Shown here: piece by piece, positions 1 through 64,000 of the stretch
How the letters are laid out: each line of letters begins with the position of its first letter
Numbering within the stretch: position 1 is the stretch's first letter
Assembly (NCBI GenBank): GCA_945885345.1
Contig: CAMCYP010000003.1
Span: 1-64,000, forward strand
Length of the DNA stretch: 64,000 bases
Source of the DNA: Bordetella parapertussis
Lineage (GTDB): Bacteria > Pseudomonadota > Gammaproteobacteria > Burkholderiales > SG8-41
Direction: 5' to 3'
The notes under the pieces: model-generated
The model's database searches: none
What the model was told of the DNA's origin: nothing
Seen by the model: the letters and a program-made list of their open reading frames with translations, nothing else
Translations under genes and position numbers: made by a program

Positions 1-151
1 CCCACAACCCGGAGGGACGGGGCGATTTGGCCCCAGGGCGTTGTCGCGCCTTCGCTCATTTGCCACAGGGCAAACCACGCTCGACGCTCCTAGCCCTGAG
101 GCCAAATCGTCGCCGTCGCACTCACGAAGTAATTGTTAACAGGCCCTAGCC

Positions 152-850
152 ATGTCACTGAACCTGCGCATCCTCACCTCCAACAGCACCCTCACCGTCC
201 TCGAAGTGCTGATTCCCGCGTACGAAAAAGCCACTGGCAACAGGGTTTCGGTCAGCGCCGATTCCGCCAAAGCGATGGTCGCGAAAATCCGTGGCGGAGA
301 ATCCGGCGACGCCATCGTGCTCGGCAGCGGCGCAGTCAAAGAACTGGCCGAAGCGGGTATCGTCATTCCGGCCAGCCGCCGCGCCTTTGCCCGCGCCATC
401 GTCGGTGTCGGTGTGCGCCACGGCACGCCGCTCCCCGACATCAGCTCGGTCGAAGCCTTCCGCGCATCGCTGCTCGCCGCAAAATCCATCGCCCATACCG
501 TGCACGGCGCCAGCGGCATGTATATCCCGACCCTGCTCGAAAAACTCGGCATCAGCGAGCAGATGAAAGCCAAAACCGTGACCCGGCCCGGCGGCTACAT
601 CGGCAAGGTGGTGGTCGCCGGCGAAGCCGAGGTCGCGCTGCAGCAGATCCCGGAACTGATGGCGGTGCCGGGACTGGATGTCGTCGGCCCGGTGCCGGAT
701 GCCGTGCAAAAAACCTTCGAAACCTCGGCCGGACTGTTCGCCGCTTCGAAAAACCCCGTTTCCGCGCAGGCCATGCTCGACTTCTTTGCAGCGCCCGCAC
801 ATGCGACACTGTTCAGCAGTAAAGGCCTGGAACAGGTCACCAAAGCATAA
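152..850 (+). CDS. Substrate-binding (ModA-like) periplasmic-type protein
   Basis: ORF MSLNLRILTSNSTLTVLEVLIPAYEKATGNRVSVS...; ModA/solute-binding-like fold features. Confidence 0.75.
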   Translation: MSLNLRILTSNSTLTVLEVLIPAYEKATGNRVSVSADSAKAMVAKIRGGESGDAIVLGSGAVKELAEAGIVIPASRRAFARAIVGVGVRHGTPLPDISSVEAFRASLLAAKSIAHTVHGASGMYIPTLLEKLGISEQMKAKTVTRPGGYIGKVVVAGEAEVALQQIPELMAVPGLDVVGPVPDAVQKTFETSAGLFAASKNPVSAQAMLDFFAAPAHATLFSSKGLEQVTKA

Positions 851-873
851 ATAAAACCGTGAGGAGAGTCGCC

Positions 874-1854
874 ATGATCCGCAGATTTGCCATTAGCTGC
901 ACCATCCTGATCGTCGCCATGCAAACCGCTGCGCCCCCGGCATACGCCGCCGACGCATACCCGACCCGACCCGTGCGTTTCATCGTGCCCTATCCGCCCG
1001 GCGGCACCACTGACATTGTCGCCCGCGGCATCGGCGCAAAACTCTCCGAGCGTTACGGCCAGCAGATCGTGGTCGACAACCGCGGTGGCGCCAGCACCAT
1101 CATCGGCGCCGAGCTGATGGCCAAGGCCGCACCCGACGGCTACACCATCCTGCTGGCAACGGCGACCACGCTGTCGATCAATCCCAACGTGGTGCACAAG
1201 CTGCCCTACAACACGCTGCGCGACTTCGCGCCGGTCACGCAGACGGTCTATGTACCTTTCGTGATCGCTGCGCACCCGTCGGTGGCGGCCAACAGCATCC
1301 CGGAACTGCTGGCACTGGCCAAGGCCAAACCGGGCAGCATCAGCTACAGCACACCGGGCACGGCATCAACCAACCACCTCGGCGGCGCGCTGCTCGAATA
1401 CGTCAGCGGCGTGAAACTGCTGCATGTACCGTTCAAGGGTTCGGGTCCGGCAGCCGCAGCCGTGGTCGGCGGACAGGTCAGCTTCGTCATCACCGGCATC
1501 GCCACCGTGCTGCCGTTTTCCAAGGCCGGCAAGCTCAAAATCCTCGCCTTTGCCGCGGAAAAACGCCACCCCAACTTCCCGGACATCCCCTCCACCGGCG
1601 AAGCCGGCCTCAAGGGTTACGAAGCCGGAACCTGGTTCAGCGTCGTCGGCCGCGCCGGCACACCGCGCCCCATCATTCATCAACTGAACCGGGACATCAT
1701 CGCTGCACTCAACTCACCCGATCTGAAAAACCGTCTGGTGGACATCGGCTTCGACATTCGCACCCAGTCGCCGGAAGAGTTCGGCAAATTCATCAAGGAG
1801 GATCTGGCGCTGTCGGCGAAGGTGATCAAGGCGGCTGGGATCAAGCTGGATTGA
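874..1854 (+). CDS. Bug-family tripartite tricarboxylate transporter substrate-binding protein
   Basis: Signal peptide then YPTRPVRFIVPYPPGGTTDIVAR...GQQIVVDNRGGASTIIGAELMAKAAPDGYT; start chosen at ATG 874. Confidence 0.93.
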   Translation: MIRRFAISCTILIVAMQTAAPPAYAADAYPTRPVRFIVPYPPGGTTDIVARGIGAKLSERYGQQIVVDNRGGASTIIGAELMAKAAPDGYTILLATATTLSINPNVVHKLPYNTLRDFAPVTQTVYVPFVIAAHPSVAANSIPELLALAKAKPGSISYSTPGTASTNHLGGALLEYVSGVKLLHVPFKGSGPAAAAVVGGQVSFVITGIATVLPFSKAGKLKILAFAAEKRHPNFPDIPSTGEAGLKGYEAGTWFSVVGRAGTPRPIIHQLNRDIIAALNSPDLKNRLVDIGFDIRTQSPEEFGKFIKEDLALSAKVIKAAGIKLD

Positions 1855-2094
1855 AATATGGCGCAGCACAGATTCTTCGTAACTTATTTTTTTATTGATA
1901 TTTTAGAAATAAGCTTGAGGCCGCTACGCACAGCCCCCTTTTGCACGATGATCGACAAACCATACGCTGCACGATACGCCGCTTTTGCTGCTGATTTAAT
2001 ACTGTATGCAGACTTACAGGGCGGGAATTAAATTCATGATGCAAAACAGTTTTTTCTCGAAATTTGATAGCAGCTTAGGGAGACAGCGCGGCAG

Positions 2095-2133
2095 GTTATC
2101 CGGCAAAACTGTCGCCCTAAATTAAAGTTAGGC
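2095..2133 (+). other. attI-like integron recombination site (locus 1)
   Basis: GTTATCCGGCAAAACTGTCGCCCTAAATTAAAGTTAGGC; closely resembles the 3' end of class 1 attI1 as remembered (..GTCGCCCTAAAACAAAGTTAGGC) and the site at 16890-16926. Confidence 0.75.
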
Positions 2134-2601
2134 TGCAACCAGCATCTGTAACTCCCTTCCCGAAAGGAAATGGCAATGAAAATCGGAATCATCCTTGAAA
2201 CAAACGAGCCAGAGAAAGCCTGGAACGGAGTGAGGTTTGCGAACACGGCCTTGTCTCAAGGCCACGAAGTCAAACTGTTCTTGATGAGTGCGGGTGTCGA
2301 GGTGGAATCTATCACGCATCCGAAATTCAACGTGCAAGAGCAACTTCATACATTCTCCGAAAAGAATGGCGTTGTCCTCGCCTGCGGCACTTGTATCAAG
2401 GGGCGAAACCAACCTGAGTCAGAGGTTTGCCCTATCTCGACAATGATTGACTGCCTCAACATGGTTGAGTGGGCGGACAAAGTTGTTACTTTCTAGCCCT
2501 GATCGCCTGCAGCCTAACCATCGCTTCGAGGGGGCGGACGAGATGCTGCGCTTCTCGATTCCCCGTCGCCTGCGGCGCCGGGCCGCCCCTCAAGCTAAAC
2601 G
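2128..2601 (+). mobile_element. Integron gene cassette carrying a DsrE-family gene
   Basis: 5' core GTTAGGC (2127-2133) is the exact reverse complement of the downstream R'' GCCTAAC (2512-2518); a single ORF lies between. Confidence 0.75.
2170..2496 (+). CDS. DsrE/DsrF-like family protein
   Basis: MKIGIILETNEPEKAWNGVRFANTALSQGHEVKLFLMSAGVE...LACGTCIKGR; SD AAGGAAA. Confidence 0.8.
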   Translation: MAMKIGIILETNEPEKAWNGVRFANTALSQGHEVKLFLMSAGVEVESITHPKFNVQEQLHTFSEKNGVVLACGTCIKGRNQPESEVCPISTMIDCLNMVEWADKVVTF

Positions 2602-2607
2602 TAAGGC
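2512..2607 (+). other. attC-like site of the DsrE cassette
   Basis: GCCTAACCATCGCTTCGAGGGGGCGG...GGCCGCCCCTCAAGCTAAACGTAAGGC; imperfect palindrome; 3' core GTAAGGC deviates from GTTRRRY by one base. Confidence 0.75.
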
Positions 2608-2648
2608 GATGTAACACAGCATTTTCGCGCCATCACAAGTAACTCAAT

Positions 2649-3509
2649 ATGCCCAAAACCGTCATCGACACCACCAACAGCAAAGTCCGGCTCAAGGATA
2701 TTTCCGCCGAGCCACCCAAAGGCATGACCAAAGCCCGGGCGGAAAAACGTTTCGCCGTGCTGGGCCAGGAACTGTTCGATCTGCAGGACGCAATGTGGGG
2801 CGCCAAGGTGCACAGCGTACTGGTGGTGCTGCAGGGGCGCGACAGCGCGGGCAAGGACGGCACCATCAAGCATGTTGCCGGCTGCCTCAATCCGCGTGGT
2901 GTCAGCGTCACCTCCTTCGGCGTACCCACCGCCGAGGAACGCGAACATGATTTCCTGTGGCGCATCCACAAGCACACACCGCGCCGCGGCGAATTCGCGC
3001 TGTTCAACCGCTCGCATTACGAGGACGTGCTGGTGGTGCGCGTGCACGACCTCGCGCCAAAAAAACTCTGGCAGCAGCGTTACGGCCACATCCGGGATTT
3101 CGAAGAGCTGCTCGCCGAGCATGGCACCATCGTGCTCAAGTATTTCCTGCATATCGACAAGGACGAACAGGAAGAACGCCTGCTGGAACGCGAAAAGGAA
3201 GCGGAAACCGCGTGGAAGCTCAATCCGAACGACTGGAAGGAGCGCGACCACTGGGACGAATACACGGCAGCCTACGAGGACGCGATCTCCAGAACCGCGG
3301 CGCCGCATGCACCGTGGACCATCGTGCCGGCGAATTCCAAGTGGTACCGCAACCTGGTCGTCGCCGAATCGATCGTCGACGCACTGCGCGACCACCGCAA
3401 ACATTGGGAAAAAACCCTGGAAAACATGGGCAAGGCCGGACGTGCCGGACTCGCCACTTATCGCGCGCAGATCAGCGCGAAGAAAAAGGCCGGCGCCAAA
3501 CGCCGTTGA
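2649..3509 (+). CDS. Polyphosphate kinase 2 (PPK2) family protein
   Basis: LQGRDSAGKDGTIKHVAGCLNPRGVSVTSF...NRSHYEDVLVVRVH. Confidence 0.92.
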   Translation: MPKTVIDTTNSKVRLKDISAEPPKGMTKARAEKRFAVLGQELFDLQDAMWGAKVHSVLVVLQGRDSAGKDGTIKHVAGCLNPRGVSVTSFGVPTAEEREHDFLWRIHKHTPRRGEFALFNRSHYEDVLVVRVHDLAPKKLWQQRYGHIRDFEELLAEHGTIVLKYFLHIDKDEQEERLLEREKEAETAWKLNPNDWKERDHWDEYTAAYEDAISRTAAPHAPWTIVPANSKWYRNLVVAESIVDALRDHRKHWEKTLENMGKAGRAGLATYRAQISAKKKAGAKRR

Positions 3510-3613
3510 CGGGTATCGCTGGCAGCGGAATAAAATAATGATTTATAAACAAATACTTATTTAAATTCCCTGCGCTTCTTTTCTCAAACATCATTCCGCT
3601 TGGCTTGACCTAT

Positions 3614-3631
3614 TGTAATCGATCGATTACA
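3614..3631. promoter_or_regulatory. Perfect 18-bp palindrome, probable TA autoregulatory operator
   Basis: TGTAATCGATCGATTACA, between TTGACC (3605-3610) and TACAGT (3628-3633), directly upstream of toxin GTG 3640. Confidence 0.7.
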
Positions 3632-3639
3632 GTAAAACC

Positions 3640-3933
3640 GTGCTCTCGATAAAGCCACTGCCCGGTTTCACCGCATGGCTGGATACCCTGCCCGATGCGG
3701 CGGTACGTGGCGTGGTAGTCGCGCGCATCCGGCGCTTGTCGCTCGGCTTGACGGGCGATGTTGCACCGGTGGGCAAGGGTGTATCGGAACTGCGGATTCA
3801 TCTTGGCTCCGGTTGGCGCATTTATTTTGCGCAGCGCGGTCAACAGGTCATCGTGCTGCTGGCTGGTGGCTCCAAGCGCACCCAGAAAACCGACATCAAA
3901 CGCGCCGTCTTGCTGGCATCGCAACTGGATTAA
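3640..3933 (+). CDS. Type II TA system RelE/ParE-family toxin (HigB-like addiction module killer)
   Basis: FTAWLDTLPDAAVRGVVVARIRRLSLG...VGKGVSELRIHLGSGWRIYFAQRGQQVIVLLAGGSKRTQ. Confidence 0.9.
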   Translation: MLSIKPLPGFTAWLDTLPDAAVRGVVVARIRRLSLGLTGDVAPVGKGVSELRIHLGSGWRIYFAQRGQQVIVLLAGGSKRTQKTDIKRAVLLASQLD

Positions 3934-3948
3934 CTGAAGGAAACGATC

Positions 3949-4254
3949 ATGGCCAAACGCATCAAAGTCGCAGACCTGCCCGAGTTCGACGCAGCCGCGT
4001 ATCTCGACAACGAAACAGCCATCGCGGCTTATCTGACGAGTATTCTGGAAGCCAACAATCCTGCATTGCTCGCGGCAGCTCTGGGCGATATTGCCCGGGC
4101 ACGTGGCATGGGCGAAATCGCCAAGGCATCGGGACTCACCCGTGAAGCCCTGTACAAGGCACTGCGTCCCGACGCACAGCCACGCTTTGACACCATCAGC
4201 CGGGTTTGTGCGGCCTTGGGTGTACGTCTGGTTGCCCAGGCTGAGGAAGTCTGA
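3949..4254 (+). CDS. Addiction module antidote protein (HigA-like, HTH)
   Basis: FDAAAYLDNETAIAAYLTSILEANNPALLAAALGDIARARGMGEIAKASGLTREALYKAL. Confidence 0.92.
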   Translation: MAKRIKVADLPEFDAAAYLDNETAIAAYLTSILEANNPALLAAALGDIARARGMGEIAKASGLTREALYKALRPDAQPRFDTISRVCAALGVRLVAQAEEV

Positions 4255-4284
4255 TCCAGATAGCCAACCATTGCACCCCGCGAA

Positions 4285-5901
4285 TCAAGCTGATGCGGCA
4301 GCCTTTTCCGCTGCCAGCTTGGTCTTGAACAGCCAGTCGCGGTAATCGTCCATGTCGCCGTCGAAGGGCTCCAGCTTGCCGTCGGACACGATCAGGAACT
4401 GATCCGTCGTTGCGCGCAGCAGATGGCGATCATGCGACACCAGCACCAGCGTGCCTTCAAACTGCGCCAGCGCCACCGTCAGCGCCTCGCGGGTCTCAAG
4501 GTCCAGATGGTTGGTCGGTTCGTCAAGCAGCAGCAGATTGGGCCGCTGCCAGACGATCATCGCCAGCGCCAGCCGCGCTTTTTCGCCGCCGGAGAAATAG
4601 GTGATCGGGTTCAGTGCCATTTCACCGGGGAAATTGAAGCCGCCGAGAAAACCGCGCAGTTCCTGCTCGCGCACGCGCGGCGCAATCTTCGCCAGATTCC
4701 ACAGCGGCGACTCGTCGTTGCGCAGCATTTCAACCTGGTGCTGGGCGAAATAACCGATGACCAGCCCCTTGTTGAAGTTCGCCGTGCCAGACAAGGGTGC
4801 CAGTTCGCCGGCGATGGTCTTGATCAGCGTCGACTTGCCGGCGCCATTGATGCCGAGCAGTCCGTAGCGCTGGCCGCTCTGCAGCGAAAACTTGATGCGC
4901 TTAATTACGGCTTTTTCCGTGCCATCGTCCAGTTTGTATCCGGCGGACACGTTTTCCATCACCAGCAGCGGATCGGGAGCGCGCAAAGGCTCGAGGAATT
5001 CAAACTGGAACGGCGCGGAAGCATGCAACGGCGCCAGATCCTCCATTTTTGCCAGCATTTTCATGCGGCTTTGCGCCTGGCGCGCCTTGCTCGCCTGCGC
5101 CTTGAAACGGTTGATGAAGGATTCAAGGTGCGCGCGTTCGCGCTGCTGCTTCTCGATCATGCCGGCGACCAGCACCACCGCAGCGGCGCGCTGGCGCTCG
5201 AAGTCCGAGTAGTGCCCGGCATAACGTTTCAGTTTCTTGTTGTCGATGTGCACGATGACATTGACCACGCCGTCAAGGAAATCGCGGTCATGCGAAACAA
5301 TGACCAGCGTACCCTTGTACTTCTTCAGCCACTCCTCCACCCACAGGATGGCGTCGAGGTCCAGGTGATTGGTCGGTTCATCCAGCAGCAGCAGGTCTGA
5401 CGGACACATCAGCGCCTGCGCCAGATTCAATCGCATGCGCCAGCCGCCGGAAAAACTCGCCACCGGCTGCTCCATCTGTTCATGGCTGAACCCGAGGCCG
5501 TGCAGCAACTGCTCTGCACGCGGGCGCACGGTCCATGCGTCGGCATCGGTGAGGTCGGCGTAGATCGAGCCGATGCGCTCGCCGTCGTCGGCGGTTTCGG
5601 CCGCGGCAAGTTCAGCTTCCAGCTGGCGCAGCGTGGTGTCGCCGTCAATGGCGTACTCAATCGCCGGGCGATCCAGAGCCGGGGTTTCCTGGGCCACATG
5701 CGCGACGCGCCAGCGCTGCGGAAAATCGACATCGCCCTGGTCGGCATGCAGTTCGCCGCGCAGCATGGCAAACACGCTGGACTTGCCGGTGCCGTTGGCG
5801 CCGATCAGGCCGATCTTGTCGCCGGGATTGAGCGCGACATCCGCGTCTTCAAGCAGCACTTTGGCGCCGCGCCGCAGCGTAATCCGGCTGAAACGTATCA
5901 T
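4285..5901 (-). CDS. ABC-F family ATPase, YheS-like
   Basis: Two Walker A/LSGGE-type nucleotide-binding domains; MIRFSRITLRRGAKVLLEDADVALNPGDKIGLIGANGTGKSS; QAQSRMKMLAKME linker. Confidence 0.92.
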   Translation of the reverse strand: MIRFSRITLRRGAKVLLEDADVALNPGDKIGLIGANGTGKSSVFAMLRGELHADQGDVDFPQRWRVAHVAQETPALDRPAIEYAIDGDTTLRQLEAELAAAETADDGERIGSIYADLTDADAWTVRPRAEQLLHGLGFSHEQMEQPVASFSGGWRMRLNLAQALMCPSDLLLLDEPTNHLDLDAILWVEEWLKKYKGTLVIVSHDRDFLDGVVNVIVHIDNKKLKRYAGHYSDFERQRAAAVVLVAGMIEKQQRERAHLESFINRFKAQASKARQAQSRMKMLAKMEDLAPLHASAPFQFEFLEPLRAPDPLLVMENVSAGYKLDDGTEKAVIKRIKFSLQSGQRYGLLGINGAGKSTLIKTIAGELAPLSGTANFNKGLVIGYFAQHQVEMLRNDESPLWNLAKIAPRVREQELRGFLGGFNFPGEMALNPITYFSGGEKARLALAMIVWQRPNLLLLDEPTNHLDLETREALTVALAQFEGTLVLVSHDRHLLRATTDQFLIVSDGKLEPFDGDMDDYRDWLFKTKLAAEKAAASA

Positions 5902-6030
5902 GGGGTTCTACGGGAAATTGAATAACGAAAAAGCACGAAGGGGCGCATTCTACGCAGGTTGTCCCATCCCGTCACAAATGAAGGTCCCGGGCGCGGTAAA
6001 ATCCCGGGTATCTGAACCAGGAGCGACCCG

Positions 6031-6864
6031 ATGATTTCCCGTTACAGTCACAAACCGATTGCTCTTGTACTGGCCCTGCTCGCACTGAGCACGATGGCCG
6101 GCTGCCAGTCCACCACTACCGGCGGTGCCGTCGGCGCCGAACGTAAACAACTGCTGCTGGTATCCTCGGCCGAACTCGACCAGATGGCGGTCAAGGCTTA
6201 TTCCCAGCTGCAGGCCGACTCGAGGAAAAAAGGCACGCTGAATACCGAACCGGCACTGACCAACCGCGTGCGCGCCATTGCCAGCCGCATCACACCGCAG
6301 ACCCGCGCCTTCCGCGCCGACGCGCCGGGCTGGAAATGGGAAGTCAACACCATCAGCAGCGATGAACTCAATGCCTTCTGCATGCCCGGCGGCAAGATCA
6401 TGTTTTATACCGGGCTGATCAAACACCTGAGCCTGAGCGACGCCGAAATCGCGGTGGTGATGGGCCATGAAATCGCGCACGCGCTGCGCGAACATTCCCG
6501 TGAACAGGTATCGCAGGCCATGGCCGCACAGGCCACGATCGGCATCGGCGCTGCACTGCTCGGTCTGGGCGATGGCGCAGCCAGCCTGGCGAATGCGGGT
6601 TACGATGCGCTGATCGCCACCACCTTCAGCCGCGGCGATGAATCCGAGGCCGACCGCATCGGGCTCGAACTCTCGGCCCGCGCCGGCTACGATCCGCGTG
6701 CCGGCGTCACACTGTGGCAGAAAATGCTCAAGGCCAGCCAGAGCGGCAGTCGTCCACCGGAATTTCTCAGCACCCACCCCGCGGAAACCAGCCGCATCCA
6801 GCAGATCGAAGCGCTGCTGCCGACGGTGATGCCGCTGTACCAAGCGGCACGTCAGGGCCGTTAG
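6031..6864 (+). CDS. M48-family metallopeptidase, lipoprotein
   Basis: Lipobox LSTMAGC; HEXXH zinc motif VMGHEIAHALREHSREQ. Confidence 0.92.
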   Translation: MISRYSHKPIALVLALLALSTMAGCQSTTTGGAVGAERKQLLLVSSAELDQMAVKAYSQLQADSRKKGTLNTEPALTNRVRAIASRITPQTRAFRADAPGWKWEVNTISSDELNAFCMPGGKIMFYTGLIKHLSLSDAEIAVVMGHEIAHALREHSREQVSQAMAAQATIGIGAALLGLGDGAASLANAGYDALIATTFSRGDESEADRIGLELSARAGYDPRAGVTLWQKMLKASQSGSRPPEFLSTHPAETSRIQQIEALLPTVMPLYQAARQGR

Positions 6865-6995
6865 CTTTCAAGTCAGGCAGCGCAATTCAGTACGGCTCGT
6901 TCACGGCCGGGCACTGGCGCACATTCGCGGCACCCCCACAAATCCGCCTTGATCTGCATCAATCTGGCCGTCCACTGCCGGCTTAGACTGATGTA

Positions 6996-7742
6996 ATGAA
7001 CAGCACAAGAAACCGCGTCCTCCTGCGGTGCCGGCAATTGCCGGCGATCCTGCTTTTCGCATGGGTGATCGCCGGTCATGCACTGACCTCTGGCGCAGCC
7101 AATATCAATGGCGTCGAAAACCTGCGCTACGAGTTTTCTGTGCGCGCGCTGCAGCCTGCCGAGCTGCCCAAGGACCGCTCGGGCGAATGGATGCAATTCT
7201 TCGCGCCCGGCATGGCCAGCGCCGCCCTCGGGTTGGTGGCAGCGCCGATGTACGCGAGCGGGTTGATCGTGGGCGGCATCATCCTCGCGCCCGGCGCACT
7301 GATTATTTCGTCAATGGAACGCCGCACATGGGAGCGCATGGTCACCGCATTGCAGGCGTCGGACTTTGAGCAATTGCTGCTGCGCGCCACGGAAGCTCGG
7401 GCCCGCACCGCGCTGCCGCCCCCCGCGCCTTCCAGCCCCACCGAGCCTGTCAGCGTCGAACTGGTCGTAAACGCCTACGGTCTTGCCCGTCAGGACCCGG
7501 GACACCTGTGTTTTATTGCGAGCATGGATCTGATCGCCAGTCGCGCCGGAAAGGTCTGGCTGCGTGACCGCCTGATCGTCTCCCCCCTCGAACGCAGTGC
7601 CGATGCCCCTCCGCCGCAATGCGCCTCCAATGAGCGCATGGCGGAAAACGACGGACAGATGGTGCGAAATACCGCGGCCATCTATGCAGAAATACTGGGC
7701 ATCATGGTCGTTGACCGGCTGCTCGCGCAGGGCACCAAGTGA
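6996..7742 (+). CDS. Hypothetical membrane/exported protein
   Basis: Signal-anchor N-terminus, hydrophobic segment; no family recognised. Confidence 0.6.
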   Translation: MNSTRNRVLLRCRQLPAILLFAWVIAGHALTSGAANINGVENLRYEFSVRALQPAELPKDRSGEWMQFFAPGMASAALGLVAAPMYASGLIVGGIILAPGALIISSMERRTWERMVTALQASDFEQLLLRATEARARTALPPPAPSSPTEPVSVELVVNAYGLARQDPGHLCFIASMDLIASRAGKVWLRDRLIVSPLERSADAPPPQCASNERMAENDGQMVRNTAAIYAEILGIMVVDRLLAQGTK

Positions 7743-8371
7743 ACTCTTTCGCGAAATGCGCAGCCATCCTGTTATCCGTATTGCTGGCAGGCTGCGCTAC
7801 GGAATGGCGCACCGGCGAACCCGTAAAACCGACGACCTATGCCGCATCCGGCCCGGTCTCCGCAGTCTCAATCGGCCGACTTCCCCGGCTGGCGGTGATG
7901 ACGGTAACCCTGCACCGCGAAGCGGACGAGCAGGAAAAAGCGGCGCCCGAATGGCAGGCGCGCAATGAAGCCATCAAGACCGAACTACAGCAGGAAATCG
8001 TCCAGTTTCTCGTCAAACAGAAAGGCTATGACGCTCGCGCCATTGATGAAACAGCCCCCGTCGACGAGCAGGCCGCGCGTGAAACGGGACTGCGGCTGGG
8101 CGTTGACGGCATCGTCACTATCGAGCGCTGGCTTATCAAACCGTGGAGCACAGCAAAGGCGATCAGCAATGTTTTTCTGCTGAACATACCGTTGTTCTCG
8201 GCGCTGAATGCGGTCAACCTGCGGGTATCCATCCAAGAAACGGTCTCGGGCCGCACGGTGTGGATGACGGAAATGAAGGGGGAAATGCCGGATACGCCGC
8301 GCGAACCGCCCAATGTCAAAGGCGCGCTCGGCGATCTCGAAAACGCCGTGCCGGCGCAGTTGCGGCGATAA
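7739..8371 (+). CDS. Hypothetical lipoprotein
   Basis: Lipobox LLAGC; GTG start overlaps upstream TGA (GTGA), suggesting translational coupling. Confidence 0.65.
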   Translation: MNSFAKCAAILLSVLLAGCATEWRTGEPVKPTTYAASGPVSAVSIGRLPRLAVMTVTLHREADEQEKAAPEWQARNEAIKTELQQEIVQFLVKQKGYDARAIDETAPVDEQAARETGLRLGVDGIVTIERWLIKPWSTAKAISNVFLLNIPLFSALNAVNLRVSIQETVSGRTVWMTEMKGEMPDTPREPPNVKGALGDLENAVPAQLRR

Positions 8372-8596
8372 TTGGCTCGGAAGAGATAACCATATGTTTT
8401 TATTTATATTTTTAATGATGACGCTGCTGATATGCTTTGAATTGGCGGGATTCCCAGCACAACCCCGTTTCACCAGGACTCGAAAGGCGAATGAATGCCC
8501 ATAGGTACCAGTTGAAGAAACTCGTCGAACCCGAGATCCCTGATTGACCGGATCACTTCTGGCCGCACGGATGACGACCATGGACAGCCGCCCATC

Positions 8597-9247
8597 ATGA
8601 AGCTTTACATCACCCCGGGCTCGCCCTACGCGCGCATCGCCCGCATCGTCATTCTCGAAAAAGGTTTGGAAAACCGGGTCGAGATCATCCCGGCACAGAC
8701 CAGGCTCGCCGACAGTCCGTACTACCGCATCAATCCATCAGGGCGCGTGCCCTGTCTGATCCGTGACGACGGTGTCGCGCTGGAGGAATCCGCGGTGATC
8801 TGCGCCTGGCTGGATCACCTCGACGGCAAACCGGCTTTTGATCTGCCGGCCGGTGACGAGGCATGGGAGCCGCGTCGTCTCGAATCGCTGGCACGGAGCA
8901 TCACCGACGGTCTTGCCGTGTGGAGCCGCGAAATCGCGCGGCCGCCGGCAGAACGTTCCCCCACGCTCCTCGACCACGAAGCACAGCGCAGCCGGCGCAT
9001 GGCCGCCCTGTGGGAAACCGAGATTGCACATCCGTGGATGAACGGCGCGCTGAACATGGCGCAGATCACGCTCGCCTGCGGCCTCGGGCTCGAAGCCCGC
9101 AATCCCGATCTGCACTGGCGCCACGACCACCCGAAACTGTGCGCCTGGTTTGACCGCCTTGCCGCGCGCCCGTCGTTTACAGCGACTGCACCACCGCCGC
9201 ACGCAAACGCCAGCGCAGCAGCAGCAGCAGCAGCCACAAGGCAATAA
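8597..9247 (+). CDS. Glutathione S-transferase family protein
   Basis: MKLYITPGSPYARIARIVILEKGLENRVEIIP...YYRINPSGRVPCLIRDDG. Confidence 0.9.
   Translation: MKLYITPGSPYARIARIVILEKGLENRVEIIPAQTRLADSPYYRINPSGRVPCLIRDDGVALEESAVICAWLDHLDGKPAFDLPAGDEAWEPRRLESLARSITDGLAVWSREIARPPAERSPTLLDHEAQRSRRMAALWETEIAHPWMNGALNMAQITLACGLGLEARNPDLHWRHDHPKLCAWFDRLAARPSFTATAPPPHANASAAAAAAATRQ
9215..9232 (+). repeat. (GCA)6 microsatellite in the 3' end of the GST gene
   Basis: gcagcagcagcagcagca, encodes poly-Ala. Confidence 0.9.
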
Positions 9248-9394
9248 TCTCCGCCGAACAATAATTAACCAAGCATTTGTTTTTATTGAATTATTTTATA
9301 TAACGGCAAGCCTCGCACCGGCGAAAATCGCAGCCCCTTCGCCACATCAGAGCGAGGTGATGACAAAAGGCACACACCAGATTAGGATGTGGCC

Positions 9395-9688
9395 ATGAAG
9401 CCGTTTCGGTGGAACCCGGAGAAGAATGAGGCTCTCTCGACTGCGCGGGGCGTGTCGTTCGAAACCATTGTCGTCGCCGTTGAGTCCGATGGCCTGCTCG
9501 ACATCCTGGCCCATCCAAATCCGGGCAAATACCCGCGACAGCGGATTCTGGTGGTAGCTGTGGACAACTATGTGTACCTGGTGCCCTTTATTGACGAACA
9601 ACAGTATTTTTTCCTGAAAACGATCATCCCCAGCCGCAAGGCCACCAGGGATTATTTGAATCAAGGTGAACCCGATGCCGAAAAATGA
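9395..9688 (+). CDS. BrnT-like family toxin
   Basis: MKPFRWNPEKNEALSTARGVSFETIVVAVES...YPRQRILVVAVDNYVYLVPF; followed by a short CopG/BrnA-like ORF. Confidence 0.8.
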   Translation: MKPFRWNPEKNEALSTARGVSFETIVVAVESDGLLDILAHPNPGKYPRQRILVVAVDNYVYLVPFIDEQQYFFLKTIIPSRKATRDYLNQGEPDAEK

Positions 9689-9980
9689 CGTTTATGAGAA
9701 AGAAGTTCTCGGCGCCTATGAGAAAGGCCAACTGAAGTCAGTTGCCACCAAAGCGGAGCTTGCCAAATTCAAAGCTGCCGCTCGCGCCACCGCAGTCAAA
9801 GACCGGCGAGTCAACATCAGACTGTCATCAAGCGACCTGCAGGACGTTCAGGTCAAGGCGATGCAGGAAGGGGTGCCCTACCAGACTCTGATTGCCAGCG
9901 TGCTGCACAAGTACGTCACTGGCCGGCTAACGGAACCACAACCATTGCCAACTGAAAAAACGCCTGAATCAAAAGACTGA
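9675..9980 (+). CDS. Antitoxin (CopG/BrnA-like)
   Basis: RRVNIRLSSSDLQDVQVKAMQEGVPYQTLIASVLHKYVTG; overlaps the toxin ORF. Confidence 0.8.
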   Translation: MPKNDVYEKEVLGAYEKGQLKSVATKAELAKFKAAARATAVKDRRVNIRLSSSDLQDVQVKAMQEGVPYQTLIASVLHKYVTGRLTEPQPLPTEKTPESKD

Positions 9981-10003
9981 AATGCCTTTGGAAGCTCTTG
10001 CTT

Positions 10004-11191
10004 TCAGCGCGCCACCAGCCGCCACAAGGCCGTAATCTCCGCCGACCGCGCCGCGTGCAGCGGATCGGTGGCGTCCTTGGCCTTGGGATGCATGGGCCGT
10101 GCTTCGCTGCGACTTTTGACTTTCAGCCCCGCCGCATCGATCAGTCCCAGCAGTTCCTCGCGCGTGCGCAGGCCCAGGTGTTCGGCGATGTCAGACAGGA
10201 TCAGCCAGCCCTCGCCTTCCGGTTCCAGGTGCTCGGCCAGCCCGGCGATAAAAGCGCGCAACATCTTGCCGCCGGCATCGTACACGGCGCGTTCAATCGG
10301 CGCGCTGGGTGTCGACGGAATCCACGGCGGATTGCAAACGATCAGCGGCGCACGACCTTCCGGAAACATGTCTTTTTCAACGATCTCCACCTGCGCGTTC
10401 AAACCCAGCCGCGAAATGTTCTCTTGTGCGCAGGCCAGTGCCCGGGGATCGGTTTCGGTGGCGATGACCCTGGCGACGCCGCGCTTTGCCAGCACCGCGG
10501 CAAGTACTCCGGTGCCGGTGCCGATGTCAAAAGCCAGCGTCATCGCGGGCAAGGTCGCCTGCGCCACCAGCTTCACGTATTCGCTGCGGATCGGCGCAAA
10601 CACGCCGTAGTAGGGATGGATGTGCGCACCCAGCGCCGGCACATCGACGCCTTTTTTGCGCCACTCATGCGCACCGATCAGCCCCAGCAGTTCGCGCAGC
10701 GAAACCACGCTGGCCATGCCTTCAGGCGTACCCCAGGCTTCGCGGCAGGCCAGCCGTACATCGGGCGCGCGGCTCAGCGGAATGCCGTAATCGGCTTCCA
10801 TCGGAATCAGCAGCATGGACAGTGTATGCGCACGCTGTGCCTGCGCCTGGCGATGGCGGTGAAAAGCCGCGCCGGGCGTGGCATCGGGCTCCTCCTGTTT
10901 ACGTCGTACTTTGCGCGGCCGGTCGATGCGCCGCATCAGCGCCTGCAGCAACTGGCGCGCGTTCTGGAAATCACTGCGCCACAGCAGCGCGGTGCCTTCT
11001 GCCGCAAGCCGATAGGCCGAGTCAGCGGTCATCGTGTCATCGGCAATCACCACGCGTTTGGGCGGCGTGGCACCGCTTTCAGAGCGCCAGCGTGCGGAAC
11101 GGTCTTCGGTGCCGTCGTTAAAATGAATTTGCGGATATTCGGTCAAGGGAAAACTTTCTGACGGTGCGACATGCGCCGTGCCCCCGAGCAT
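10004..11191 (-). CDS. Class I SAM-dependent methyltransferase
   Basis: FDIGTGTGVLAAVLAKRGVARVIATETDPRALACAQENI...IVCNPPWIP; start at ATG 11191. Confidence 0.88.
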   Translation of the reverse strand: MLGGTAHVAPSESFPLTEYPQIHFNDGTEDRSARWRSESGATPPKRVVIADDTMTADSAYRLAAEGTALLWRSDFQNARQLLQALMRRIDRPRKVRRKQEEPDATPGAAFHRHRQAQAQRAHTLSMLLIPMEADYGIPLSRAPDVRLACREAWGTPEGMASVVSLRELLGLIGAHEWRKKGVDVPALGAHIHPYYGVFAPIRSEYVKLVAQATLPAMTLAFDIGTGTGVLAAVLAKRGVARVIATETDPRALACAQENISRLGLNAQVEIVEKDMFPEGRAPLIVCNPPWIPSTPSAPIERAVYDAGGKMLRAFIAGLAEHLEPEGEGWLILSDIAEHLGLRTREELLGLIDAAGLKVKSRSEARPMHPKAKDATDPLHAARSAEITALWRLVAR

Positions 11192-11223
11192 AACAGGGAT
11201 GATGCACGGCCCATCCGTTCTGC

Positions 11224-12399
11224 TCAGCCCACCTGATCCGGCTTGTGCTCCACCGGCTTTTCCGGTTTTTGGTTCCAGTATCCACCGGCCACCAGCAACA
11301 CGGCATTCGACCAGAACACGGGAATCAATCCAAAAACCCCGCCGATGTAGCCGAATATCAGCGGCACACCGATCTGGATGATTTTGTTGGCAGTGATGCG
11401 CAGTCCCATGGCCTCTCCGGCGCGCCCTTCCGGCGAGTAGGCATGCGTCAGGATCATCGACAACGGCTGGCCGCAGCCGAGCCCCAGCCCGAGCAGGAAA
11501 GCGATCATGCCAAGAATCCACGGGTTTTCAAAAAACGGAAACAGCAGGTAAATCGCACCGGAAGCAAACAGCGAAAGCGTCAGTATTTTTTCCTCGCCCG
11601 CACGTTTGACCAATGCCGGCATGACCATGCGCACCACAAACGCCGCCGCGGCATAGGCGCCGAGGATGATGCCGATGGTGGATGCCGACAGTCCGATCGA
11701 GTGGCCATAGATCGGCAGATAAAACGACAGCAGGTCGACGCCTGAAAAAATGATGGCGCCGGTCAGCAGCGTCCTGCGCAGGGGGGCAATCCGCACCAGT
11801 TCCAGCAAATCGGTTTTGGCGGGTTTTTGTTTGCGACCTTGCGCCTCAGGCACCATCTGCGGAAACGCAAACAGCGCGAGCACCGGCAAAAACGCCAGCA
11901 GTCCGAGGAACAGATAACTGACAGCATATCCGTAATGGTCGATCGAGAATCCGACCAGTACCGGGCCCAGCAGTCCGGAAATCGACTGGCCGAGGCTGAA
12001 GGTACTGAGATTGCGCGTCCGCATCCCGACGCCGCCCATGGACGCCGCCAGGTTCTGCACTGCAACCGCGAAAAAAATGAAGGAAATGCCCGTCAGCGCC
12101 CGCGATATGTAGAGTGATGCCAGGTCCGGATAAAAATAAGGCACCAGCATCGATATGCCGGAGCCCAGGGATCCAAACAGCATCGGCAGGCGGAATCCGT
12201 AACGATCCGATATTTTCCCTGCGTAAACCCCGAGAAAAAGCTGCAGCACCGATGAAACCGCAATCAGGATACCGATCTCCAGTGCATCGGCGCCGAGCGC
12301 CAGTGCAAACAACGCCAGCACGACACGGCTGCCGCGCAGGCTGATGCCGTTCAACACATTCAACAACGTGATCAGATAGATGGACATCAGTACCGTCAA
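11224..12399 (-). CDS. MFS transporter
   Basis: About 12 hydrophobic segments; YAGKISDRYGFR motif. Confidence 0.88.
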   Translation of the reverse strand: MTVLMSIYLITLLNVLNGISLRGSRVVLALFALALGADALEIGILIAVSSVLQLFLGVYAGKISDRYGFRLPMLFGSLGSGISMLVPYFYPDLASLYISRALTGISFIFFAVAVQNLAASMGGVGMRTRNLSTFSLGQSISGLLGPVLVGFSIDHYGYAVSYLFLGLLAFLPVLALFAFPQMVPEAQGRKQKPAKTDLLELVRIAPLRRTLLTGAIIFSGVDLLSFYLPIYGHSIGLSASTIGIILGAYAAAAFVVRMVMPALVKRAGEEKILTLSLFASGAIYLLFPFFENPWILGMIAFLLGLGLGCGQPLSMILTHAYSPEGRAGEAMGLRITANKIIQIGVPLIFGYIGGVFGLIPVFWSNAVLLVAGGYWNQKPEKPVEHKPDQVG

Positions 12400-12685
12400 A
12401 AAAATGAAGGATGCTACGCCCTCATGAGGATCACCACATCAAAAAAATGGGCCGGATGGCCTCTTTTATTTCCTGCAGCCGCTGGTTGATGATCAGGACG
12501 CGCTTGAGGCTGCGTGCATTTTGTCGTTACTTGTCGTTACTGTTACCCGGCGGATTGGGAACGACAGTGACGTTTTCGCCGGGTCCGGACCCGTGCGCCG
12601 GCTACGGTTGCGGCAGCGGCAGCGGCGAAACCGCGAATGACTGCTTGTGCACGATGCTTCCTTTGATTCAGCGATCATTCAGCAA

Positions 12686-13660
12686 TCATTCAGCGCGAAT
12701 GCCCGCTTCGGCGATAATTTTCGCCCATTTGGAAATTTCGGTGCGAATGAATTCGGCAAATTGCGCCGGCGTATTGCCTACCGCCTCGAATCCGTGGCCG
12801 AGCAGCAACTGTTTCACGTCAGGCTGGTTCAGCACGGCAGACAGATCCTTCTGAAACTTCTCGGTGATCGCCGTCGGCACGCCCGCCGCCGTTACCAGCC
12901 CGCCCCACTGCGTGACCTCGAAACCCGGCACCCCAGCCTCAGCCACCGTTTGCATTTCCGGAAACAGCGCCGAACGGGTGGCGGTCGTCACCGCCAGCGG
13001 CCGCAACCGGTTGGCCTTGACCTGCGGCAGCACGGAAGGAATGTTCGGGAACATCAGCTGCACCTGCCCGCTGACCAGATCGATGATCGCCGGCGGCTGA
13101 CCCTTGTAGGCGACATGGACGATGCGTGTTTTCGTCATCGACTTGAATAGCTCGGCCGCCATGTGCGCGGAAGCACCGATGCCCGAAGACGCGTAGTTCA
13201 ACTCGTCCGGGCGCGCCTTCGCCAGCGCCACCAGCTCGCGCACGCTTCTCACCGGCAGCGAGGGATGCACCACCACCATCAGCGGCGAGGACGACACCAG
13301 CGAGATCGGCGCGAAGTCCTTCACCGGATCGAACAGCGGCTTGCGGGTAAGGCTCGGATAAGTGGTGAAGGTCGCCGGCACCAGCACCACCGTGTAACCG
13401 TCAGGCGCGGCGCGCGCCGCCAACTCGGTGCCGAGGTTGCCGCCCGCGCCGGGCCGGTTGTCGATGATCACCTGCTGCCCCCAGCGTTCGGCAAGCTTCT
13501 GGCCAATCACCCGTGACGAAATATCCGCCGCGCCGCCCGGCGGAAAAGGCACGATCCAGCGCACCGGTTTGGCCGGAAACGACTGCGCAAGTGCAAACAT
13601 CGGATGCACGCACAGCCCCATCGCCAGCCCCATGATGATCTTGCCTGTTTTTCCGTACAT
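12686..13660 (-). CDS. Bug-family tripartite tricarboxylate transporter substrate-binding protein
   Basis: FPAKPVRWIVPFPPGGAADISSRVIGQKLAERWGQQVIIDNRPGAGGNLGTELAARAAPDGYT. Confidence 0.94.
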   Translation of the reverse strand: MYGKTGKIIMGLAMGLCVHPMFALAQSFPAKPVRWIVPFPPGGAADISSRVIGQKLAERWGQQVIIDNRPGAGGNLGTELAARAAPDGYTVVLVPATFTTYPSLTRKPLFDPVKDFAPISLVSSSPLMVVVHPSLPVRSVRELVALAKARPDELNYASSGIGASAHMAAELFKSMTKTRIVHVAYKGQPPAIIDLVSGQVQLMFPNIPSVLPQVKANRLRPLAVTTATRSALFPEMQTVAEAGVPGFEVTQWGGLVTAAGVPTAITEKFQKDLSAVLNQPDVKQLLLGHGFEAVGNTPAQFAEFIRTEISKWAKIIAEAGIRAE

Positions 13661-13718
13661 TGGCTCCTCCGGGGATTTATTTAATTATTTGTTTTATGGT
13701 TAAATTTTCTTCGACGCC

Positions 13719-15458
13719 CTAAGCCGCCGCCGCGACCGTCAGCACACCGGGCGGTGGCTCGGCGGCCTCGGTCCCGGGCACCGGACGCAGTTCGCCACGC
13801 ACCTGGCCATCCTCGTTCCACAACACGATGTTGGCGAGAAACTTTGCGTCGTCGCGTTCCGGAAAATCCAGGCGGAAATGCCCGCCGCGACTTTCTTCGC
13901 GCAGCAGCGCCGCCGTCGCGAGCTGGCGCGCGACCTGGATCAGGTTGCGCGTCTCAAGCGACAGGCGCAAACAGTCGAAACGCTCGCGCACCGTTTCACC
14001 GTTGACGCCGATGTCCGCAAAACGCGCTTCCAGCTGATCGAGTTTGCGCATCGCCTGCTGCAGACGGTCGGCGCGCCGCACCTGACCGACGGATTCGACC
14101 ACCAGACGCTGCACTTCGTCGCGCCATGCCTCGGGCGACTCGCCGTCGCCGCGCTGCGACCACTGTTCCAGGGCCGCCACGCCGGCACGCCACTCGCCCA
14201 TGTCGGCCGTCACCGCCGGGTGCGTTCCGGCCTCCAGCGCCGCTGCCATGCCGGCGCGATAACCGAACACATAGCTGTCGATCAGCGCAGCGCCGCCGAG
14301 ACGGTTCGCGCCATGGATGCCACCCGCCGCCTCGCCGCCGGCGTAAAGGCCGCTAACCGTGGTACGCCCCCACTCGTCGATGCGCAAGCCGCCGAGATAG
14401 GTATGCGGGCAGCTCGTCACCTCGAGGAACTCCCGGCTCATGTCGACGCCGCCGTTCATGAAGGTCTTGATGATGTCGCCGGACGCACCGTGGTTGGCCT
14501 CCTCGAAGACATGGCGGATATCGATGCGCACCGCGTTGTTGGCCGTGCCGCGTCCCTCGAATATTTCCATCGCCACCGCGCGGTTGAGCAGCGACCGCGT
14601 CGAACGCTCCATGCGCTCCGGGTCGTAGCGCTGCATGAAACGCTCGCCGTCCTTGTTGAGCAGGTAACCGCCCTCGTTGAGAAAACCGCTGGAGTGCGGC
14701 GGGTAACCGGCCATCTTCGCCGGTGCCGCGGTGATCATCTGGTAGTCGATGAACTCCATGTCGATCAGCTCGGCACCGGCACGCCAGGCCATCGCATAAC
14801 CGTCACCGGTGATGGTCGGCGGTGAATCGTTCAGCGCATGCAGCTGCGGCGCGCCACCCGTGGTCAGCACCGTCGAACGCGCATGCACCACCACCGGCGT
14901 GCCCTCGCGATAACGGAAGCCCCAGGCACCGACTACGCGGCCTTCGTGCTTCAGCAGATCAACAATCATCACGTGGTCCAGCGGCGCCACGCCGTCGCTT
15001 TTGGTTTTTTTCGACAGCGCGTTCATCAGCGGCTTGCCCATCAGCCGCCCGCAATGCACCAGTCGTGCATGGCGGTGCGGAAAAGCACCCATCTTCTGGT
15101 CGTAACGGCCGTCGGAGAGCTTGGCGAGCCCCAGCCCCCAGGCATCGAGCTCCAGCGTACGGTCGATAGACTCGGTGCACATCAGCTGCGCGAGTCGCTG
15201 GTTGTTGAGGCCGAAGCCGCCACGCAGCGTGTCTTCGAGAAACAGTTCGGGATTGTCGTCCGCGCTGGAATGGCCGATCGCCACCGAATGCCCGCCGCGC
15301 GCCATCGACGAACTGCCGGAGGCATAAGTACCCTTGGTCAGCAGCGCAGGCGTGACGCCCGCGCGCAAGGCCCCCACAGCCGCCATCATCCCGGCCACAC
15401 CGCCGCCGATGATCAATACGTCCGTTGTCAGATGCTGGACGTCGCCCAACTTCACCAT
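13719..15458 (-). CDS. FAD-binding protein (fumarate reductase/succinate dehydrogenase flavoprotein-like)
   Basis: DVLIIGGGVAGMMAAVGAL...SGLYAGGEAAGGIHGANRLGGAALIDSYVFG. Confidence 0.92.
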   Translation of the reverse strand: MVKLGDVQHLTTDVLIIGGGVAGMMAAVGALRAGVTPALLTKGTYASGSSSMARGGHSVAIGHSSADDNPELFLEDTLRGGFGLNNQRLAQLMCTESIDRTLELDAWGLGLAKLSDGRYDQKMGAFPHRHARLVHCGRLMGKPLMNALSKKTKSDGVAPLDHVMIVDLLKHEGRVVGAWGFRYREGTPVVVHARSTVLTTGGAPQLHALNDSPPTITGDGYAMAWRAGAELIDMEFIDYQMITAAPAKMAGYPPHSSGFLNEGGYLLNKDGERFMQRYDPERMERSTRSLLNRAVAMEIFEGRGTANNAVRIDIRHVFEEANHGASGDIIKTFMNGGVDMSREFLEVTSCPHTYLGGLRIDEWGRTTVSGLYAGGEAAGGIHGANRLGGAALIDSYVFGYRAGMAAALEAGTHPAVTADMGEWRAGVAALEQWSQRGDGESPEAWRDEVQRLVVESVGQVRRADRLQQAMRKLDQLEARFADIGVNGETVRERFDCLRLSLETRNLIQVARQLATAALLREESRGGHFRLDFPERDDAKFLANIVLWNEDGQVRGELRPVPGTEAAEPPPGVLTVAAAA

Positions 15459-15495
15459 GGTGAATCTCCTCCCTGCGTTGCGCTTGCCGAGACTT

Positions 15496-15581
15496 AGAGC
15501 ACCCTAACAAAATACTCCCTCGCCCCGCTTGCGGGGAGAGGGTTGGGGTGAGGGGCATCAATGCATTTTGTCAGGTGCTCT
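15496..15581. repeat. REP/MITE-like palindromic repeat with terminal inverted repeats
   Basis: AGAGCACCCTAACAAAAT...ATTTTGTCAGGTGCTCT flanking CTCGCCCCGCTTGCGGGGAGAGGGTTGGGGTGAGGG. Confidence 0.8.
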
Positions 15582-15764
15582 TACGCTGCTGCGCTGGCGG
15601 CTGTTGTTATTACCCGCCGCCGCTGGCGGAATAGCCGTGATTACAGCTGCAGGTTAAGTGCGCGCTGGCGGGATGGCAAGCAGACCAGCATGTGGCCTCC
15701 GGGCAGCGCCCGGCGGTTTTATGCTCTAATGAATTTACCGGTAAAGCACCCCACGGAGGAGACC

Positions 15765-16679
15765 ATGGACACAGTGCAAGCGGCCAAGCTCGACATCCGC
15801 AACAGCGGCAAACCCGTCGGCGCGGAAGTGTGCGGCATCGACCTGTCACAGAAACTGGACGACGCCACTTTTGCCGCGATCAAGAACCTGCTCGACCGCA
15901 ACGGCATGATCTGCCTGCGCGGCCAGTCGCTGACACCGGAACAGCTGATTGCCTTCAGCGCACGCTTCGGCGCCCTCGACAAACACGTGCGCCAGGAATA
16001 CGCGCTGCCCGGCTACCCGCAGATCCACCTGATCTCCAACGTCAAGGACGGCGAGCGCTCGATCGGCTCCGCCTATGCCGGCGACGACTGGCACACCGAC
16101 CTCTGCTTCATGCGCAAGCCCGGCCACTACACCTTCCTCTACGCCGTCGAAGTGCCGGTGAAGGACGGCCGCGTGCTCGGCGACACCTGCTTCGCCAGCA
16201 CCGCACATGCCTATGACACGCTGGACGCGAAGACCCGCGGCTGGCTCGACCAACAGCGCGGCGTATTCCAGTACCACCGCGCCCAGGCCCGCAAACAGCA
16301 ACAGCGCTCGAAGGATCATGCCCGCCCTACACTGACCGCCGAACAGAAAGCGGCCACGCCCGATGTCTCGCACGACGCCGTGATCACCCATCCGGTCACC
16401 GGCCGCAAATGCATCTACGTCAACAAGACCTACACCTTCGGCTTCGAAGGCATGAACGAAGAAGATGCCGCGCCCATCCTCAAGCGCCTGCACGAACACA
16501 TCACCCGCGACGACGCGGTCTACACCCACCACTGGCAGGCCGGCGACATCATCCTCTGGGACAACTATTCGACGCAGCACATGGCGGTCGGCGACTACGC
16601 GCTGCCGCAGCGGCGGCTGATGCATAGGACAGCGATCTGCGGGACGGAGGAGTTGGGTGCGAAGGTACTTGTGGACTGA
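15765..16679 (+). CDS. TauD/TfdA family dioxygenase
   Basis: WHTDLCFMRKPGHYTFLYAVEVP...GDIILWDNYSTQHMAVGDY; start ATG 15765 after GGAGGA. Confidence 0.93.
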   Translation: MDTVQAAKLDIRNSGKPVGAEVCGIDLSQKLDDATFAAIKNLLDRNGMICLRGQSLTPEQLIAFSARFGALDKHVRQEYALPGYPQIHLISNVKDGERSIGSAYAGDDWHTDLCFMRKPGHYTFLYAVEVPVKDGRVLGDTCFASTAHAYDTLDAKTRGWLDQQRGVFQYHRAQARKQQQRSKDHARPTLTAEQKAATPDVSHDAVITHPVTGRKCIYVNKTYTFGFEGMNEEDAAPILKRLHEHITRDDAVYTHHWQAGDIILWDNYSTQHMAVGDYALPQRRLMHRTAICGTEELGAKVLVD

Positions 16680-16889
16680 ATCGCACCACCTCAGTAACTA
16701 TAAAATAATTCAATAAAAACAATTGGTTATCTAATAGACGCCCGCAAAACAGACTCGTTGAATCAACGGCTTGGGATGCGCAGTACTGGCTTTGGTGGCG
16801 TTTATATCAACGCTAGCTGACATGCTGCACGCTGAGTTCGAAACAGAATCACTGCAGAATGCCTGTCATGTCATCCATCGTGCCGGAAT

Positions 16890-16926
16890 GTTATCCGGCG
16901 TTTTTGTCGTATAAAACTAGTTATGC
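16890..16926 (+). other. attI-like integron recombination site (locus 2)
   Basis: GTTATCCGGCGTTTTTGTCGTATAAAACTAGTTATGC; shares GTTATCCGGC-N5-TGTCG..TAAA..AGTTAnGC with 2095-2133. Confidence 0.7.
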
Positions 16927-16952
16927 ATTCATGGAAAAGTTAGAGGTGCTAC

Positions 16953-18089
16953 ATGGCAAGTACTAAGGATGTAATTCAGCACATTCGAGATGAGGACAAC
17001 GACGCATACTCCGATGACAGCTTGTTCAACATTAAGCCGTGGGGCGCCGATCTTTCGTTTAGAGAGCTGATCCAGCGATATGAGGATGAGGAGTTAGTAA
17101 AGCCTGAGCTTCAGCGAATGTACGTTTGGGATCGCGCTGAAGCATCACGATTTATTGACTCGCTTCTGCTGGGCTTGCCCGTGCCAAGCATTTTCTTGGC
17201 TCAGACGCATGACGAGAAGCTTCTCATCATCGACGGCTATCAGCGGATAATGACTGTATATGATTTTGTGCGTGGCGTGTTTTCAAAAGATGCGAAAGGA
17301 TTTTCCCTTTCTCGTTCCGAGAAAATTCACTCCAGATGGCGCGGGAAAAGATTTGTCGAGTTGAGCGACTCCGAGCAGCGCCGCGTGAGAAACACAACTA
17401 TTCATGCGATCATTTTCTCGCAGCAACAGCCAAGCGCGGAAGACACCAGCCTGTTTCAGGTGTTTGAGCGGATCAATACGTCTGGAAGAACGCTTCTTCC
17501 TCAGGAAATACGAAATTGCGTAGCTCAAGGAAGCCTTAACTCCTTGCTTTTTACGCTCAATGAATATGGGGCATGGAGAGAGCTCTTTGGTTTGGGCGAA
17601 CCAGATTCGCGAATGCGTGATATGGAGTACATATTAAGGTTTTTCGCTCTAACGTCGAATGCATACCGCATCGATACGCGAGAGAAGATATCGCTCAGAA
17701 GATTCCTTGATGTTTACATGAAGGCCAATGCTGACTTGGCTCAAGATCAGCTAACCGAGCTTCGCGGGAGATTTGTAGCGGCGATCGACTTGGTTAAAGC
17801 CTCCTTTGGGCAAGGTGCGTTCCACAACATTTCACCAACCGACGCAGAGAAATTTGTTCCGAAATTCAGTCCAACTATATTTGACTCAACAATTATTGCG
17901 GCGGATTACGTTAATAGAGTTGGTGGCAGTCATCTGCCAGCGAATATGCATGAGGCACGCAGAGCACTGCTACTAGATCCCGCATACAAGTCGGCTATAA
18001 GCCAAGAAACGATGAAAAGAGACAGCATAAATACGCGTGTCTCTTTGGTTTGCCGTCACTTGTTTGGGGTGGAGTATGAACAACAGTGA
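16953..18089 (+). CDS. DUF262 domain-containing protein (GmrSD N-terminal-like, no HNH/DUF1524 tail evident)
   Basis: VKPELQRMYVWDRAEASRFIDSLLLGLPVPSIFLA...LLIIDGYQRIMTVYDFV (DGQQR-like motif). Confidence 0.88.
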   Translation: MASTKDVIQHIRDEDNDAYSDDSLFNIKPWGADLSFRELIQRYEDEELVKPELQRMYVWDRAEASRFIDSLLLGLPVPSIFLAQTHDEKLLIIDGYQRIMTVYDFVRGVFSKDAKGFSLSRSEKIHSRWRGKRFVELSDSEQRRVRNTTIHAIIFSQQQPSAEDTSLFQVFERINTSGRTLLPQEIRNCVAQGSLNSLLFTLNEYGAWRELFGLGEPDSRMRDMEYILRFFALTSNAYRIDTREKISLRRFLDVYMKANADLAQDQLTELRGRFVAAIDLVKASFGQGAFHNISPTDAEKFVPKFSPTIFDSTIIAADYVNRVGGSHLPANMHEARRALLLDPAYKSAISQETMKRDSINTRVSLVCRHLFGVEYEQQ

Positions 18090-18567
18090 CGTTGCAAATG
18101 TAATAGCGCAATGTGATGCGGAGATAGCGCACATTCAAACCATAATTGCAGCTACCGGTGCTACGGGCCTCGTTGTTCCCTACCTTACAAAGTACGCTGT
18201 CGTCAGAACATGTGGGTGCATTGAAACTTCATTCAAGTCTGTAATTGCTGATTATTGCTCGCATAGAAGCAAGAAGCAGGTAAAGAGGTTCATTGACAGA
18301 CGTATCCGTGAAGGGTCAGCGAATCCAACAATCAAAAACATGCATAACTTCCTGTTGGATTTTGACAAGTCTTGGCAGTTGGCATTCAAGACCAATCTCG
18401 GCGCTGAACCAAATAACCAGCAGTTACTTACCTCGTTACAGTCATTGGTTGATGCGCGCAATGATTTTTCACATGGCGGAAACCCCACAGTCTCCTTGGC
18501 CGATGTTGTCTCCTATTACACGCATGCAAAAAGAATCATCGAAATAATGGATGCTGTTGTGGCGTGA
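18076..18567 (+). CDS. HEPN domain protein (RiboL-PSP-HEPN-like putative RNase)
   Basis: R-X4-H motif RNDFSH (R128-H133); helical; ATG overlaps the DUF262 3' end by 14 nt. Confidence 0.78.
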   Translation: MNNSDVANVIAQCDAEIAHIQTIIAATGATGLVVPYLTKYAVVRTCGCIETSFKSVIADYCSHRSKKQVKRFIDRRIREGSANPTIKNMHNFLLDFDKSWQLAFKTNLGAEPNNQQLLTSLQSLVDARNDFSHGGNPTVSLADVVSYYTHAKRIIEIMDAVVA

Positions 18568-18569
18568 AT

Positions 18570-18633
18570 GCATAACCATTCGCCGCAGGTGCGACGACCT
18601 TGACGGGCCGCGGCCTGAGCTCAAACGTTAAGC
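18570..18633 (+). other. attC-like site of the DUF262-HEPN cassette
   Basis: GCATAACCATTCGCCGCAGG...GCGGCCTGAGCTCAAACGTTAAGC; begins 3 nt after the HEPN stop; ends in GTTRRRY-type core. Confidence 0.75.
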
Positions 18634-19270
18634 AAGGAAAATATATGAGCGATTGGGACTTTCTGCACGATATGCAAAATGACGGCTATAGCCCAGAGCA
18701 AATAGCTGATGCCGCTGCTTGTGGATATAACCCTTGGGAGTGGGGGCCTGTACACGAGAAAGAATTGCCGACGTTGTGCCCACAGGATGATCCTGAGCTG
18801 GTTATGATTTTCGAGAGCCTGGTCAAGAATGCAATGTCTTACCACGAACTCACAGGGCGCTACCTGCAAATTTGGGGCGAGCTAGGCGAGTTATATGCTG
18901 AAATAAAATATGGCATTAAGCGCCACAAACCACATACCAGAGGTTCAGATGGCAAATTTGGAAATGACTTTGTAGAAATAAAAACCATCTCCCCAGAAAA
19001 AAATGGGGGGCAAGTTCAAGTCAAACGCGCCGGAAATTTCAATAAGCTATTAGTAATCAAAATCAGCGAGAAGTTTGAGTTTGAGGGTCGCATCATTGAA
19101 CGTAAGCGTCTATCAAAGAGCGAAGGAACATATGCGAGGGTGTCTTGGTCGACTCTCACCCCCACAAAGGAGGAGCCTCAAACATGAACTGTACGCCTAA
19201 CAAACGCTTCGAGTGGGACCGAGTGGGACGCTCCGCCGGAAAGCCGGCTCCGCGCCCCTCAAGCTGCACG
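18628..19270 (+). mobile_element. Second integron cassette of locus 2
   Basis: Starts at GTTAAGC core of the preceding attC; followed by attC-like 19195-19276. Confidence 0.7.
18645..19187 (+). CDS. Cassette-encoded protein with PD-(D/E)XK-like EIK motif (DUF6998-like)
   Basis: GSDGKFGNDFVEIKTISPEKNGGQVQVKRAGNFNKLLVIKISEKFEFEGR; SD AAGGAAA before ATG 18645. Confidence 0.55.
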   Translation: MSDWDFLHDMQNDGYSPEQIADAAACGYNPWEWGPVHEKELPTLCPQDDPELVMIFESLVKNAMSYHELTGRYLQIWGELGELYAEIKYGIKRHKPHTRGSDGKFGNDFVEIKTISPEKNGGQVQVKRAGNFNKLLVIKISEKFEFEGRIIERKRLSKSEGTYARVSWSTLTPTKEEPQT

Positions 19271-19276
19271 TTAAGA
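19195..19276 (+). other. attC-like site, terminal
   Basis: GCCTAACAAACGCTTCGAGTGGG...GCGCCCCTCAAGCTGCACGTTAAGA; last core base deviates from Y. Confidence 0.7.
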
Positions 19277-19280
19277 CAAA

Positions 19281-19304
19281 AAAAGGGGCCTCTCGGCCCC
19301 TTTT
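19281..19304. terminator. Bidirectional rho-independent terminator
   Basis: AAAAGGGGCC-TCTC-GGCCCCTTTT between convergent cassette array and UGSC gene. Confidence 0.85.
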
Positions 19305-19327
19305 CCTTTCCCGCAGCTTGCTGACGA

Positions 19328-19867
19328 TTAAGCCGCCTGCTGCCCCTTCAACAACAGATCCACCACCTGCGGCGTAATTTCCGCCGCACGCTGGTCCATC
19401 TGCTCCGGCGTCAGGTTGGCAATCGGATGCGGCAGCACCAGGAATTTAAAATCCGGCACGCCCCAGGTCCTTGCCATCGCCTTGCCCGTCACCGTGAACA
19501 CATGCGTCACGATCGACGCCGACGGAACTCCTTGCTGCTCAAATACTATGCTGTCGAGCACACTGCCCGAGCTGCATGACCCTCAATCGCCGACGCCTGC
19601 GACGATGATGTCGCAGTTGGCTTTGTATTCTTCGATCATTTCCGGGCTGGGTGCCGAGCCGGAGCTTTTCTTTTTGCGGATCACATGCGTTTTCGCGCCG
19701 TGTTCACGCTCGAGGATGCCGGCGACGCGCAGCAGGATCTGGTCGGAGTTGTGTTTGGTGTTGTCGACCAGGCCGATGCGCAGGCCCTTCAGCGACTTCG
19801 GTCGCGCCGCATAGGAAATCGTGCGGCCTTTCACTTCAGTGGTTGGATCGTAGATTTGCAATGACAT
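19328..19867 (-). CDS. UGSC-family selenoprotein (in-frame TGA at 19583-19585 read as Sec)
   Basis: ...CDIIVAGVGD-U(TGA)-GSCSSGSVLDSIVFEQQGVPSASIVTHVFT...; the two track ORFs 19583-19867 and 19328-19561 are in the same frame. Confidence 0.88.
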
Positions 19868-19922
19868 CGCTCACTCCTTCGGTTGTTAAAAATAACAACA
19901 AAATCAAACACTTACTATATAC

Positions 19923-20006
19923 GTCATTCCGGACGTGCATCGCACGATCCGGAATCCAGTGGTCTCGCTGGCTCTGTTGCTGGATTCCGGCGTTCGCCGG
20001 AATGAC
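19923..20006. repeat. Palindromic intergenic repeat (GTCATTCCGG...CCGGAATCCAG family)
   Basis: GTCATTCCGGACG...CCGGAATCCAG ... CTGGATTCCGGCGTTCGCCGGAATGAC. Confidence 0.85.
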
Positions 20007-20087
20007 GGGGTATCGGGGACTTTCTCTGTGGTCTCTGTGCACCCCTCAAGGGGGTATTGTGAAGAATCCTCTGCGGCAATAAGGTTT

Positions 20088-21125
20088 TCAGTACTTTTTA
20101 ATTTCCCGCGTCACGCTCTGCGAACCGTTTTTGCCACCCCAGCCGGGAATATAGGCTGACTGCACACCGGCACGACCTCCGGCAGCGATCACCAATAAAT
20201 CCTGCGGCGTTTCGACCAGCGAAAAAAAAGTCTTTTCGGTTTCGGCGGTAATCGGGCCCGGGCGGATGTTCGCGCGCTGCAGGTCGGCCATTTTCGACTG
20301 GGTGTTTTCGAACACGTACTTCTGCACGTCTTCGCGCGACCAGCCGCCCTTTTTCATGATCTCCTGATGTTCGCCGGCAAACACCATCGCGTACTGCGGT
20401 TGGCGGTTGGTGCTGGCGGAGATACGCATCTGCGCACAGGCTGTGGTCAGCACGCCTTCGGGTGTGGCGCTGAGGCCGTTCGAATACTGGTGTGGTGCGT
20501 AGGCAGCGAAGATCGTCACGGCATTCTGCTCGGGACGGAAACCGCGCGTGGTGTGGAACGCCGGCCACGGGCTGTCCTGCTCGTTCTCGGCAATGCAGAA
20601 GGTGTATTTGCCGGCGTGTCCCAGGCTGCTGCGGTCCAGGATGCCGGGCGTGGTGCCGATCACGTTTTGCATCATCAGGCGGATGGCGCGGCCGATGGTG
20701 GCATTGGCGCGCCAGCCCTGACCGAACAGGTTGTCGCCGTTGTTGATATCGAGCTGTTTGGCGATCGGGCCGTTGACCAGCATGAACACCGCCGCACCGC
20801 CGGTGCTGGTGGCCGGACCGTGATAACCGTATTTGGCATCGGCCAGCGCTTCAACCGTGGCCGCAATCACCGGCATGTATTCCGGTTTGCAGCCGGCCAT
20901 CACCGCGTTGATCGCGACTTTCTCCGCGGTCACCGAGACCTGGCGGTTTTCGATGAACGCGAGCTGGTGTTCAGGCTTGAGGTTCGCCGCTTCGAGCATC
21001 GCGGTGATGCGCTCCGCGGTCGGCGGAATTACCGGCAGGCCGTCGGTCCAGCCATTGGCATAGCAAAGGTCGATGGCACTGCCGAGGTCTTCGACGGTGT
21101 GCGTTCTTGATTTCAGTGCGAGCAT
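20088..21125 (-). CDS. UGSC-associated conserved hypothetical protein
   Basis: Long ORF, YANGWTDGLPVIPPTAERITAMLEAANL...; co-oriented just upstream of the UGSC gene. Confidence 0.7.
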   Translation of the reverse strand: MLALKSRTHTVEDLGSAIDLCYANGWTDGLPVIPPTAERITAMLEAANLKPEHQLAFIENRQVSVTAEKVAINAVMAGCKPEYMPVIAATVEALADAKYGYHGPATSTGGAAVFMLVNGPIAKQLDINNGDNLFGQGWRANATIGRAIRLMMQNVIGTTPGILDRSSLGHAGKYTFCIAENEQDSPWPAFHTTRGFRPEQNAVTIFAAYAPHQYSNGLSATPEGVLTTACAQMRISASTNRQPQYAMVFAGEHQEIMKKGGWSREDVQKYVFENTQSKMADLQRANIRPGPITAETEKTFFSLVETPQDLLVIAAGGRAGVQSAYIPGWGGKNGSQSVTREIKKY

Positions 21126-21342
21126 GCTGCTCCTCCGGGTGATTCCGGTCTTGTCCCCCAAAGGGACTTCCTTCGGGGCGTGCCGGGAATGATGTGGATC
21201 AGTCTAACCCAATCCCGAAGCGCCGCTCCCTGCTGTTCCAGATGGTGATGCCTCGCCATGGCCGTCGCGCCGTTGTGACCGTCCGGGGCCGACTGTTCAA
21301 GTCTGGTAAGGTGATGACCGCAGATCACCATCAAGCACAGCC

Positions 21343-21669
21343 ATGACCGAAATCTTTTTCCTGATCCTGTTTGTCGCACTCGGCTGGTTGTGGTGGGACA
21401 GCATGCAGGCGCGTGAAGCTGCGGTCGCCGCGGCACGCGCCGCCTGCGACGCCGAGGGCCTGCTGTTCCTTGATGACACGGTCGGCATTGCCAGCCTCAA
21501 ACCGGCGCGCAATGCCGACGGCCGGCTGCTGCTGCAACGGGCCTACGATTTCGAATTCAGCGATACCGGCGACAACCGCGTCAAAGGCAGTGTGGTGATG
21601 CTCGGGCGCCGGGTCATGCTGCTGAATCTGCTGCCCCGTACCCTGGCCACGATCACCACGCTGCACTGA
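21343..21669 (+). CDS. DUF3301-like single-span membrane protein
   Basis: MTEIFFLILFVALGWLWWDSMQAREAAVAAARAACDAEGLLFLDDTV. Confidence 0.8.
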   Translation: MTEIFFLILFVALGWLWWDSMQAREAAVAAARAACDAEGLLFLDDTVGIASLKPARNADGRLLLQRAYDFEFSDTGDNRVKGSVVMLGRRVMLLNLLPRTLATITTLH

Positions 21670-21782
21670 GCCACACTTCTCCGGGGCGCCCCGCCATAGT
21701 GCATCTGCACCGGCGCCGTGCACTATTGGTCTGGAACAACTTATGCTTGGGTTAAGGCAGCCATTTCGACAGGAGGCTGACC

Positions 21783-22205
21783 ATGCTCGACCGAACCGTC
21801 ACCAAGTTTTCACACGTCAAACCCGGAGATACCGATTTCCGGTCTGACGGACTGCGGGATTTTTTCATTTACCGTGATCTCGGCGTCGCCGATGCCACCG
21901 CCGGCAAGGTCATCGCCCAGATGGTACGGGCCAACAAGGCGCCCGAAAAGGGTACCGGCTGGCACCGTCATGAGGCGCAATTTCATATCGTCATCATGAC
22001 CAGGGGCTGGGCCAAGTTCATGTATGAGGACAAGGAAACCCTGGTCAGCGCCGGCGACTGCGTGCACCAGCGTCCGGGCATCGTGCACTACCTGTTCGAT
22101 TACTCGCCGGACATGGAATACCTGGAAATCGTCGGCCCGGCGGATTTCAAGACCATCGACATGCCGGCGCCAGCTGCGGTACCTGCACCCAAGCCCTGGA
22201 AGTAA
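21783..22205 (+). CDS. Cupin-domain protein
   Basis: GWHRHEAQFHIVIMTRGWAKFMYEDKETLVSAGDCVHQRPGIVHYLFDYSPDMEYLEI. Confidence 0.88.
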   Translation: MLDRTVTKFSHVKPGDTDFRSDGLRDFFIYRDLGVADATAGKVIAQMVRANKAPEKGTGWHRHEAQFHIVIMTRGWAKFMYEDKETLVSAGDCVHQRPGIVHYLFDYSPDMEYLEIVGPADFKTIDMPAPAAVPAPKPWK

Positions 22206-22241
22206 TCAGCCTCGAAGCCGGAATCTGAGGAGCGTGACTCC

Positions 22242-22898
22242 TCAGAACTCCATATCGAGTTCTTCGATGTCGTCGTGTTCGAGCTTGGCGGCGGCTATCC
22301 ACTCCGCCATTTCCGCCATACCCATGATCGTGTCACCGTAAGCGGCACATTCCTTGTCCAGCGTAACGTGGTAAGTGCGGAAACGCGTCACTACCGGCGC
22401 ATACATCGCGTCCGCCAGGCAGCGCTTTTTGCCGAACAGGAAGGGGCCGCCGTACTCGTCCAGACATTCGTGCCAGATCGCGGTGATGCGCTCGATGTCG
22501 CCGCGCGCCTTGGACCACACCTTGTAGTTCGGGAAATCCCCCTTCAGGTTCATCGGCAGCGCCGCACGCAGGCTGCTGAAACCGGAATGCATTTCGCCGG
22601 ATACCGCACGGCAATGCGCACGGGCCGCGCGGGTCGCCGGCAGCAAGCCGCTTTTGGGTTTGATTTCATTGAGATATTCGGCGATCGCCAAGGTGTCCCA
22701 AACCTTGATGCCGGCATGGGTCAGACAGGGCACGAGGATCGACGGCGAGATCAGCAGCAGTTCACGCCGGGCATCGGCATCGTCGGGAGAAACCACCACT
22801 TCCTTGAACTCCAGGCCGGCAAAACGCGCCAGCAGCCAGCCGCGCAGCGACCACGACGAGTAATTTTTGCTGCTGATGCTCAAGGTGGCTTGCGCCAT
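22242..22898 (-). CDS. Glutathione S-transferase family protein
   Basis: MAQATLSISSKNYSSWSLRGWLLARFAGLEFKEVVV; start ATG 22898. Confidence 0.88.
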   Translation of the reverse strand: MAQATLSISSKNYSSWSLRGWLLARFAGLEFKEVVVSPDDADARRELLLISPSILVPCLTHAGIKVWDTLAIAEYLNEIKPKSGLLPATRAARAHCRAVSGEMHSGFSSLRAALPMNLKGDFPNYKVWSKARGDIERITAIWHECLDEYGGPFLFGKKRCLADAMYAPVVTRFRTYHVTLDKECAAYGDTIMGMAEMAEWIAAAKLEHDDIEELDMEF

Positions 22899-23069
22899 GA
22901 TGCCCAACCTCCATGCAAAGGCACACCCGGATGCACCCATAGGGTGCCTTCCTGCGTACACGGGGATAATCTTTAGCACGAGTCATGCCATGCAAAAATT
23001 CCCACTGGCGCAGATATTGCGTAAGAATACCGGCAAACCGGGCGGCCGGAACCAAGGATCGAATGACCC

Positions 23070-24287
23070 ATGATCTACAGTGCCTACCAGACGCAGGAAT
23101 ACGTACTGAACCCGATGCGGGAAGCCGCGATGATGGCGGCACCGATGTTCCTCGGTTACGGCGCCATTGCCGGCGGATTCCAGCCGCTGCGCCGCATGGC
23201 TGCAGTCTGTGAAGTCTTCACACTCGCCCGACTGACCCACAAACGCCCGGCGTTCGGCATCGAATCCATCATCTCCGGCAACCGGGAACTGGCGGTCACC
23301 GAAGAAGTTGTCCACGCCACGCCGTTCGCGACCCTGCTCCGCTTTCGCAAGGACACACCGGTACCGCAGCCGCGGGTGCTGATCGTCGCGCCGATGTCCG
23401 GACATTTTGCAACGCTGCTGCGTGAAACCGCGCGCACCATGCTGCGCGACCATGACGTTTACATCACCGACTGGCACAACGCGCGCGATGTGCCGATGGA
23501 AGCCGGCCGCTTCGGCATCGACGAATACATCGACCACATCATCGATTTCCTCAACGTGATGGGGCCGGGATCGCACCTGGTCTCGATCTGCCAGCCCTGT
23601 GTCGAAGCGCTTGCGGCAGTGGCGGTGATGTCCGAGGACAAACACCCGGCAACACCGGCCAGCCTGACGCTGATGGCGGGGCCGATCGACTGCCGCATCA
23701 ATCCGACCGGGGTCAACGAACTGGCCGCCAGCAAGCCCATCGACTGGTTCGAGCACAACCTGATTGAACATGTGCCGGTGCAATATGCCGGCGGGCGGCG
23801 GCGGGTCTATCCCGGCTTCGTGCAGCTCTCCGCCTTCCTCAACATGAATCTGCAACGCCACATCAAGTCGTTCAAGGACTACTACCAGCAGATCGTTGAC
23901 GGCGACCATGAAAAAGCTGCCGCAACGCGGCGTTTCTACGAAGAATATTTTGCGGTGTCGGATCTGCACGCCGATTTCTACCTGGAAACCGTAAAACTGG
24001 TATTCCAGGAACACGCGCTGGCGCTGGGCAAGCTGGCCTACCGTGGCCGCGTCATCAACCCGAAGACCATCCGCCGCACCGCGCTGCTGACGGTCGAAGG
24101 TGAACGCGATGACATCTGCGCGCTGGGCCAGACGCTGGCGGCGCAGGATCTGTGTTCACGGCTGCCGCAATATCTGCGCACCCACTATGTGCAGGCGGGT
24201 GTCGGTCACTACGGCGTATTCAGCGGCAAGCGCTGGGAGCGGCAGGTGTATCCGACGGTGCGGGACGTCATCTACTCGTCAGAATAG
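23070..24287 (+). CDS. phaZ: Intracellular polyhydroxyalkanoate/PHB depolymerase
   Basis: MIYSAYQTQEYVLNPMREAAMMAAPMFLGYGAIAGGFQPLRRMAAVCEVF...; LVSICQPCVEALAAVA nucleophile-elbow region. Confidence 0.92.
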   Translation: MIYSAYQTQEYVLNPMREAAMMAAPMFLGYGAIAGGFQPLRRMAAVCEVFTLARLTHKRPAFGIESIISGNRELAVTEEVVHATPFATLLRFRKDTPVPQPRVLIVAPMSGHFATLLRETARTMLRDHDVYITDWHNARDVPMEAGRFGIDEYIDHIIDFLNVMGPGSHLVSICQPCVEALAAVAVMSEDKHPATPASLTLMAGPIDCRINPTGVNELAASKPIDWFEHNLIEHVPVQYAGGRRRVYPGFVQLSAFLNMNLQRHIKSFKDYYQQIVDGDHEKAAATRRFYEEYFAVSDLHADFYLETVKLVFQEHALALGKLAYRGRVINPKTIRRTALLTVEGERDDICALGQTLAAQDLCSRLPQYLRTHYVQAGVGHYGVFSGKRWERQVYPTVRDVIYSSE

Positions 24288-24338
24288 CTAGGACGAGCCG
24301 CTTGAGGCTCGCGGCACACTGAATCCCCGCCATATCCT

Positions 24339-24422
24339 GTCATTCCGGCGAAAGCCGGAATCCAGAACGGTAATCACAAATATGAAGTTGGTTACTGGAC
24401 CCCGGCTTTCGCCGGGGTGACG
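24339..24422. repeat. Palindromic intergenic repeat (CATTCCGGCGAAAGCCGGAATCCAG family)
   Basis: GTCATTCCGGCGAAAGCCGGAATCCAG ... CTGGACCCCGGCTTTCGCCGGGGTGACG. Confidence 0.85.
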
Positions 24423-24437
24423 AATATTTTTTGGTAA

Positions 24438-25220
24438 CTATTGTGCCGTCCACCCGCCGTCAATCGCCTGCAACGTGCCGGTAATCGACGCCGCATCATC
24501 GCTCGCCAGGAAACACGCCAGCGCCGCCACCTGCTCCACGGTCACAAATTTTTTGGTCGGCTGCGCCGCGAGCAGCACATCACTCACCACCTGCGCTTCG
24601 GTGATGCCGCGCGCCCTCGCGGTATCCGGAATCTGCTTTTCCACCAGCGGCGTCAGCACGTAACCCGGGCAGATCGCGTTGCAGGTGATGCCGAAGGTCG
24701 CGGTTTCCAGCGCAACGGTTTTGGTCAGGCCGGCAACGCCGTGCTTGGCCGCGACATAGGCAGACTTGAAGGGAGAGGCCACCAGCGCGTGCGCCGACGC
24801 GATGTTGATGATGCGCCCCCACTTTTTCTGCTTCATGCCCGGCACCGTGTGGCGGATGGTATGGAACAGTGCCACCAGGTTGATGGCGATGATGGCATCC
24901 CATTTTTCCGGGGGAAAATCCTCAATGGGTGAGACAAACTGGATGCCGGCATTGTTGACCAGGATATCCACCGTGCCGAAAGCGGCCGTGGCCTTGACGA
25001 TCATCGCAGCGATGGCCGCGGGTTTGCTCATGTCGGCGCCGTCATAAAGCACCGTAACGCCGTGCTCGCGCGCAATGCGGCTGCGCAGGGCTTCAATCTC
25101 GGTGCCGTTGCCGAGACCATTGAGCATGATGTTGACGCCGCGCGCGGCCAAAGCCTCGGCCACGCCCAGCCCGATGCTGCTGGTGGATCCGGTGACGACA
25201 GCGCTTTTACCTTTCAGCAT
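24438..25220 (-). CDS. 3-hydroxybutyrate dehydrogenase (SDR)
   Basis: GSTSSIGLGVAEALAARGVNIMLNGLG...; YxxxK; IDGGWTAQ C-terminus; next to phaZ. Confidence 0.9.
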   Translation of the reverse strand: MLKGKSAVVTGSTSSIGLGVAEALAARGVNIMLNGLGNGTEIEALRSRIAREHGVTVLYDGADMSKPAAIAAMIVKATAAFGTVDILVNNAGIQFVSPIEDFPPEKWDAIIAINLVALFHTIRHTVPGMKQKKWGRIINIASAHALVASPFKSAYVAAKHGVAGLTKTVALETATFGITCNAICPGYVLTPLVEKQIPDTARARGITEAQVVSDVLLAAQPTKKFVTVEQVAALACFLASDDAASITGTLQAIDGGWTAQ

Positions 25221-25302
25221 GACGATCCCTCCAATGGACGCGGACAGGTCAATAAATACGCAAAGCTACGCAAAATACGGGCCAGCCGCCAGCGACCGGA
25301 AA

Positions 25303-25349
25303 CAAAAAGGCCGGCAGGCCGCTCCGTTATGGGAGCCGCCTGCCGGCCG
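25303..25349 (-). terminator. Rho-independent terminator downstream of Sec-peroxiredoxin
   Basis: GGCCGGCAGGCGGCTCC..GGAGCGGCCTGCCGGCCTTTTTG on minus strand. Confidence 0.8.
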
Positions 25350-25365
25350 GAGCCACAGCCTTCAC

Positions 25366-25827
25366 TCAGAGCTTGCGCAATTCGGCCAGCAGTTCGTCGC
25401 TGGTCGGAATGGTGCCCTGCGGATAGACCTTGGCGTAACGCACCACGCCTTTGGCATCAATCACGTAGGCCGCGCGTTTGTCCATGCCGCGCTCATCGTT
25501 GAAAATGCCAAAGGCCTTGCCAACCGCGCCATGCGGCCAGTAGTCGGACAGCAGCGGAAACGGCACCCCGCCGAGATGGTCAGACCAGGCCTTGAGGGAC
25601 GGCAGCGGATCAGCGCTGAGTTGCAGGATTTCACAGTTCAGCTTCTTGAATTCTTCGTAGTTCGCACGGAACCCGTTGACTTGGTTCGTTCATCCGCCGG
25701 TGAAGGCAAAGGGCATGAACGCAACCACGATCGGCCGTCCCTTGAAACCGGACAACGCGACCTTCTGGTCAGAATTGTGCGCGGCCAGAGCAAAATCCGG
25801 CGCGGCGCTGCCTGCTTGAATTTCCAT
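25366..25827 (-). CDS. Peroxiredoxin, selenoprotein (in-frame TGA at 25690-25692)
   Basis: MEIQAGSAAPDFALAAHNSDQKVALSGFKGRPIVVAFMPFAFTGG-U-TNQVNGFRANYEEFKKLNCEILQLSADPLPSLKAW...; TGA at the TxxC peroxidatic position. Confidence 0.9.
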
Positions 25828-25889
25828 GGAGGTTCTCCTGATGATTGTTGAACTGCGGCAACAGGATATCACCGCGCCGCACAAACCGG

Positions 25890-27044
25890 TCAGGCGTGTC
25901 GCGCGTCCAGTTGCAGCATGACTGCCGATGCCGCCAGCAAAGCCCCGGCCAGCAGCAGGCCGCTGGAAAAACCAAAACCCGCGGCCAGCAAAGCGCTCGC
26001 CGCCAGCGGGCCGAGAATCTGCCCCAGGGCAAAGGACGCGGTCATCGCCGCAGTCAGCGGCACAACATGGACACCCGCCACTGCACGCGCCTCCTGGATG
26101 CTCAGCATGGTGATCACCATGAACGTGCCGCCGACACACAGCGCGGCAACCATGATCGCCGCCAGGCCGCTGCAGAACGCCGGCAACACCACACCCACGG
26201 CCATCACCAGATGGCAGGCCGCCCACACGCGGCGCGGTGCATGGCCGCGCAACAGCCCCGCCGCAAAAATCGTCGAGATCATCGCCGCAGCGCCGAACAC
26301 CGGCCATGCCCAGCCGAAAATTGCCGGATCGCGGATGATCCCGCGCGCCATCGCCGGCAGGAAAGTCGCCGGGATGATGTAGCCAAATCCTGCAACGCCG
26401 AAACAGAAAATCAGCAATGTCGCGTCACGGCTCCACGGTACGCGGCCGGCGGGCGCACGCAGCGCTTGGGATTGCACGGCACCGCGACCGCTGCGGTAGG
26501 TGGGCCATACCGCCGCAGTGGCCGCCAGTGCCAGCGCGCCCATGACAATCCATACCGTCGCTGAATGCACAGACCATTGCATCAACACGACACAGAATAT
26601 GCCGACCACCATCGTGCCGGCCCCGACACCGGCAAAAATCAGGCTGCTCAATACCGGCCGCTGCAGCGCCGCCAGCCGGTCAAGGCACCAGGAAAACGCA
26701 AAAATCGCAATCCACGCATTGGCAATACCCGCAACCAGCCGCAGTACCAGCCACAACAGATAGTGATCGACCACGCCCATGGCCAGCGTGGCCGCACCGA
26801 TCAGCAGCATGCTGCCGAGTACAGCCTTGTCGTCGCGCACGCGTAACCGCATCGCAAACAATGAACCGAGCAGGTAACCCAGATAGTTGGCCGAAGCCAG
26901 CCAGCCGCCGGCAACGATGCTGAGGCCGGCATCGTCCTGCATCATCGGCAGGATCGGCGTGAATGCAAAACGGCCGATGCCCATGGCCACCGCCAGCGCC
27001 AGCGCGCCGGCGAGTGCTATGCGTAAAGCAGAAACCTGTGCCAT
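25890..27044 (-). CDS. YbfB/YjiJ-type MFS transporter
   Basis: MAQVSALRIALAGALALAVAMGIGRFAFTPILPMMQDDAGLS. Confidence 0.88.
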   Translation of the reverse strand: MAQVSALRIALAGALALAVAMGIGRFAFTPILPMMQDDAGLSIVAGGWLASANYLGYLLGSLFAMRLRVRDDKAVLGSMLLIGAATLAMGVVDHYLLWLVLRLVAGIANAWIAIFAFSWCLDRLAALQRPVLSSLIFAGVGAGTMVVGIFCVVLMQWSVHSATVWIVMGALALAATAAVWPTYRSGRGAVQSQALRAPAGRVPWSRDATLLIFCFGVAGFGYIIPATFLPAMARGIIRDPAIFGWAWPVFGAAAMISTIFAAGLLRGHAPRRVWAACHLVMAVGVVLPAFCSGLAAIMVAALCVGGTFMVITMLSIQEARAVAGVHVVPLTAAMTASFALGQILGPLAASALLAAGFGFSSGLLLAGALLAASAVMLQLDARHA

Positions 27045-27217
27045 GGAGCCCGGAATATAACTGATCTGGCGAAATGTCAATTAATTCAATAAAAACAACA
27101 AGTTATGATATAACCATGGCATGATGCAATTAACTGACACGATTGTACTGGCGGCCATGCTGGTAACTTCCGCGCCAGTCACGTAAAAAGCACTCCCTGC
27201 AATCCACTGAAACCACC

Positions 27218-27439
27218 ATGGCATCAGCACCCGCAATGATCGAACCCGGCCGTTACCGCCACTACAAAGGCAATGAATACGAAGTGATCGGCATCGCCAG
27301 CCATTCGGAAACACTGGAGCCGATGGTGGTCTATCGCAAACTTTACGACGACGGCGGCATGTGGGTGCGACCGGCAGCGATGTTCGCCGAAGACGTCGTC
27401 ATCAACGGCAGAACCCAGCCGCGTTTCACGCGGCTGTAA
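27218..27439 (+). CDS. DUF1653-domain protein
   Basis: GRYRHYKGNEYEVIGIASHSETLEPMVVYRKLYDDGGMWVRPAAMF. Confidence 0.9.
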   Translation: MASAPAMIEPGRYRHYKGNEYEVIGIASHSETLEPMVVYRKLYDDGGMWVRPAAMFAEDVVINGRTQPRFTRL

Positions 27440-27452
27440 CAGGTCACACAAC

Positions 27453-28361
27453 ATGAGCATCAACTGGTTCCCCGGCCACATGGCCGTCGCGGTCAAAAAA
27501 ATCCAGGACGCGATGGCCGATCACGACGTGGTGATCGAAATCCTCGACGCGCGCTGCCCGATGGCCAGCGCCAATCCGCTGATCGAATCGCTGCGCCTCC
27601 ACCGCCAGCGACCGTGCCTGAAGGTGCTGAACAAAATGGACGTGGCGGATGCGGCGGTTACGCCGCAGTGGCTGTCATTGTTCAACGCTCAGAAAAATGT
27701 GCATGCGATTGCACTGTCGGCGAAAAAACCGGGCGATGCCCAAAAAATCGTCGCCGCCGCGAAAAAACTGGCGCCGCACCGCAACGACAATTTCAAACCG
27801 CTGCGCATGCTGGTCATGGGCGTTCCCAACGTCGGCAAATCGACGCTGATCAATGCGCTGCTCAAACAGCGCAAGGCCAAGGTCGGCGATGAACCGGCAG
27901 TGACCAAGGCGCTGGCGCGTTACGACCTGTCACCTACGGTCAGCCTCACCGACTCGCCGGGACTGATGTGGCCGAAAATTGAACACCCGGACGACGGCCT
28001 GATGCTCGCCGCCAGCCACATCATCGGCAGCAAGGCCTATATCGAATCCGAAGTCGCAATCCGTCTGGCGGAAATCCTGCTGGAACGCTACCCCAAAGCG
28101 CTGGCGGTGCGTTACGGCCTGGCGGGTGATGGCCAATCGCTGGATGGTGTCGGCGTGATTGAAGCGGTTGCCGCCAAGCGTGGCTTCAAGCTCAAGGGCG
28201 GGGATTTTGATTTCGACAAGGCCGCGCTGGCGCTGCTGGGGGATTACCGCAGTGGCGCGCTGGGAAAAGTAAGCCTGGAGACGCCGGCATCACGAACTGC
28301 CAGGCTGCCGGCCAGCGGCAAGAACAAGGATGCGATCGAGGATGCGACAGACGCGGAATAA
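27453..28361 (+). CDS. ylqF: Ribosome biogenesis GTPase YlqF-like (circularly permuted)
   Basis: INWFPGHMAVAVKKIQDAMADHDVVIEILDAR...LNKMD...GVPNVGKSTLINAL. Confidence 0.93.
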   Translation: MSINWFPGHMAVAVKKIQDAMADHDVVIEILDARCPMASANPLIESLRLHRQRPCLKVLNKMDVADAAVTPQWLSLFNAQKNVHAIALSAKKPGDAQKIVAAAKKLAPHRNDNFKPLRMLVMGVPNVGKSTLINALLKQRKAKVGDEPAVTKALARYDLSPTVSLTDSPGLMWPKIEHPDDGLMLAASHIIGSKAYIESEVAIRLAEILLERYPKALAVRYGLAGDGQSLDGVGVIEAVAAKRGFKLKGGDFDFDKAALALLGDYRSGALGKVSLETPASRTARLPASGKNKDAIEDATDAE

Positions 28362-28440
28362 ACCGCATGTCCAGCCGCCCGATGCAGAGCGAAGCGCGTA
28401 TAGTGGATCGATACGCAAAATGCGCGTTTAAGGACACATC

Positions 28441-28596
28441 ATGACCGACCCGGACTACATCGCCGCCTATCAAAAAATCGCCAGCAAATACGAGAACAAC
28501 CAGTCCACGATGGAAGACTATCTGGAAGCAATGAAAAAGCTGAAAGAGAAGTACCTGAAGGACAACACCGCCGGCGTGTTGCCAGTCGTACCCTGA
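28441..28596 (+). CDS. Small hypothetical protein (51 aa)
   Basis: MTDPDYIAAYQKIASKYENNQSTMEDYLEAMKKLKEKYLKDNTAGVLPVVP; AAGGA upstream. Confidence 0.4.
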   Translation: MTDPDYIAAYQKIASKYENNQSTMEDYLEAMKKLKEKYLKDNTAGVLPVVP

Positions 28597-28613
28597 CCCC
28601 AGGGCCGCAGGCC

Positions 28614-29627
28614 CTATTTCTGTAAACCCAGATCTCCAAGTATGGCTTGGTGCGCCGCGAGTTGCTGTTCCAGAAACGCCTTGGTATCACGGTTATTCAG
28701 GTACTCGTCAATCCAGTAGTTGCGCTCCAGCGCCGTCTTCCATTCTGGCATGGTCGCGAGTTTCGCAAACACACCTTCCCAGTAACTGATTTGTCCCGTG
28801 CTCATGCCCTGCGGGCCGACCACAACGCGCCAGGCCGTGTAGGAGGCCTCGATGCCCTGTTCCCGCCAGGTTGGTATCCCTGCGAGGGAGCCCGACAACC
28901 GCTGCGGGGAAGTAACAGCAATCGCGCGCACCCGGCCTGATTGCAGTTGCGACACCGCAGCTGGTGCCGCAACAGGCACCACGTCAACATGTCCGCCGAG
29001 CAAATCCGATACGGCATTGGCGCCTGATTTGTACACCACGTTCAGCGTGTTTTTGACATCGACGCCGCCAGCCTTCAATGCGGAAGCGAGTGCGATGTGA
29101 TTGGCACCGCCCAGCGCGGTAGCAATCCCTAGAGACAGGCTCTGTGGATCCCGGCGCAGGCGCGCCATCAGATCCCGCGCATCTTTCAACGGCGAATCCG
29201 CCTTGACGATCACAACCACATTGTCCGAATACAGTCTGGAGATCGGCGTCAGGTCTCGGTAATCGATCTTGCCGATGCCCATCAGCCGGTTGGTGACGAT
29301 GCCCGGTGACGACAGTGAAATGTAATTTCCGTTGCCGGCGTACTGGTTCAAGTACTGGTATGCGACGGTGCCGCCGGCACCGGGTTTGTTGATGACCACG
29401 CTGCCGGCAGACAGTAGTTGCCCCTGATCAAAAAGACTTTTGATCATCCGGCCCGCCGTGTCAAGGCCAGCCCCGGCGCCCGACGGAATCACTATTTCCA
29501 CAGCATTGGCCGTCGGTTTCCAGTCTGCACCATTAGCTACTGCAGCCGCCATCAGCGCACTCGCACAAACCGTACGGACGAAGGCCTGAGCAAGCGCCGC
29601 CGGCGTTACTTTAAATTTCAGCTGCAT
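28614..29627 (-). CDS. Bug-family tripartite tricarboxylate transporter substrate-binding protein
   Basis: VEIVIPSGAGAGLDTAGRMIKSLFDQGQLLSAGSVVINKPGAGGTVAYQYLNQYAGNGNYISL. Confidence 0.9.
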   Translation of the reverse strand: MQLKFKVTPAALAQAFVRTVCASALMAAAVANGADWKPTANAVEIVIPSGAGAGLDTAGRMIKSLFDQGQLLSAGSVVINKPGAGGTVAYQYLNQYAGNGNYISLSSPGIVTNRLMGIGKIDYRDLTPISRLYSDNVVVIVKADSPLKDARDLMARLRRDPQSLSLGIATALGGANHIALASALKAGGVDVKNTLNVVYKSGANAVSDLLGGHVDVVPVAAPAAVSQLQSGRVRAIAVTSPQRLSGSLAGIPTWREQGIEASYTAWRVVVGPQGMSTGQISYWEGVFAKLATMPEWKTALERNYWIDEYLNNRDTKAFLEQQLAAHQAILGDLGLQK

Positions 29628-29698
29628 GGTGTTCTCCTCCAGTACGCCCGTGATCCGGGTTTTTTTTGTGAACTGGTTGCTTACCGTATTACTGCATA

Positions 29699-30931
29699 TC
29701 AGCCGCTGCCAATCGTATGGCGAATCCGCCGCGGTACCAGATTGTTCACGGCGAAGTGCTTTTCCAGCGTGTCCTGGCTTTGCAGTGTCCGCGCATGCAA
29801 CTCAAACAGCAGTTCGCCTGCTGCGGTCTGCCCCCAGAACCAGTCCTGGATGCTTTCCACGGTGTGCACACCTGGTTGAGCCATCACGGATTCCGAGTAA
29901 AACGTTTTCAGTTCATCACAGGCAAGGCGCAACGCGTCGATAGGCAGGATATCGTCGCGAAATGCCGGTGCCGGTCTGCCCGCCGCCCAGGCTGCGATGA
30001 ATGCCGCCGACTCTTCGAACGAAACACCGGCAACACCGGTAGCAGTCCGACCACGCTGCTGCACGGCAAGATCATGCCAGGCCCGCAACTGGGAAAGTTC
30101 TGCTTCCACCTTCTGCAGCAGCGTAGCGTTGACCATGTCAGTCGCAAAACTGATCGGGCAGGCCATGCCTTCCTGGCCCTCTTCGACATTGATGGCTGGA
30201 GCCTCTTCCGGATAATCCTCAAGCACCGGCCCCGAAGGCAGCTCCAGAAGACTGAGTGCTGCCTTGACTACCCGACGCTGAAATGCCGGCTCGTTCGGCA
30301 CCCCAAGCGGCCGCCCGAGCACAAAAGGCACCCACAGCGAACGCGGCGGACGGATGGCCTCGGCATGTTCACGCACCAGACTGATGTTGACGGTGGCGAT
30401 GCCCTCTTCTTCGATATACAGGGATAGTGCGCAGACTGCGCACGTGCAGTTGGGTCAAACCGGCGTCAGCAGAACCGCATCGACCTTGTCTTTCTTCAGC
30501 AGCCCAGCGACCTCACGGGCCTTGGCTTCCATGCGGGTCACCGGCGACCCCGCGCCCATGAATGAATAATGGAAGTCGGCCACAGATCCGATGAAACCTT
30601 CGACCGCCAGTTCGTGCAGGCGATCGATCGGGAAAGCGACATTAAGGTCCTGCTGAAAACCGCTGCGGTCGAAATTCGTCGATAACTGGCTCATTACGAT
30701 ATCCGCGCTGCCCGCACCGCCCGGCAGTACGCGGTAGTCGCAGCGCGCGTTGCCCTGCCCGAACGGACGGTCACTGCGCAAATGCAGTCCGGCCGTGGTC
30801 ACAATAGCAACCCGCCGCTGCGACAGCTCTGGCCCGGAAGCCCAAGCCTTGATGCCGAACCGGGGCAGGTTCGGAATCTTTTCCAGCATGTGTGCACGCT
30901 CCCATTCCGGGAGATCGGCAAGCCTCACCAT
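29699..30931 (-). CDS. Glycine/sarcosine/betaine reductase selenoprotein B (GrdB)-like; in-frame TGA at 30455-30457
   Basis: ...KKDKVDAVLLTPV-U-PNCTCAVCALSLYIEEEGIATVNISLVREHAEAIRPPRSLWVPFVLGRPLGVPN...; continuous frame joins track ORFs 30455-30931 and 29699-30376. Confidence 0.88.
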
Positions 30932-30996
30932 CAGTTACTCCTCCTCGCCTGCAGCGCGGTCTCAGCCAGTTCGCCGGCCGCGCGGATGTTGTTTTT

Positions 30997-31899
30997 TCAG
31001 GCTGCCTGCGGCTTCACACCTTTGATCTGCGTACGGAAAAGCAACCGGCGCTCGTTGGCATCAAACGCCGTGCGCTTGTGCATCACACAGCGGTTGTCCC
31101 AGATCAGCAGGTCGCCAACTTTCCATTTCTGGAACCAGCCGAGATCCTCCTGTGAAGCATGCGCCCACAGACGGTTAAGCAGCGCTTCGCTGTCTTCCAG
31201 GCTCATGCCCACCACATAACCGAAGGGCCGGCGGCCGAGGAACAGCGCCTTGCGGCCGGTCACCGGATGACGCACGACTATCGGATGTACCGCGCCCGGC
31301 GCGTCGCGCGGATCAGTGACGTCCTTGAAACCCGCGCGCAGTTCACCAGCGCTGTTGCGGCTGGCATCGTGCTTGATGGATTTGCCTTCGATCGCGGCCT
31401 TGAGGTCAGCCGGCAGGGTTTCGTAGGCGTGGTACATGTTGAGGAAACCGGTTTCGCCGCCGGCTTTGGTGACTTCGACGCCGTAGAGCAAGGCGCCCGA
31501 CGGCGTGATGTCGTTGTATGACATGTCGGTATGCCACACCGCCTCACCGTAACCGAGGCTGCCGATGGATTGGCCGTCGACCTTGATATTGGACATCACC
31601 GCCATGTCGGGAAAGCCCTCGACCCAGGGCTTGCCACGGGTGTTGATCGGCGCCTTGTCGAGTTCACCGAACATGCGGCTGAAAGTCTGCAGTTGTTCCT
31701 TGGTCATGTTCTGGCCGCGGAAACGCAGCACCTGATGCTGCATCCACGCGTCATGGATCTGCGCGAACTGGGCATCGGTAATCGGCTGCGTCAGGTCGAT
31801 GCCGGCGATGTCGGCACCGATGTGTTTGGTGATGGGTGTCACGGTGATGCCGGATTGGGTAGCGGGTTTTGCAGAATGGGCAGCGGCAGTTGCGGACAT
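30997..31899 (-). CDS. TauD/TfdA family dioxygenase
   Basis: VWHTDMSYNDITPSGALLYGVEV...GDLLIWDNRCVMHKRTAFDANERRLLFRTQIKG. Confidence 0.94.
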   Translation of the reverse strand: MSATAAAHSAKPATQSGITVTPITKHIGADIAGIDLTQPITDAQFAQIHDAWMQHQVLRFRGQNMTKEQLQTFSRMFGELDKAPINTRGKPWVEGFPDMAVMSNIKVDGQSIGSLGYGEAVWHTDMSYNDITPSGALLYGVEVTKAGGETGFLNMYHAYETLPADLKAAIEGKSIKHDASRNSAGELRAGFKDVTDPRDAPGAVHPIVVRHPVTGRKALFLGRRPFGYVVGMSLEDSEALLNRLWAHASQEDLGWFQKWKVGDLLIWDNRCVMHKRTAFDANERRLLFRTQIKGVKPQAA

Positions 31900-32056
31900 G
31901 GGTGATCCTCCTCTGGGGTATGACTGGTCGTCGAGCGTGTGCCGGGATTATACGCGCAGATTATTAATAATCAATAATTATTCCTTTTACCCGGCCCGGA
32001 CGGTATACTGCCGCCGTTACTCTGCGGCTTTATGCCATTGAATACATGAAGAAAAC

Positions 32057-32761
32057 ATGTCGCCTCCCGCCATTGAGCTGACCCAGACCCTGCCGGAAAA
32101 AGTCGCCGCGACACTGGCCGAACGCATAGTCGATGGCAGCTACCCGCCGGGTTCGCGGCTGATTGAAGCACTGCTGTCCAGGGAATTCGGCTTGAGCCAC
32201 GGCCCGATCCGCGACGCGCTGCGTTCGCTGCAGCACGCGGGGCTGGTCACCATCCTGCCCTATCGCGGCGCCGTGGTCACCGATGTCACGGTGCGTGAAA
32301 TCAAGGAGCTCTATCAGGTCCGTGCCGCGCTGGTCGGATTGCGCGCGCGCTGGATCGCCGAAGACCCGCAGCGCGAAGCACTGGTCGCCAAGGTCAAGGC
32401 GCCGATTGCACTCATGCAGCAGCTCGCCGGCAGGGACCGCGCCGAATACACGCGGGTGGCGTTGCTGGTCAACCGCACGCTGACCGAAAGCCTGTCCAAT
32501 CACTGGCTGCGCTCGACGCTGGCTTCACTGATGCTGCAGACCAGCCGTTACACGCGGCTCGCACTGGCCTCGGCTGCGCACCAGCGGTTTTCAGCAAAAC
32601 AATGGCAGGCTTTGCTTGAGGCTATCGAGTCCGGCAACGGGGATGTCGCCGAAAAAATCGCCGCCACACTGTCACAGGCAACGCGGGACGAAGCCATCAG
32701 ATTCCTCGAAAAAAACCCGGCAGGCGCAGCGCCGCGCACCCGCAACAAACCGGCGGCCTGA
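32057..32761 (+). CDS. GntR-family transcriptional regulator (FCD type)
   Basis: LAERIVDGSYPPGSRLIEALLSREFGLSHGPIRDALRSLQHAGLVTILPYRGAVVTDVTVREIKELYQVRAALVGL. Confidence 0.92.
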   Translation: MSPPAIELTQTLPEKVAATLAERIVDGSYPPGSRLIEALLSREFGLSHGPIRDALRSLQHAGLVTILPYRGAVVTDVTVREIKELYQVRAALVGLRARWIAEDPQREALVAKVKAPIALMQQLAGRDRAEYTRVALLVNRTLTESLSNHWLRSTLASLMLQTSRYTRLALASAAHQRFSAKQWQALLEAIESGNGDVAEKIAATLSQATRDEAIRFLEKNPAGAAPRTRNKPAA

Positions 32762-32770
32762 CGCAGCTCG

Positions 32771-33229
32771 TCAGCGTACGCGCCAGAAGCGTTCCATTTC
32801 AAGGTAAGTGAATGACGCCGACCAGCCGATCAGCAGCAGGCCGATCAGGCTTTCCGTGCCGGCGAGCAGGCGAATAGGCCCAATCGGCAGGACATCGCCG
32901 AAACCCACGGTGGAATACGTCATCGCCGAAAAATAGACTGAATCCAGCAATCCGAGTGCACCCGATCCAGGCAGCACGCTGACGATATGGCCACAGGCCG
33001 GCCATTGCAGCAGCAACCACAGCACAACCCCGAAAATCCAGATTTCGATGACATGCAGTGCGAGCACCGAGAGGATGGCGTACAGCACCTTGACGTGCTG
33101 GGTGCCGCCGATCCTGGGCAGATTTCTCGACGCAAACCACAGCCCTTCGTAATGCACCAGTACCGACAGCGTTACCGCCGTCAGCGTCGAAAAGACCACC
33201 GTCGCATTAACCAACCAGTTGTCGTACAT
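32771..33229 (-). CDS. Potassium channel family protein
   Basis: YFSAMTYSTVGFGDVLPIGPIRLLAGTESLIGLLLIGWSASF; TVGFGD selectivity filter. Confidence 0.9.
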   Translation of the reverse strand: MYDNWLVNATVVFSTLTAVTLSVLVHYEGLWFASRNLPRIGGTQHVKVLYAILSVLALHVIEIWIFGVVLWLLLQWPACGHIVSVLPGSGALGLLDSVYFSAMTYSTVGFGDVLPIGPIRLLAGTESLIGLLLIGWSASFTYLEMERFWRVR

Positions 33230-33298
33230 GAGAATTACCGCCCCCTTGCGGCCTGCGGGATCGCCGACAAGGGCAGCATACAGGTGCCGTCGGCAGAT

Positions 33299-33940
33299 TT
33301 ACCAGCGCAGCAGTCGTGGCCCGATCACCGCACCCAGTGCCGCCGGGATCAGCATACCGAGCAGGTACCAGATGCCGATGAACGGCGCCGCCAGTTCCGG
33401 ACAGTGCAGCGCATAAAGGGTTGCGCCCGTCGCGCCCGCCAGCAAACCGGCTGCCGCGCCCGCCAGCACGGGACGCACCGGCGCCAGCGATTTCATGACC
33501 CACAGCAGCACCACGAACGCCGGCATCGACAGCAGCGTGATATTGAACGGGCAAGACGCCCAGGTTTCGCCCCAGATCAGCATGCCGCGGTCTTCCGGCG
33601 CGGCGCGCAGCAGGGCAATGATTGCCAGCAACCAGATCGCCAGCACCGGCGCAGCCACCACTGACCCGGCACGACCGATGGCCACGCCGGGACGCGACAG
33701 GCGCATCGCGGCCAGCAACGCCGCCGCGGCCAGCGTCAGCGGAAACAGCAGCTTCACCCAGAACATCGGCAGGCGCACGGCATCGGCGATGTCCGGCCGC
33801 ACACCAAGCAGCGTCGCCATCAGCAGCGCGGCACCGAGCAGGCCGGCGCCCAGCGCCAGCGCATAACGCTGCCGCCAGACCTGAGGCGCAACAGCGCCCG
33901 CGTCGCTCGCCAGCATCGTGATCAGCTCATCCGTTTTCAT
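33299..33940 (-). CDS. NrsF/DUF1109-like membrane anti-sigma protein
   Basis: [17 protein letters not shown]...; six-TM-like; overlaps the sigma factor gene. Confidence 0.88.
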
Positions 33941-34481
33941 CCGTACTCCTTATCAGCAGCGCCAGTGCCTTCAGTCCGCGATGCACGCCGACCTTGACCG
34001 CCGCTTCCGACATGCCGGTGGCACGCGCGGCCTCGGCCACAGACAGTCCTTCCAGCTTCATGTGCACGATCGGCAGGCGTTGCCGGTCGGGCAGTTGTTC
34101 CAGCAGCTTGCCGAGGTCACGCCGGGCATCGACTGCGTCATGATCGGAAATCGCAAACACCGCCAGTTCATCATCCAGCGGATCGTTCAGCATCTCGCGC
34201 CCCGCGCGCCGCCGCATCAGATCCACCAGCTTGTAGCGTGCAATGGCATGGATCCACGCCGTCAGCGGCTGGGCGGAATCGTAGGTATGGCGCTGGTTGT
34301 GCACGGCGAGCAGAGTCTCCTGTACCAAATCTTCCACATCATCCGGCAGCCGGGCGAGACGCCCGCGCAGGAATCCCCGCAGGTGCGCACTCAGCTCCCG
34401 CAGAAACCCGTGGTAGGCCGCGGCATCGCCGGCCATGCCGCGGATCAGCAGGTCCCTGAGTCGTGTTTCGCTGGCGCTCAC
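33927..34481 (-). CDS. ECF RNA polymerase sigma factor (SigF-like)
   Basis: [43 protein letters not shown]...[38 protein letters not shown]. Confidence 0.94.
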
Positions 34482-34496
34482 GCGGCCTTGTCTTTC

Positions 34497-34524
34497 TATT
34501 CGTTGGAAACGTGGATTTGGTTAC
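34497..34524 (-). promoter_or_regulatory. Predicted SigF-type ECF promoter for sigma/NrsF operon
   Basis: Minus strand GTAACC-AAATCCACGTTTCCAA(16)-CGAATA. Confidence 0.7.
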
Positions 34525-34568
34525 AGACAGACACACAAAGATTTACCGGACGCATTTTGCCCGACCCT

Positions 34569-34596
34569 GTAACCAATCGCCAAGCAATGACGAACT
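34569..34596 (+). promoter_or_regulatory. Predicted SigF-type ECF promoter for bufferin operon
   Basis: GTAACC-AATCGCCAAGCAATGA(16)-CGAACT, about 60 nt upstream of ATG 34658. Confidence 0.72.
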
Positions 34597-34657
34597 ACAC
34601 TGCAGACCGCGCAAATGCACGGTTGCCTACCCAAACATCATCAAAGGAGCTTTGCAC

Positions 34658-34936
34658 ATGAACTCGAAATCCATCGCCATCACCGCCGTCACCCTCGCAG
34701 CCCTCATTTCCGGCGCCGCCATGGCCCAGAACAAGGATGCGGCCATGAAAGGCGACAAGGAAAAATGCTACGGCGTGTCGATGGCCGGCAAAAACGACTG
34801 CGCCGCGGGTCCGGGCACCACCTGCGCCGGCACCTCCAAAACCGACTATGACGCCAAAGCCTGGAAATTTGTTGCAAAAGGCAGCTGCACCGGCATCAAG
34901 ACCCCCAAGGGCGCCGGCTCACTGAAAGCGATGTAA
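34658..34936 (+). CDS. DUF2282 bufferin-type RiPP precursor (BufA1-like)
   Basis: Signal peptide + [57 protein letters not shown]; four Cys. Confidence 0.9.
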
Positions 34937-34966
34937 TCCGGTTTTTGCCGAAAAGTCCTGCACCTC

Positions 34967-35812
34967 ATGACCATGACCAACTCCCTCACCGCCGGACTCG
35001 GGCTCAAACCGCAGCATTACGATGCGGCGCTGGCCTGCAGTACGGCGGGGTTGTGGTTTGAGGTGCACCCGGAGAATTACATGGTGGCCGGCGGCCCGCG
35101 ACTGGCATGGCTGGAAGCAATTCGCGGCAAACATCCCATTTCACTGCATGGAGTGGCGCTGTCACTGGCCGCTGATGCTGAACCCGATGCAGCCCATCTT
35201 GAAAGACTGACCGAACTCGCGCGGCGTGTTGAGCCCGCTCTCATTTCCGAACACCTTGCCTGGTCCACCTGGCGTGGCGCCTACCACCCCGACTTGCTGC
35301 CCTTCCCGCGCACGTCGGATGCACTCACACGCATTGCCGACAATGTTTCGCGCACCCAGGATGCCCTGCAGCGACGCATTGCCGTGGAAAACCCCTCGCA
35401 TTACCTGAAACTCGACGGCCACGAATGGAGCGAAACCGAATTCCTGCGCGAACTCGCACGCCGCACCGGCTGCGGACTGTTGCTCGACGTCAATAATGTC
35501 TATGTCAGCGCGCGCAACATGGGCTATTCCGCGGAAGACTACATCGACGCTTTCCCCGGCAAACCGGTGATGGAAATCCATCTCGCCGGTCATACACCGG
35601 ATCCGAAGCTGGGCCATGGCTTGCTGGTGGATTCGCACGACGCGCCTGTCGCACCGGCGGTGTGGGCGCTGTACGAACGCCTGATCCGGCGCATCGGCGC
35701 ACGGCCGACGCTGATTGAGCGCGACGACAATTTGCCCGCATTCGATGTGTTGCTGGCCGAGCGCGACCAGGCTGACCGCGTGCTGCGCAACCCGCTGGCG
35801 GAGGCTGCGTAA
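34967..35812 (+). CDS. DUF692 multinuclear iron-dependent oxidase (BufB-like)
   Basis: GLGLKPQHYDAAL...WFEVHPENYMVAGGPRLAWLEAI...HGVALSL...LLDVNNVYVSARN...EIHLAGH. Confidence 0.93.
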   Translation: MTMTNSLTAGLGLKPQHYDAALACSTAGLWFEVHPENYMVAGGPRLAWLEAIRGKHPISLHGVALSLAADAEPDAAHLERLTELARRVEPALISEHLAWSTWRGAYHPDLLPFPRTSDALTRIADNVSRTQDALQRRIAVENPSHYLKLDGHEWSETEFLRELARRTGCGLLLDVNNVYVSARNMGYSAEDYIDAFPGKPVMEIHLAGHTPDPKLGHGLLVDSHDAPVAPAVWALYERLIRRIGARPTLIERDDNLPAFDVLLAERDQADRVLRNPLAEAA

Positions 35813-36585
35813 TGATTGCACCCGGCGCTCTCACCCGTTTTCAGGATGATTTTGTGCGCGCGTTATTGGCGACTGACGATGTCCCCTCGACCGCGTTGGC
35901 AACGCTGACAGCGCAACCGGCGTTTGCGATTTACCGCAATACCGTACTCAAAGGCTGCATCGACGCATTGCAGGCCAATTATCCCGCCATCAACCGCCTG
36001 GTCGGCGAAGAATGGTTGCGCGCCGCGGCAGCCATGTACGCGCGCGATGCGCTGCCGGGACAACCGATGCTGCTGCACTATGGCGCGGACTTTGCTGAGT
36101 TCCTCGCCCGATTCGAACCCGCCGCGGAATTGCCGTATCTGCCCGGCGTCGCACGCCTCGACCGCTTCTGGACCGAAGCCCATGCTGCGGCATCTGAGGA
36201 AACACTGGCTCCCGCGGCCATCACACCACTCGCTGCGGATCATTTATTCAAGGCACGGCTGCAAGTGCATGCTGCAACGCGCTGGGCATGGTTTGCCGAC
36301 GCGCCGGTCTACACCATCTGGTCACGCAACCGCAGTGACACCGCTGTTGACGGCGACATCGACTGGCAGTCTGAAGGCGCCCTGCTGACACGGCCCCGGG
36401 ACGGCGTGCAATGGCAGGCCCTCGACAAAGCCGGCTGCGCATTCCTCGATAGCTGCGCGACAGGCGGCACGGTTGCCGATGCCGCACAGGCTGCGCTCGA
36501 AGCGCAGGCCGATGCCGATCTCGGTCAACTGATGGCCAGGCTGCTCGAAGCCGGTGCGTTCAGCCGGCTTGATCTGAATACTTAA
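35812..36585 (+). CDS. DUF2063 / HvfC-BufC family protein
   Basis: [10 protein letters not shown]...[40 protein letters not shown]. Confidence 0.92.
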
Positions 36586-36604
36586 CGAACACAAAGGAAC
36601 ACGC

Positions 36605-37078
36605 ATGAATCCCGCAACCGCCATGACCGACACGCCCGCCACCGGCATCATCGGCCGCTGGAACCGCAGCGCCGAAAAATTGCAGGAATACATCAGCCAC
36701 AATCTCATTGCGTTGGCCGCGCGCATTGCTGTCGCAGCGATTTTCTTTTTGTCGGCGCGCACCAAAGTCGAGGGCCTGCTGAGCATCAAGGACACGACCT
36801 TCCTGCTGTTCGAAGAGGAATACAAGCTGCCGCTGCTGCCGCCGGAATTCGCCGCGCACATGGCGACTTATGCCGAGCACCTGTTTCCGATCCTGCTGGT
36901 GCTGGGCTTGTGCACGCGACTGTCGGCACTGGCGCTGCTCGGCATGACCGCGACCATCCAGATTTTTGTGTATCCCGATGCCTGGCCGACGCATCTGACC
37001 TGGGCCGTGCCGATGCTGTACCTGATCGGCCGCGGCGGCGGCGACTGGACCGTCGACCACCGTCTGGGTATCAAATAA
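36605..37078 (+). CDS. DoxX-family membrane protein
   Basis: [18 protein letters not shown]...[46 protein letters not shown]. Confidence 0.9.
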
Positions 37079-37102
37079 AATTTAAAATATAAATAAAATC
37101 AA

Positions 37103-38092
37103 TTATTTACTGATGATATCCAGCACCGGCTTGCCAACCATGCGGCGTTCTTCATAAGCCGCATGCGCCTGCTCCACGTTATCCAGGGTGTAACGCCCGG
37201 CGATGCTGATTTTCAGCGACCCGTCGAGCAGCGCGCCGAAAATATCAGCAGCACGGCGCTGGATTTCCGCCGCATCACGCAAATGATCGGCGAGACGCGG
37301 CCGCGTCAGATACAGGGAACCGGATTCACCGAGTTCCAGCGGATCGAGATCCCGCACCGAACCCGAGACGTTGCCGTAATTGACGATCAGGCCGCGGGTA
37401 CGCGCGGCGCGGAAACTGTCGCGCAGCGAAGTCTTGCCGATCGAGTCATAGACCACATCCACGCCCTGCCCACCGGTGGCCTCACGCACCGCTTCGACAA
37501 AACCGTCATACAGCAGCACCAGATCTGCGCCGCGCTCCCGCGCAACGGCAGCCTTGTCTGCCGAACTGGTGGTGGCAATCACGCGTGCACCACTGCGTTT
37601 CGCGAGTTGAATCAGCACCTGGCCGATACCACCGGATGCCGCATGCACCAGACAGCTCTTGCCCGGACCCAGTTGACCGACATCATGCGCAAGGTAATGC
37701 GCGGTGTAGCCCTGGAATACCGACACCGCGGCGAGATCCAGCGGCAGCGCATCCGGGACTTTCACCGCCTGCCACGCCGGCACCACCGCGTACTCGGCAT
37801 AACTGCCCCAGACGATGCACCAGGCCACGCGATCACCCGCCGCATGTGTACTCACGCCCTCACCAACAGCCACCACCACGCCGGCACCTTCCATCCCCAG
37901 CGTGCACGGCAGGCGCACCGGATAAGTCCGCGATTTTTCGTACTTGCCCTGCCGCGTATGGATGTCCATGAAATTGATGCCGGCATGATGCACACGCACC
38001 AGCAGCGTGCCGGGCGAGGCCACCGGCACGGGAGCATCAATGCGCTGCAGGACTTCGGGACCGCCGTATTGATGAATCTGGATACTTTTCAT
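37103..38092 (-). CDS. NADPH:quinone oxidoreductase family protein
   Basis: MKSIQIHQYGGPEVLQRIDAPVP...GVNFMDIHTRQGKY...VHAASGGIGQVLIQLAK. Confidence 0.93.
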   Translation of the reverse strand: MKSIQIHQYGGPEVLQRIDAPVPVASPGTLLVRVHHAGINFMDIHTRQGKYEKSRTYPVRLPCTLGMEGAGVVVAVGEGVSTHAAGDRVAWCIVWGSYAEYAVVPAWQAVKVPDALPLDLAAVSVFQGYTAHYLAHDVGQLGPGKSCLVHAASGGIGQVLIQLAKRSGARVIATTSSADKAAVARERGADLVLLYDGFVEAVREATGGQGVDVVYDSIGKTSLRDSFRAARTRGLIVNYGNVSGSVRDLDPLELGESGSLYLTRPRLADHLRDAAEIQRRAADIFGALLDGSLKISIAGRYTLDNVEQAHAAYEERRMVGKPVLDIISK

Positions 38093-38189
38093 TACAGTGC
38101 ACTTTTATCGGCCAAGGCGGGAATTATCGCGCATCCGGCCGGTCTCTTTCATGCTGCAGAAACTCTCGACATCCACAAGGAAAATTGAC

Positions 38190-38747
38190 ATGGAACGACG
38201 CGGATTTTTACAGGGACTGACACTGGCAGCGTTCGGCGCATCGCTGTTCAGGACAGTGCAGGCTGCCCAGGTCAGCTCAATGAATGACATTGAGGCACTG
38301 CAGAAAAACTGGCGCACGCTGCTGGCAGCGAATTTCAAGGCGCCTGCCGCCACCGAACCACTGAAGCTTTCCAATGACGAATGGCGCAAGCGTCTCGACG
38401 CTGCGCAATTCAACGTGCTGCGCGAAGAAGGTACCGAACGTCCCGGCACCAGCCCGCTGAACGGCGAAAAACGTCCGGGCGTGTTTGCCTGCGCCGGCTG
38501 CGACCTGCCGCTGTTCACCTCCGGGATGAAATATGAGTCCGGCACCGGCTGGCCGAGTTTTTTCACCACCATTCCCGGCGCGTTCGCCACCAAAAAAGAT
38601 TTCGGGCTGTTTCTGCCGCGCACCGAGTACCACTGCGCGCGCTGCGGTGGGCACCACGGCCATGTGTTCGATGACGGCCCGGCGCCGACGCGGCAGCGCT
38701 GGTGCAACAACGGTGTGGCGCTGAAGTTCATTCCAAAACAAGCCTGA
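38190..38747 (+). CDS. msrB: Peptide-methionine (R)-S-oxide reductase, probably Tat-exported
   Basis: Tat-like MERRGFLQG; FACAGCDLPLF...SGTGWPSFF...RCGGHHGHVFDDGPAPTRQRWCNNGVALKF. Confidence 0.94.
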   Translation: MERRGFLQGLTLAAFGASLFRTVQAAQVSSMNDIEALQKNWRTLLAANFKAPAATEPLKLSNDEWRKRLDAAQFNVLREEGTERPGTSPLNGEKRPGVFACAGCDLPLFTSGMKYESGTGWPSFFTTIPGAFATKKDFGLFLPRTEYHCARCGGHHGHVFDDGPAPTRQRWCNNGVALKFIPKQA

Positions 38748-38763
38748 CCGCACATGCTGGCAA

Positions 38764-39288
38764 TTGCGCTACACTGCCAGCACAGTGTCCTTAACCCCTT
38801 ATCGATTGCGACTGGCCGAGGGCGGCGATATCCAGGAAATCGCCGTGATGTCGCGCTGCCTGATCGAAGTCGGCCTGCGCGGCTGGACCTGGCATCCGAC
38901 CCGCGTGGCGCGCGCATTGCGCGCCCGCGAAACCTGCGTGCTTGCGGCAGAAACACCGTTTGAGAACACTCCAAACCATCTGGCCGGATTCGCGATTGCC
39001 GAATTCGGCGATGCCAAAATGCATCTGTCGCTGCTCGCCGTCAAACCGGCGTACCAGCGCAGCGGCATCGGTCTGGCGATGATCGAGTGGCTGATGGAAT
39101 CGGCGCTGACCGCGGGCATCGACCACATCACCGTTGAAATGCGCGCCAACAATTTTGCCGCGCGCAGCTTTTACGAAGCGCTGGGTTTCCGCCACAACCA
39201 GTACATCGCCGGTTACTACCAGAACATCGAACCGGCGATCCGCATGCGCCGCGATCTGCATCAGACCGTCGCCCTGCGTGAGCCATAA
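38764..39288 (+). CDS. GNAT family N-acetyltransferase
   Basis: LSLLAVKPAYQRSGIGLAMIEWLMESAL...NFAARSFYEALGF; exact start uncertain. Confidence 0.88.
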   Translation: MRYTASTVSLTPYRLRLAEGGDIQEIAVMSRCLIEVGLRGWTWHPTRVARALRARETCVLAAETPFENTPNHLAGFAIAEFGDAKMHLSLLAVKPAYQRSGIGLAMIEWLMESALTAGIDHITVEMRANNFAARSFYEALGFRHNQYIAGYYQNIEPAIRMRRDLHQTVALREP

Positions 39289-39325
39289 TGATCCATTAAA
39301 TTTATTTAAAATCAAATACTTATAA

Positions 39326-40036
39326 ATGATCTCCGGCATCAAGGCACTGACCTTCGACACCTTCGGCACCGTCGTCGACTGGCGCAACAGCATCATCAAC
39401 GATCTCTCGGCATTCGGCCGCACGCGCGGACTCAACACCGACTGGACCGCCTTCGTCGATGAATGGAAAACCGCGTACAAGCCGGGCATGGACAAGGTGC
39501 GCAAGGGGGAATGGCCGTGGACCACCGTCGACGGCATCTACCGCAAGGCACTGGACGAGATGGCGCCGCGTTACGGACTCGATAAACTCGACGAAGCCTC
39601 ACTGCACCACATCAACCGCGTCTGGCACCGGCTGCTGCCCTGGCCCGACGTCGTGCCCGGCCTGACGCGGCTGAAGAAAAAATTCCTGATCTCCACGCTG
39701 TCCAACGGTGACGTCGACATGCTCGCCAATATGGCCAAACACGGCGGTTTGCCGTGGGACACGATCCTCTGCGGCCAGGTGTTCCGCCATTTCAAGCCGG
39801 ATCCCGAAATCTATCTCGGTGCAATCGAAATGCTCGGCTGCAAACCGCATGAAGTGATGATGGTCGCCGCGCATAATGACGACCTGAAACACGCGCGCAG
39901 CCACGGCATGCGCACCGGCTTCGTGCTGCGCACGACCGAATACGGACCGGCGCAAAAAACCAATCTCAAGCCCAGTGAACAGTGGGATGTCGTCGCCAAT
40001 GATTTCGACGGCCTGGCGACCGCGCTGGGCGCCTGA
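39326..40036 (+). CDS. Haloacid dehalogenase type II
   Basis: IKALTFDTFGTVVDWRNSIINDL...LSNGDVDMLANMAKHGGLPWD...VAAHNDDLKHARSHGMRT. Confidence 0.93.
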   Translation: MISGIKALTFDTFGTVVDWRNSIINDLSAFGRTRGLNTDWTAFVDEWKTAYKPGMDKVRKGEWPWTTVDGIYRKALDEMAPRYGLDKLDEASLHHINRVWHRLLPWPDVVPGLTRLKKKFLISTLSNGDVDMLANMAKHGGLPWDTILCGQVFRHFKPDPEIYLGAIEMLGCKPHEVMMVAAHNDDLKHARSHGMRTGFVLRTTEYGPAQKTNLKPSEQWDVVANDFDGLATALGA

Positions 40037-40070
40037 CCGCCCCCGCTGGCCGCAGAACCCGGGAAGCGCC

Positions 40071-40874
40071 ATGCGGTGTTCTGCACTGCTTGCCGGCTTG
40101 ATTCTGGCCAGTGCTGCGACGCTTGCGGTTCCGGCTATCGTGAACGCCGAACCACTGAGCGCCGACCGCCCAGATTTCCTGACCGGGCCCGATGTTGTCG
40201 GCAAAGGGCGCTACCAGATCGAAACAGGACCACAGGTCGAGCGCGACGAGGCGGCGGGCTTGCGCACACGCACGCTGACCCTGCCGGCGCTGCTGCGCAT
40301 CGGTATCAGTGACCGGCTTGAATTGCGTTTGGAGACCGACGGACGCGTCAAGGCGCGGGAAACTGATCTTGTCACGCAAACCACGACCGACACCTGGGGC
40401 TGGGGCGACGGCACCATCGGCGTCAAATGGAAAACTCATGAAGGTGACCCAACGCGGGGGACGCCTGACATCGGCTGGGTAGTGCAGGCCACCACCGCTA
40501 CAGGATCGGCGGCGTTTCGCGGGCACGGGCTGCGCCCGGCAGTGCTGGGTGCATTCTCCTGGGAACTGCCGGAAGACACCGGTTTCGCGATCACCGCCGG
40601 CATCTCACGTGATCACTCCGGCACCAGTTGGTTCACGTCCGGCCTGCTCGGCGCCGGCTTCAGCAAGAGCATCAATGACAGGCTGACTTTTGCCGTTGAA
40701 GTCGTCGCACAACAGCTTGCCGGCAAACGCCACGGAGGCAACGTCGTCACCACCGACCTCAGTGCAACTTATGCCATCACCGACAATCTGCAGGTCGATG
40801 CGCTGCTCGGCAAGGGGCTCACCAGCGAAGCGCCGGATCTTTTTTTCACCGTAGGGATATCGGTGCGGTTCTGA
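40071..40874 (+). CDS. Outer-membrane transporter family protein (phenol degradation MetA-like)
   Basis: Signal peptide; SADRPDFLTGPDVVGKGRYQIETGPQVERD...; C-terminal VGISVRF. Confidence 0.75.
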   Translation: MRCSALLAGLILASAATLAVPAIVNAEPLSADRPDFLTGPDVVGKGRYQIETGPQVERDEAAGLRTRTLTLPALLRIGISDRLELRLETDGRVKARETDLVTQTTTDTWGWGDGTIGVKWKTHEGDPTRGTPDIGWVVQATTATGSAAFRGHGLRPAVLGAFSWELPEDTGFAITAGISRDHSGTSWFTSGLLGAGFSKSINDRLTFAVEVVAQQLAGKRHGGNVVTTDLSATYAITDNLQVDALLGKGLTSEAPDLFFTVGISVRF

Positions 40875-40875
40875 C

Positions 40876-41940
40876 TCACGCCGGCACGTGGCGCGACAGC
40901 GCCCAGGCCACATGCTCCCGTACCAGCGCCGACGGATGATCGGCGCGCGCCTGCAGCGCGGCGATGATTTCCGGTGAACCTCGTGCCGCAGTTTGAACAT
41001 TCCCCAGCCCCACCGCCAGATTGCGCAACCAGCGCTCGTGGCCGATACGGTGAATCGCGCTGCCGGCAAGTCGCGCCGAAAACGTTGCCGCATCCCAGGC
41101 AAACAGTTCAACCAGCGTCACATCATCGAGGCCGTTGCGCACGGCAAAGTCGTCTTCCTCCGTGACCTGCGCAAAACGGTTCCACGGACACACCAGCTGG
41201 CAGTCATCGCAGCCATAGACGCGGTTGCCGATCAGCGGCCGCAGCGCCTCCGGGATGCTGCCCTTCAGTTCAATCGTCAGATAGGAGATGCAGCGCCGGG
41301 CATCGAGCTGGTACGGCGCAACGATCGCCTGGGTCGGACAGATGGCTATGCACTTGTTGCAGGTCCCGCAATGTTCCTGCTGCGCGGCATCCACCGGCAG
41401 CGGCAGGTCGGTGTAAATTTCACCGAGAAAAAACGCCGAGCCGCCTTCGCGATTGAGCAGCAGCGTGTGTTTGCCGCGCCAGCCGAGGCCGGCTTTTTCA
41501 GCTAGTGCCACTTCCATCACCGGCGCGCTGTCGGTGAACACGCGGTAACGGTGCGGACCGACGACTGCCTCGATACGTGTCGCCAGCTGCTGCAGCTTGC
41601 CGCGCAGCACCTTGTGGTAATCGCGCCCTGTCGCATAGCGTGAAATGAAGGCTCGCGAGTCATCGTTGATCACCGCCCAGCTCTCGCGCGCGACGGGCGG
41701 CGTGTAATTCAAGCGGGCGAGAATTACACGCAAAGTACCGGGCACCAGTTCAGCAGGACGACTGCGTTTGACGCCGTGGCGTGCCATATAATCCATGTCG
41801 CCGTGCCAGCCGCGTGCCAGCCAGTCCGCGAGGCGCGGCTCGGCCTGCGCCAGATCGCAGTCAGCGACCGCCAGCTGCTGGAAACCGAGTTCGACGCCCC
41901 AGCGGCGGATATCGGCGAGCAGAGTAGTGTAGTCAGTCAT
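40876..41940 (-). CDS. queG: Epoxyqueuosine reductase
   Basis: CGTCNKCIAICPTQAIVAPYQLDARRCISYLTIELKG...GCDDCQLVCPWNRF. Confidence 0.96.
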   Translation of the reverse strand: MTDYTTLLADIRRWGVELGFQQLAVADCDLAQAEPRLADWLARGWHGDMDYMARHGVKRSRPAELVPGTLRVILARLNYTPPVARESWAVINDDSRAFISRYATGRDYHKVLRGKLQQLATRIEAVVGPHRYRVFTDSAPVMEVALAEKAGLGWRGKHTLLLNREGGSAFFLGEIYTDLPLPVDAAQQEHCGTCNKCIAICPTQAIVAPYQLDARRCISYLTIELKGSIPEALRPLIGNRVYGCDDCQLVCPWNRFAQVTEEDDFAVRNGLDDVTLVELFAWDAATFSARLAGSAIHRIGHERWLRNLAVGLGNVQTAARGSPEIIAALQARADHPSALVREHVAWALSRHVPA

Positions 41941-41962
41941 TACAAATCAAATTCAAAACCTT

Positions 41963-42081
41963 GCCACAGAGGGCACAGAGTTCACAGAGAAAAATTACTG
42001 CCGGGCAGTGCACAATACCGATGCCATGTGTCGGGTGCGCGCAGCTTTGACTTCCTCTGTGTTCTCTGTGAACTCTGTGGC
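41963..42081. repeat. Inverted-repeat element with CACAGAG arms
   Basis: GCCACAGAGGGCACAGAGTTCACAGAGA ... CCTCTGTGTTCTCTGTGAACTCTGTGGC. Confidence 0.8.
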
Positions 42082-42102
42082 TAAAGCTTTTCGCCTTTAA
42101 TC

Positions 42103-42561
42103 ATGCCCAAGATTACCCGCTTTCTCGCAACCGAAGACGACACCCTGGCACTGGGTCGCGCGCTCGCGCCGCTGTTGGTGCCGGGCATGGTGATCCATCT
42201 CTGCGGCGACCTCGGTGCCGGCAAAACCACGCTGGCCCGCGGCATCCTGCGTGGCCTGGGTTATGAGGGCCGGGTCAAAAGCCCGACTTTTACCCTGCTT
42301 GAACCTTATAAGTTTTCTAAGTTATACTTGTATCACTTTGATTTTTATCGGTTCCTTGATCCGCAGGAACTGGAGGAAGCCGGCTTCCGGGAATACTTCA
42401 ATCCGGAATCCGTATGCCTGGTCGAGTGGCCGGAAAAAGCGCCCGACCTGCCCGCCGCGGATCTGCAAATCGATATGCGTGCCGAAGCGCAGGGCCGCAG
42501 CACTGTAATCACTGCGCACACGGAGGTTGGCCGGCGTTGTCTCGACAAGCTGACATACTGA
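42103..42561 (+). CDS. tsaE: tRNA threonylcarbamoyladenosine biosynthesis ATPase TsaE
   Basis: HLCGDLGAGKTTLARGILRGLGYEGRVKSPTFTLLEPY...YHFDFYR. Confidence 0.95.
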   Translation: MPKITRFLATEDDTLALGRALAPLLVPGMVIHLCGDLGAGKTTLARGILRGLGYEGRVKSPTFTLLEPYKFSKLYLYHFDFYRFLDPQELEEAGFREYFNPESVCLVEWPEKAPDLPAADLQIDMRAEAQGRSTVITAHTEVGRRCLDKLTY

Positions 42562-42608
42562 GACCCGTCCTCTGCCTGAAGGCATGCCGCCCTTCTATAC
42601 CCTGCGTT

Positions 42609-43955
42609 TTGAGTCCCTGCTTCCGTAAGTTGCAACGCCTGCTGCAGGGCCTGGCCGCAATGCTGGCGTTCTGCCTGTCCGCGCCTTGTTTGCCCGCTTT
42701 TGCCGCCGATGTGCTGGTGACTTCGACGCGGGTCTGGCCGGCGCCCGATTACACGCGGGTCACCATCGAATCGCAGCAGCCGGTGAAACACGCGCTGTTC
42801 AGCCTCGACAATCCTGACCGGCTGGTGCTCGACCTTGAAGACGTCGTGCTGGGCGCAACGCTCAACGAACTCGCCGGCAAGATCAGCGCCAACGATCCCT
42901 ATATCAAGGGCGTGCGCGTCGGCCGTTTCAAGCCGGGTACCGTGCGACTGGTGTTCGACTTGAAGGCGCGCATCAAACCCGAAGTGTTTGCACTGGCGCC
43001 GGTCGGCGAATACGGCCACCGGCTGGTACTCGACGTCTATCCGCTGGAGCCCCCGGATCCGCTGATCGCCTTCCTGAAAAACCGCGAGGCACCGGCAGCA
43101 ACGGCGGCGCCTCCGGCCGCCGCACCCGTTCCTGCGCCCGCCCCCGCAGCGGAAAGCGCGGCACCGCCCGTAGTCGCCAAAAGTGAGCCGCCGGTCGCGC
43201 CCAGGCCCGCAGCACGTACAGCACGCCCGCCTTCGGAACGGCTGATCACCATCGCCATCGACGCCGGCCACGGTGGCGAGGATCCGGGCGCACGCGGCCG
43301 CAAGGGCACGCTGGAAAAAGACGTCACACTGGAAATTGCAAAAAAACTCAAGGACCGCATCGACAACGAACCCAATATGCGAGCAGTGCTGACGCGCGAC
43401 GGCGACTTCTTCATTCCGCTGCATGTCCGTGTCGAAAAAGCGCGGCGCATACGCGCCGACCTGTTCGTGTCGATCCACGCCGATGCCTTCATCAAACCCT
43501 CGGCCAACGGCTCGTCGGTATTCGCGCTGTCGGAACGCGGTGCGACTTCGGTGGCCGCGCGCTGGCTGGCCAAGCAGGAAAACGATGCCGACCTGATCGG
43601 CGGCGTCAATCTTGGCATCAAAGATCCGTACCTGAAGCAGACATTGCTCGATCTCTCGCAGACTGCGTCGATCAACGACAGCCTGAAACTGGGCAAGGCC
43701 GTGCTCAATGAAATGGGCAGCATCAACCGGCTGCACAAGAGCTATGTCGAGCAGGCCGGTTTTGCCGTGCTCAAGGCGCCGGACATTCCGTCAATCCTGA
43801 TCGAGACCGCGTTCATCAGCAATCCGGACGAGGAAAAGAAACTGAAAAACCCCGCCCACCAGAACAAGATGGCCGATGCGATTTTTACCGGCATCAAGCG
43901 TTATTTCTCGAAAAATCCGCCTCTTGCACCGCCGCAAATCGCGGTAAACCCCTGA
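42609..43955 (+). CDS. N-acetylmuramoyl-L-alanine amidase (AmiC-like, AMIN + amidase_3)
   Basis: ITIAIDAGHGGEDPGARGRKGTLEKDVTLEIAKKL...FVSIHADAF...PSILIETAFISNPDEE; TTG start tentative. Confidence 0.9.
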   Translation: MSPCFRKLQRLLQGLAAMLAFCLSAPCLPAFAADVLVTSTRVWPAPDYTRVTIESQQPVKHALFSLDNPDRLVLDLEDVVLGATLNELAGKISANDPYIKGVRVGRFKPGTVRLVFDLKARIKPEVFALAPVGEYGHRLVLDVYPLEPPDPLIAFLKNREAPAATAAPPAAAPVPAPAPAAESAAPPVVAKSEPPVAPRPAARTARPPSERLITIAIDAGHGGEDPGARGRKGTLEKDVTLEIAKKLKDRIDNEPNMRAVLTRDGDFFIPLHVRVEKARRIRADLFVSIHADAFIKPSANGSSVFALSERGATSVAARWLAKQENDADLIGGVNLGIKDPYLKQTLLDLSQTASINDSLKLGKAVLNEMGSINRLHKSYVEQAGFAVLKAPDIPSILIETAFISNPDEEKKLKNPAHQNKMADAIFTGIKRYFSKNPPLAPPQIAVNP

Positions 43956-44034
43956 ACGTCCCGCCTGAGCAGGCCGTTTTGATCTGATATGCTGCCGTCC
44001 AAGATGCGCCGTTCAGCGCACGGACCGGAGGAGA

Positions 44035-44817
44035 TTGATGTCGAAGTATTGGTACATGCCGCTGCTTGCGGCCGCACTGCTGGCTGCAGGTTGCGCAACT
44101 GCGCCGGGAGACGGGGTGCCGGACACGGTGGCGCTGTCCAACGTCCGCAGTTTTTCCGGCCAGCCTCCGGGCGAAGCCCTGCCGCAGGGCTGGCAGCCAT
44201 GGATACTGTCCGCCTTCAAACGTCCTACGTCATACCAACTGGTCAGCCGCGAAGGAAAAACCGTAATACGTGCCGAAGCCCGATCATCGGCCTCCGGCCT
44301 GATCCATCCGCTGGCGCTGAATCCCGGCACCTATCCGCGGCTGCAATGGCGCTGGAAAGTCGATGAACTGATCGCCAGGGCCGACAACACGCAAAAACAC
44401 CTGGAGGACGCGCCGGCACGGCTGGTGGTCAGCTTCGACGGCGACATGGAGAAGCTCACGCCGCAGGACCGCATGCTATTCGACAACGTGCGCATCCTCA
44501 CCGGGCAACAGATGCCCTATGCCACGCTGATGTACATCTGGGGCAACCGTTCGCCGCGGGAAACGGTGATTATCAACAAGCACACCTCGCGCGTGCGCAT
44601 GATCGTCGTTGAATCGGGACGCGACAAACTCGGAAACTGGCAAGATGTAACGCGCAACGTGATCGAGGATTACCGCCGCGCCTTCGGTGAAGAACCGGGC
44701 CGGATCAGCGCAGTGGGCATCATGACTGACACCGACAATACCGGCGGCAACGCGCAGGCATACTACGGCGACATTCTGTTCCGCAAGCCGCCAGCCACTA
44801 CGGTCGCGGTCGACTGA
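44035..44817 (+). CDS. DUF3047-domain protein
   Basis: LQWRWKVDELIARADNTQKHLEDAPARLVVSFDGD...TLMYIWGN. Confidence 0.85.
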   Translation: MMSKYWYMPLLAAALLAAGCATAPGDGVPDTVALSNVRSFSGQPPGEALPQGWQPWILSAFKRPTSYQLVSREGKTVIRAEARSSASGLIHPLALNPGTYPRLQWRWKVDELIARADNTQKHLEDAPARLVVSFDGDMEKLTPQDRMLFDNVRILTGQQMPYATLMYIWGNRSPRETVIINKHTSRVRMIVVESGRDKLGNWQDVTRNVIEDYRRAFGEEPGRISAVGIMTDTDNTGGNAQAYYGDILFRKPPATTVAVD

Positions 44818-44827
44818 AAAAGGGTCG

Positions 44828-47425
44828 CTACCCAGCGCCTGCCCTTGCCAGAAATTTTTCCTCAAAGATTTCCGCCGGCACTGCTTTGCTGAACAGGTAG
44901 CCCTGCATCTCGTCGCAATGCATCGTCTGCAGCAGCCGTGACTGTTCCGCCGTTTCGACGCCCTCCGCCACCACCTTGAGTTGCAGTGAATGCGCCAGAT
45001 TGATAATGGTCGAGACCAGCGCCTGACCCTCCGGCGCAAGCGTCATCTCGATAATGAAAGAACGATCGATTTTCAGCGTATCCAGCGGCAGCTTGGACAG
45101 GTAATTGAGTGAAGAAAAACCGGTGCCGAAGTCGTCGACGGCTATCGTGATGCCCATGGCGCGGATCAGATTCAGGCTGGAAATGCTGCGCTCGACGTTC
45201 TCCATCAGCAGGCTTTCGGTGATTTCCAGTTCCAGACCTTCCGTCGCATGCTCGTCGACCTCAATCAAGCGCTTGATTTCGTCGATGAAATCGCGATGGC
45301 GCAATTGCAGGGGGGAGACATTCACCGCAATGCGCACAACCGCCAGCCCCGCATTGCGCCAGCACAGATAGTCATCAATAGCCTGGCGCAACGCCCAGCG
45401 CCCGACCTCATAGATCAGCCCGGTTTCCTCCAGGCTTGGAATGAAGTCGCCCGGCGGGATCAAACCTGAGCGCGGATCATTCCACCGGATCAATGCCTCC
45501 GCACCAGTGAGTTTTCCGCTCGCGATGTTCACTTTGGGCTGGTAATGGAGTACAAACTCCCCGTTATCCACGGCACGGCGCAGTCGATTTTCCAGCGTAA
45601 GCGTTTCAGCAACACGCGCGTTCATGCTTTGCGTGTAGAACAGATAGGGATCGCCGCCTTCCTTGGCTTTTTTGAGTGCAGCCTCGGCATTCTTGAACAC
45701 GGTATTGGCATCATCACCATCGGCTGGAAACAGCGCAACCCCGACCTTAGCCGCAACCCGGAAAACAGCATCATTCAGCAGAAATGGATGCCCCAGAAAA
45801 GCCTGCAGCGTTTTCTCCAGGGCCCGCGCCATGCCCTCTTCATTTTTCGCTTCCGGCAGCACCACGGCAAAATGATCCGCCCCAACCCGCGCCACCAGAT
45901 TGGTGTCCCCGGCATTGCTTACAAGCCAGTCCGCCACCTGCTTCAGCAGCGCATCGCCGGCAGACTGGCCGAGACTGTCATTGATGTTCTTGAAGCGCTC
46001 GAGATCGATCAGGAACACGGCGAGTTTGTGCCCTCCCCTGACAGCGCTGCGCATGTACTGCGCCACCCGGTCGAGGAACAGCTTGTGGTTCGCGAGTCCG
46101 GTCAGCACGTCGTAGTAAGCGAGATAATCGAGCCGCTCCTGCTTGTCGATGTGATCGATTGCGAACGCGACATCACGGGCAAGCCCCGTCAACAGCTTCA
46201 ATTCTTCTTCCAGGAAAAACTGGCTTTCTGTCGCGTATAACGCCAATACCCCAACCGCCTCATCGTTGACGATCAGCGGCAGAATGGCGACCGACTGAAT
46301 TCCGGCTTTGGCATATTGTTTGCCGAGCACCAGCGCCGGCCCTCCCGGCAAGTCGTTGGTGACCACGGTCCTTTTTCCCGAAATCGCCTGGGCAGCCAGA
46401 GAGTTTCCCAGCGGTGAATCGCCGCTCAATAAAAGCCGGTCTTTAATTGCCGTCAGAAGCGCCTCACTCACACCCGCGGAAGCAACCGGAACAATCTTCC
46501 CTGTGTCCGGGTCAATCATGGCTATCCAGGCCATATGGAACGAGCCGGCGTCAATTGCAATCCGGCATGCGCCGCTGAATAACGCATCGCGGTCATACAC
46601 GCGTGCGCTCAGTGCATTGATGCCGCTCAACATGGCATATACGCGATTGAGTCGCCTGATCGTGCGCTCTGCTGCTTTTCGAATGGTAATTTCACGGATT
46701 GCGACAGTCACCAGAACCCCATCGGAACTCTTGATCGGACTCAGCATGATTTCGATCGGAAATTCGCTGCCGCTTTTGCGTTGCCCGATGAGTTCAATCC
46801 CCGAGCCGATCTGCTGCGCCAGCGCATCAGCCGTCGAACGCAAGGCATCAGCCAGCAGGCGTTCTGCGAAGCCCTCGGGAATAATGCGCTTTACATTTTG
46901 ACCAAGCAGCTCATCGCGCGGATAGCCAAAGCGTTTTTCCGCCTGCACATTCAGCATGATGATTTCACCGGCTTCATTCACCACCACCATCGCATCCGGA
47001 GCCGCCTCCAGCAACCCGCGGTACCGGCCCTCCATCTGCGCCAGCTGTATTTCCGCCTGCTTGCGGATGGTGATGTCACGGATTGCCGCGATAACCAGAA
47101 TTTCTTCCATGTTATTGAGCGGACTCAGCATGATTTCGATGGGAAATGTACTGCCGTTCTTGCGCTGTCCGATGAGTTCGATGCCCGCCCCCATCTGCTG
47201 AGCCAATGCCTCGGCAGCAGGTCGAAGGGCATCAGCCAGCAGGCGTTCCGCGAAACCCTCCGGAATAAGGCTAGTGACCTGTTGCCCGGCAAGATCGCCG
47301 CCGAGCCAACCGAATAAATTAACAGCCCGGGAGTTGAACAGTAAAATCTTGCCATTGCTGTTGACAATGACCATCGCGTCGGGAGCCGATTCGAGCAACT
47401 CTTCGAATGTATGGTTCTTGAACAT
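44828..47425 (-). CDS. PAS-PAS-GAF-GGDEF-EAL sensor phosphodiesterase
   Basis: Tandem PAS, degenerate GGDEF (VGADHF), canonical EAL (GAEALIRW); start ATG 47425. Confidence 0.92.
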   Translation of the reverse strand: MFKNHTFEELLESAPDAMVIVNSNGKILLFNSRAVNLFGWLGGDLAGQQVTSLIPEGFAERLLADALRPAAEALAQQMGAGIELIGQRKNGSTFPIEIMLSPLNNMEEILVIAAIRDITIRKQAEIQLAQMEGRYRGLLEAAPDAMVVVNEAGEIIMLNVQAEKRFGYPRDELLGQNVKRIIPEGFAERLLADALRSTADALAQQIGSGIELIGQRKSGSEFPIEIMLSPIKSSDGVLVTVAIREITIRKAAERTIRRLNRVYAMLSGINALSARVYDRDALFSGACRIAIDAGSFHMAWIAMIDPDTGKIVPVASAGVSEALLTAIKDRLLLSGDSPLGNSLAAQAISGKRTVVTNDLPGGPALVLGKQYAKAGIQSVAILPLIVNDEAVGVLALYATESQFFLEEELKLLTGLARDVAFAIDHIDKQERLDYLAYYDVLTGLANHKLFLDRVAQYMRSAVRGGHKLAVFLIDLERFKNINDSLGQSAGDALLKQVADWLVSNAGDTNLVARVGADHFAVVLPEAKNEEGMARALEKTLQAFLGHPFLLNDAVFRVAAKVGVALFPADGDDANTVFKNAEAALKKAKEGGDPYLFYTQSMNARVAETLTLENRLRRAVDNGEFVLHYQPKVNIASGKLTGAEALIRWNDPRSGLIPPGDFIPSLEETGLIYEVGRWALRQAIDDYLCWRNAGLAVVRIAVNVSPLQLRHRDFIDEIKRLIEVDEHATEGLELEITESLLMENVERSISSLNLIRAMGITIAVDDFGTGFSSLNYLSKLPLDTLKIDRSFIIEMTLAPEGQALVSTIINLAHSLQLKVVAEGVETAEQSRLLQTMHCDEMQGYLFSKAVPAEIFEEKFLARAGAG

Positions 47426-47642
47426 TAAATGGTTCTTTTCTGCTCTCGGGGTAGTTACCGTTTCAGTAACACAGGGCCCCAATGGCACACGGCGAGAATA
47501 CGTACTCCTGTCGATCTATATCGGGACTAGGGTCAAATATGGCCCAACCAGTGCGCAGGGGTTACGCAAGATTACCCGCTCACACCTTCAAATCGGACCA
47601 CCTTTTTACAATGCGGACGTCCATATCCGCAAAAATCGGGAA

Positions 47643-48797
47643 TCAAGCAGGCCCTGACAACTCCCGCACCAGTGCCGCCAGCAGACGATCAATGTCTTCT
47701 TCGTTATTGAAAAAACTCAGCGAAACACGGATTGCACCGTCCTTGACGTTGACGATGATGCGGTGTTTTTCGCGCAGCATATCCATCAGCCCGCCGGCTT
47801 CCGGCACCACAAAACTGACAATCTGCGCGCGTTCCTCCCAGGGTTCCGGTGTCAACACCGGCAGTCCCGAAGCCTGCAACTGCGCCATGCAATAGGTGGA
47901 CAGTTCACGCACGCGATCCTCGATGTTCTGCAAGCCGATGGATGCAATGAACGCGGCACTGTCGCGCAACACGCGAAGACCGAGAAAGTTGGGGTTGCCG
48001 CCTTCGAAACGGTGCGCGGTCCGCACATAGTCGAACTGGCTTTTCAGGTGGGCACTGGCCTGCGCTGAACCTTTGGCCGCCGGCGCCTTCAGGAAGGGGG
48101 TGCGGATTTCATCGACCAGTTCCTCGCGGCAGTACAGCAAACCCAGCCCGGTCAGACCGAACAGATTCTTGTGCCCGCCAATGGCTACCATGTCCGCACC
48201 CAGACTGTGCAGGGGTGCTGCGAGAATACCCGCAGCCTGCACGCCATCAACCACCAGGCGCGCGCCGCGCGTGCGGCAGGCCGCACCGAGTTCCGGCAAA
48301 TTGACGCGATACCCGTTACCGTAGGTGATGTATGCGGTTGATACCACCCGGGTGCGACCATCCATCTGCTCGAGAAACGCCTCCAGCGGCAGACGTCCGT
48401 CGCGGTTTTTCGCATAGCGGATTTCCACACCGCGTCCCTCCCAGTGCTTCCATACCCAGACATTGGCCACATGCTCCATGTCGGTGAGCACGATGTTGTC
48501 GCCGGGTCGCAGATCGAAAGCATGCGCAGCGATGTTGAGGCCTTCTGTGGTGTTCTTGGTGAAGGCGATCTCGGCAGGCTTTGCCCCGAGCAGACGCGCC
48601 ATGACCTCGCGCGTTTCTGCAACCTGGGCTGCGGACCAGGCCTCGACACCCGCCGTTTCACGAACGTCACGGCAATAATCCTGCATCGCCAGTTCCTGGC
48701 AGCGCGGCGGCACGGTCTTGCGCGCGGTATCAAGGTAAGTCCAGTTGGCGAGGGTCGGGAATTCGTCCCGCAGTTGTGTCCAGTTGACGGCCGTCAT
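47643..48797 (-). CDS. Aminotransferase class V-fold PLP enzyme
   Basis: FTKNTTEGLNIAAHAFDLRPGDNIVLTDMEH...DGVQAAGILAAPLHSLGADMVAIGGHKNLFGLTGLGLLYCRE. Confidence 0.92.
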   Translation of the reverse strand: MTAVNWTQLRDEFPTLANWTYLDTARKTVPPRCQELAMQDYCRDVRETAGVEAWSAAQVAETREVMARLLGAKPAEIAFTKNTTEGLNIAAHAFDLRPGDNIVLTDMEHVANVWVWKHWEGRGVEIRYAKNRDGRLPLEAFLEQMDGRTRVVSTAYITYGNGYRVNLPELGAACRTRGARLVVDGVQAAGILAAPLHSLGADMVAIGGHKNLFGLTGLGLLYCREELVDEIRTPFLKAPAAKGSAQASAHLKSQFDYVRTAHRFEGGNPNFLGLRVLRDSAAFIASIGLQNIEDRVRELSTYCMAQLQASGLPVLTPEPWEERAQIVSFVVPEAGGLMDMLREKHRIIVNVKDGAIRVSLSFFNNEEDIDRLLAALVRELSGPA

Positions 48798-48959
48798 GCA
48801 GTTTCCTGTTTTTTGCTCAAGTATTGTTACGGCTAATGGTAGTCGAATCCCGCTGTCATGCGGACGCCGGCTTCCACGCGACGCGGCTTGCTGCTAATCT
48901 GCAACGCAATATCGCTACTGCAGTGCGTTGTTTGCAATACCCTTCCAAGGAGCATCACC

Positions 48960-49931
48960 ATGCGCCACCTGCTGCCCGCATTCGCCGCCCTGATCGCCCT
49001 TGCGCCGGCGCAAGCACTGTTCGCTGCGGACAGCGCCTATCCGACGCGCCCGGTGCGCCTGATCGTGCCCTACCCGCCCGGCGGCGGTTCGGACATTACC
49101 GGCCGCGCCATCGGCAACAAACTCACCGAATACCTCGGCCAGACCTTTGTCATCGACAACCGGCCCGGTGCCACCGGCCTGATCGGGACCGTCATTGCCG
49201 CACGCGCGCCGGCCGACGGCTACTCCATCATCCTCGCCGATGCACCGCACACCATCAATTCACTGGTCTATGCCAAGGCGCCCTATGACGCGATTCGCGA
49301 CTTCACACCGCTGAACCTGGTGGCCACTTCGCCGCAGGCGCTGCTCGCCAATCCGAAGTTCAGCGCCAACACCTTGAAGGAACTGCTGGCGATGCCGCGC
49401 GCGCAAACCGAAAAACTGGCGATGGGCAGCAGTGGCCTCGCCAGCGGCCCTCATCTGGTTTATGAATGGCTGCGCCTGCGCTCCGGCCTGACGCTGAACC
49501 ACGTGCCGTACAAAGGCGGCGGCCCTTCGCTGGCCGATGGCGCAGCAGGACAGATCCCGCTGGTGATGAATGCGGTGCCGGCCGCCATGCCCTACGTCAA
49601 ATCCGGTCGCCTGAAAGTCCTCGCCATCACCAGTCCGAAGCGTCACCCGCTGCTGCCGAACGTGCAGACCTTCATCGAAGCCGGGGTCAAGGATTTTGTG
49701 ACTTTCCAGTGGTACGGCATGCTCGGCCCGGCCGGCATGCCCAAGGACATCATCACCACGCTGAACCAGGCGATCAACAAGGCGCTGGACGCACCCGACG
49801 TCAAGGAACGCTTTACCGCGCTGACTTTTGATTCCCACACCGGCAGCCCGGAAGACTTCCGCAAACTGCTGGTGTCGGAAGACAAGCGCTGGAAAGACGT
49901 GCTGAAGCAGGTGAAGATCCGTCTCGACTGA
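48960..49931 (+). CDS. Bug-family tripartite tricarboxylate transporter substrate-binding protein
   Basis: YPTRPVRLIVPYPPGGGSDITGRAIGNKLTEYLGQTFVIDNRPGATGLIGT. Confidence 0.95.
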   Translation: MRHLLPAFAALIALAPAQALFAADSAYPTRPVRLIVPYPPGGGSDITGRAIGNKLTEYLGQTFVIDNRPGATGLIGTVIAARAPADGYSIILADAPHTINSLVYAKAPYDAIRDFTPLNLVATSPQALLANPKFSANTLKELLAMPRAQTEKLAMGSSGLASGPHLVYEWLRLRSGLTLNHVPYKGGGPSLADGAAGQIPLVMNAVPAAMPYVKSGRLKVLAITSPKRHPLLPNVQTFIEAGVKDFVTFQWYGMLGPAGMPKDIITTLNQAINKALDAPDVKERFTALTFDSHTGSPEDFRKLLVSEDKRWKDVLKQVKIRLD

Positions 49932-49953
49932 ACGGCCGTGATGCCTGCATGAA

Positions 49954-49983
49954 AACGGCCGCACCCGAAAGGATGCGGCCGTT
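49954..49983. terminator. Perfect 10-bp-stem hairpin between convergent genes
   Basis: AACGGCCGCA-CCCGAAAGGA-TGCGGCCGTT. Confidence 0.6.
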
Positions 49984-50003
49984 GACCTGACAGTCACCCG
50001 CAA

Positions 50004-51422
50004 TCAGGACTTCAGCGCGACCAATACCTCTTCCAGCATTTTCTTCGCATCGCCGAAGAGCATGCGGTTATTTTCTTTATAAAACAATGGGTTATCAACC
50101 CCCGCGTAACCCGAGGCCATGCTGCGCTTCATGACGATGGAAGTCTTGGCTTTCCACACTTCGAGCACCGGCATGCCGGCGATCGGGCTGCCCGGATCTT
50201 CCTGCGCCGCCGGATTCACGATGTCGTTGGCACCGATGACCATTGAAACGTCGGTATCCGGGAAGTCTTCGTTCAACTCATCCATTTCCATCACGATGTC
50301 GTAAGGCACCCTGGCTTCGGCCAGCAGCACATTCATGTGCCCGGGCATGCGACCCGCAACCGGGTGGATGCCGAAACGTACATTGACGCCCTTTTCGCGC
50401 AGCAGCTTGGTGATTTCGTACACCGTGTGCTGTGCCTGTGCCACCGCCATGCCGTAACCCGGCACGATAATCACGTTTTTCGCATCGCGCAGCAGCTCGG
50501 CAGTTTCGACGGCACTGATCGAAGTCACTTCGCCGGCGGGCTGTGCTTCGCCCTTGGCTTTCGCCGGCGCACCACCGCCAGTACCGAAGCCGCCGGCAAT
50601 GACGCTGATGAAATTGCGGTTCATCGCGCGGCACATGATGTAGGACAGGATCGCACCGCTGGAACCGACCAGTGCGCCGGTAACGATCAGCAAATCATTG
50701 GATAACATGAACCCGGTGGCCGCCGCAGCCCAGCCGGAATAACTGTTCAGCATCGACACCACCACCGGCATGTCGGCGCCACCGATGGCCATGACCATGT
50801 GGATGCCGAACAGCAGCGACACCACCGTCATGATGATCAGCGGCTTCATGCCGGCATCCACCGATTCGGCATGAATGAACTCGCGGCCGAAATAAAGTAT
50901 GACCAGCAGGCCCAACAGGTTGAGCCAGTGCCGTCCCGGCAGCAGCAGCGGTTTGCCACCGATGCGGCCCGAGAGCTTGCAGAACGCGATGATCGAACCG
51001 GAGAAGGTCACCGCGCCGATCAGGATGCCGACGTAAATCTCGACTTCATGGATGATCTTTTCCGCACCCTGCAGATGGCCGGATGCGGCCGGGTCAATGT
51101 AGTTGGCGTAACCGACCAGTGCTGCGGCGAGGCCGACCAGGCTGTGCATCAGCGCGACCAGCTCCGGCATCTGGGTCATTTTCACGGTGCGCGCTGCGTA
51201 AAGGCCGATTGATGCGCCGACGACCATGGCGCCGATGATCCAGGCATAACCGTGCGCAGTGACCTGCGGCCCGAATACCGTCGCCAGCACGGCGATGGTC
51301 ATGCCGATCATGCCGTAGAGATTGCCGCGCCGTGACGACTCCGGATGCGACAGTCCGCCGAGGCTGAGGATGAAAAGAATCGTGGCTCCGATGTAGGAGA
51401 CGGTGGCGATGCTTGAAGACAT
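50004..51422 (-). CDS. pntB: NAD(P) transhydrogenase subunit beta
   Basis: [56 protein letters not shown]. Confidence 0.96.
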
Positions 51423-51437
51423 TTTTCCGTCTCTCCT

Positions 51438-53024
51438 TTATTTGCGGAACATGTCGAGCATGCGACGGGTCACTGCGAATCCGCCGAACATGTTGATGGT
51501 GGTCAAGCCAATGCTGACCACCGCGAGGCCGAGGATCCAGGTCTCCGGCCGTTCGATTCCGCCCGTCATCGGCGGCGCGACCTGCACCAGCGCACCGATG
51601 GCGATGATGCTGCTGATGGCGTTGGTCACGCTCATCAGCGGCGTGTGCAGTGCAGGCGTGACGTTCCATACCACCATGTAGCCGATGAAGCAGGCCAGCA
51701 CGAACACCGTGAAGTGGCCGAGGAAGGCCGCCGGCGCATAGGCACCGATGAACCAGAACAGCAGGGCTGCGACCAGAAAGGTGATCGCGGTGCTCTTCGC
51801 CGATGCCGGCGCGCCGCTACCATGGCCATGGCCTTTCTTTTCGTCCGACTTGGCCGCCCCTGCAGCGGGCTTGGGCGGTGCGGCCGGCAACTTGATCGGC
51901 GGCGGCGGCCAGGTGATGCCGCCTTCCTTGATCACTGTCAGGCCGCGAATCGCGTCGTCTTCCATATTGACGTTGATGACGCCGTCCTTGGTCTTGCACA
52001 GTTCCTCGGCAAGACGGAACAGGTTGGTGGCGTACAGCGTCGATGACTGCTTGGCCAGGCGCGAGTTCAAATCGGTATAGCCGACGATGGTCACGCCGTG
52101 TTTCACCACCGCCTTGCCGGGCTCGGTCAGTTCGCAGTTGCCGCCGCGCTCCGCCGCCATGTCGACGATGACGCTGCCCGGTTTCATGCTTTGTACCATC
52201 TCGGCGGTGATCAGTCTGGGGGCGGGCTTGCCGGGAATCAGCGCCGTGGTAATGATGATGTCCACTTCCCTGGCCTGCTTCGCGTACATCTCGCGCTGGG
52301 CCTGCTGGAAGCCCTCGCTCATCACCTTGGCGTAACCGCCGCCGCCGGACCCTTCTTCCTCGTAATCAACCTTGACGAATTCGCCGCCCAGCGAAACCAC
52401 CTGGTCAGCTACTTCGGCGCGCGTGTCGTTGGCGCGCACGATGGCGCCCAGACCGGCTGCCGTGCCGATCGCCGCGAGACCCGCGACGCCGGCGCCGGCG
52501 ATGAAAACCTTGGCCGGCGGAACCTTGCCCGCGGCGGTAATCTGGCCGTTGAAAAAACGGCCGAAGGCGTTGGCGGCCTCGATGACGGCGCGATAGCCGG
52601 CAACGCCGGCCTGGGAAGTCAGCGCGTCCATTTTCTGGGCGCGGGACAGCACGCGCGGCAGCGAGTCGATCGCCAGCACGGTGGTTTTTTTCGCCGCCAG
52701 TTGCTGCATCAATTCCGGGTTTTGTGCCGGCCAGATAAAACCGATCAGGGTGCCGCCTTCACGCAGCAGACCGACATCCTCGGCCGTCGGAACACCAACC
52801 TTGAATACGATGTCGGAGCCGGACCACAACTGGGCTGCAGTCGCTGCAATCTCCGCACCCGCAGCACGATAGGTGTCATCGCTGCAATTTGCCGCATCGC
52901 CCGCGCCAGACTGCACCATGACCTTGAAGCCCAGCTTGATCAGCTTTTCAACGACCTCAGGAACCGTTGCGACGCGCTTTTCGCCCGCGGCTGTTTCCTT
53001 GGGCACTCCGATGGTCTGAGGCAT
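51438..53024 (-). CDS. pntA: NAD(P) transhydrogenase subunit alpha (full length)
   Basis: [46 protein letters not shown]...; C-terminal membrane domain included. Confidence 0.95.
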
Positions 53025-53223
53025 GAATTCCCCTTCTTTGGTGCTGGATATTGAGGGTCTATGTGTAAGGCGGCAGCGACGCCACAAGAGACGTACGCAA
53101 TGTGGCCTGATTATAAGACAAAAAAACTGCGTGCCCCCGACTTGGATCGCACGATTTTGCGGTTCTGTTTATACCGTTATGCAAGCGTCTTATAACCGTG
53201 CGCGCACCGCTTATAATTCCCGC

Positions 53224-55002
53224 ATGTCCGCGATCCGCCTCCTGCCCGAACTCCTGATCAACCAGATCGCCGCAGGCGAAGTCATCGAACGCCCGGCGTC
53301 TGCGCTGAAAGAATTACTGGAAAACAGCCTCGACGCCGGTGCACAGGCGATCAGCGTCGAACTCGCGGCCGGCGGCGTGAAGCAAGTCTCTGTGATCGAT
53401 GACGGCAGCGGTATCGGCCGCGACGAACTCAAACTCGCGCTGGCCCGCCATGCCACCAGCAAGATCACATCGCTCGACGACCTCGAACATGTCGCCAGCC
53501 TCGGTTTTCGCGGCGAAGCATTGGCCAGCATTGCCTCGGTGTCGCGCATGGAACTGACCAGCCGCCGCACTGAAGACCGTCATGCCTACAAGGTGACTGC
53601 CGAAGGCCCGACGCTGGGCGCACCGGAACCGGCGACTCTCGCGCGCGGTACGCGCATCGATGTGCGCGAGCTGTATTTCAACACCCCGGCGCGGCGCAAA
53701 TTCCTCAAATCCGAACAGACCGAATTCGCGCATTGCGAGGAAGCCTTCCGTCGCATTGCGCTGTCGCGGCCCGATGTCGCGTTTGTGCTGACCCACAACG
53801 GCCGCGTCCGGCTGCAGGTCAAGCCACAGCCGCTGGCCGCGCGCGTTGCCGCCGTACTCGGTGAGGAGTTCGCCGACGGCGCACTGCCGGTCGAGGAATC
53901 CGGCGGCCAGATCGCCATCCGCGGCGCCATCAGCTCACCTTCGCATGCCAAGGGCACGCGCGATGCGCAGTATTTTTTCGTCAATGGCCGCTGCATTCGC
54001 GACAAGGTGGTGGCGCATGCCATCCGCCAGGCCTATGCCGATGTACTGCACCACGACCGCCATCCTTCCTTTGTGCTGTTCCTCGACATCGATCCGCAAC
54101 TGGTCGACGTCAATGTGCATCCGGCCAAGGCCGAAGTGCGCTTCCGTGATTCACGCGCCGTGCACCAGTTCATTTTCCACGCGCTGCACAAGACCTTGTC
54201 GCGCTCCGCCGGTGATGCCGCGCCTGCAATGGCCGCGCCTTCTGCATCGCCGCCAACAACACCTGCCGCGCCGTTCTACCGCAGCCAGGGCGCAATGACT
54301 CTTGGCATCGCCCAGCCCGCCGGCGCTTACGCCACGCTATTCGCGCCACGTCCCGCCGCAGATACCGCTACCTTGCCGCAAGCAGCACCGATCCCAGCGC
54401 TGCCGCCCTCCGGCGATGAACATCCGCTGGGATTCGCGCTGGCACAGCTCGCCGGCATTTACATCCTTGCCGAAAACCGCAACGGCCTGATCATCATCGA
54501 CATGCATGCCGCGCACGAACGCATCATGTATGAAAAACTCAAGACCGCACTCGACGGCCGGACGATACCGATGCAGCCGCTGCTGGTACCGGTGCATTTC
54601 GCCGCCGAAGCGCTGGATGTCGCCACCACCGAGGATGAACGCGAAGGATTACAGGCCCTCGGCTTCGACATCGCGCCCGCCGGCCCCGGCGCATTGATCG
54701 TGCGCGGAGTGCCGGCTTTGCTCGCCGATGCCGATGCGCAGGCACTGGCGCTGGATGTATTGCATGAAGTGCGCGAATACGGCGCCAGCCGCATCGCCAC
54801 CGAACGCGGCAACGAACTCCTCGGCACCATGGCCTGCCATGCCGCGGTGCGCGCCAACCGCAAACTGACCGTACCCGAAATGAATGCACTGCTGCGCGAC
54901 ATGGAAGCCACAGAACGTTCGGGCCAGTGCAACCACGGCCGCCCGACCTGGCACCAATTCTCGGTCGCTGACCTCGACCGCCTGTTCCGTCGCGGGGAGT
55001 GA
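53224..55002 (+). CDS. mutL: DNA mismatch repair protein MutL
   Basis: IRLLPELLINQIAAGEVIERPASALKELLENSLDAGA...GFRGEALASIASVSR. Confidence 0.97.
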   Translation: MSAIRLLPELLINQIAAGEVIERPASALKELLENSLDAGAQAISVELAAGGVKQVSVIDDGSGIGRDELKLALARHATSKITSLDDLEHVASLGFRGEALASIASVSRMELTSRRTEDRHAYKVTAEGPTLGAPEPATLARGTRIDVRELYFNTPARRKFLKSEQTEFAHCEEAFRRIALSRPDVAFVLTHNGRVRLQVKPQPLAARVAAVLGEEFADGALPVEESGGQIAIRGAISSPSHAKGTRDAQYFFVNGRCIRDKVVAHAIRQAYADVLHHDRHPSFVLFLDIDPQLVDVNVHPAKAEVRFRDSRAVHQFIFHALHKTLSRSAGDAAPAMAAPSASPPTTPAAPFYRSQGAMTLGIAQPAGAYATLFAPRPAADTATLPQAAPIPALPPSGDEHPLGFALAQLAGIYILAENRNGLIIIDMHAAHERIMYEKLKTALDGRTIPMQPLLVPVHFAAEALDVATTEDEREGLQALGFDIAPAGPGALIVRGVPALLADADAQALALDVLHEVREYGASRIATERGNELLGTMACHAAVRANRKLTVPEMNALLRDMEATERSGQCNHGRPTWHQFSVADLDRLFRRGE

Positions 55003-55046
55003 CCCGCCATGATAAATAGTAACTAATTGTTTTTATTGATAATTTT

Positions 55047-56012
55047 ATGGCCACCACTGCACATCCCCCCGCCATCCTGCTGATGGGCCCCACGGCCAGC
55101 GGCAAAACCGCGGTCGCCGTGCAACTGGCATCGACCCTCCCCTGCGAAATCATCAGTGTCGATTCCGCGCTGGTCTACAAGGACATGGACATCGGCACCG
55201 CCAAGCCCGATGCCGAAACCCTGAAACGCGCGCCGCACCACCTGATCAATGTCATCGAGCCGCATGAAAGTTATTCCGCGGCGCGTTTCCGTGACGACGC
55301 ACTGACCTTGATGCGCGAAATCACCGAACGCGGCAACATTCCGCTGCTGGTCGGCGGCACGATGCTCTACTTCAAGGCGCTGGTCGAAGGCCTCAATGAC
55401 CTGCCGGAAGCGGACTCGACGATCCGCCTCATCATAGAAACCATGGCAGAAGAAGACGGCTGGCCGGGAGTGCACGACAAACTGCGCAAGGTCGATCCTG
55501 AAACCGCGGCACGGCTGGAACCCAACGACTCGCAACGCATCCAGCGTGCGCTGGAAATCTACTACATCACCGGCAAGTCGATGACCGACCTGCTGAAAAA
55601 ACCCAAATACGTTTACTTCCCCTACACCCCCATCCGCATCGCGCTGCTGCCCGCCGACCGCGCAATGCTGCACCAGCGCATCGAGCAGCGTTTTGATGCC
55701 ATGCTCGCTGCAGGACTGGTCGATGAACTGCGCCAACTGCGTGAGGATTATTCACTGGAACCCGACACGCCAGCCATGCGCTGCGTCGGTTATCGCCAGG
55801 CCTGGGATCACATTACCGGAAAAATCAGCCTTGATGAGCTGCGCGAACAGGGTATCGCCGCGACACGCCAGCTCGCCAAACGGCAACTGACCTGGCTGCG
55901 CTCGACGGAAGGTTTCACGGAATTTGACTGCTTGTCCGGGAATGTCGGGGATATGGTGCTGGAATATATCCGGCAGGAACTGGAGGCGATGGTGATCGCC
56001 GGAGAGTCGTAA
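55047..56012 (+). CDS. miaA: tRNA dimethylallyltransferase
   Basis: ILLMGPTASGKTAVAVQLASTLPCEIISVDSALVYKDMDIGTAKP. Confidence 0.97.
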   Translation: MATTAHPPAILLMGPTASGKTAVAVQLASTLPCEIISVDSALVYKDMDIGTAKPDAETLKRAPHHLINVIEPHESYSAARFRDDALTLMREITERGNIPLLVGGTMLYFKALVEGLNDLPEADSTIRLIIETMAEEDGWPGVHDKLRKVDPETAARLEPNDSQRIQRALEIYYITGKSMTDLLKKPKYVYFPYTPIRIALLPADRAMLHQRIEQRFDAMLAAGLVDELRQLREDYSLEPDTPAMRCVGYRQAWDHITGKISLDELREQGIAATRQLAKRQLTWLRSTEGFTEFDCLSGNVGDMVLEYIRQELEAMVIAGES

Positions 56013-56016
56013 GGCT

Positions 56017-56847
56017 TTACTTCCGCCCTGTATTCCGCAAGCGGTTAGCCAGCGCCCGCAACAGTGAATTGCCGAACACAGGATTGGTCTTGATCAGCTT
56101 CAAGAAATCGTTGCGGTTGATCGACAGCAGGTTGGAATCCGCCGCCGCCGAGGCCGAGGCCGCGCGCTTCGACTGGTCAACCAGCGCCATCTCGCCGAAT
56201 ACGCCGCCGGGCCGCACCAGTTCAACGACCTTGTCCTTGACGGTAATGCGCACCGAACCATCGATCACCACGTACATGAATATGCCGCCCTCGCCCTCGC
56301 GCATGATCACGCCGTTTTTCGGGTGATAGACCGGCGGCTGGCCGGGGAAATTCGACGTCAGCTGGCTGAGCAACTCCTTGTCGAACACTTCCCCCGACAC
56401 CGGTATGGTTTCCGGAATCTGGTTCTGGTTTTTGCCCAGCATCTGCATTGCCAGCGCCAGGCGCAGGCGCTTGATCAGGATCGCCAGCAGCATCAGCGCA
56501 AAGTCCGGGGTTTTCTGGATTGCGCCGGCAAACGCACTGCCGTCGAGCTCAATCACTTCGCAGGCGAGGCGCGCCGTGGCGGTTGCGCTGCGCGGCTCGC
56601 CGGTCAGCACCGACATCTCGCCCAGCACTTCACCGGCCTTGATCACGTCCAGCGGCTTGCCGCCACGCGTCAGTGCGACCTCACCGGCGTCGATGAAATA
56701 CATGGTCTTGCCAGCGGTGTTCTCGGCAAACAACGGACTGCCGGCGGCAACATTGCGCGCCTTGCCGTTGGCATGAAAAAACAGCCGCGCCACATTGGCG
56801 TTGTAAACATCGCTCTGCGCCGGCCGGGTGAAATCGAGTTCGCTCAT
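56017..56847 (-). CDS. Cyclic nucleotide-binding domain protein (two cNMP-binding domains)
   Basis: AGEVLGEMSVLTGEPRSATATARLACEVIELD ... VRPGGVFGEMALVDQSKRAASASAAAD. Confidence 0.9.
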   Translation of the reverse strand: MSELDFTRPAQSDVYNANVARLFFHANGKARNVAAGSPLFAENTAGKTMYFIDAGEVALTRGGKPLDVIKAGEVLGEMSVLTGEPRSATATARLACEVIELDGSAFAGAIQKTPDFALMLLAILIKRLRLALAMQMLGKNQNQIPETIPVSGEVFDKELLSQLTSNFPGQPPVYHPKNGVIMREGEGGIFMYVVIDGSVRITVKDKVVELVRPGGVFGEMALVDQSKRAASASAAADSNLLSINRNDFLKLIKTNPVFGNSLLRALANRLRNTGRK

Positions 56848-57082
56848 GGCATCAAACCTCGGGATATTTATTGACGGGTTTTATTGACTGCGTTTTGTGG
56901 CTTCCCTGGAACGCCGCCGGTTGTGTGGTTCAAATTCGGCTGTCCGGCCCGCGTTGCTGCCCACATGGAGGTTATAGGCAGGCTCCGTCCGGACGTCAAG
57001 CCAAGCACATCACATGGCGTGAATTTACGGTGCCATTTTATGGACGCAGGCCGTTAATCAGGCAAACAACAAAACCCGTATT

Positions 57083-58423
57083 TCAGCCTGTCTTTTTGAC
57101 GCGCACGCCCGCCCAGCCCTTAGCCAGCGTGACTTTCAGTTCCTGCTCTTCGCGCAGTTGTGCACTGTCGCGAATGATCGCACCGTCGATCGTTTCGGTG
57201 ATGCTGTAGCCGCGCTCCAGTACACGCTGCGGGTTCAGGTGCAGCAGGTGCGAACGGACGCCCGTCACCCGCTCCGCCGCTGCCGTCATGTGTACACTGA
57301 CCGCGCCGCGCAGGCGACGCGCCAGTTCCTGTTGCTGCTGCACCAGCATTCCGGTATCCGGCGCCGCAGCGCGCAGCCGCTGCGCCGCATCACGCAAGGC
57401 CCAGGATTGCTCGTCCGTGCCGCGCCGCCATTCGCCGCGCAAGCGACTGGCAAGGTGCTGCAGGTGAATCACCTGGTTGCGGATGCGTTCTCCCGGATGG
57501 GTCAACCGCCGCGACAGGTAATCCAGGCGCTGCATGCGATCCTCGATACCGCGCGCGAATACCCGCGCAAACTGCTGGCCCAGCAGCAGCACATCGCGCT
57601 TGAGTTGCACGCCGTCCGGGCTGACCAGCTCGGCTGCCGCAGTCGGCGTCGGCGCGCGCATGTCGGCAGCAAAATCGGCAATCGTGAAATCGGTTTCATG
57701 TCCCACGCCCGACACCACCGGCAGCGGACAGGCGCGGATCGCCCGCGCCACGACTTCTTCATTGAATGCCCACAGGTCTTCAATGCTGCCGCCGCCACGA
57801 CAGACGATCAACACATCACATTCAGCGCGCGCGCCAGCCAGTGCGATGGCTTCAGCGATTTTGGCGCCCGCACCCTCACCCTGCACGGGAGTCGGATAAA
57901 TGATCACACCGATGCCCGGCATGCGCCGGCGCAATGCGGTAATCACGTCACGCAAAGCCGCGGCCTGTGGCGAAGTCACCACGCCGATGCTGCGCGGAAA
58001 CGGCGGCAGTTCACGTTTGATATCCGCATCGAACAGGCCTTCTTTTTCCAGCCTGGCCTTGAGTTTCTCGAAAGCCGCATACAGTGCACCCAGCCCGGCG
58101 CGGCGCATCGCATCCACCGCCAGCTGGAATTTGCCGCGCGCCTCGTACACCGTCGCCGTCGCCCGCACCTCCACCTGCATGCCGTTCTCCGGCGTCCAGT
58201 CCAGGTGCTGCGCCTTGTGGCGGAACATCACTGCATCGACCTGCGCAACCTCGTCCTTCAGCGTGAAATAGCAATGGCCGCTGTCGTAGCGTTTGAAATT
58301 GGAGATTTCACCAGCGACCCAAAGCAAAGGCACACCGCGTTCAATGGCCGTACGCGCGAGCCGGTTCAGCTCGGCAACGGAGATCACGGTTTGCTGGGTG
58401 GCTTGGTCTAGCAGATCGGGCAT
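57083..58423 (-). CDS. xseA: Exodeoxyribonuclease VII large subunit
   Basis: ISVAELNRLARTAIERGVPLLWVAGEISNFKRYDSGHCYFTLKDE...VCRGGGSIEDLWAFNEE. Confidence 0.96.
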   Translation of the reverse strand: MPDLLDQATQQTVISVAELNRLARTAIERGVPLLWVAGEISNFKRYDSGHCYFTLKDEVAQVDAVMFRHKAQHLDWTPENGMQVEVRATATVYEARGKFQLAVDAMRRAGLGALYAAFEKLKARLEKEGLFDADIKRELPPFPRSIGVVTSPQAAALRDVITALRRRMPGIGVIIYPTPVQGEGAGAKIAEAIALAGARAECDVLIVCRGGGSIEDLWAFNEEVVARAIRACPLPVVSGVGHETDFTIADFAADMRAPTPTAAAELVSPDGVQLKRDVLLLGQQFARVFARGIEDRMQRLDYLSRRLTHPGERIRNQVIHLQHLASRLRGEWRRGTDEQSWALRDAAQRLRAAAPDTGMLVQQQQELARRLRGAVSVHMTAAAERVTGVRSHLLHLNPQRVLERGYSITETIDGAIIRDSAQLREEQELKVTLAKGWAGVRVKKTG

Positions 58424-58463
58424 GGTGTGATTGTAACGAGTGCGCGCCCGCCAGAGAAACGTC

Positions 58464-60275
58464 TTACGCGCCGGCGACCTGCCCCGCCCGCTGATCCAGT
58501 TCTTCCCAGCGTTCAAACTTGGTCGCCAGCAGTTTCTCAATCGCCGCGGCCCGCTCGCGGTCGGCCTTCAGCTGCGCTGCGGTCTGTTTATGGTAATCAG
58601 CGCTGCTCATGCGCTGCGCCAGCGCCGTCTGCTCCCGCTCCAGCACTTCCAGTTCACCCGGCAACTGCTCCAGTTCGCGCTGTTCCTTGAAGCCGAGTTT
58701 TTTCACCGGTGCGTTACGCACCGGATTTTTTGCCGGTGCCGCAGCTTTACCCTCGGGCGCAACCGTCACCGAGCGTTGCACCAGCCAGTCGCTGTAACCG
58801 CCGACGTATTCCTTCCACCGTCCTTCGCCCTCGGCGACCAGCGTCTGTGTCACCACGTTGTCGAGAAAGGCCCGGTCATGGCTGACGAGCAGGAGAGTAC
58901 CTTTATAGCCCTGCAGCGTGTCTTCGAGCAGTTCCAGCGATTCGATATCCAGATCATTCGTTGGTTCATCCAGCACCAGCACGTTGGCAGGCTGCGCAAA
59001 CAGCCGCGCCAGCAGCAGCCGGTTGCGTTCGCCGCCGGACAGCATGCTGACCTTGGCCTGGGCGCGCTGCGGCGGGAACAGGAAATCCGACAAATAACTC
59101 ATCACGTGTTTGCGGCCGTCCGCGGTTTCCACCCATTCCGAGCCGGGGCTGATGGTTTCGACCAGGGTCTTTTCCGGATCCAGCTGTTCGCGCAACTGGT
59201 CAAAATAGGCAATCTCCTGTTTCGTGCCGAGCCGCACTTCGCCGCTGTCGGGCGCCAGTTCACCGAGGATGATTTTGATCAGCGTCGATTTGCCCGCGCC
59301 GTTGGTGCCGATCAGGCCGATGCGGTCGCCGCGCAGGATGCGCAGGTCGAGATCCTTGATCAGCGTTTTTTCACCATAGGCTTTGCTGACGTTCGTCAGT
59401 TCAGCCACCAGCTTGCCGGAGCGTTCGCCGGCATCCAGCGCGAGTTTGACGTTACCGATGCGATCACGCCGCTCGGCGCGTTCAACACGCAGCGACTCCA
59501 GCCGCCGCACCCGGCCTTCGTTGCGGGTACGCCGCGCCTTCACACCCTGGCGGATCCACACCTCTTCCTGCGCCCAGAATTTGTCGAAACGGCGGCTGGC
59601 TTTTTCTTCTTCGGCAAGCTGGTCGGCCTTGCGTGCCTCGTACGCAGCGAAATTGCCCGGGTAAGAACGCAGCAGGCCGCGATCGAGTTCGACAATGCGC
59701 GTCGCCACACGGTCGAGGAAAGCGCGATCGTGGGTGATGATGATCATGGACTTGATCTGGCCCTTGATCAGCAGATCTTCAAGCAGCGTGATGCCACCGA
59801 TGTCGAGATGGTTGGTCGGTTCATCGAGCAGCAGCAGGTCGGGTTGCAGCGCCAGCGCCAATGCCAGCGCGGCGCGTTTGCGTTCGCCGCCGGAAGCAGT
59901 CTGCGGCGGACGCGATTCATCCAGCCCGAACCGGTGCAGATATTCAAACAGCCGCGCATCGGCGCGCCAGCGTTCGCGTTCATCATGCATGTCCTCCAGC
60001 CCACCGCGTGCAGTCAGGCTGGCATGCAGGTTGTCGGCATCGGGCAACAAGGGTTCCTGTTCGACCGTGACCACGCGCAAGCCGTCCTGGCGGCGAATTT
60101 CGCCGTCGTCGAGCGCGCCGTGGCCGGCGATGATGCCGAGCAGCGAGGATTTGCCGGTGCCGTTGCGGCCGATGAAGCCGATGCGTTCGCCGTCATGGAC
60201 GGTCAGGTTGGCACGGTCGAGCAGTGGATGCAGGCCGAAAGCGAGTTCGGCGGAATCAATAGTGAGTAAGGCCAT
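58464..60275 (-). CDS. ABC-F family ATPase (Uup-like)
   Basis: MALLTIDSAELAFGLHPLLDRANLTVHDGERIGFIGRNGTGKSSLLGII; C-terminal coiled-coil. Confidence 0.92.
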   Translation of the reverse strand: MALLTIDSAELAFGLHPLLDRANLTVHDGERIGFIGRNGTGKSSLLGIIAGHGALDDGEIRRQDGLRVVTVEQEPLLPDADNLHASLTARGGLEDMHDERERWRADARLFEYLHRFGLDESRPPQTASGGERKRAALALALALQPDLLLLDEPTNHLDIGGITLLEDLLIKGQIKSMIIITHDRAFLDRVATRIVELDRGLLRSYPGNFAAYEARKADQLAEEEKASRRFDKFWAQEEVWIRQGVKARRTRNEGRVRRLESLRVERAERRDRIGNVKLALDAGERSGKLVAELTNVSKAYGEKTLIKDLDLRILRGDRIGLIGTNGAGKSTLIKIILGELAPDSGEVRLGTKQEIAYFDQLREQLDPEKTLVETISPGSEWVETADGRKHVMSYLSDFLFPPQRAQAKVSMLSGGERNRLLLARLFAQPANVLVLDEPTNDLDIESLELLEDTLQGYKGTLLLVSHDRAFLDNVVTQTLVAEGEGRWKEYVGGYSDWLVQRSVTVAPEGKAAAPAKNPVRNAPVKKLGFKEQRELEQLPGELEVLEREQTALAQRMSSADYHKQTAAQLKADRERAAAIEKLLATKFERWEELDQRAGQVAGA

Positions 60276-60529
60276 CTCCCGAGTATAGCTGGTGAATTTT
60301 TTAGACTGCGTCCGCCAACAGGCGCAACTCACGGACGCATAACGGTTTTTCCCGACCTCGGCCATCCACAGCATCTGGCAGCAGCGGCGACATATCACAT
60401 CCTTCCGAATGCCATCATAGGGATATATTCATAACTACTTGATTTTATTAATATTTTTAACGAGTTTAACAAATAGGCAATAAGCAAAAAACCTAGGCAG
60501 GTGTACCACTTACAGCTTCCGTTTACAGG

Positions 60530-60564
60530 CTGTGCACAGGCTTATCCACAGCAATTGTGGACAA
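60530..60564. promoter_or_regulatory. Cluster of DnaA-box-like 9-mers
   Basis: CTGTGCACA, TTATCCACA (60542-60550), TTGTCCACA on minus strand (60556-60564). Confidence 0.45.
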
Positions 60565-60699
60565 GCGGAAAAATGCGTTGTGACTCAATGGCTTTGCGCC
60601 ATCCGTCGTACCACCACGCTTGCCGATCCGGCGCATGGCGGATACAGTTACGCCACTTTTTTGCAACTTGATTCTTAACCCTTTTCCGGAAAATCCCGC

Positions 60700-61314
60700 G
60701 TGTTATCCATCATTGAAGCTGCCGGCTGGCCGATCTGGCCCCTGATCCTGTGTTCCGTCATCTCGCTGGCCATCATCTGCGAACGTCTGTGGTCACTGCG
60801 CCAGAACGTGGTGCTGCCGAAAAACATGCTGGTGCATGCCGTGCAGGCCTACCGCCAGAACGGCGTGACGCCGCAACTGCTGACACAGCTCGCCGCGAGC
60901 GCGCCGCTCGGCCAGATCCTTGCCGCCGGTCTGCGCAACGAGAAACATGCCCCTGCCGTGATGAAGGAAGCCATCGAGGAGGCCGGCCACGTGGTCGCCA
61001 TCGACCTTGAACGTTTCCTGACCACGCTCGGCACCATTGCCTCCATTGCGCCGCTGCTTGGCCTGTTCGGCACGGTGATCGGCATGATCGAAATCTTCGG
61101 CTCGCAATCACCCACGGGCGGTGGTGGCAACCCGCTGGTGCTGGCACACGGCATTTCGATCGCGCTCTATAACACCGCTTTCGGCCTGGTGGTCGCTGTG
61201 CCGAGCATGGTGCTCTACCGCTACTTCCGCACCAAGGTCGATACGCTGCTGGTTGAAATGCAGATGCAGGCGGTCAAGCTGGTTGAAATCATCCACGGCG
61301 AACGGGACGCCTGA
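60700..61314 (+). CDS. exbB: MotA/TolQ/ExbB proton channel family protein
   Basis: LTTLGTIASIAPLLGLFGTVIGMIEIFGSQSPTGGGGNPLVLAHGISIALYNTAFGLVVAVPSMVLYRYF. Confidence 0.95.
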   Translation: MLSIIEAAGWPIWPLILCSVISLAIICERLWSLRQNVVLPKNMLVHAVQAYRQNGVTPQLLTQLAASAPLGQILAAGLRNEKHAPAVMKEAIEEAGHVVAIDLERFLTTLGTIASIAPLLGLFGTVIGMIEIFGSQSPTGGGGNPLVLAHGISIALYNTAFGLVVAVPSMVLYRYFRTKVDTLLVEMQMQAVKLVEIIHGERDA

Positions 61315-61330
61315 GGCGGAGCCGACACAG

Positions 61331-61750
61331 ATGCGATTCCGCACCCGCGCCTTCCGTGAAGATCCAGAGATCAACTTCATTCCCTTGATCGACGTACTGC
61401 TGGTGATCCTGATTTTCCTGATGGTCACCACTACCTATTCGCGCTTTGCCGAACTGCAGATCAATCTGCCAACCGCAGAATCCGGCAAACCGCCGGATCA
61501 TCCGGCGCAGGTCGACGTAGCCGTCGATGCCAAGGGCAATTACACGATCAACAAGACCGCAGTACCGGGCAACAACTCCGCTGCGCTGAATGCGGCACTG
61601 AAAAGTGCTGCCAGCGATATGAAAGACCCGGTGGTAGTGATCAATGCCGATGCCAACGCCGCCCACCAGTCGGTGGTGCGGGTAATGGAAGCCGCGCAGC
61701 TCGCCGGTCTGGCCAGGATCACTTTCACCACGCAGGCCCCGCGCAAGTAG
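61331..61750 (+). CDS. exbD: ExbD/TolR family biopolymer transport protein
   Basis: MRFRTRAFREDPEINFIPLIDVLLVILIFLMVTTTYSRFAELQINLPTAES. Confidence 0.95.
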   Translation: MRFRTRAFREDPEINFIPLIDVLLVILIFLMVTTTYSRFAELQINLPTAESGKPPDHPAQVDVAVDAKGNYTINKTAVPGNNSAALNAALKSAASDMKDPVVVINADANAAHQSVVRVMEAAQLAGLARITFTTQAPRK

Positions 61751-61792
61751 TTTCTCGACTGGCCGGGGTAAACGGGCTACGCTTCGCCGGTC

Positions 61793-62803
61793 ATGCCCGC
61801 CTCCGCCACAACATCGCCCCGTCACTGGCAAACCCGCGGCCTGCTGGCCGTGTTGCTGCTACCCATCGCCGCGCTGTTTGCAACGGTGGCGGCAATACGA
61901 CGCTGTGCCTGGCGCTGCAAACTGCTGCACCGTGAACAGATTGGCGTGCCGGTCATCGTCGTCGGCAATATCACCGCCGGCGGCACCGGCAAAACGCCGC
62001 TGGTGCTGTGGCTGGCGCAATTCCTCGCTGCACGCGGCAAACGACCGGGCATCATCAGCCGCGGTTACGGCGCAACGCGCACTGATCCGCGCGCCGTGCC
62101 GGCAAACGGCAGCGCGGCGGATTACGGCGACGAGCCCTGCCTGCTGGCGCAACGCGCCGGCTGCCCGATGTGGGTCGGCACCGACCGCGCGGCCACCGCG
62201 CGGGCACTGCGCGCGGCGCACCCTGACGTTGACGTCATCATCAGCGACGATGGCCTGCAGCATTACCGGCTGGCGCGCGATGTCGAAATCGCGGTCATCG
62301 ACGGCGCAAGCGGCCTCGGCAACGGCTGGCCGCTGCCCGCCGGGCCATTGCGCGAACCGGCATCACGCCTGACCACGGTTGATGCAGTAGTCGTCAACGG
62401 CGGCGATGCAACAGGTGCCTTCCCGCATTCAATTGCAATGCAACTGCAAGGCGATACCTTTCGTAACCTGCGCGATCCGCAACAAACCGTCACCGCCGCG
62501 CATTTCCGCGGCCGGCAGGTTTATGCCATTGCCGGCATCGGCAATCCGCCGCGGTTTTTTGCCCAGTTGCAGCGCCTCGGACTGGACTGCATCACCCGCG
62601 CATTCCCCGACCATCACGCCTACACCGCGCAGGACCTGCAGTTCACCGGCGATCACCCGCTCGTGATGACCGAAAAGGATGCGGTAAAATGCACGGCATT
62701 CGCCACCACGCGCCACTGGGCGCTGGTCGTCAACGCCGTACCCGATGAATCACTGGGCGATACCATAATCGCCCGGCTCGCACAGGCCCACCGCCATGGA
62801 TGA
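61793..62803 (+). CDS. lpxK: Tetraacyldisaccharide 4'-kinase
   Basis: [43 protein letters not shown]...[24 protein letters not shown]. Confidence 0.96.
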
Positions 62804-62975
62804 CAAGCTGCTCGACATACTGGTCTGCCCGATCTGCAAGGGGCCGCTGCTCTACCGCAAGACGGCCAATGAACTGATCTGTAAACCCTGCCGCCTCGGT
62901 TATCCGATACAGGATGGCATCCCGGTGATGCTGGAAGAGGATGCGCGCAAAGTTCCTGCGGAAGAAGAGTTGTGA
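62796..62975 (+). CDS. Trm112 family protein
   Basis: [51 protein letters not shown]; overlaps lpxK stop. Confidence 0.93.
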
Positions 62976-62980
62976 TGTGA

Positions 62981-63066
62981 TGACTAGTAATTGGTAACTG
63001 GTAATTAGTAAAAAACTGGTTGCCCCTCACCAATCACCAATTACCAGTCACCAGTTACAAGTCACC
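62981..63066. repeat. Heptad-periodic inverted repeat upstream of kdsB
   Basis: TAGTAATTGGTAACTGGTAATTAGTAA ... CACCAATCACCAATTACCAGTCACCAGTTACAAGTCACC. Confidence 0.8.
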
Positions 63067-63825
63067 ATGAAATTCACCGTAGTAATCCCCGCCCGCTACG
63101 CGTCCTCGCGTTTCCCCGGCAAACCGCTGGCCGACATCGGTGGCAAGCCGATGGTGGTGCGTGTTGCCGAACGCGCAGCCAGGAGCGGCGCGGCACAGGT
63201 GATCGTCGCCACCGATGACGCGCGCATCGCCACCGCGGTCGACAACCATGGTTACCAGGCACTGATGACGCGGCGCGACCACGCTTCCGGCACCGACCGG
63301 CTGGCCGAAATTGCGGAAAAACTTGGTCTTGCTGCGAACGCCATCGTCGTCAACGTGCAGGGCGACGAACCACTGATCGCGCCGGCGCTGATCCGCCGTG
63401 TTGCCGAAAACCTCGCCGCGCACCGCGCCGCTGCCATCGCCACCGCCGCCTGCCGCATCCGTGATGCGCGCGACATGGCTAATCCGAATGTGGTCAAGGT
63501 GGTGCTCGACAACCAGGGTTACGCGCTGTATTTCAGTCGCGCACCGATTCCATACGCACGCGATCACTTTGCCAATGGTATTCGTACGCTGCCCGCGACC
63601 CTGCCCGCATTGCGCCATCTCGGCATCTACGCCTACCGCTGCAGCTTCCTGCGCGCCTATGCCAAACTCAAACCGGCGGCCATCGAGCGCGCGGAAGCGC
63701 TGGAACAGTTGCGGGCGCTGGCCCACGGTTACCGCATCAGCGTCGCCGTCAGTGCCGCAGTGCCACATCCCGGCGTAGACACTCCCGCGGATTTACGCAA
63801 AGTGCAATCGTTGTTTCGCCGCTAA
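63067..63825 (+). CDS. kdsB: 3-deoxy-manno-octulosonate cytidylyltransferase
   Basis: [37 protein letters not shown]...[10 protein letters not shown]. Confidence 0.97.
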
Positions 63826-63859
63826 TAAAGCAAAATGCCACACTGATTATGCGTGTTGA

Positions 63860-64000
<141 letters not shown>

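Follow-up and report, generated by a model that had tools for sequence, protein, structure and literature searches.

In the stretch of DNA analysed here (64,000 nucleotides; 'the window'), the gap between a sigma factor gene and the bufferin precursor gene bufA carries two divergent motifs that are, with high probability, back-to-back promoters of the ECF16-type sigma factor whose gene spans 33927-34481, driving the bufferin operon on one side and the sigma factor's own gene on the other. We base this reading on the motifs themselves, the genes that flank them, their conservation among relatives and their geometry. For a betaproteobacterial copper-buffering peptide system, it provides a pair of promoters defined precisely enough to be tested.

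The earlier note had placed a sigma/NrsF operon opposite a bufferin operon, and these gene identities were confirmed by Pfam and NCBIfam matches. On the minus strand, the sigma factor gene (33927-34481) encodes a protein of the SigF/ECF16 kind: it scores over the cut-offs of the Sigma70_r2 and r4_2 profiles and reaches 301 bits with the NCBIfam subfamily model NF009188 (cut-off 250). The gene starts with GTG, is preceded by AAGG at 34489-34486 (minus strand) and overlaps by 14 bases with nrsF (33299-33940, minus strand), which codes for a membrane anti-sigma factor (PF06532; Pfam NrsF, E=4e-70, full profile) and is matched by PF06532 only once in the assembly. Among the features of an ECF16 system, both an ECF sigma factor carrying regions 2 and 4 and a neighbouring NrsF/DUF1109 anti-sigma factor are present. 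NrsF reaches 165.8 with the NCBIfam NrsF equivalog model, below its cut-off of 300, and we therefore assign it at the family level rather than as the Caulobacter equivalog. Two cysteines important in Caulobacter NrsF (C131 and C181; PMC3511200) and in Bradyrhizobium OsrA (PMC3420878) have counterparts in this protein, C130 and C180: in our alignment C130 is invariant, and C180 is present in nine of the ten aligned relatives. The exact start codon of the sigma factor gene is uncertain, since in many relatives the codon aligned with the start at 34481 is not a start codon; the same problem was met with B. japonicum EcfF, which was re-assigned to a later start (PMC3420878).

On the plus strand, bufA (34658-34936; ribosome-binding site AAAGGAG at 34643-34649) encodes a Buf1-type (DUF2282) bufferin precursor (Pfam DUF2282, E=2.5e-23) in which we read a signal sequence and four cysteines, and it is the only DUF2282 match in the assembly. 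It is followed on the same strand by bufB (34967-35812), an MNIO bufferin maturase (NF050167 MNIO_BufB equivalog, 363.6 bits, cut-off 310), by bufC (35812-36585), a DUF2063 partner protein (Pfam, E=3.1e-20), and by the operon's last gene, which encodes a DoxX-family membrane protein (36605-37078; Pfam DoxX, E=1.2e-16). The MNIO maturase and its DUF2063 partner stand in bufABC order, as in a Buf1 cluster.

The sigma-bufA intergenic region is 176 bases long and holds the two motifs back to back, with 44 bases between the -35 boxes. GTAACC and CGAA had been described earlier on both strands with identical 16-base spacing, and the match is exact at 34524-34499 (minus) and 34569-34594 (plus). The candidate sigma-side promoter (34499-34524, minus strand) has its -35 box at 34524-34519 and its -10 box at 34502-34499, with T before and TAG after; the candidate bufferin-side promoter, GTAACC-N16-CGAACTA (34569-34597, plus strand), has its -35 box at 34569-34574, its -10 box at 34591-34594 and the extension CTA at 34595-34597. 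The Caulobacter SigF-type consensus that the earlier note invoked agrees with the published one, GTAACC-N16-CGAA (PMC3511200), as well as with the ECF16 target promoter tGTAACc-N16-CGAA (PMC3420878), of which the gap contains two exact sites. These are the only two GTAACC/CGAA matches in the 64 kb window when spacers of 15-17 are allowed; with the same spacers, a mean of 0.15 is expected in the shuffled window. No Rfam family matched the region.

To assess conservation, we gathered sigma loci from relatives, from plasmids and chromids, and from contigs of named genomes, which yielded a set of 97 that differ in upstream sequence, most of them betaproteobacterial; the loci were picked by similarity of the sigma factor, belong mostly to one class and are phylogenetically non-independent. 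GTAAC-N16-CGAA is present on the sigma side in 88 of the 97, on the target side in 77, on both sides in 69 and on neither in only one. As the search pattern fixed GTAAC and CGAA and left free the spacer, the preceding T, the sixth base C and the flanks, the perfect conservation of these letters is partly by construction. The free spacer is nearly invariant: over the 330 bp that precede sigma, counting full GTAACC boxes with spacers of 10-22, it is 16 in 159 of 164 and takes all other values in five. This corresponds to a rate of roughly 5.0 per kb; elsewhere in these loci the rate is 0.026 per kb, an enrichment of approximately 195-fold. The sigma-side motif is almost always a full match and lies 17 nt from the sigma start in 57 of the 88 loci, a near-fixed distance that predicts a sigma leader of about ten bases. 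What follows CGAA differs between the sides: on the target side it is C or T and then TA, these two bases being kept at 95% and 91%, while near relatives most often show TA(A/G) on the sigma side. Both rules hold in the window (target CTA, sigma TAG).

Conservation extends upstream of the -35 boxes. On the sigma side, an A/T-rich, UP-element-like tract (TCTTTGT, 34535-34541, minus strand) lies 11-17 bases upstream of the -35 box, and its positions are 76-89% A/T across the 88 loci, with flanks mostly at 25-50%. Upstream of the bufferin-side -35 box, a similarly UP-element-like tract, ATTTT (34554-34558, plus strand), runs into TTTTGCCCGA; across 75 loci, target-side positions -15 to -11 are 61-96% A/T. 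On both sides the A/T-rich stretch falls 11-17 bases before the -35 box and reaches up to 96% A/T in surroundings of roughly 40%. In most target-side promoters the tract is conserved as TTnTGCMY, about 7-14 bases upstream of the -35 box; in the window it reads TTTTGCCC (34555-34562, plus strand). Judged by position, the A/T tracts would suit contact by the polymerase alpha subunit, as expected of an UP element.

The genes divergent from sigma in related loci are not restricted to Buf1: they also encode MsrB (SelR domain), cytochrome b561, DUF1223, MXKDX-repeat proteins, EGKCG/HvfA-type peptides and an FPSA-repeat protein. The last of these, a short secreted protein matched by no Pfam or NCBIfam model, is encoded upstream of sigma with its own ECF16 motif in loci L011, L012, L014, L025 and L027, and L023 encodes a similar protein; in four of these (L011, L012, L025 and L027, all of the same genus as the window) the gene lies between sigma and bufA, with a third full promoter before bufA. 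No match to the protein was found in the present assembly. In locus L097 (1094-5203), a DoxX gene, a Buf2-type precursor and an MNIO-DUF2063 fusion stand beside a divergent ECF16 sigma/NrsF pair; the Buf2 precursor scores 99.7 bits with NCBIfam BufA2 (cut-off 60) and has its own ECF16 motif directly upstream. A published survey places sigma/NrsF in Buf1 clusters only. On a conjugative plasmid of Stenotrophomonas (L057, 3486-5183), a DUF2282 bufferin gene stands alone opposite a divergent sigma/NrsF pair, and both motifs are present; no MNIO gene is annotated in the 8.5 kb covered, and the mercury-resistance regulator gene merR is approximately 3 kb away.

We lean, by a modest degree, towards the view that the betaproteobacterial ECF16 divergon is a standard asymmetric two-promoter module with an exchangeable output gene. 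Its output promoter would combine CGAA(C/T)TA with the distinct upstream tract TTnTGCMY, its feedback promoter would most often read CGAATA(A/G) and lie close to the sigma start, and its outputs would comprise Buf1, Buf2, EGKCG peptides, MsrB, cytochrome b561, DUF1223, MXKDX proteins and the FPSA-repeat protein. The comparison itself shows a single sigma module joined to outputs of several kinds, serving periplasmic repair or metal binding. The module view bears on Cupriavidus metallidurans, also a betaproteobacterium, whose RpoQ-RsqA/gigPABT genes form the same divergon: on the CH34 chromid (NC_007974.2; L054:3641-3732) a perfect divergent TGTAACC-N16-CGAA pair lies between rpoQ and gigP, with the motifs at 3670 (minus) and 3703 (plus). 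The reports that described this divergon call control by RpoQ 'not demonstrated' and know of no gig promoter (PMC10304878, PMC11022561); transcription of rpoQ-rsqA has been assigned to RpoD, and deletion of rpoQ caused no drop in gig expression; other sigma factors are reported to compensate for its loss. If the module view is true, RpoQ directly drives gigPABT.

Using homologues as the guide to how the promoters are recognised, where transcription starts, which stress acts as the signal, what chemistry the peptide has and whether the sigma factor activates itself, we propose the following sequence of events in the window. NrsF would keep the ECF16 sigma factor at the membrane until periplasmic metal or oxidant stress, probably sensed via the two conserved NrsF cysteines, leads to its release. 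RNA polymerase with this sigma factor bound would then begin plus-strand transcription near 34601, about 7 bases past CGAA, giving a bufA-bufB-bufC-doxX transcript with a leader of approximately 57 bases, and its product would be a copper-sequestering bufferin, predicted to be thiooxazole-modified as in Buf1 clusters; minus-strand transcription would start near 34492 and yield more sigma factor and NrsF. As the gap holds two back-to-back copies of the class promoter, the sigma factor very probably activates both sides. Control of the bufferin operon is the strongest prediction of our analysis: direct control of bufferin synthesis, which the earlier note had predicted, is strongly supported by homology, and the divergent pair is retained in many relatives. 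The autoregulation predicted alongside it has support from the motif and from two homologues, RpoE7 of S. meliloti and EcfF of B. japonicum, while its degree is less certain given Caulobacter and C. metallidurans. Overall, what the earlier note observed and how it read the motifs both hold up.

Could the motif pair have arisen by chance? Single GTAACC-N16-CGAA matches do occur within genes elsewhere: the assembly (3.59 Mb, 69 contigs) contains five exact copies, and the three outside the gap are all inside long ORFs. From these three background matches per 3.59 Mb, however, simple arithmetic puts the chance of two motifs in one 176-base gap in the order of 1e-8, and since the pair is conserved in relatives we regard this reading, to which we give virtually no credence, as already refuted. 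A different objection is that another regulator, for instance a copper-responsive one binding TTnTGCMY, holds the main control, with the ECF sigma factor in a subordinate role. The position-specific element that most loci have 7-12 bases ahead of the -35 box on the target side would fit such a regulator, as would the persistence of gig induction in the C. metallidurans rpoQ mutant. Yet TTnTGCMY is also found at MsrB, cytochrome b561 and DUF1223 targets and not at bufferins alone, and in FPSA-linked loci where bufA has its own promoter, that place is taken by plain A/T tracts, which fits alpha-subunit contact better than a specific regulator. We consider dominant control by another regulator very improbable.

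Unlikely, though less so than the preceding alternative, is a reading in which only the bufferin-side motif matters: sigma-nrsF would be transcribed mainly from a housekeeping promoter, with the ECF16 box contributing little feedback. Caulobacter sigF was described as 'not strongly auto-regulated' (PMC3511200), Brucella bcrS retains basal expression without BcrS, and both the attribution of C. metallidurans rpoQ-rsqA to RpoD and the consistent difference in the bases after CGAA between sigma-side and target-side promoters point the same way. Against this, the sigma-side box is the one retained more often and nearly always in full, no sigma-70-like promoter was found in the sigma-bufA gap, copper induces Caulobacter sigF itself (PMC8224329), and overexpression of RpoE7 raises ecfR7 (PMC6180224). 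We thus retain promoters on both sides as the preferred reading and, because of the Caulobacter and Cupriavidus reports, are less sure of strong self-activation, the weaker of our two predictions.

The genome scan for GTAACC-N16-CGAA that had been suggested for defining the regulon revealed no convincing target beyond the divergon. With the flanking T of the published consensus included, T-GTAACC-N16-CGAA occurs in the assembly only as the gap pair. A wider scan of the assembly with TGTAAC-N15..18-CGAA gave 17 matches where its reversed control gave 20, and allowing two mismatches in the extended consensus gave 13 where the control gave 14; as these scans are no richer than their controls, no further target can be claimed. 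Judging by these matches, the regulon may be limited to the single sigma/bufferin divergon. Near the bufferin operon, the window also encodes a secreted MsrB-type methionine sulfoxide reductase (38190-38747), a type that in relatives is an ECF16 target and can be the direct divergent partner of the sigma factor; an ECF16 motif was sought upstream of this gene and not found.

Among known systems, the closest parallel is SigF-NrsF of Caulobacter crescentus/vibrioides with the bufferin 1 operon CC3254-CC3257, which has the same genes and the same promoter. The consensus was derived there from mapped starts, including one at -61 of CC3254, and bufferin operons are down in the sigF mutant (PMC3511200); sigF, nrsF and the two bufferin operons are copper-inducible, and the sigF mutant is copper-sensitive (PMC8224329). 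The 61-base Caulobacter bufferin leader is similar to the one predicted here. Caulobacter SigF has further targets, another bufferin operon and a gene of the yedY/msrP type, whereas here there is one DUF2282 gene and no further full consensus site was found in the assembly. The Sinorhizobium meliloti RpoE7-EcfR7/SMb20530-SMb20527 locus has the same layout, sigma/anti-sigma divergent from DUF692/DUF2063, and differs in that GTAACA replaces GTAACC and one spacer is 15; overexpression of RpoE7 increased expression of its own operon and of the divergent bufferin-type operon, both of which carry the motif (PMC6180224). EcfF-OsrA of B. japonicum and BcrS-AbcS of Brucella melitensis (ECF16) share the sigma/anti-sigma family and the promoter type: for EcfF, an autoregulated promoter of the ECF16 type has been mapped, and the cysteines of OsrA matter (PMC3420878), while the Brucella targets include genes for a Met-rich MXKDX protein and for methionine sulfoxide reductases, the available part of the source describing no bufferin target. 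On every feature tested, the system in the window belongs with the ECF16 SigF-NrsF/bufferin systems, as a further instance and not a novel kind: the arrangement is already known in Caulobacter and Sinorhizobium, and we present here a clear and widely conserved example of it.
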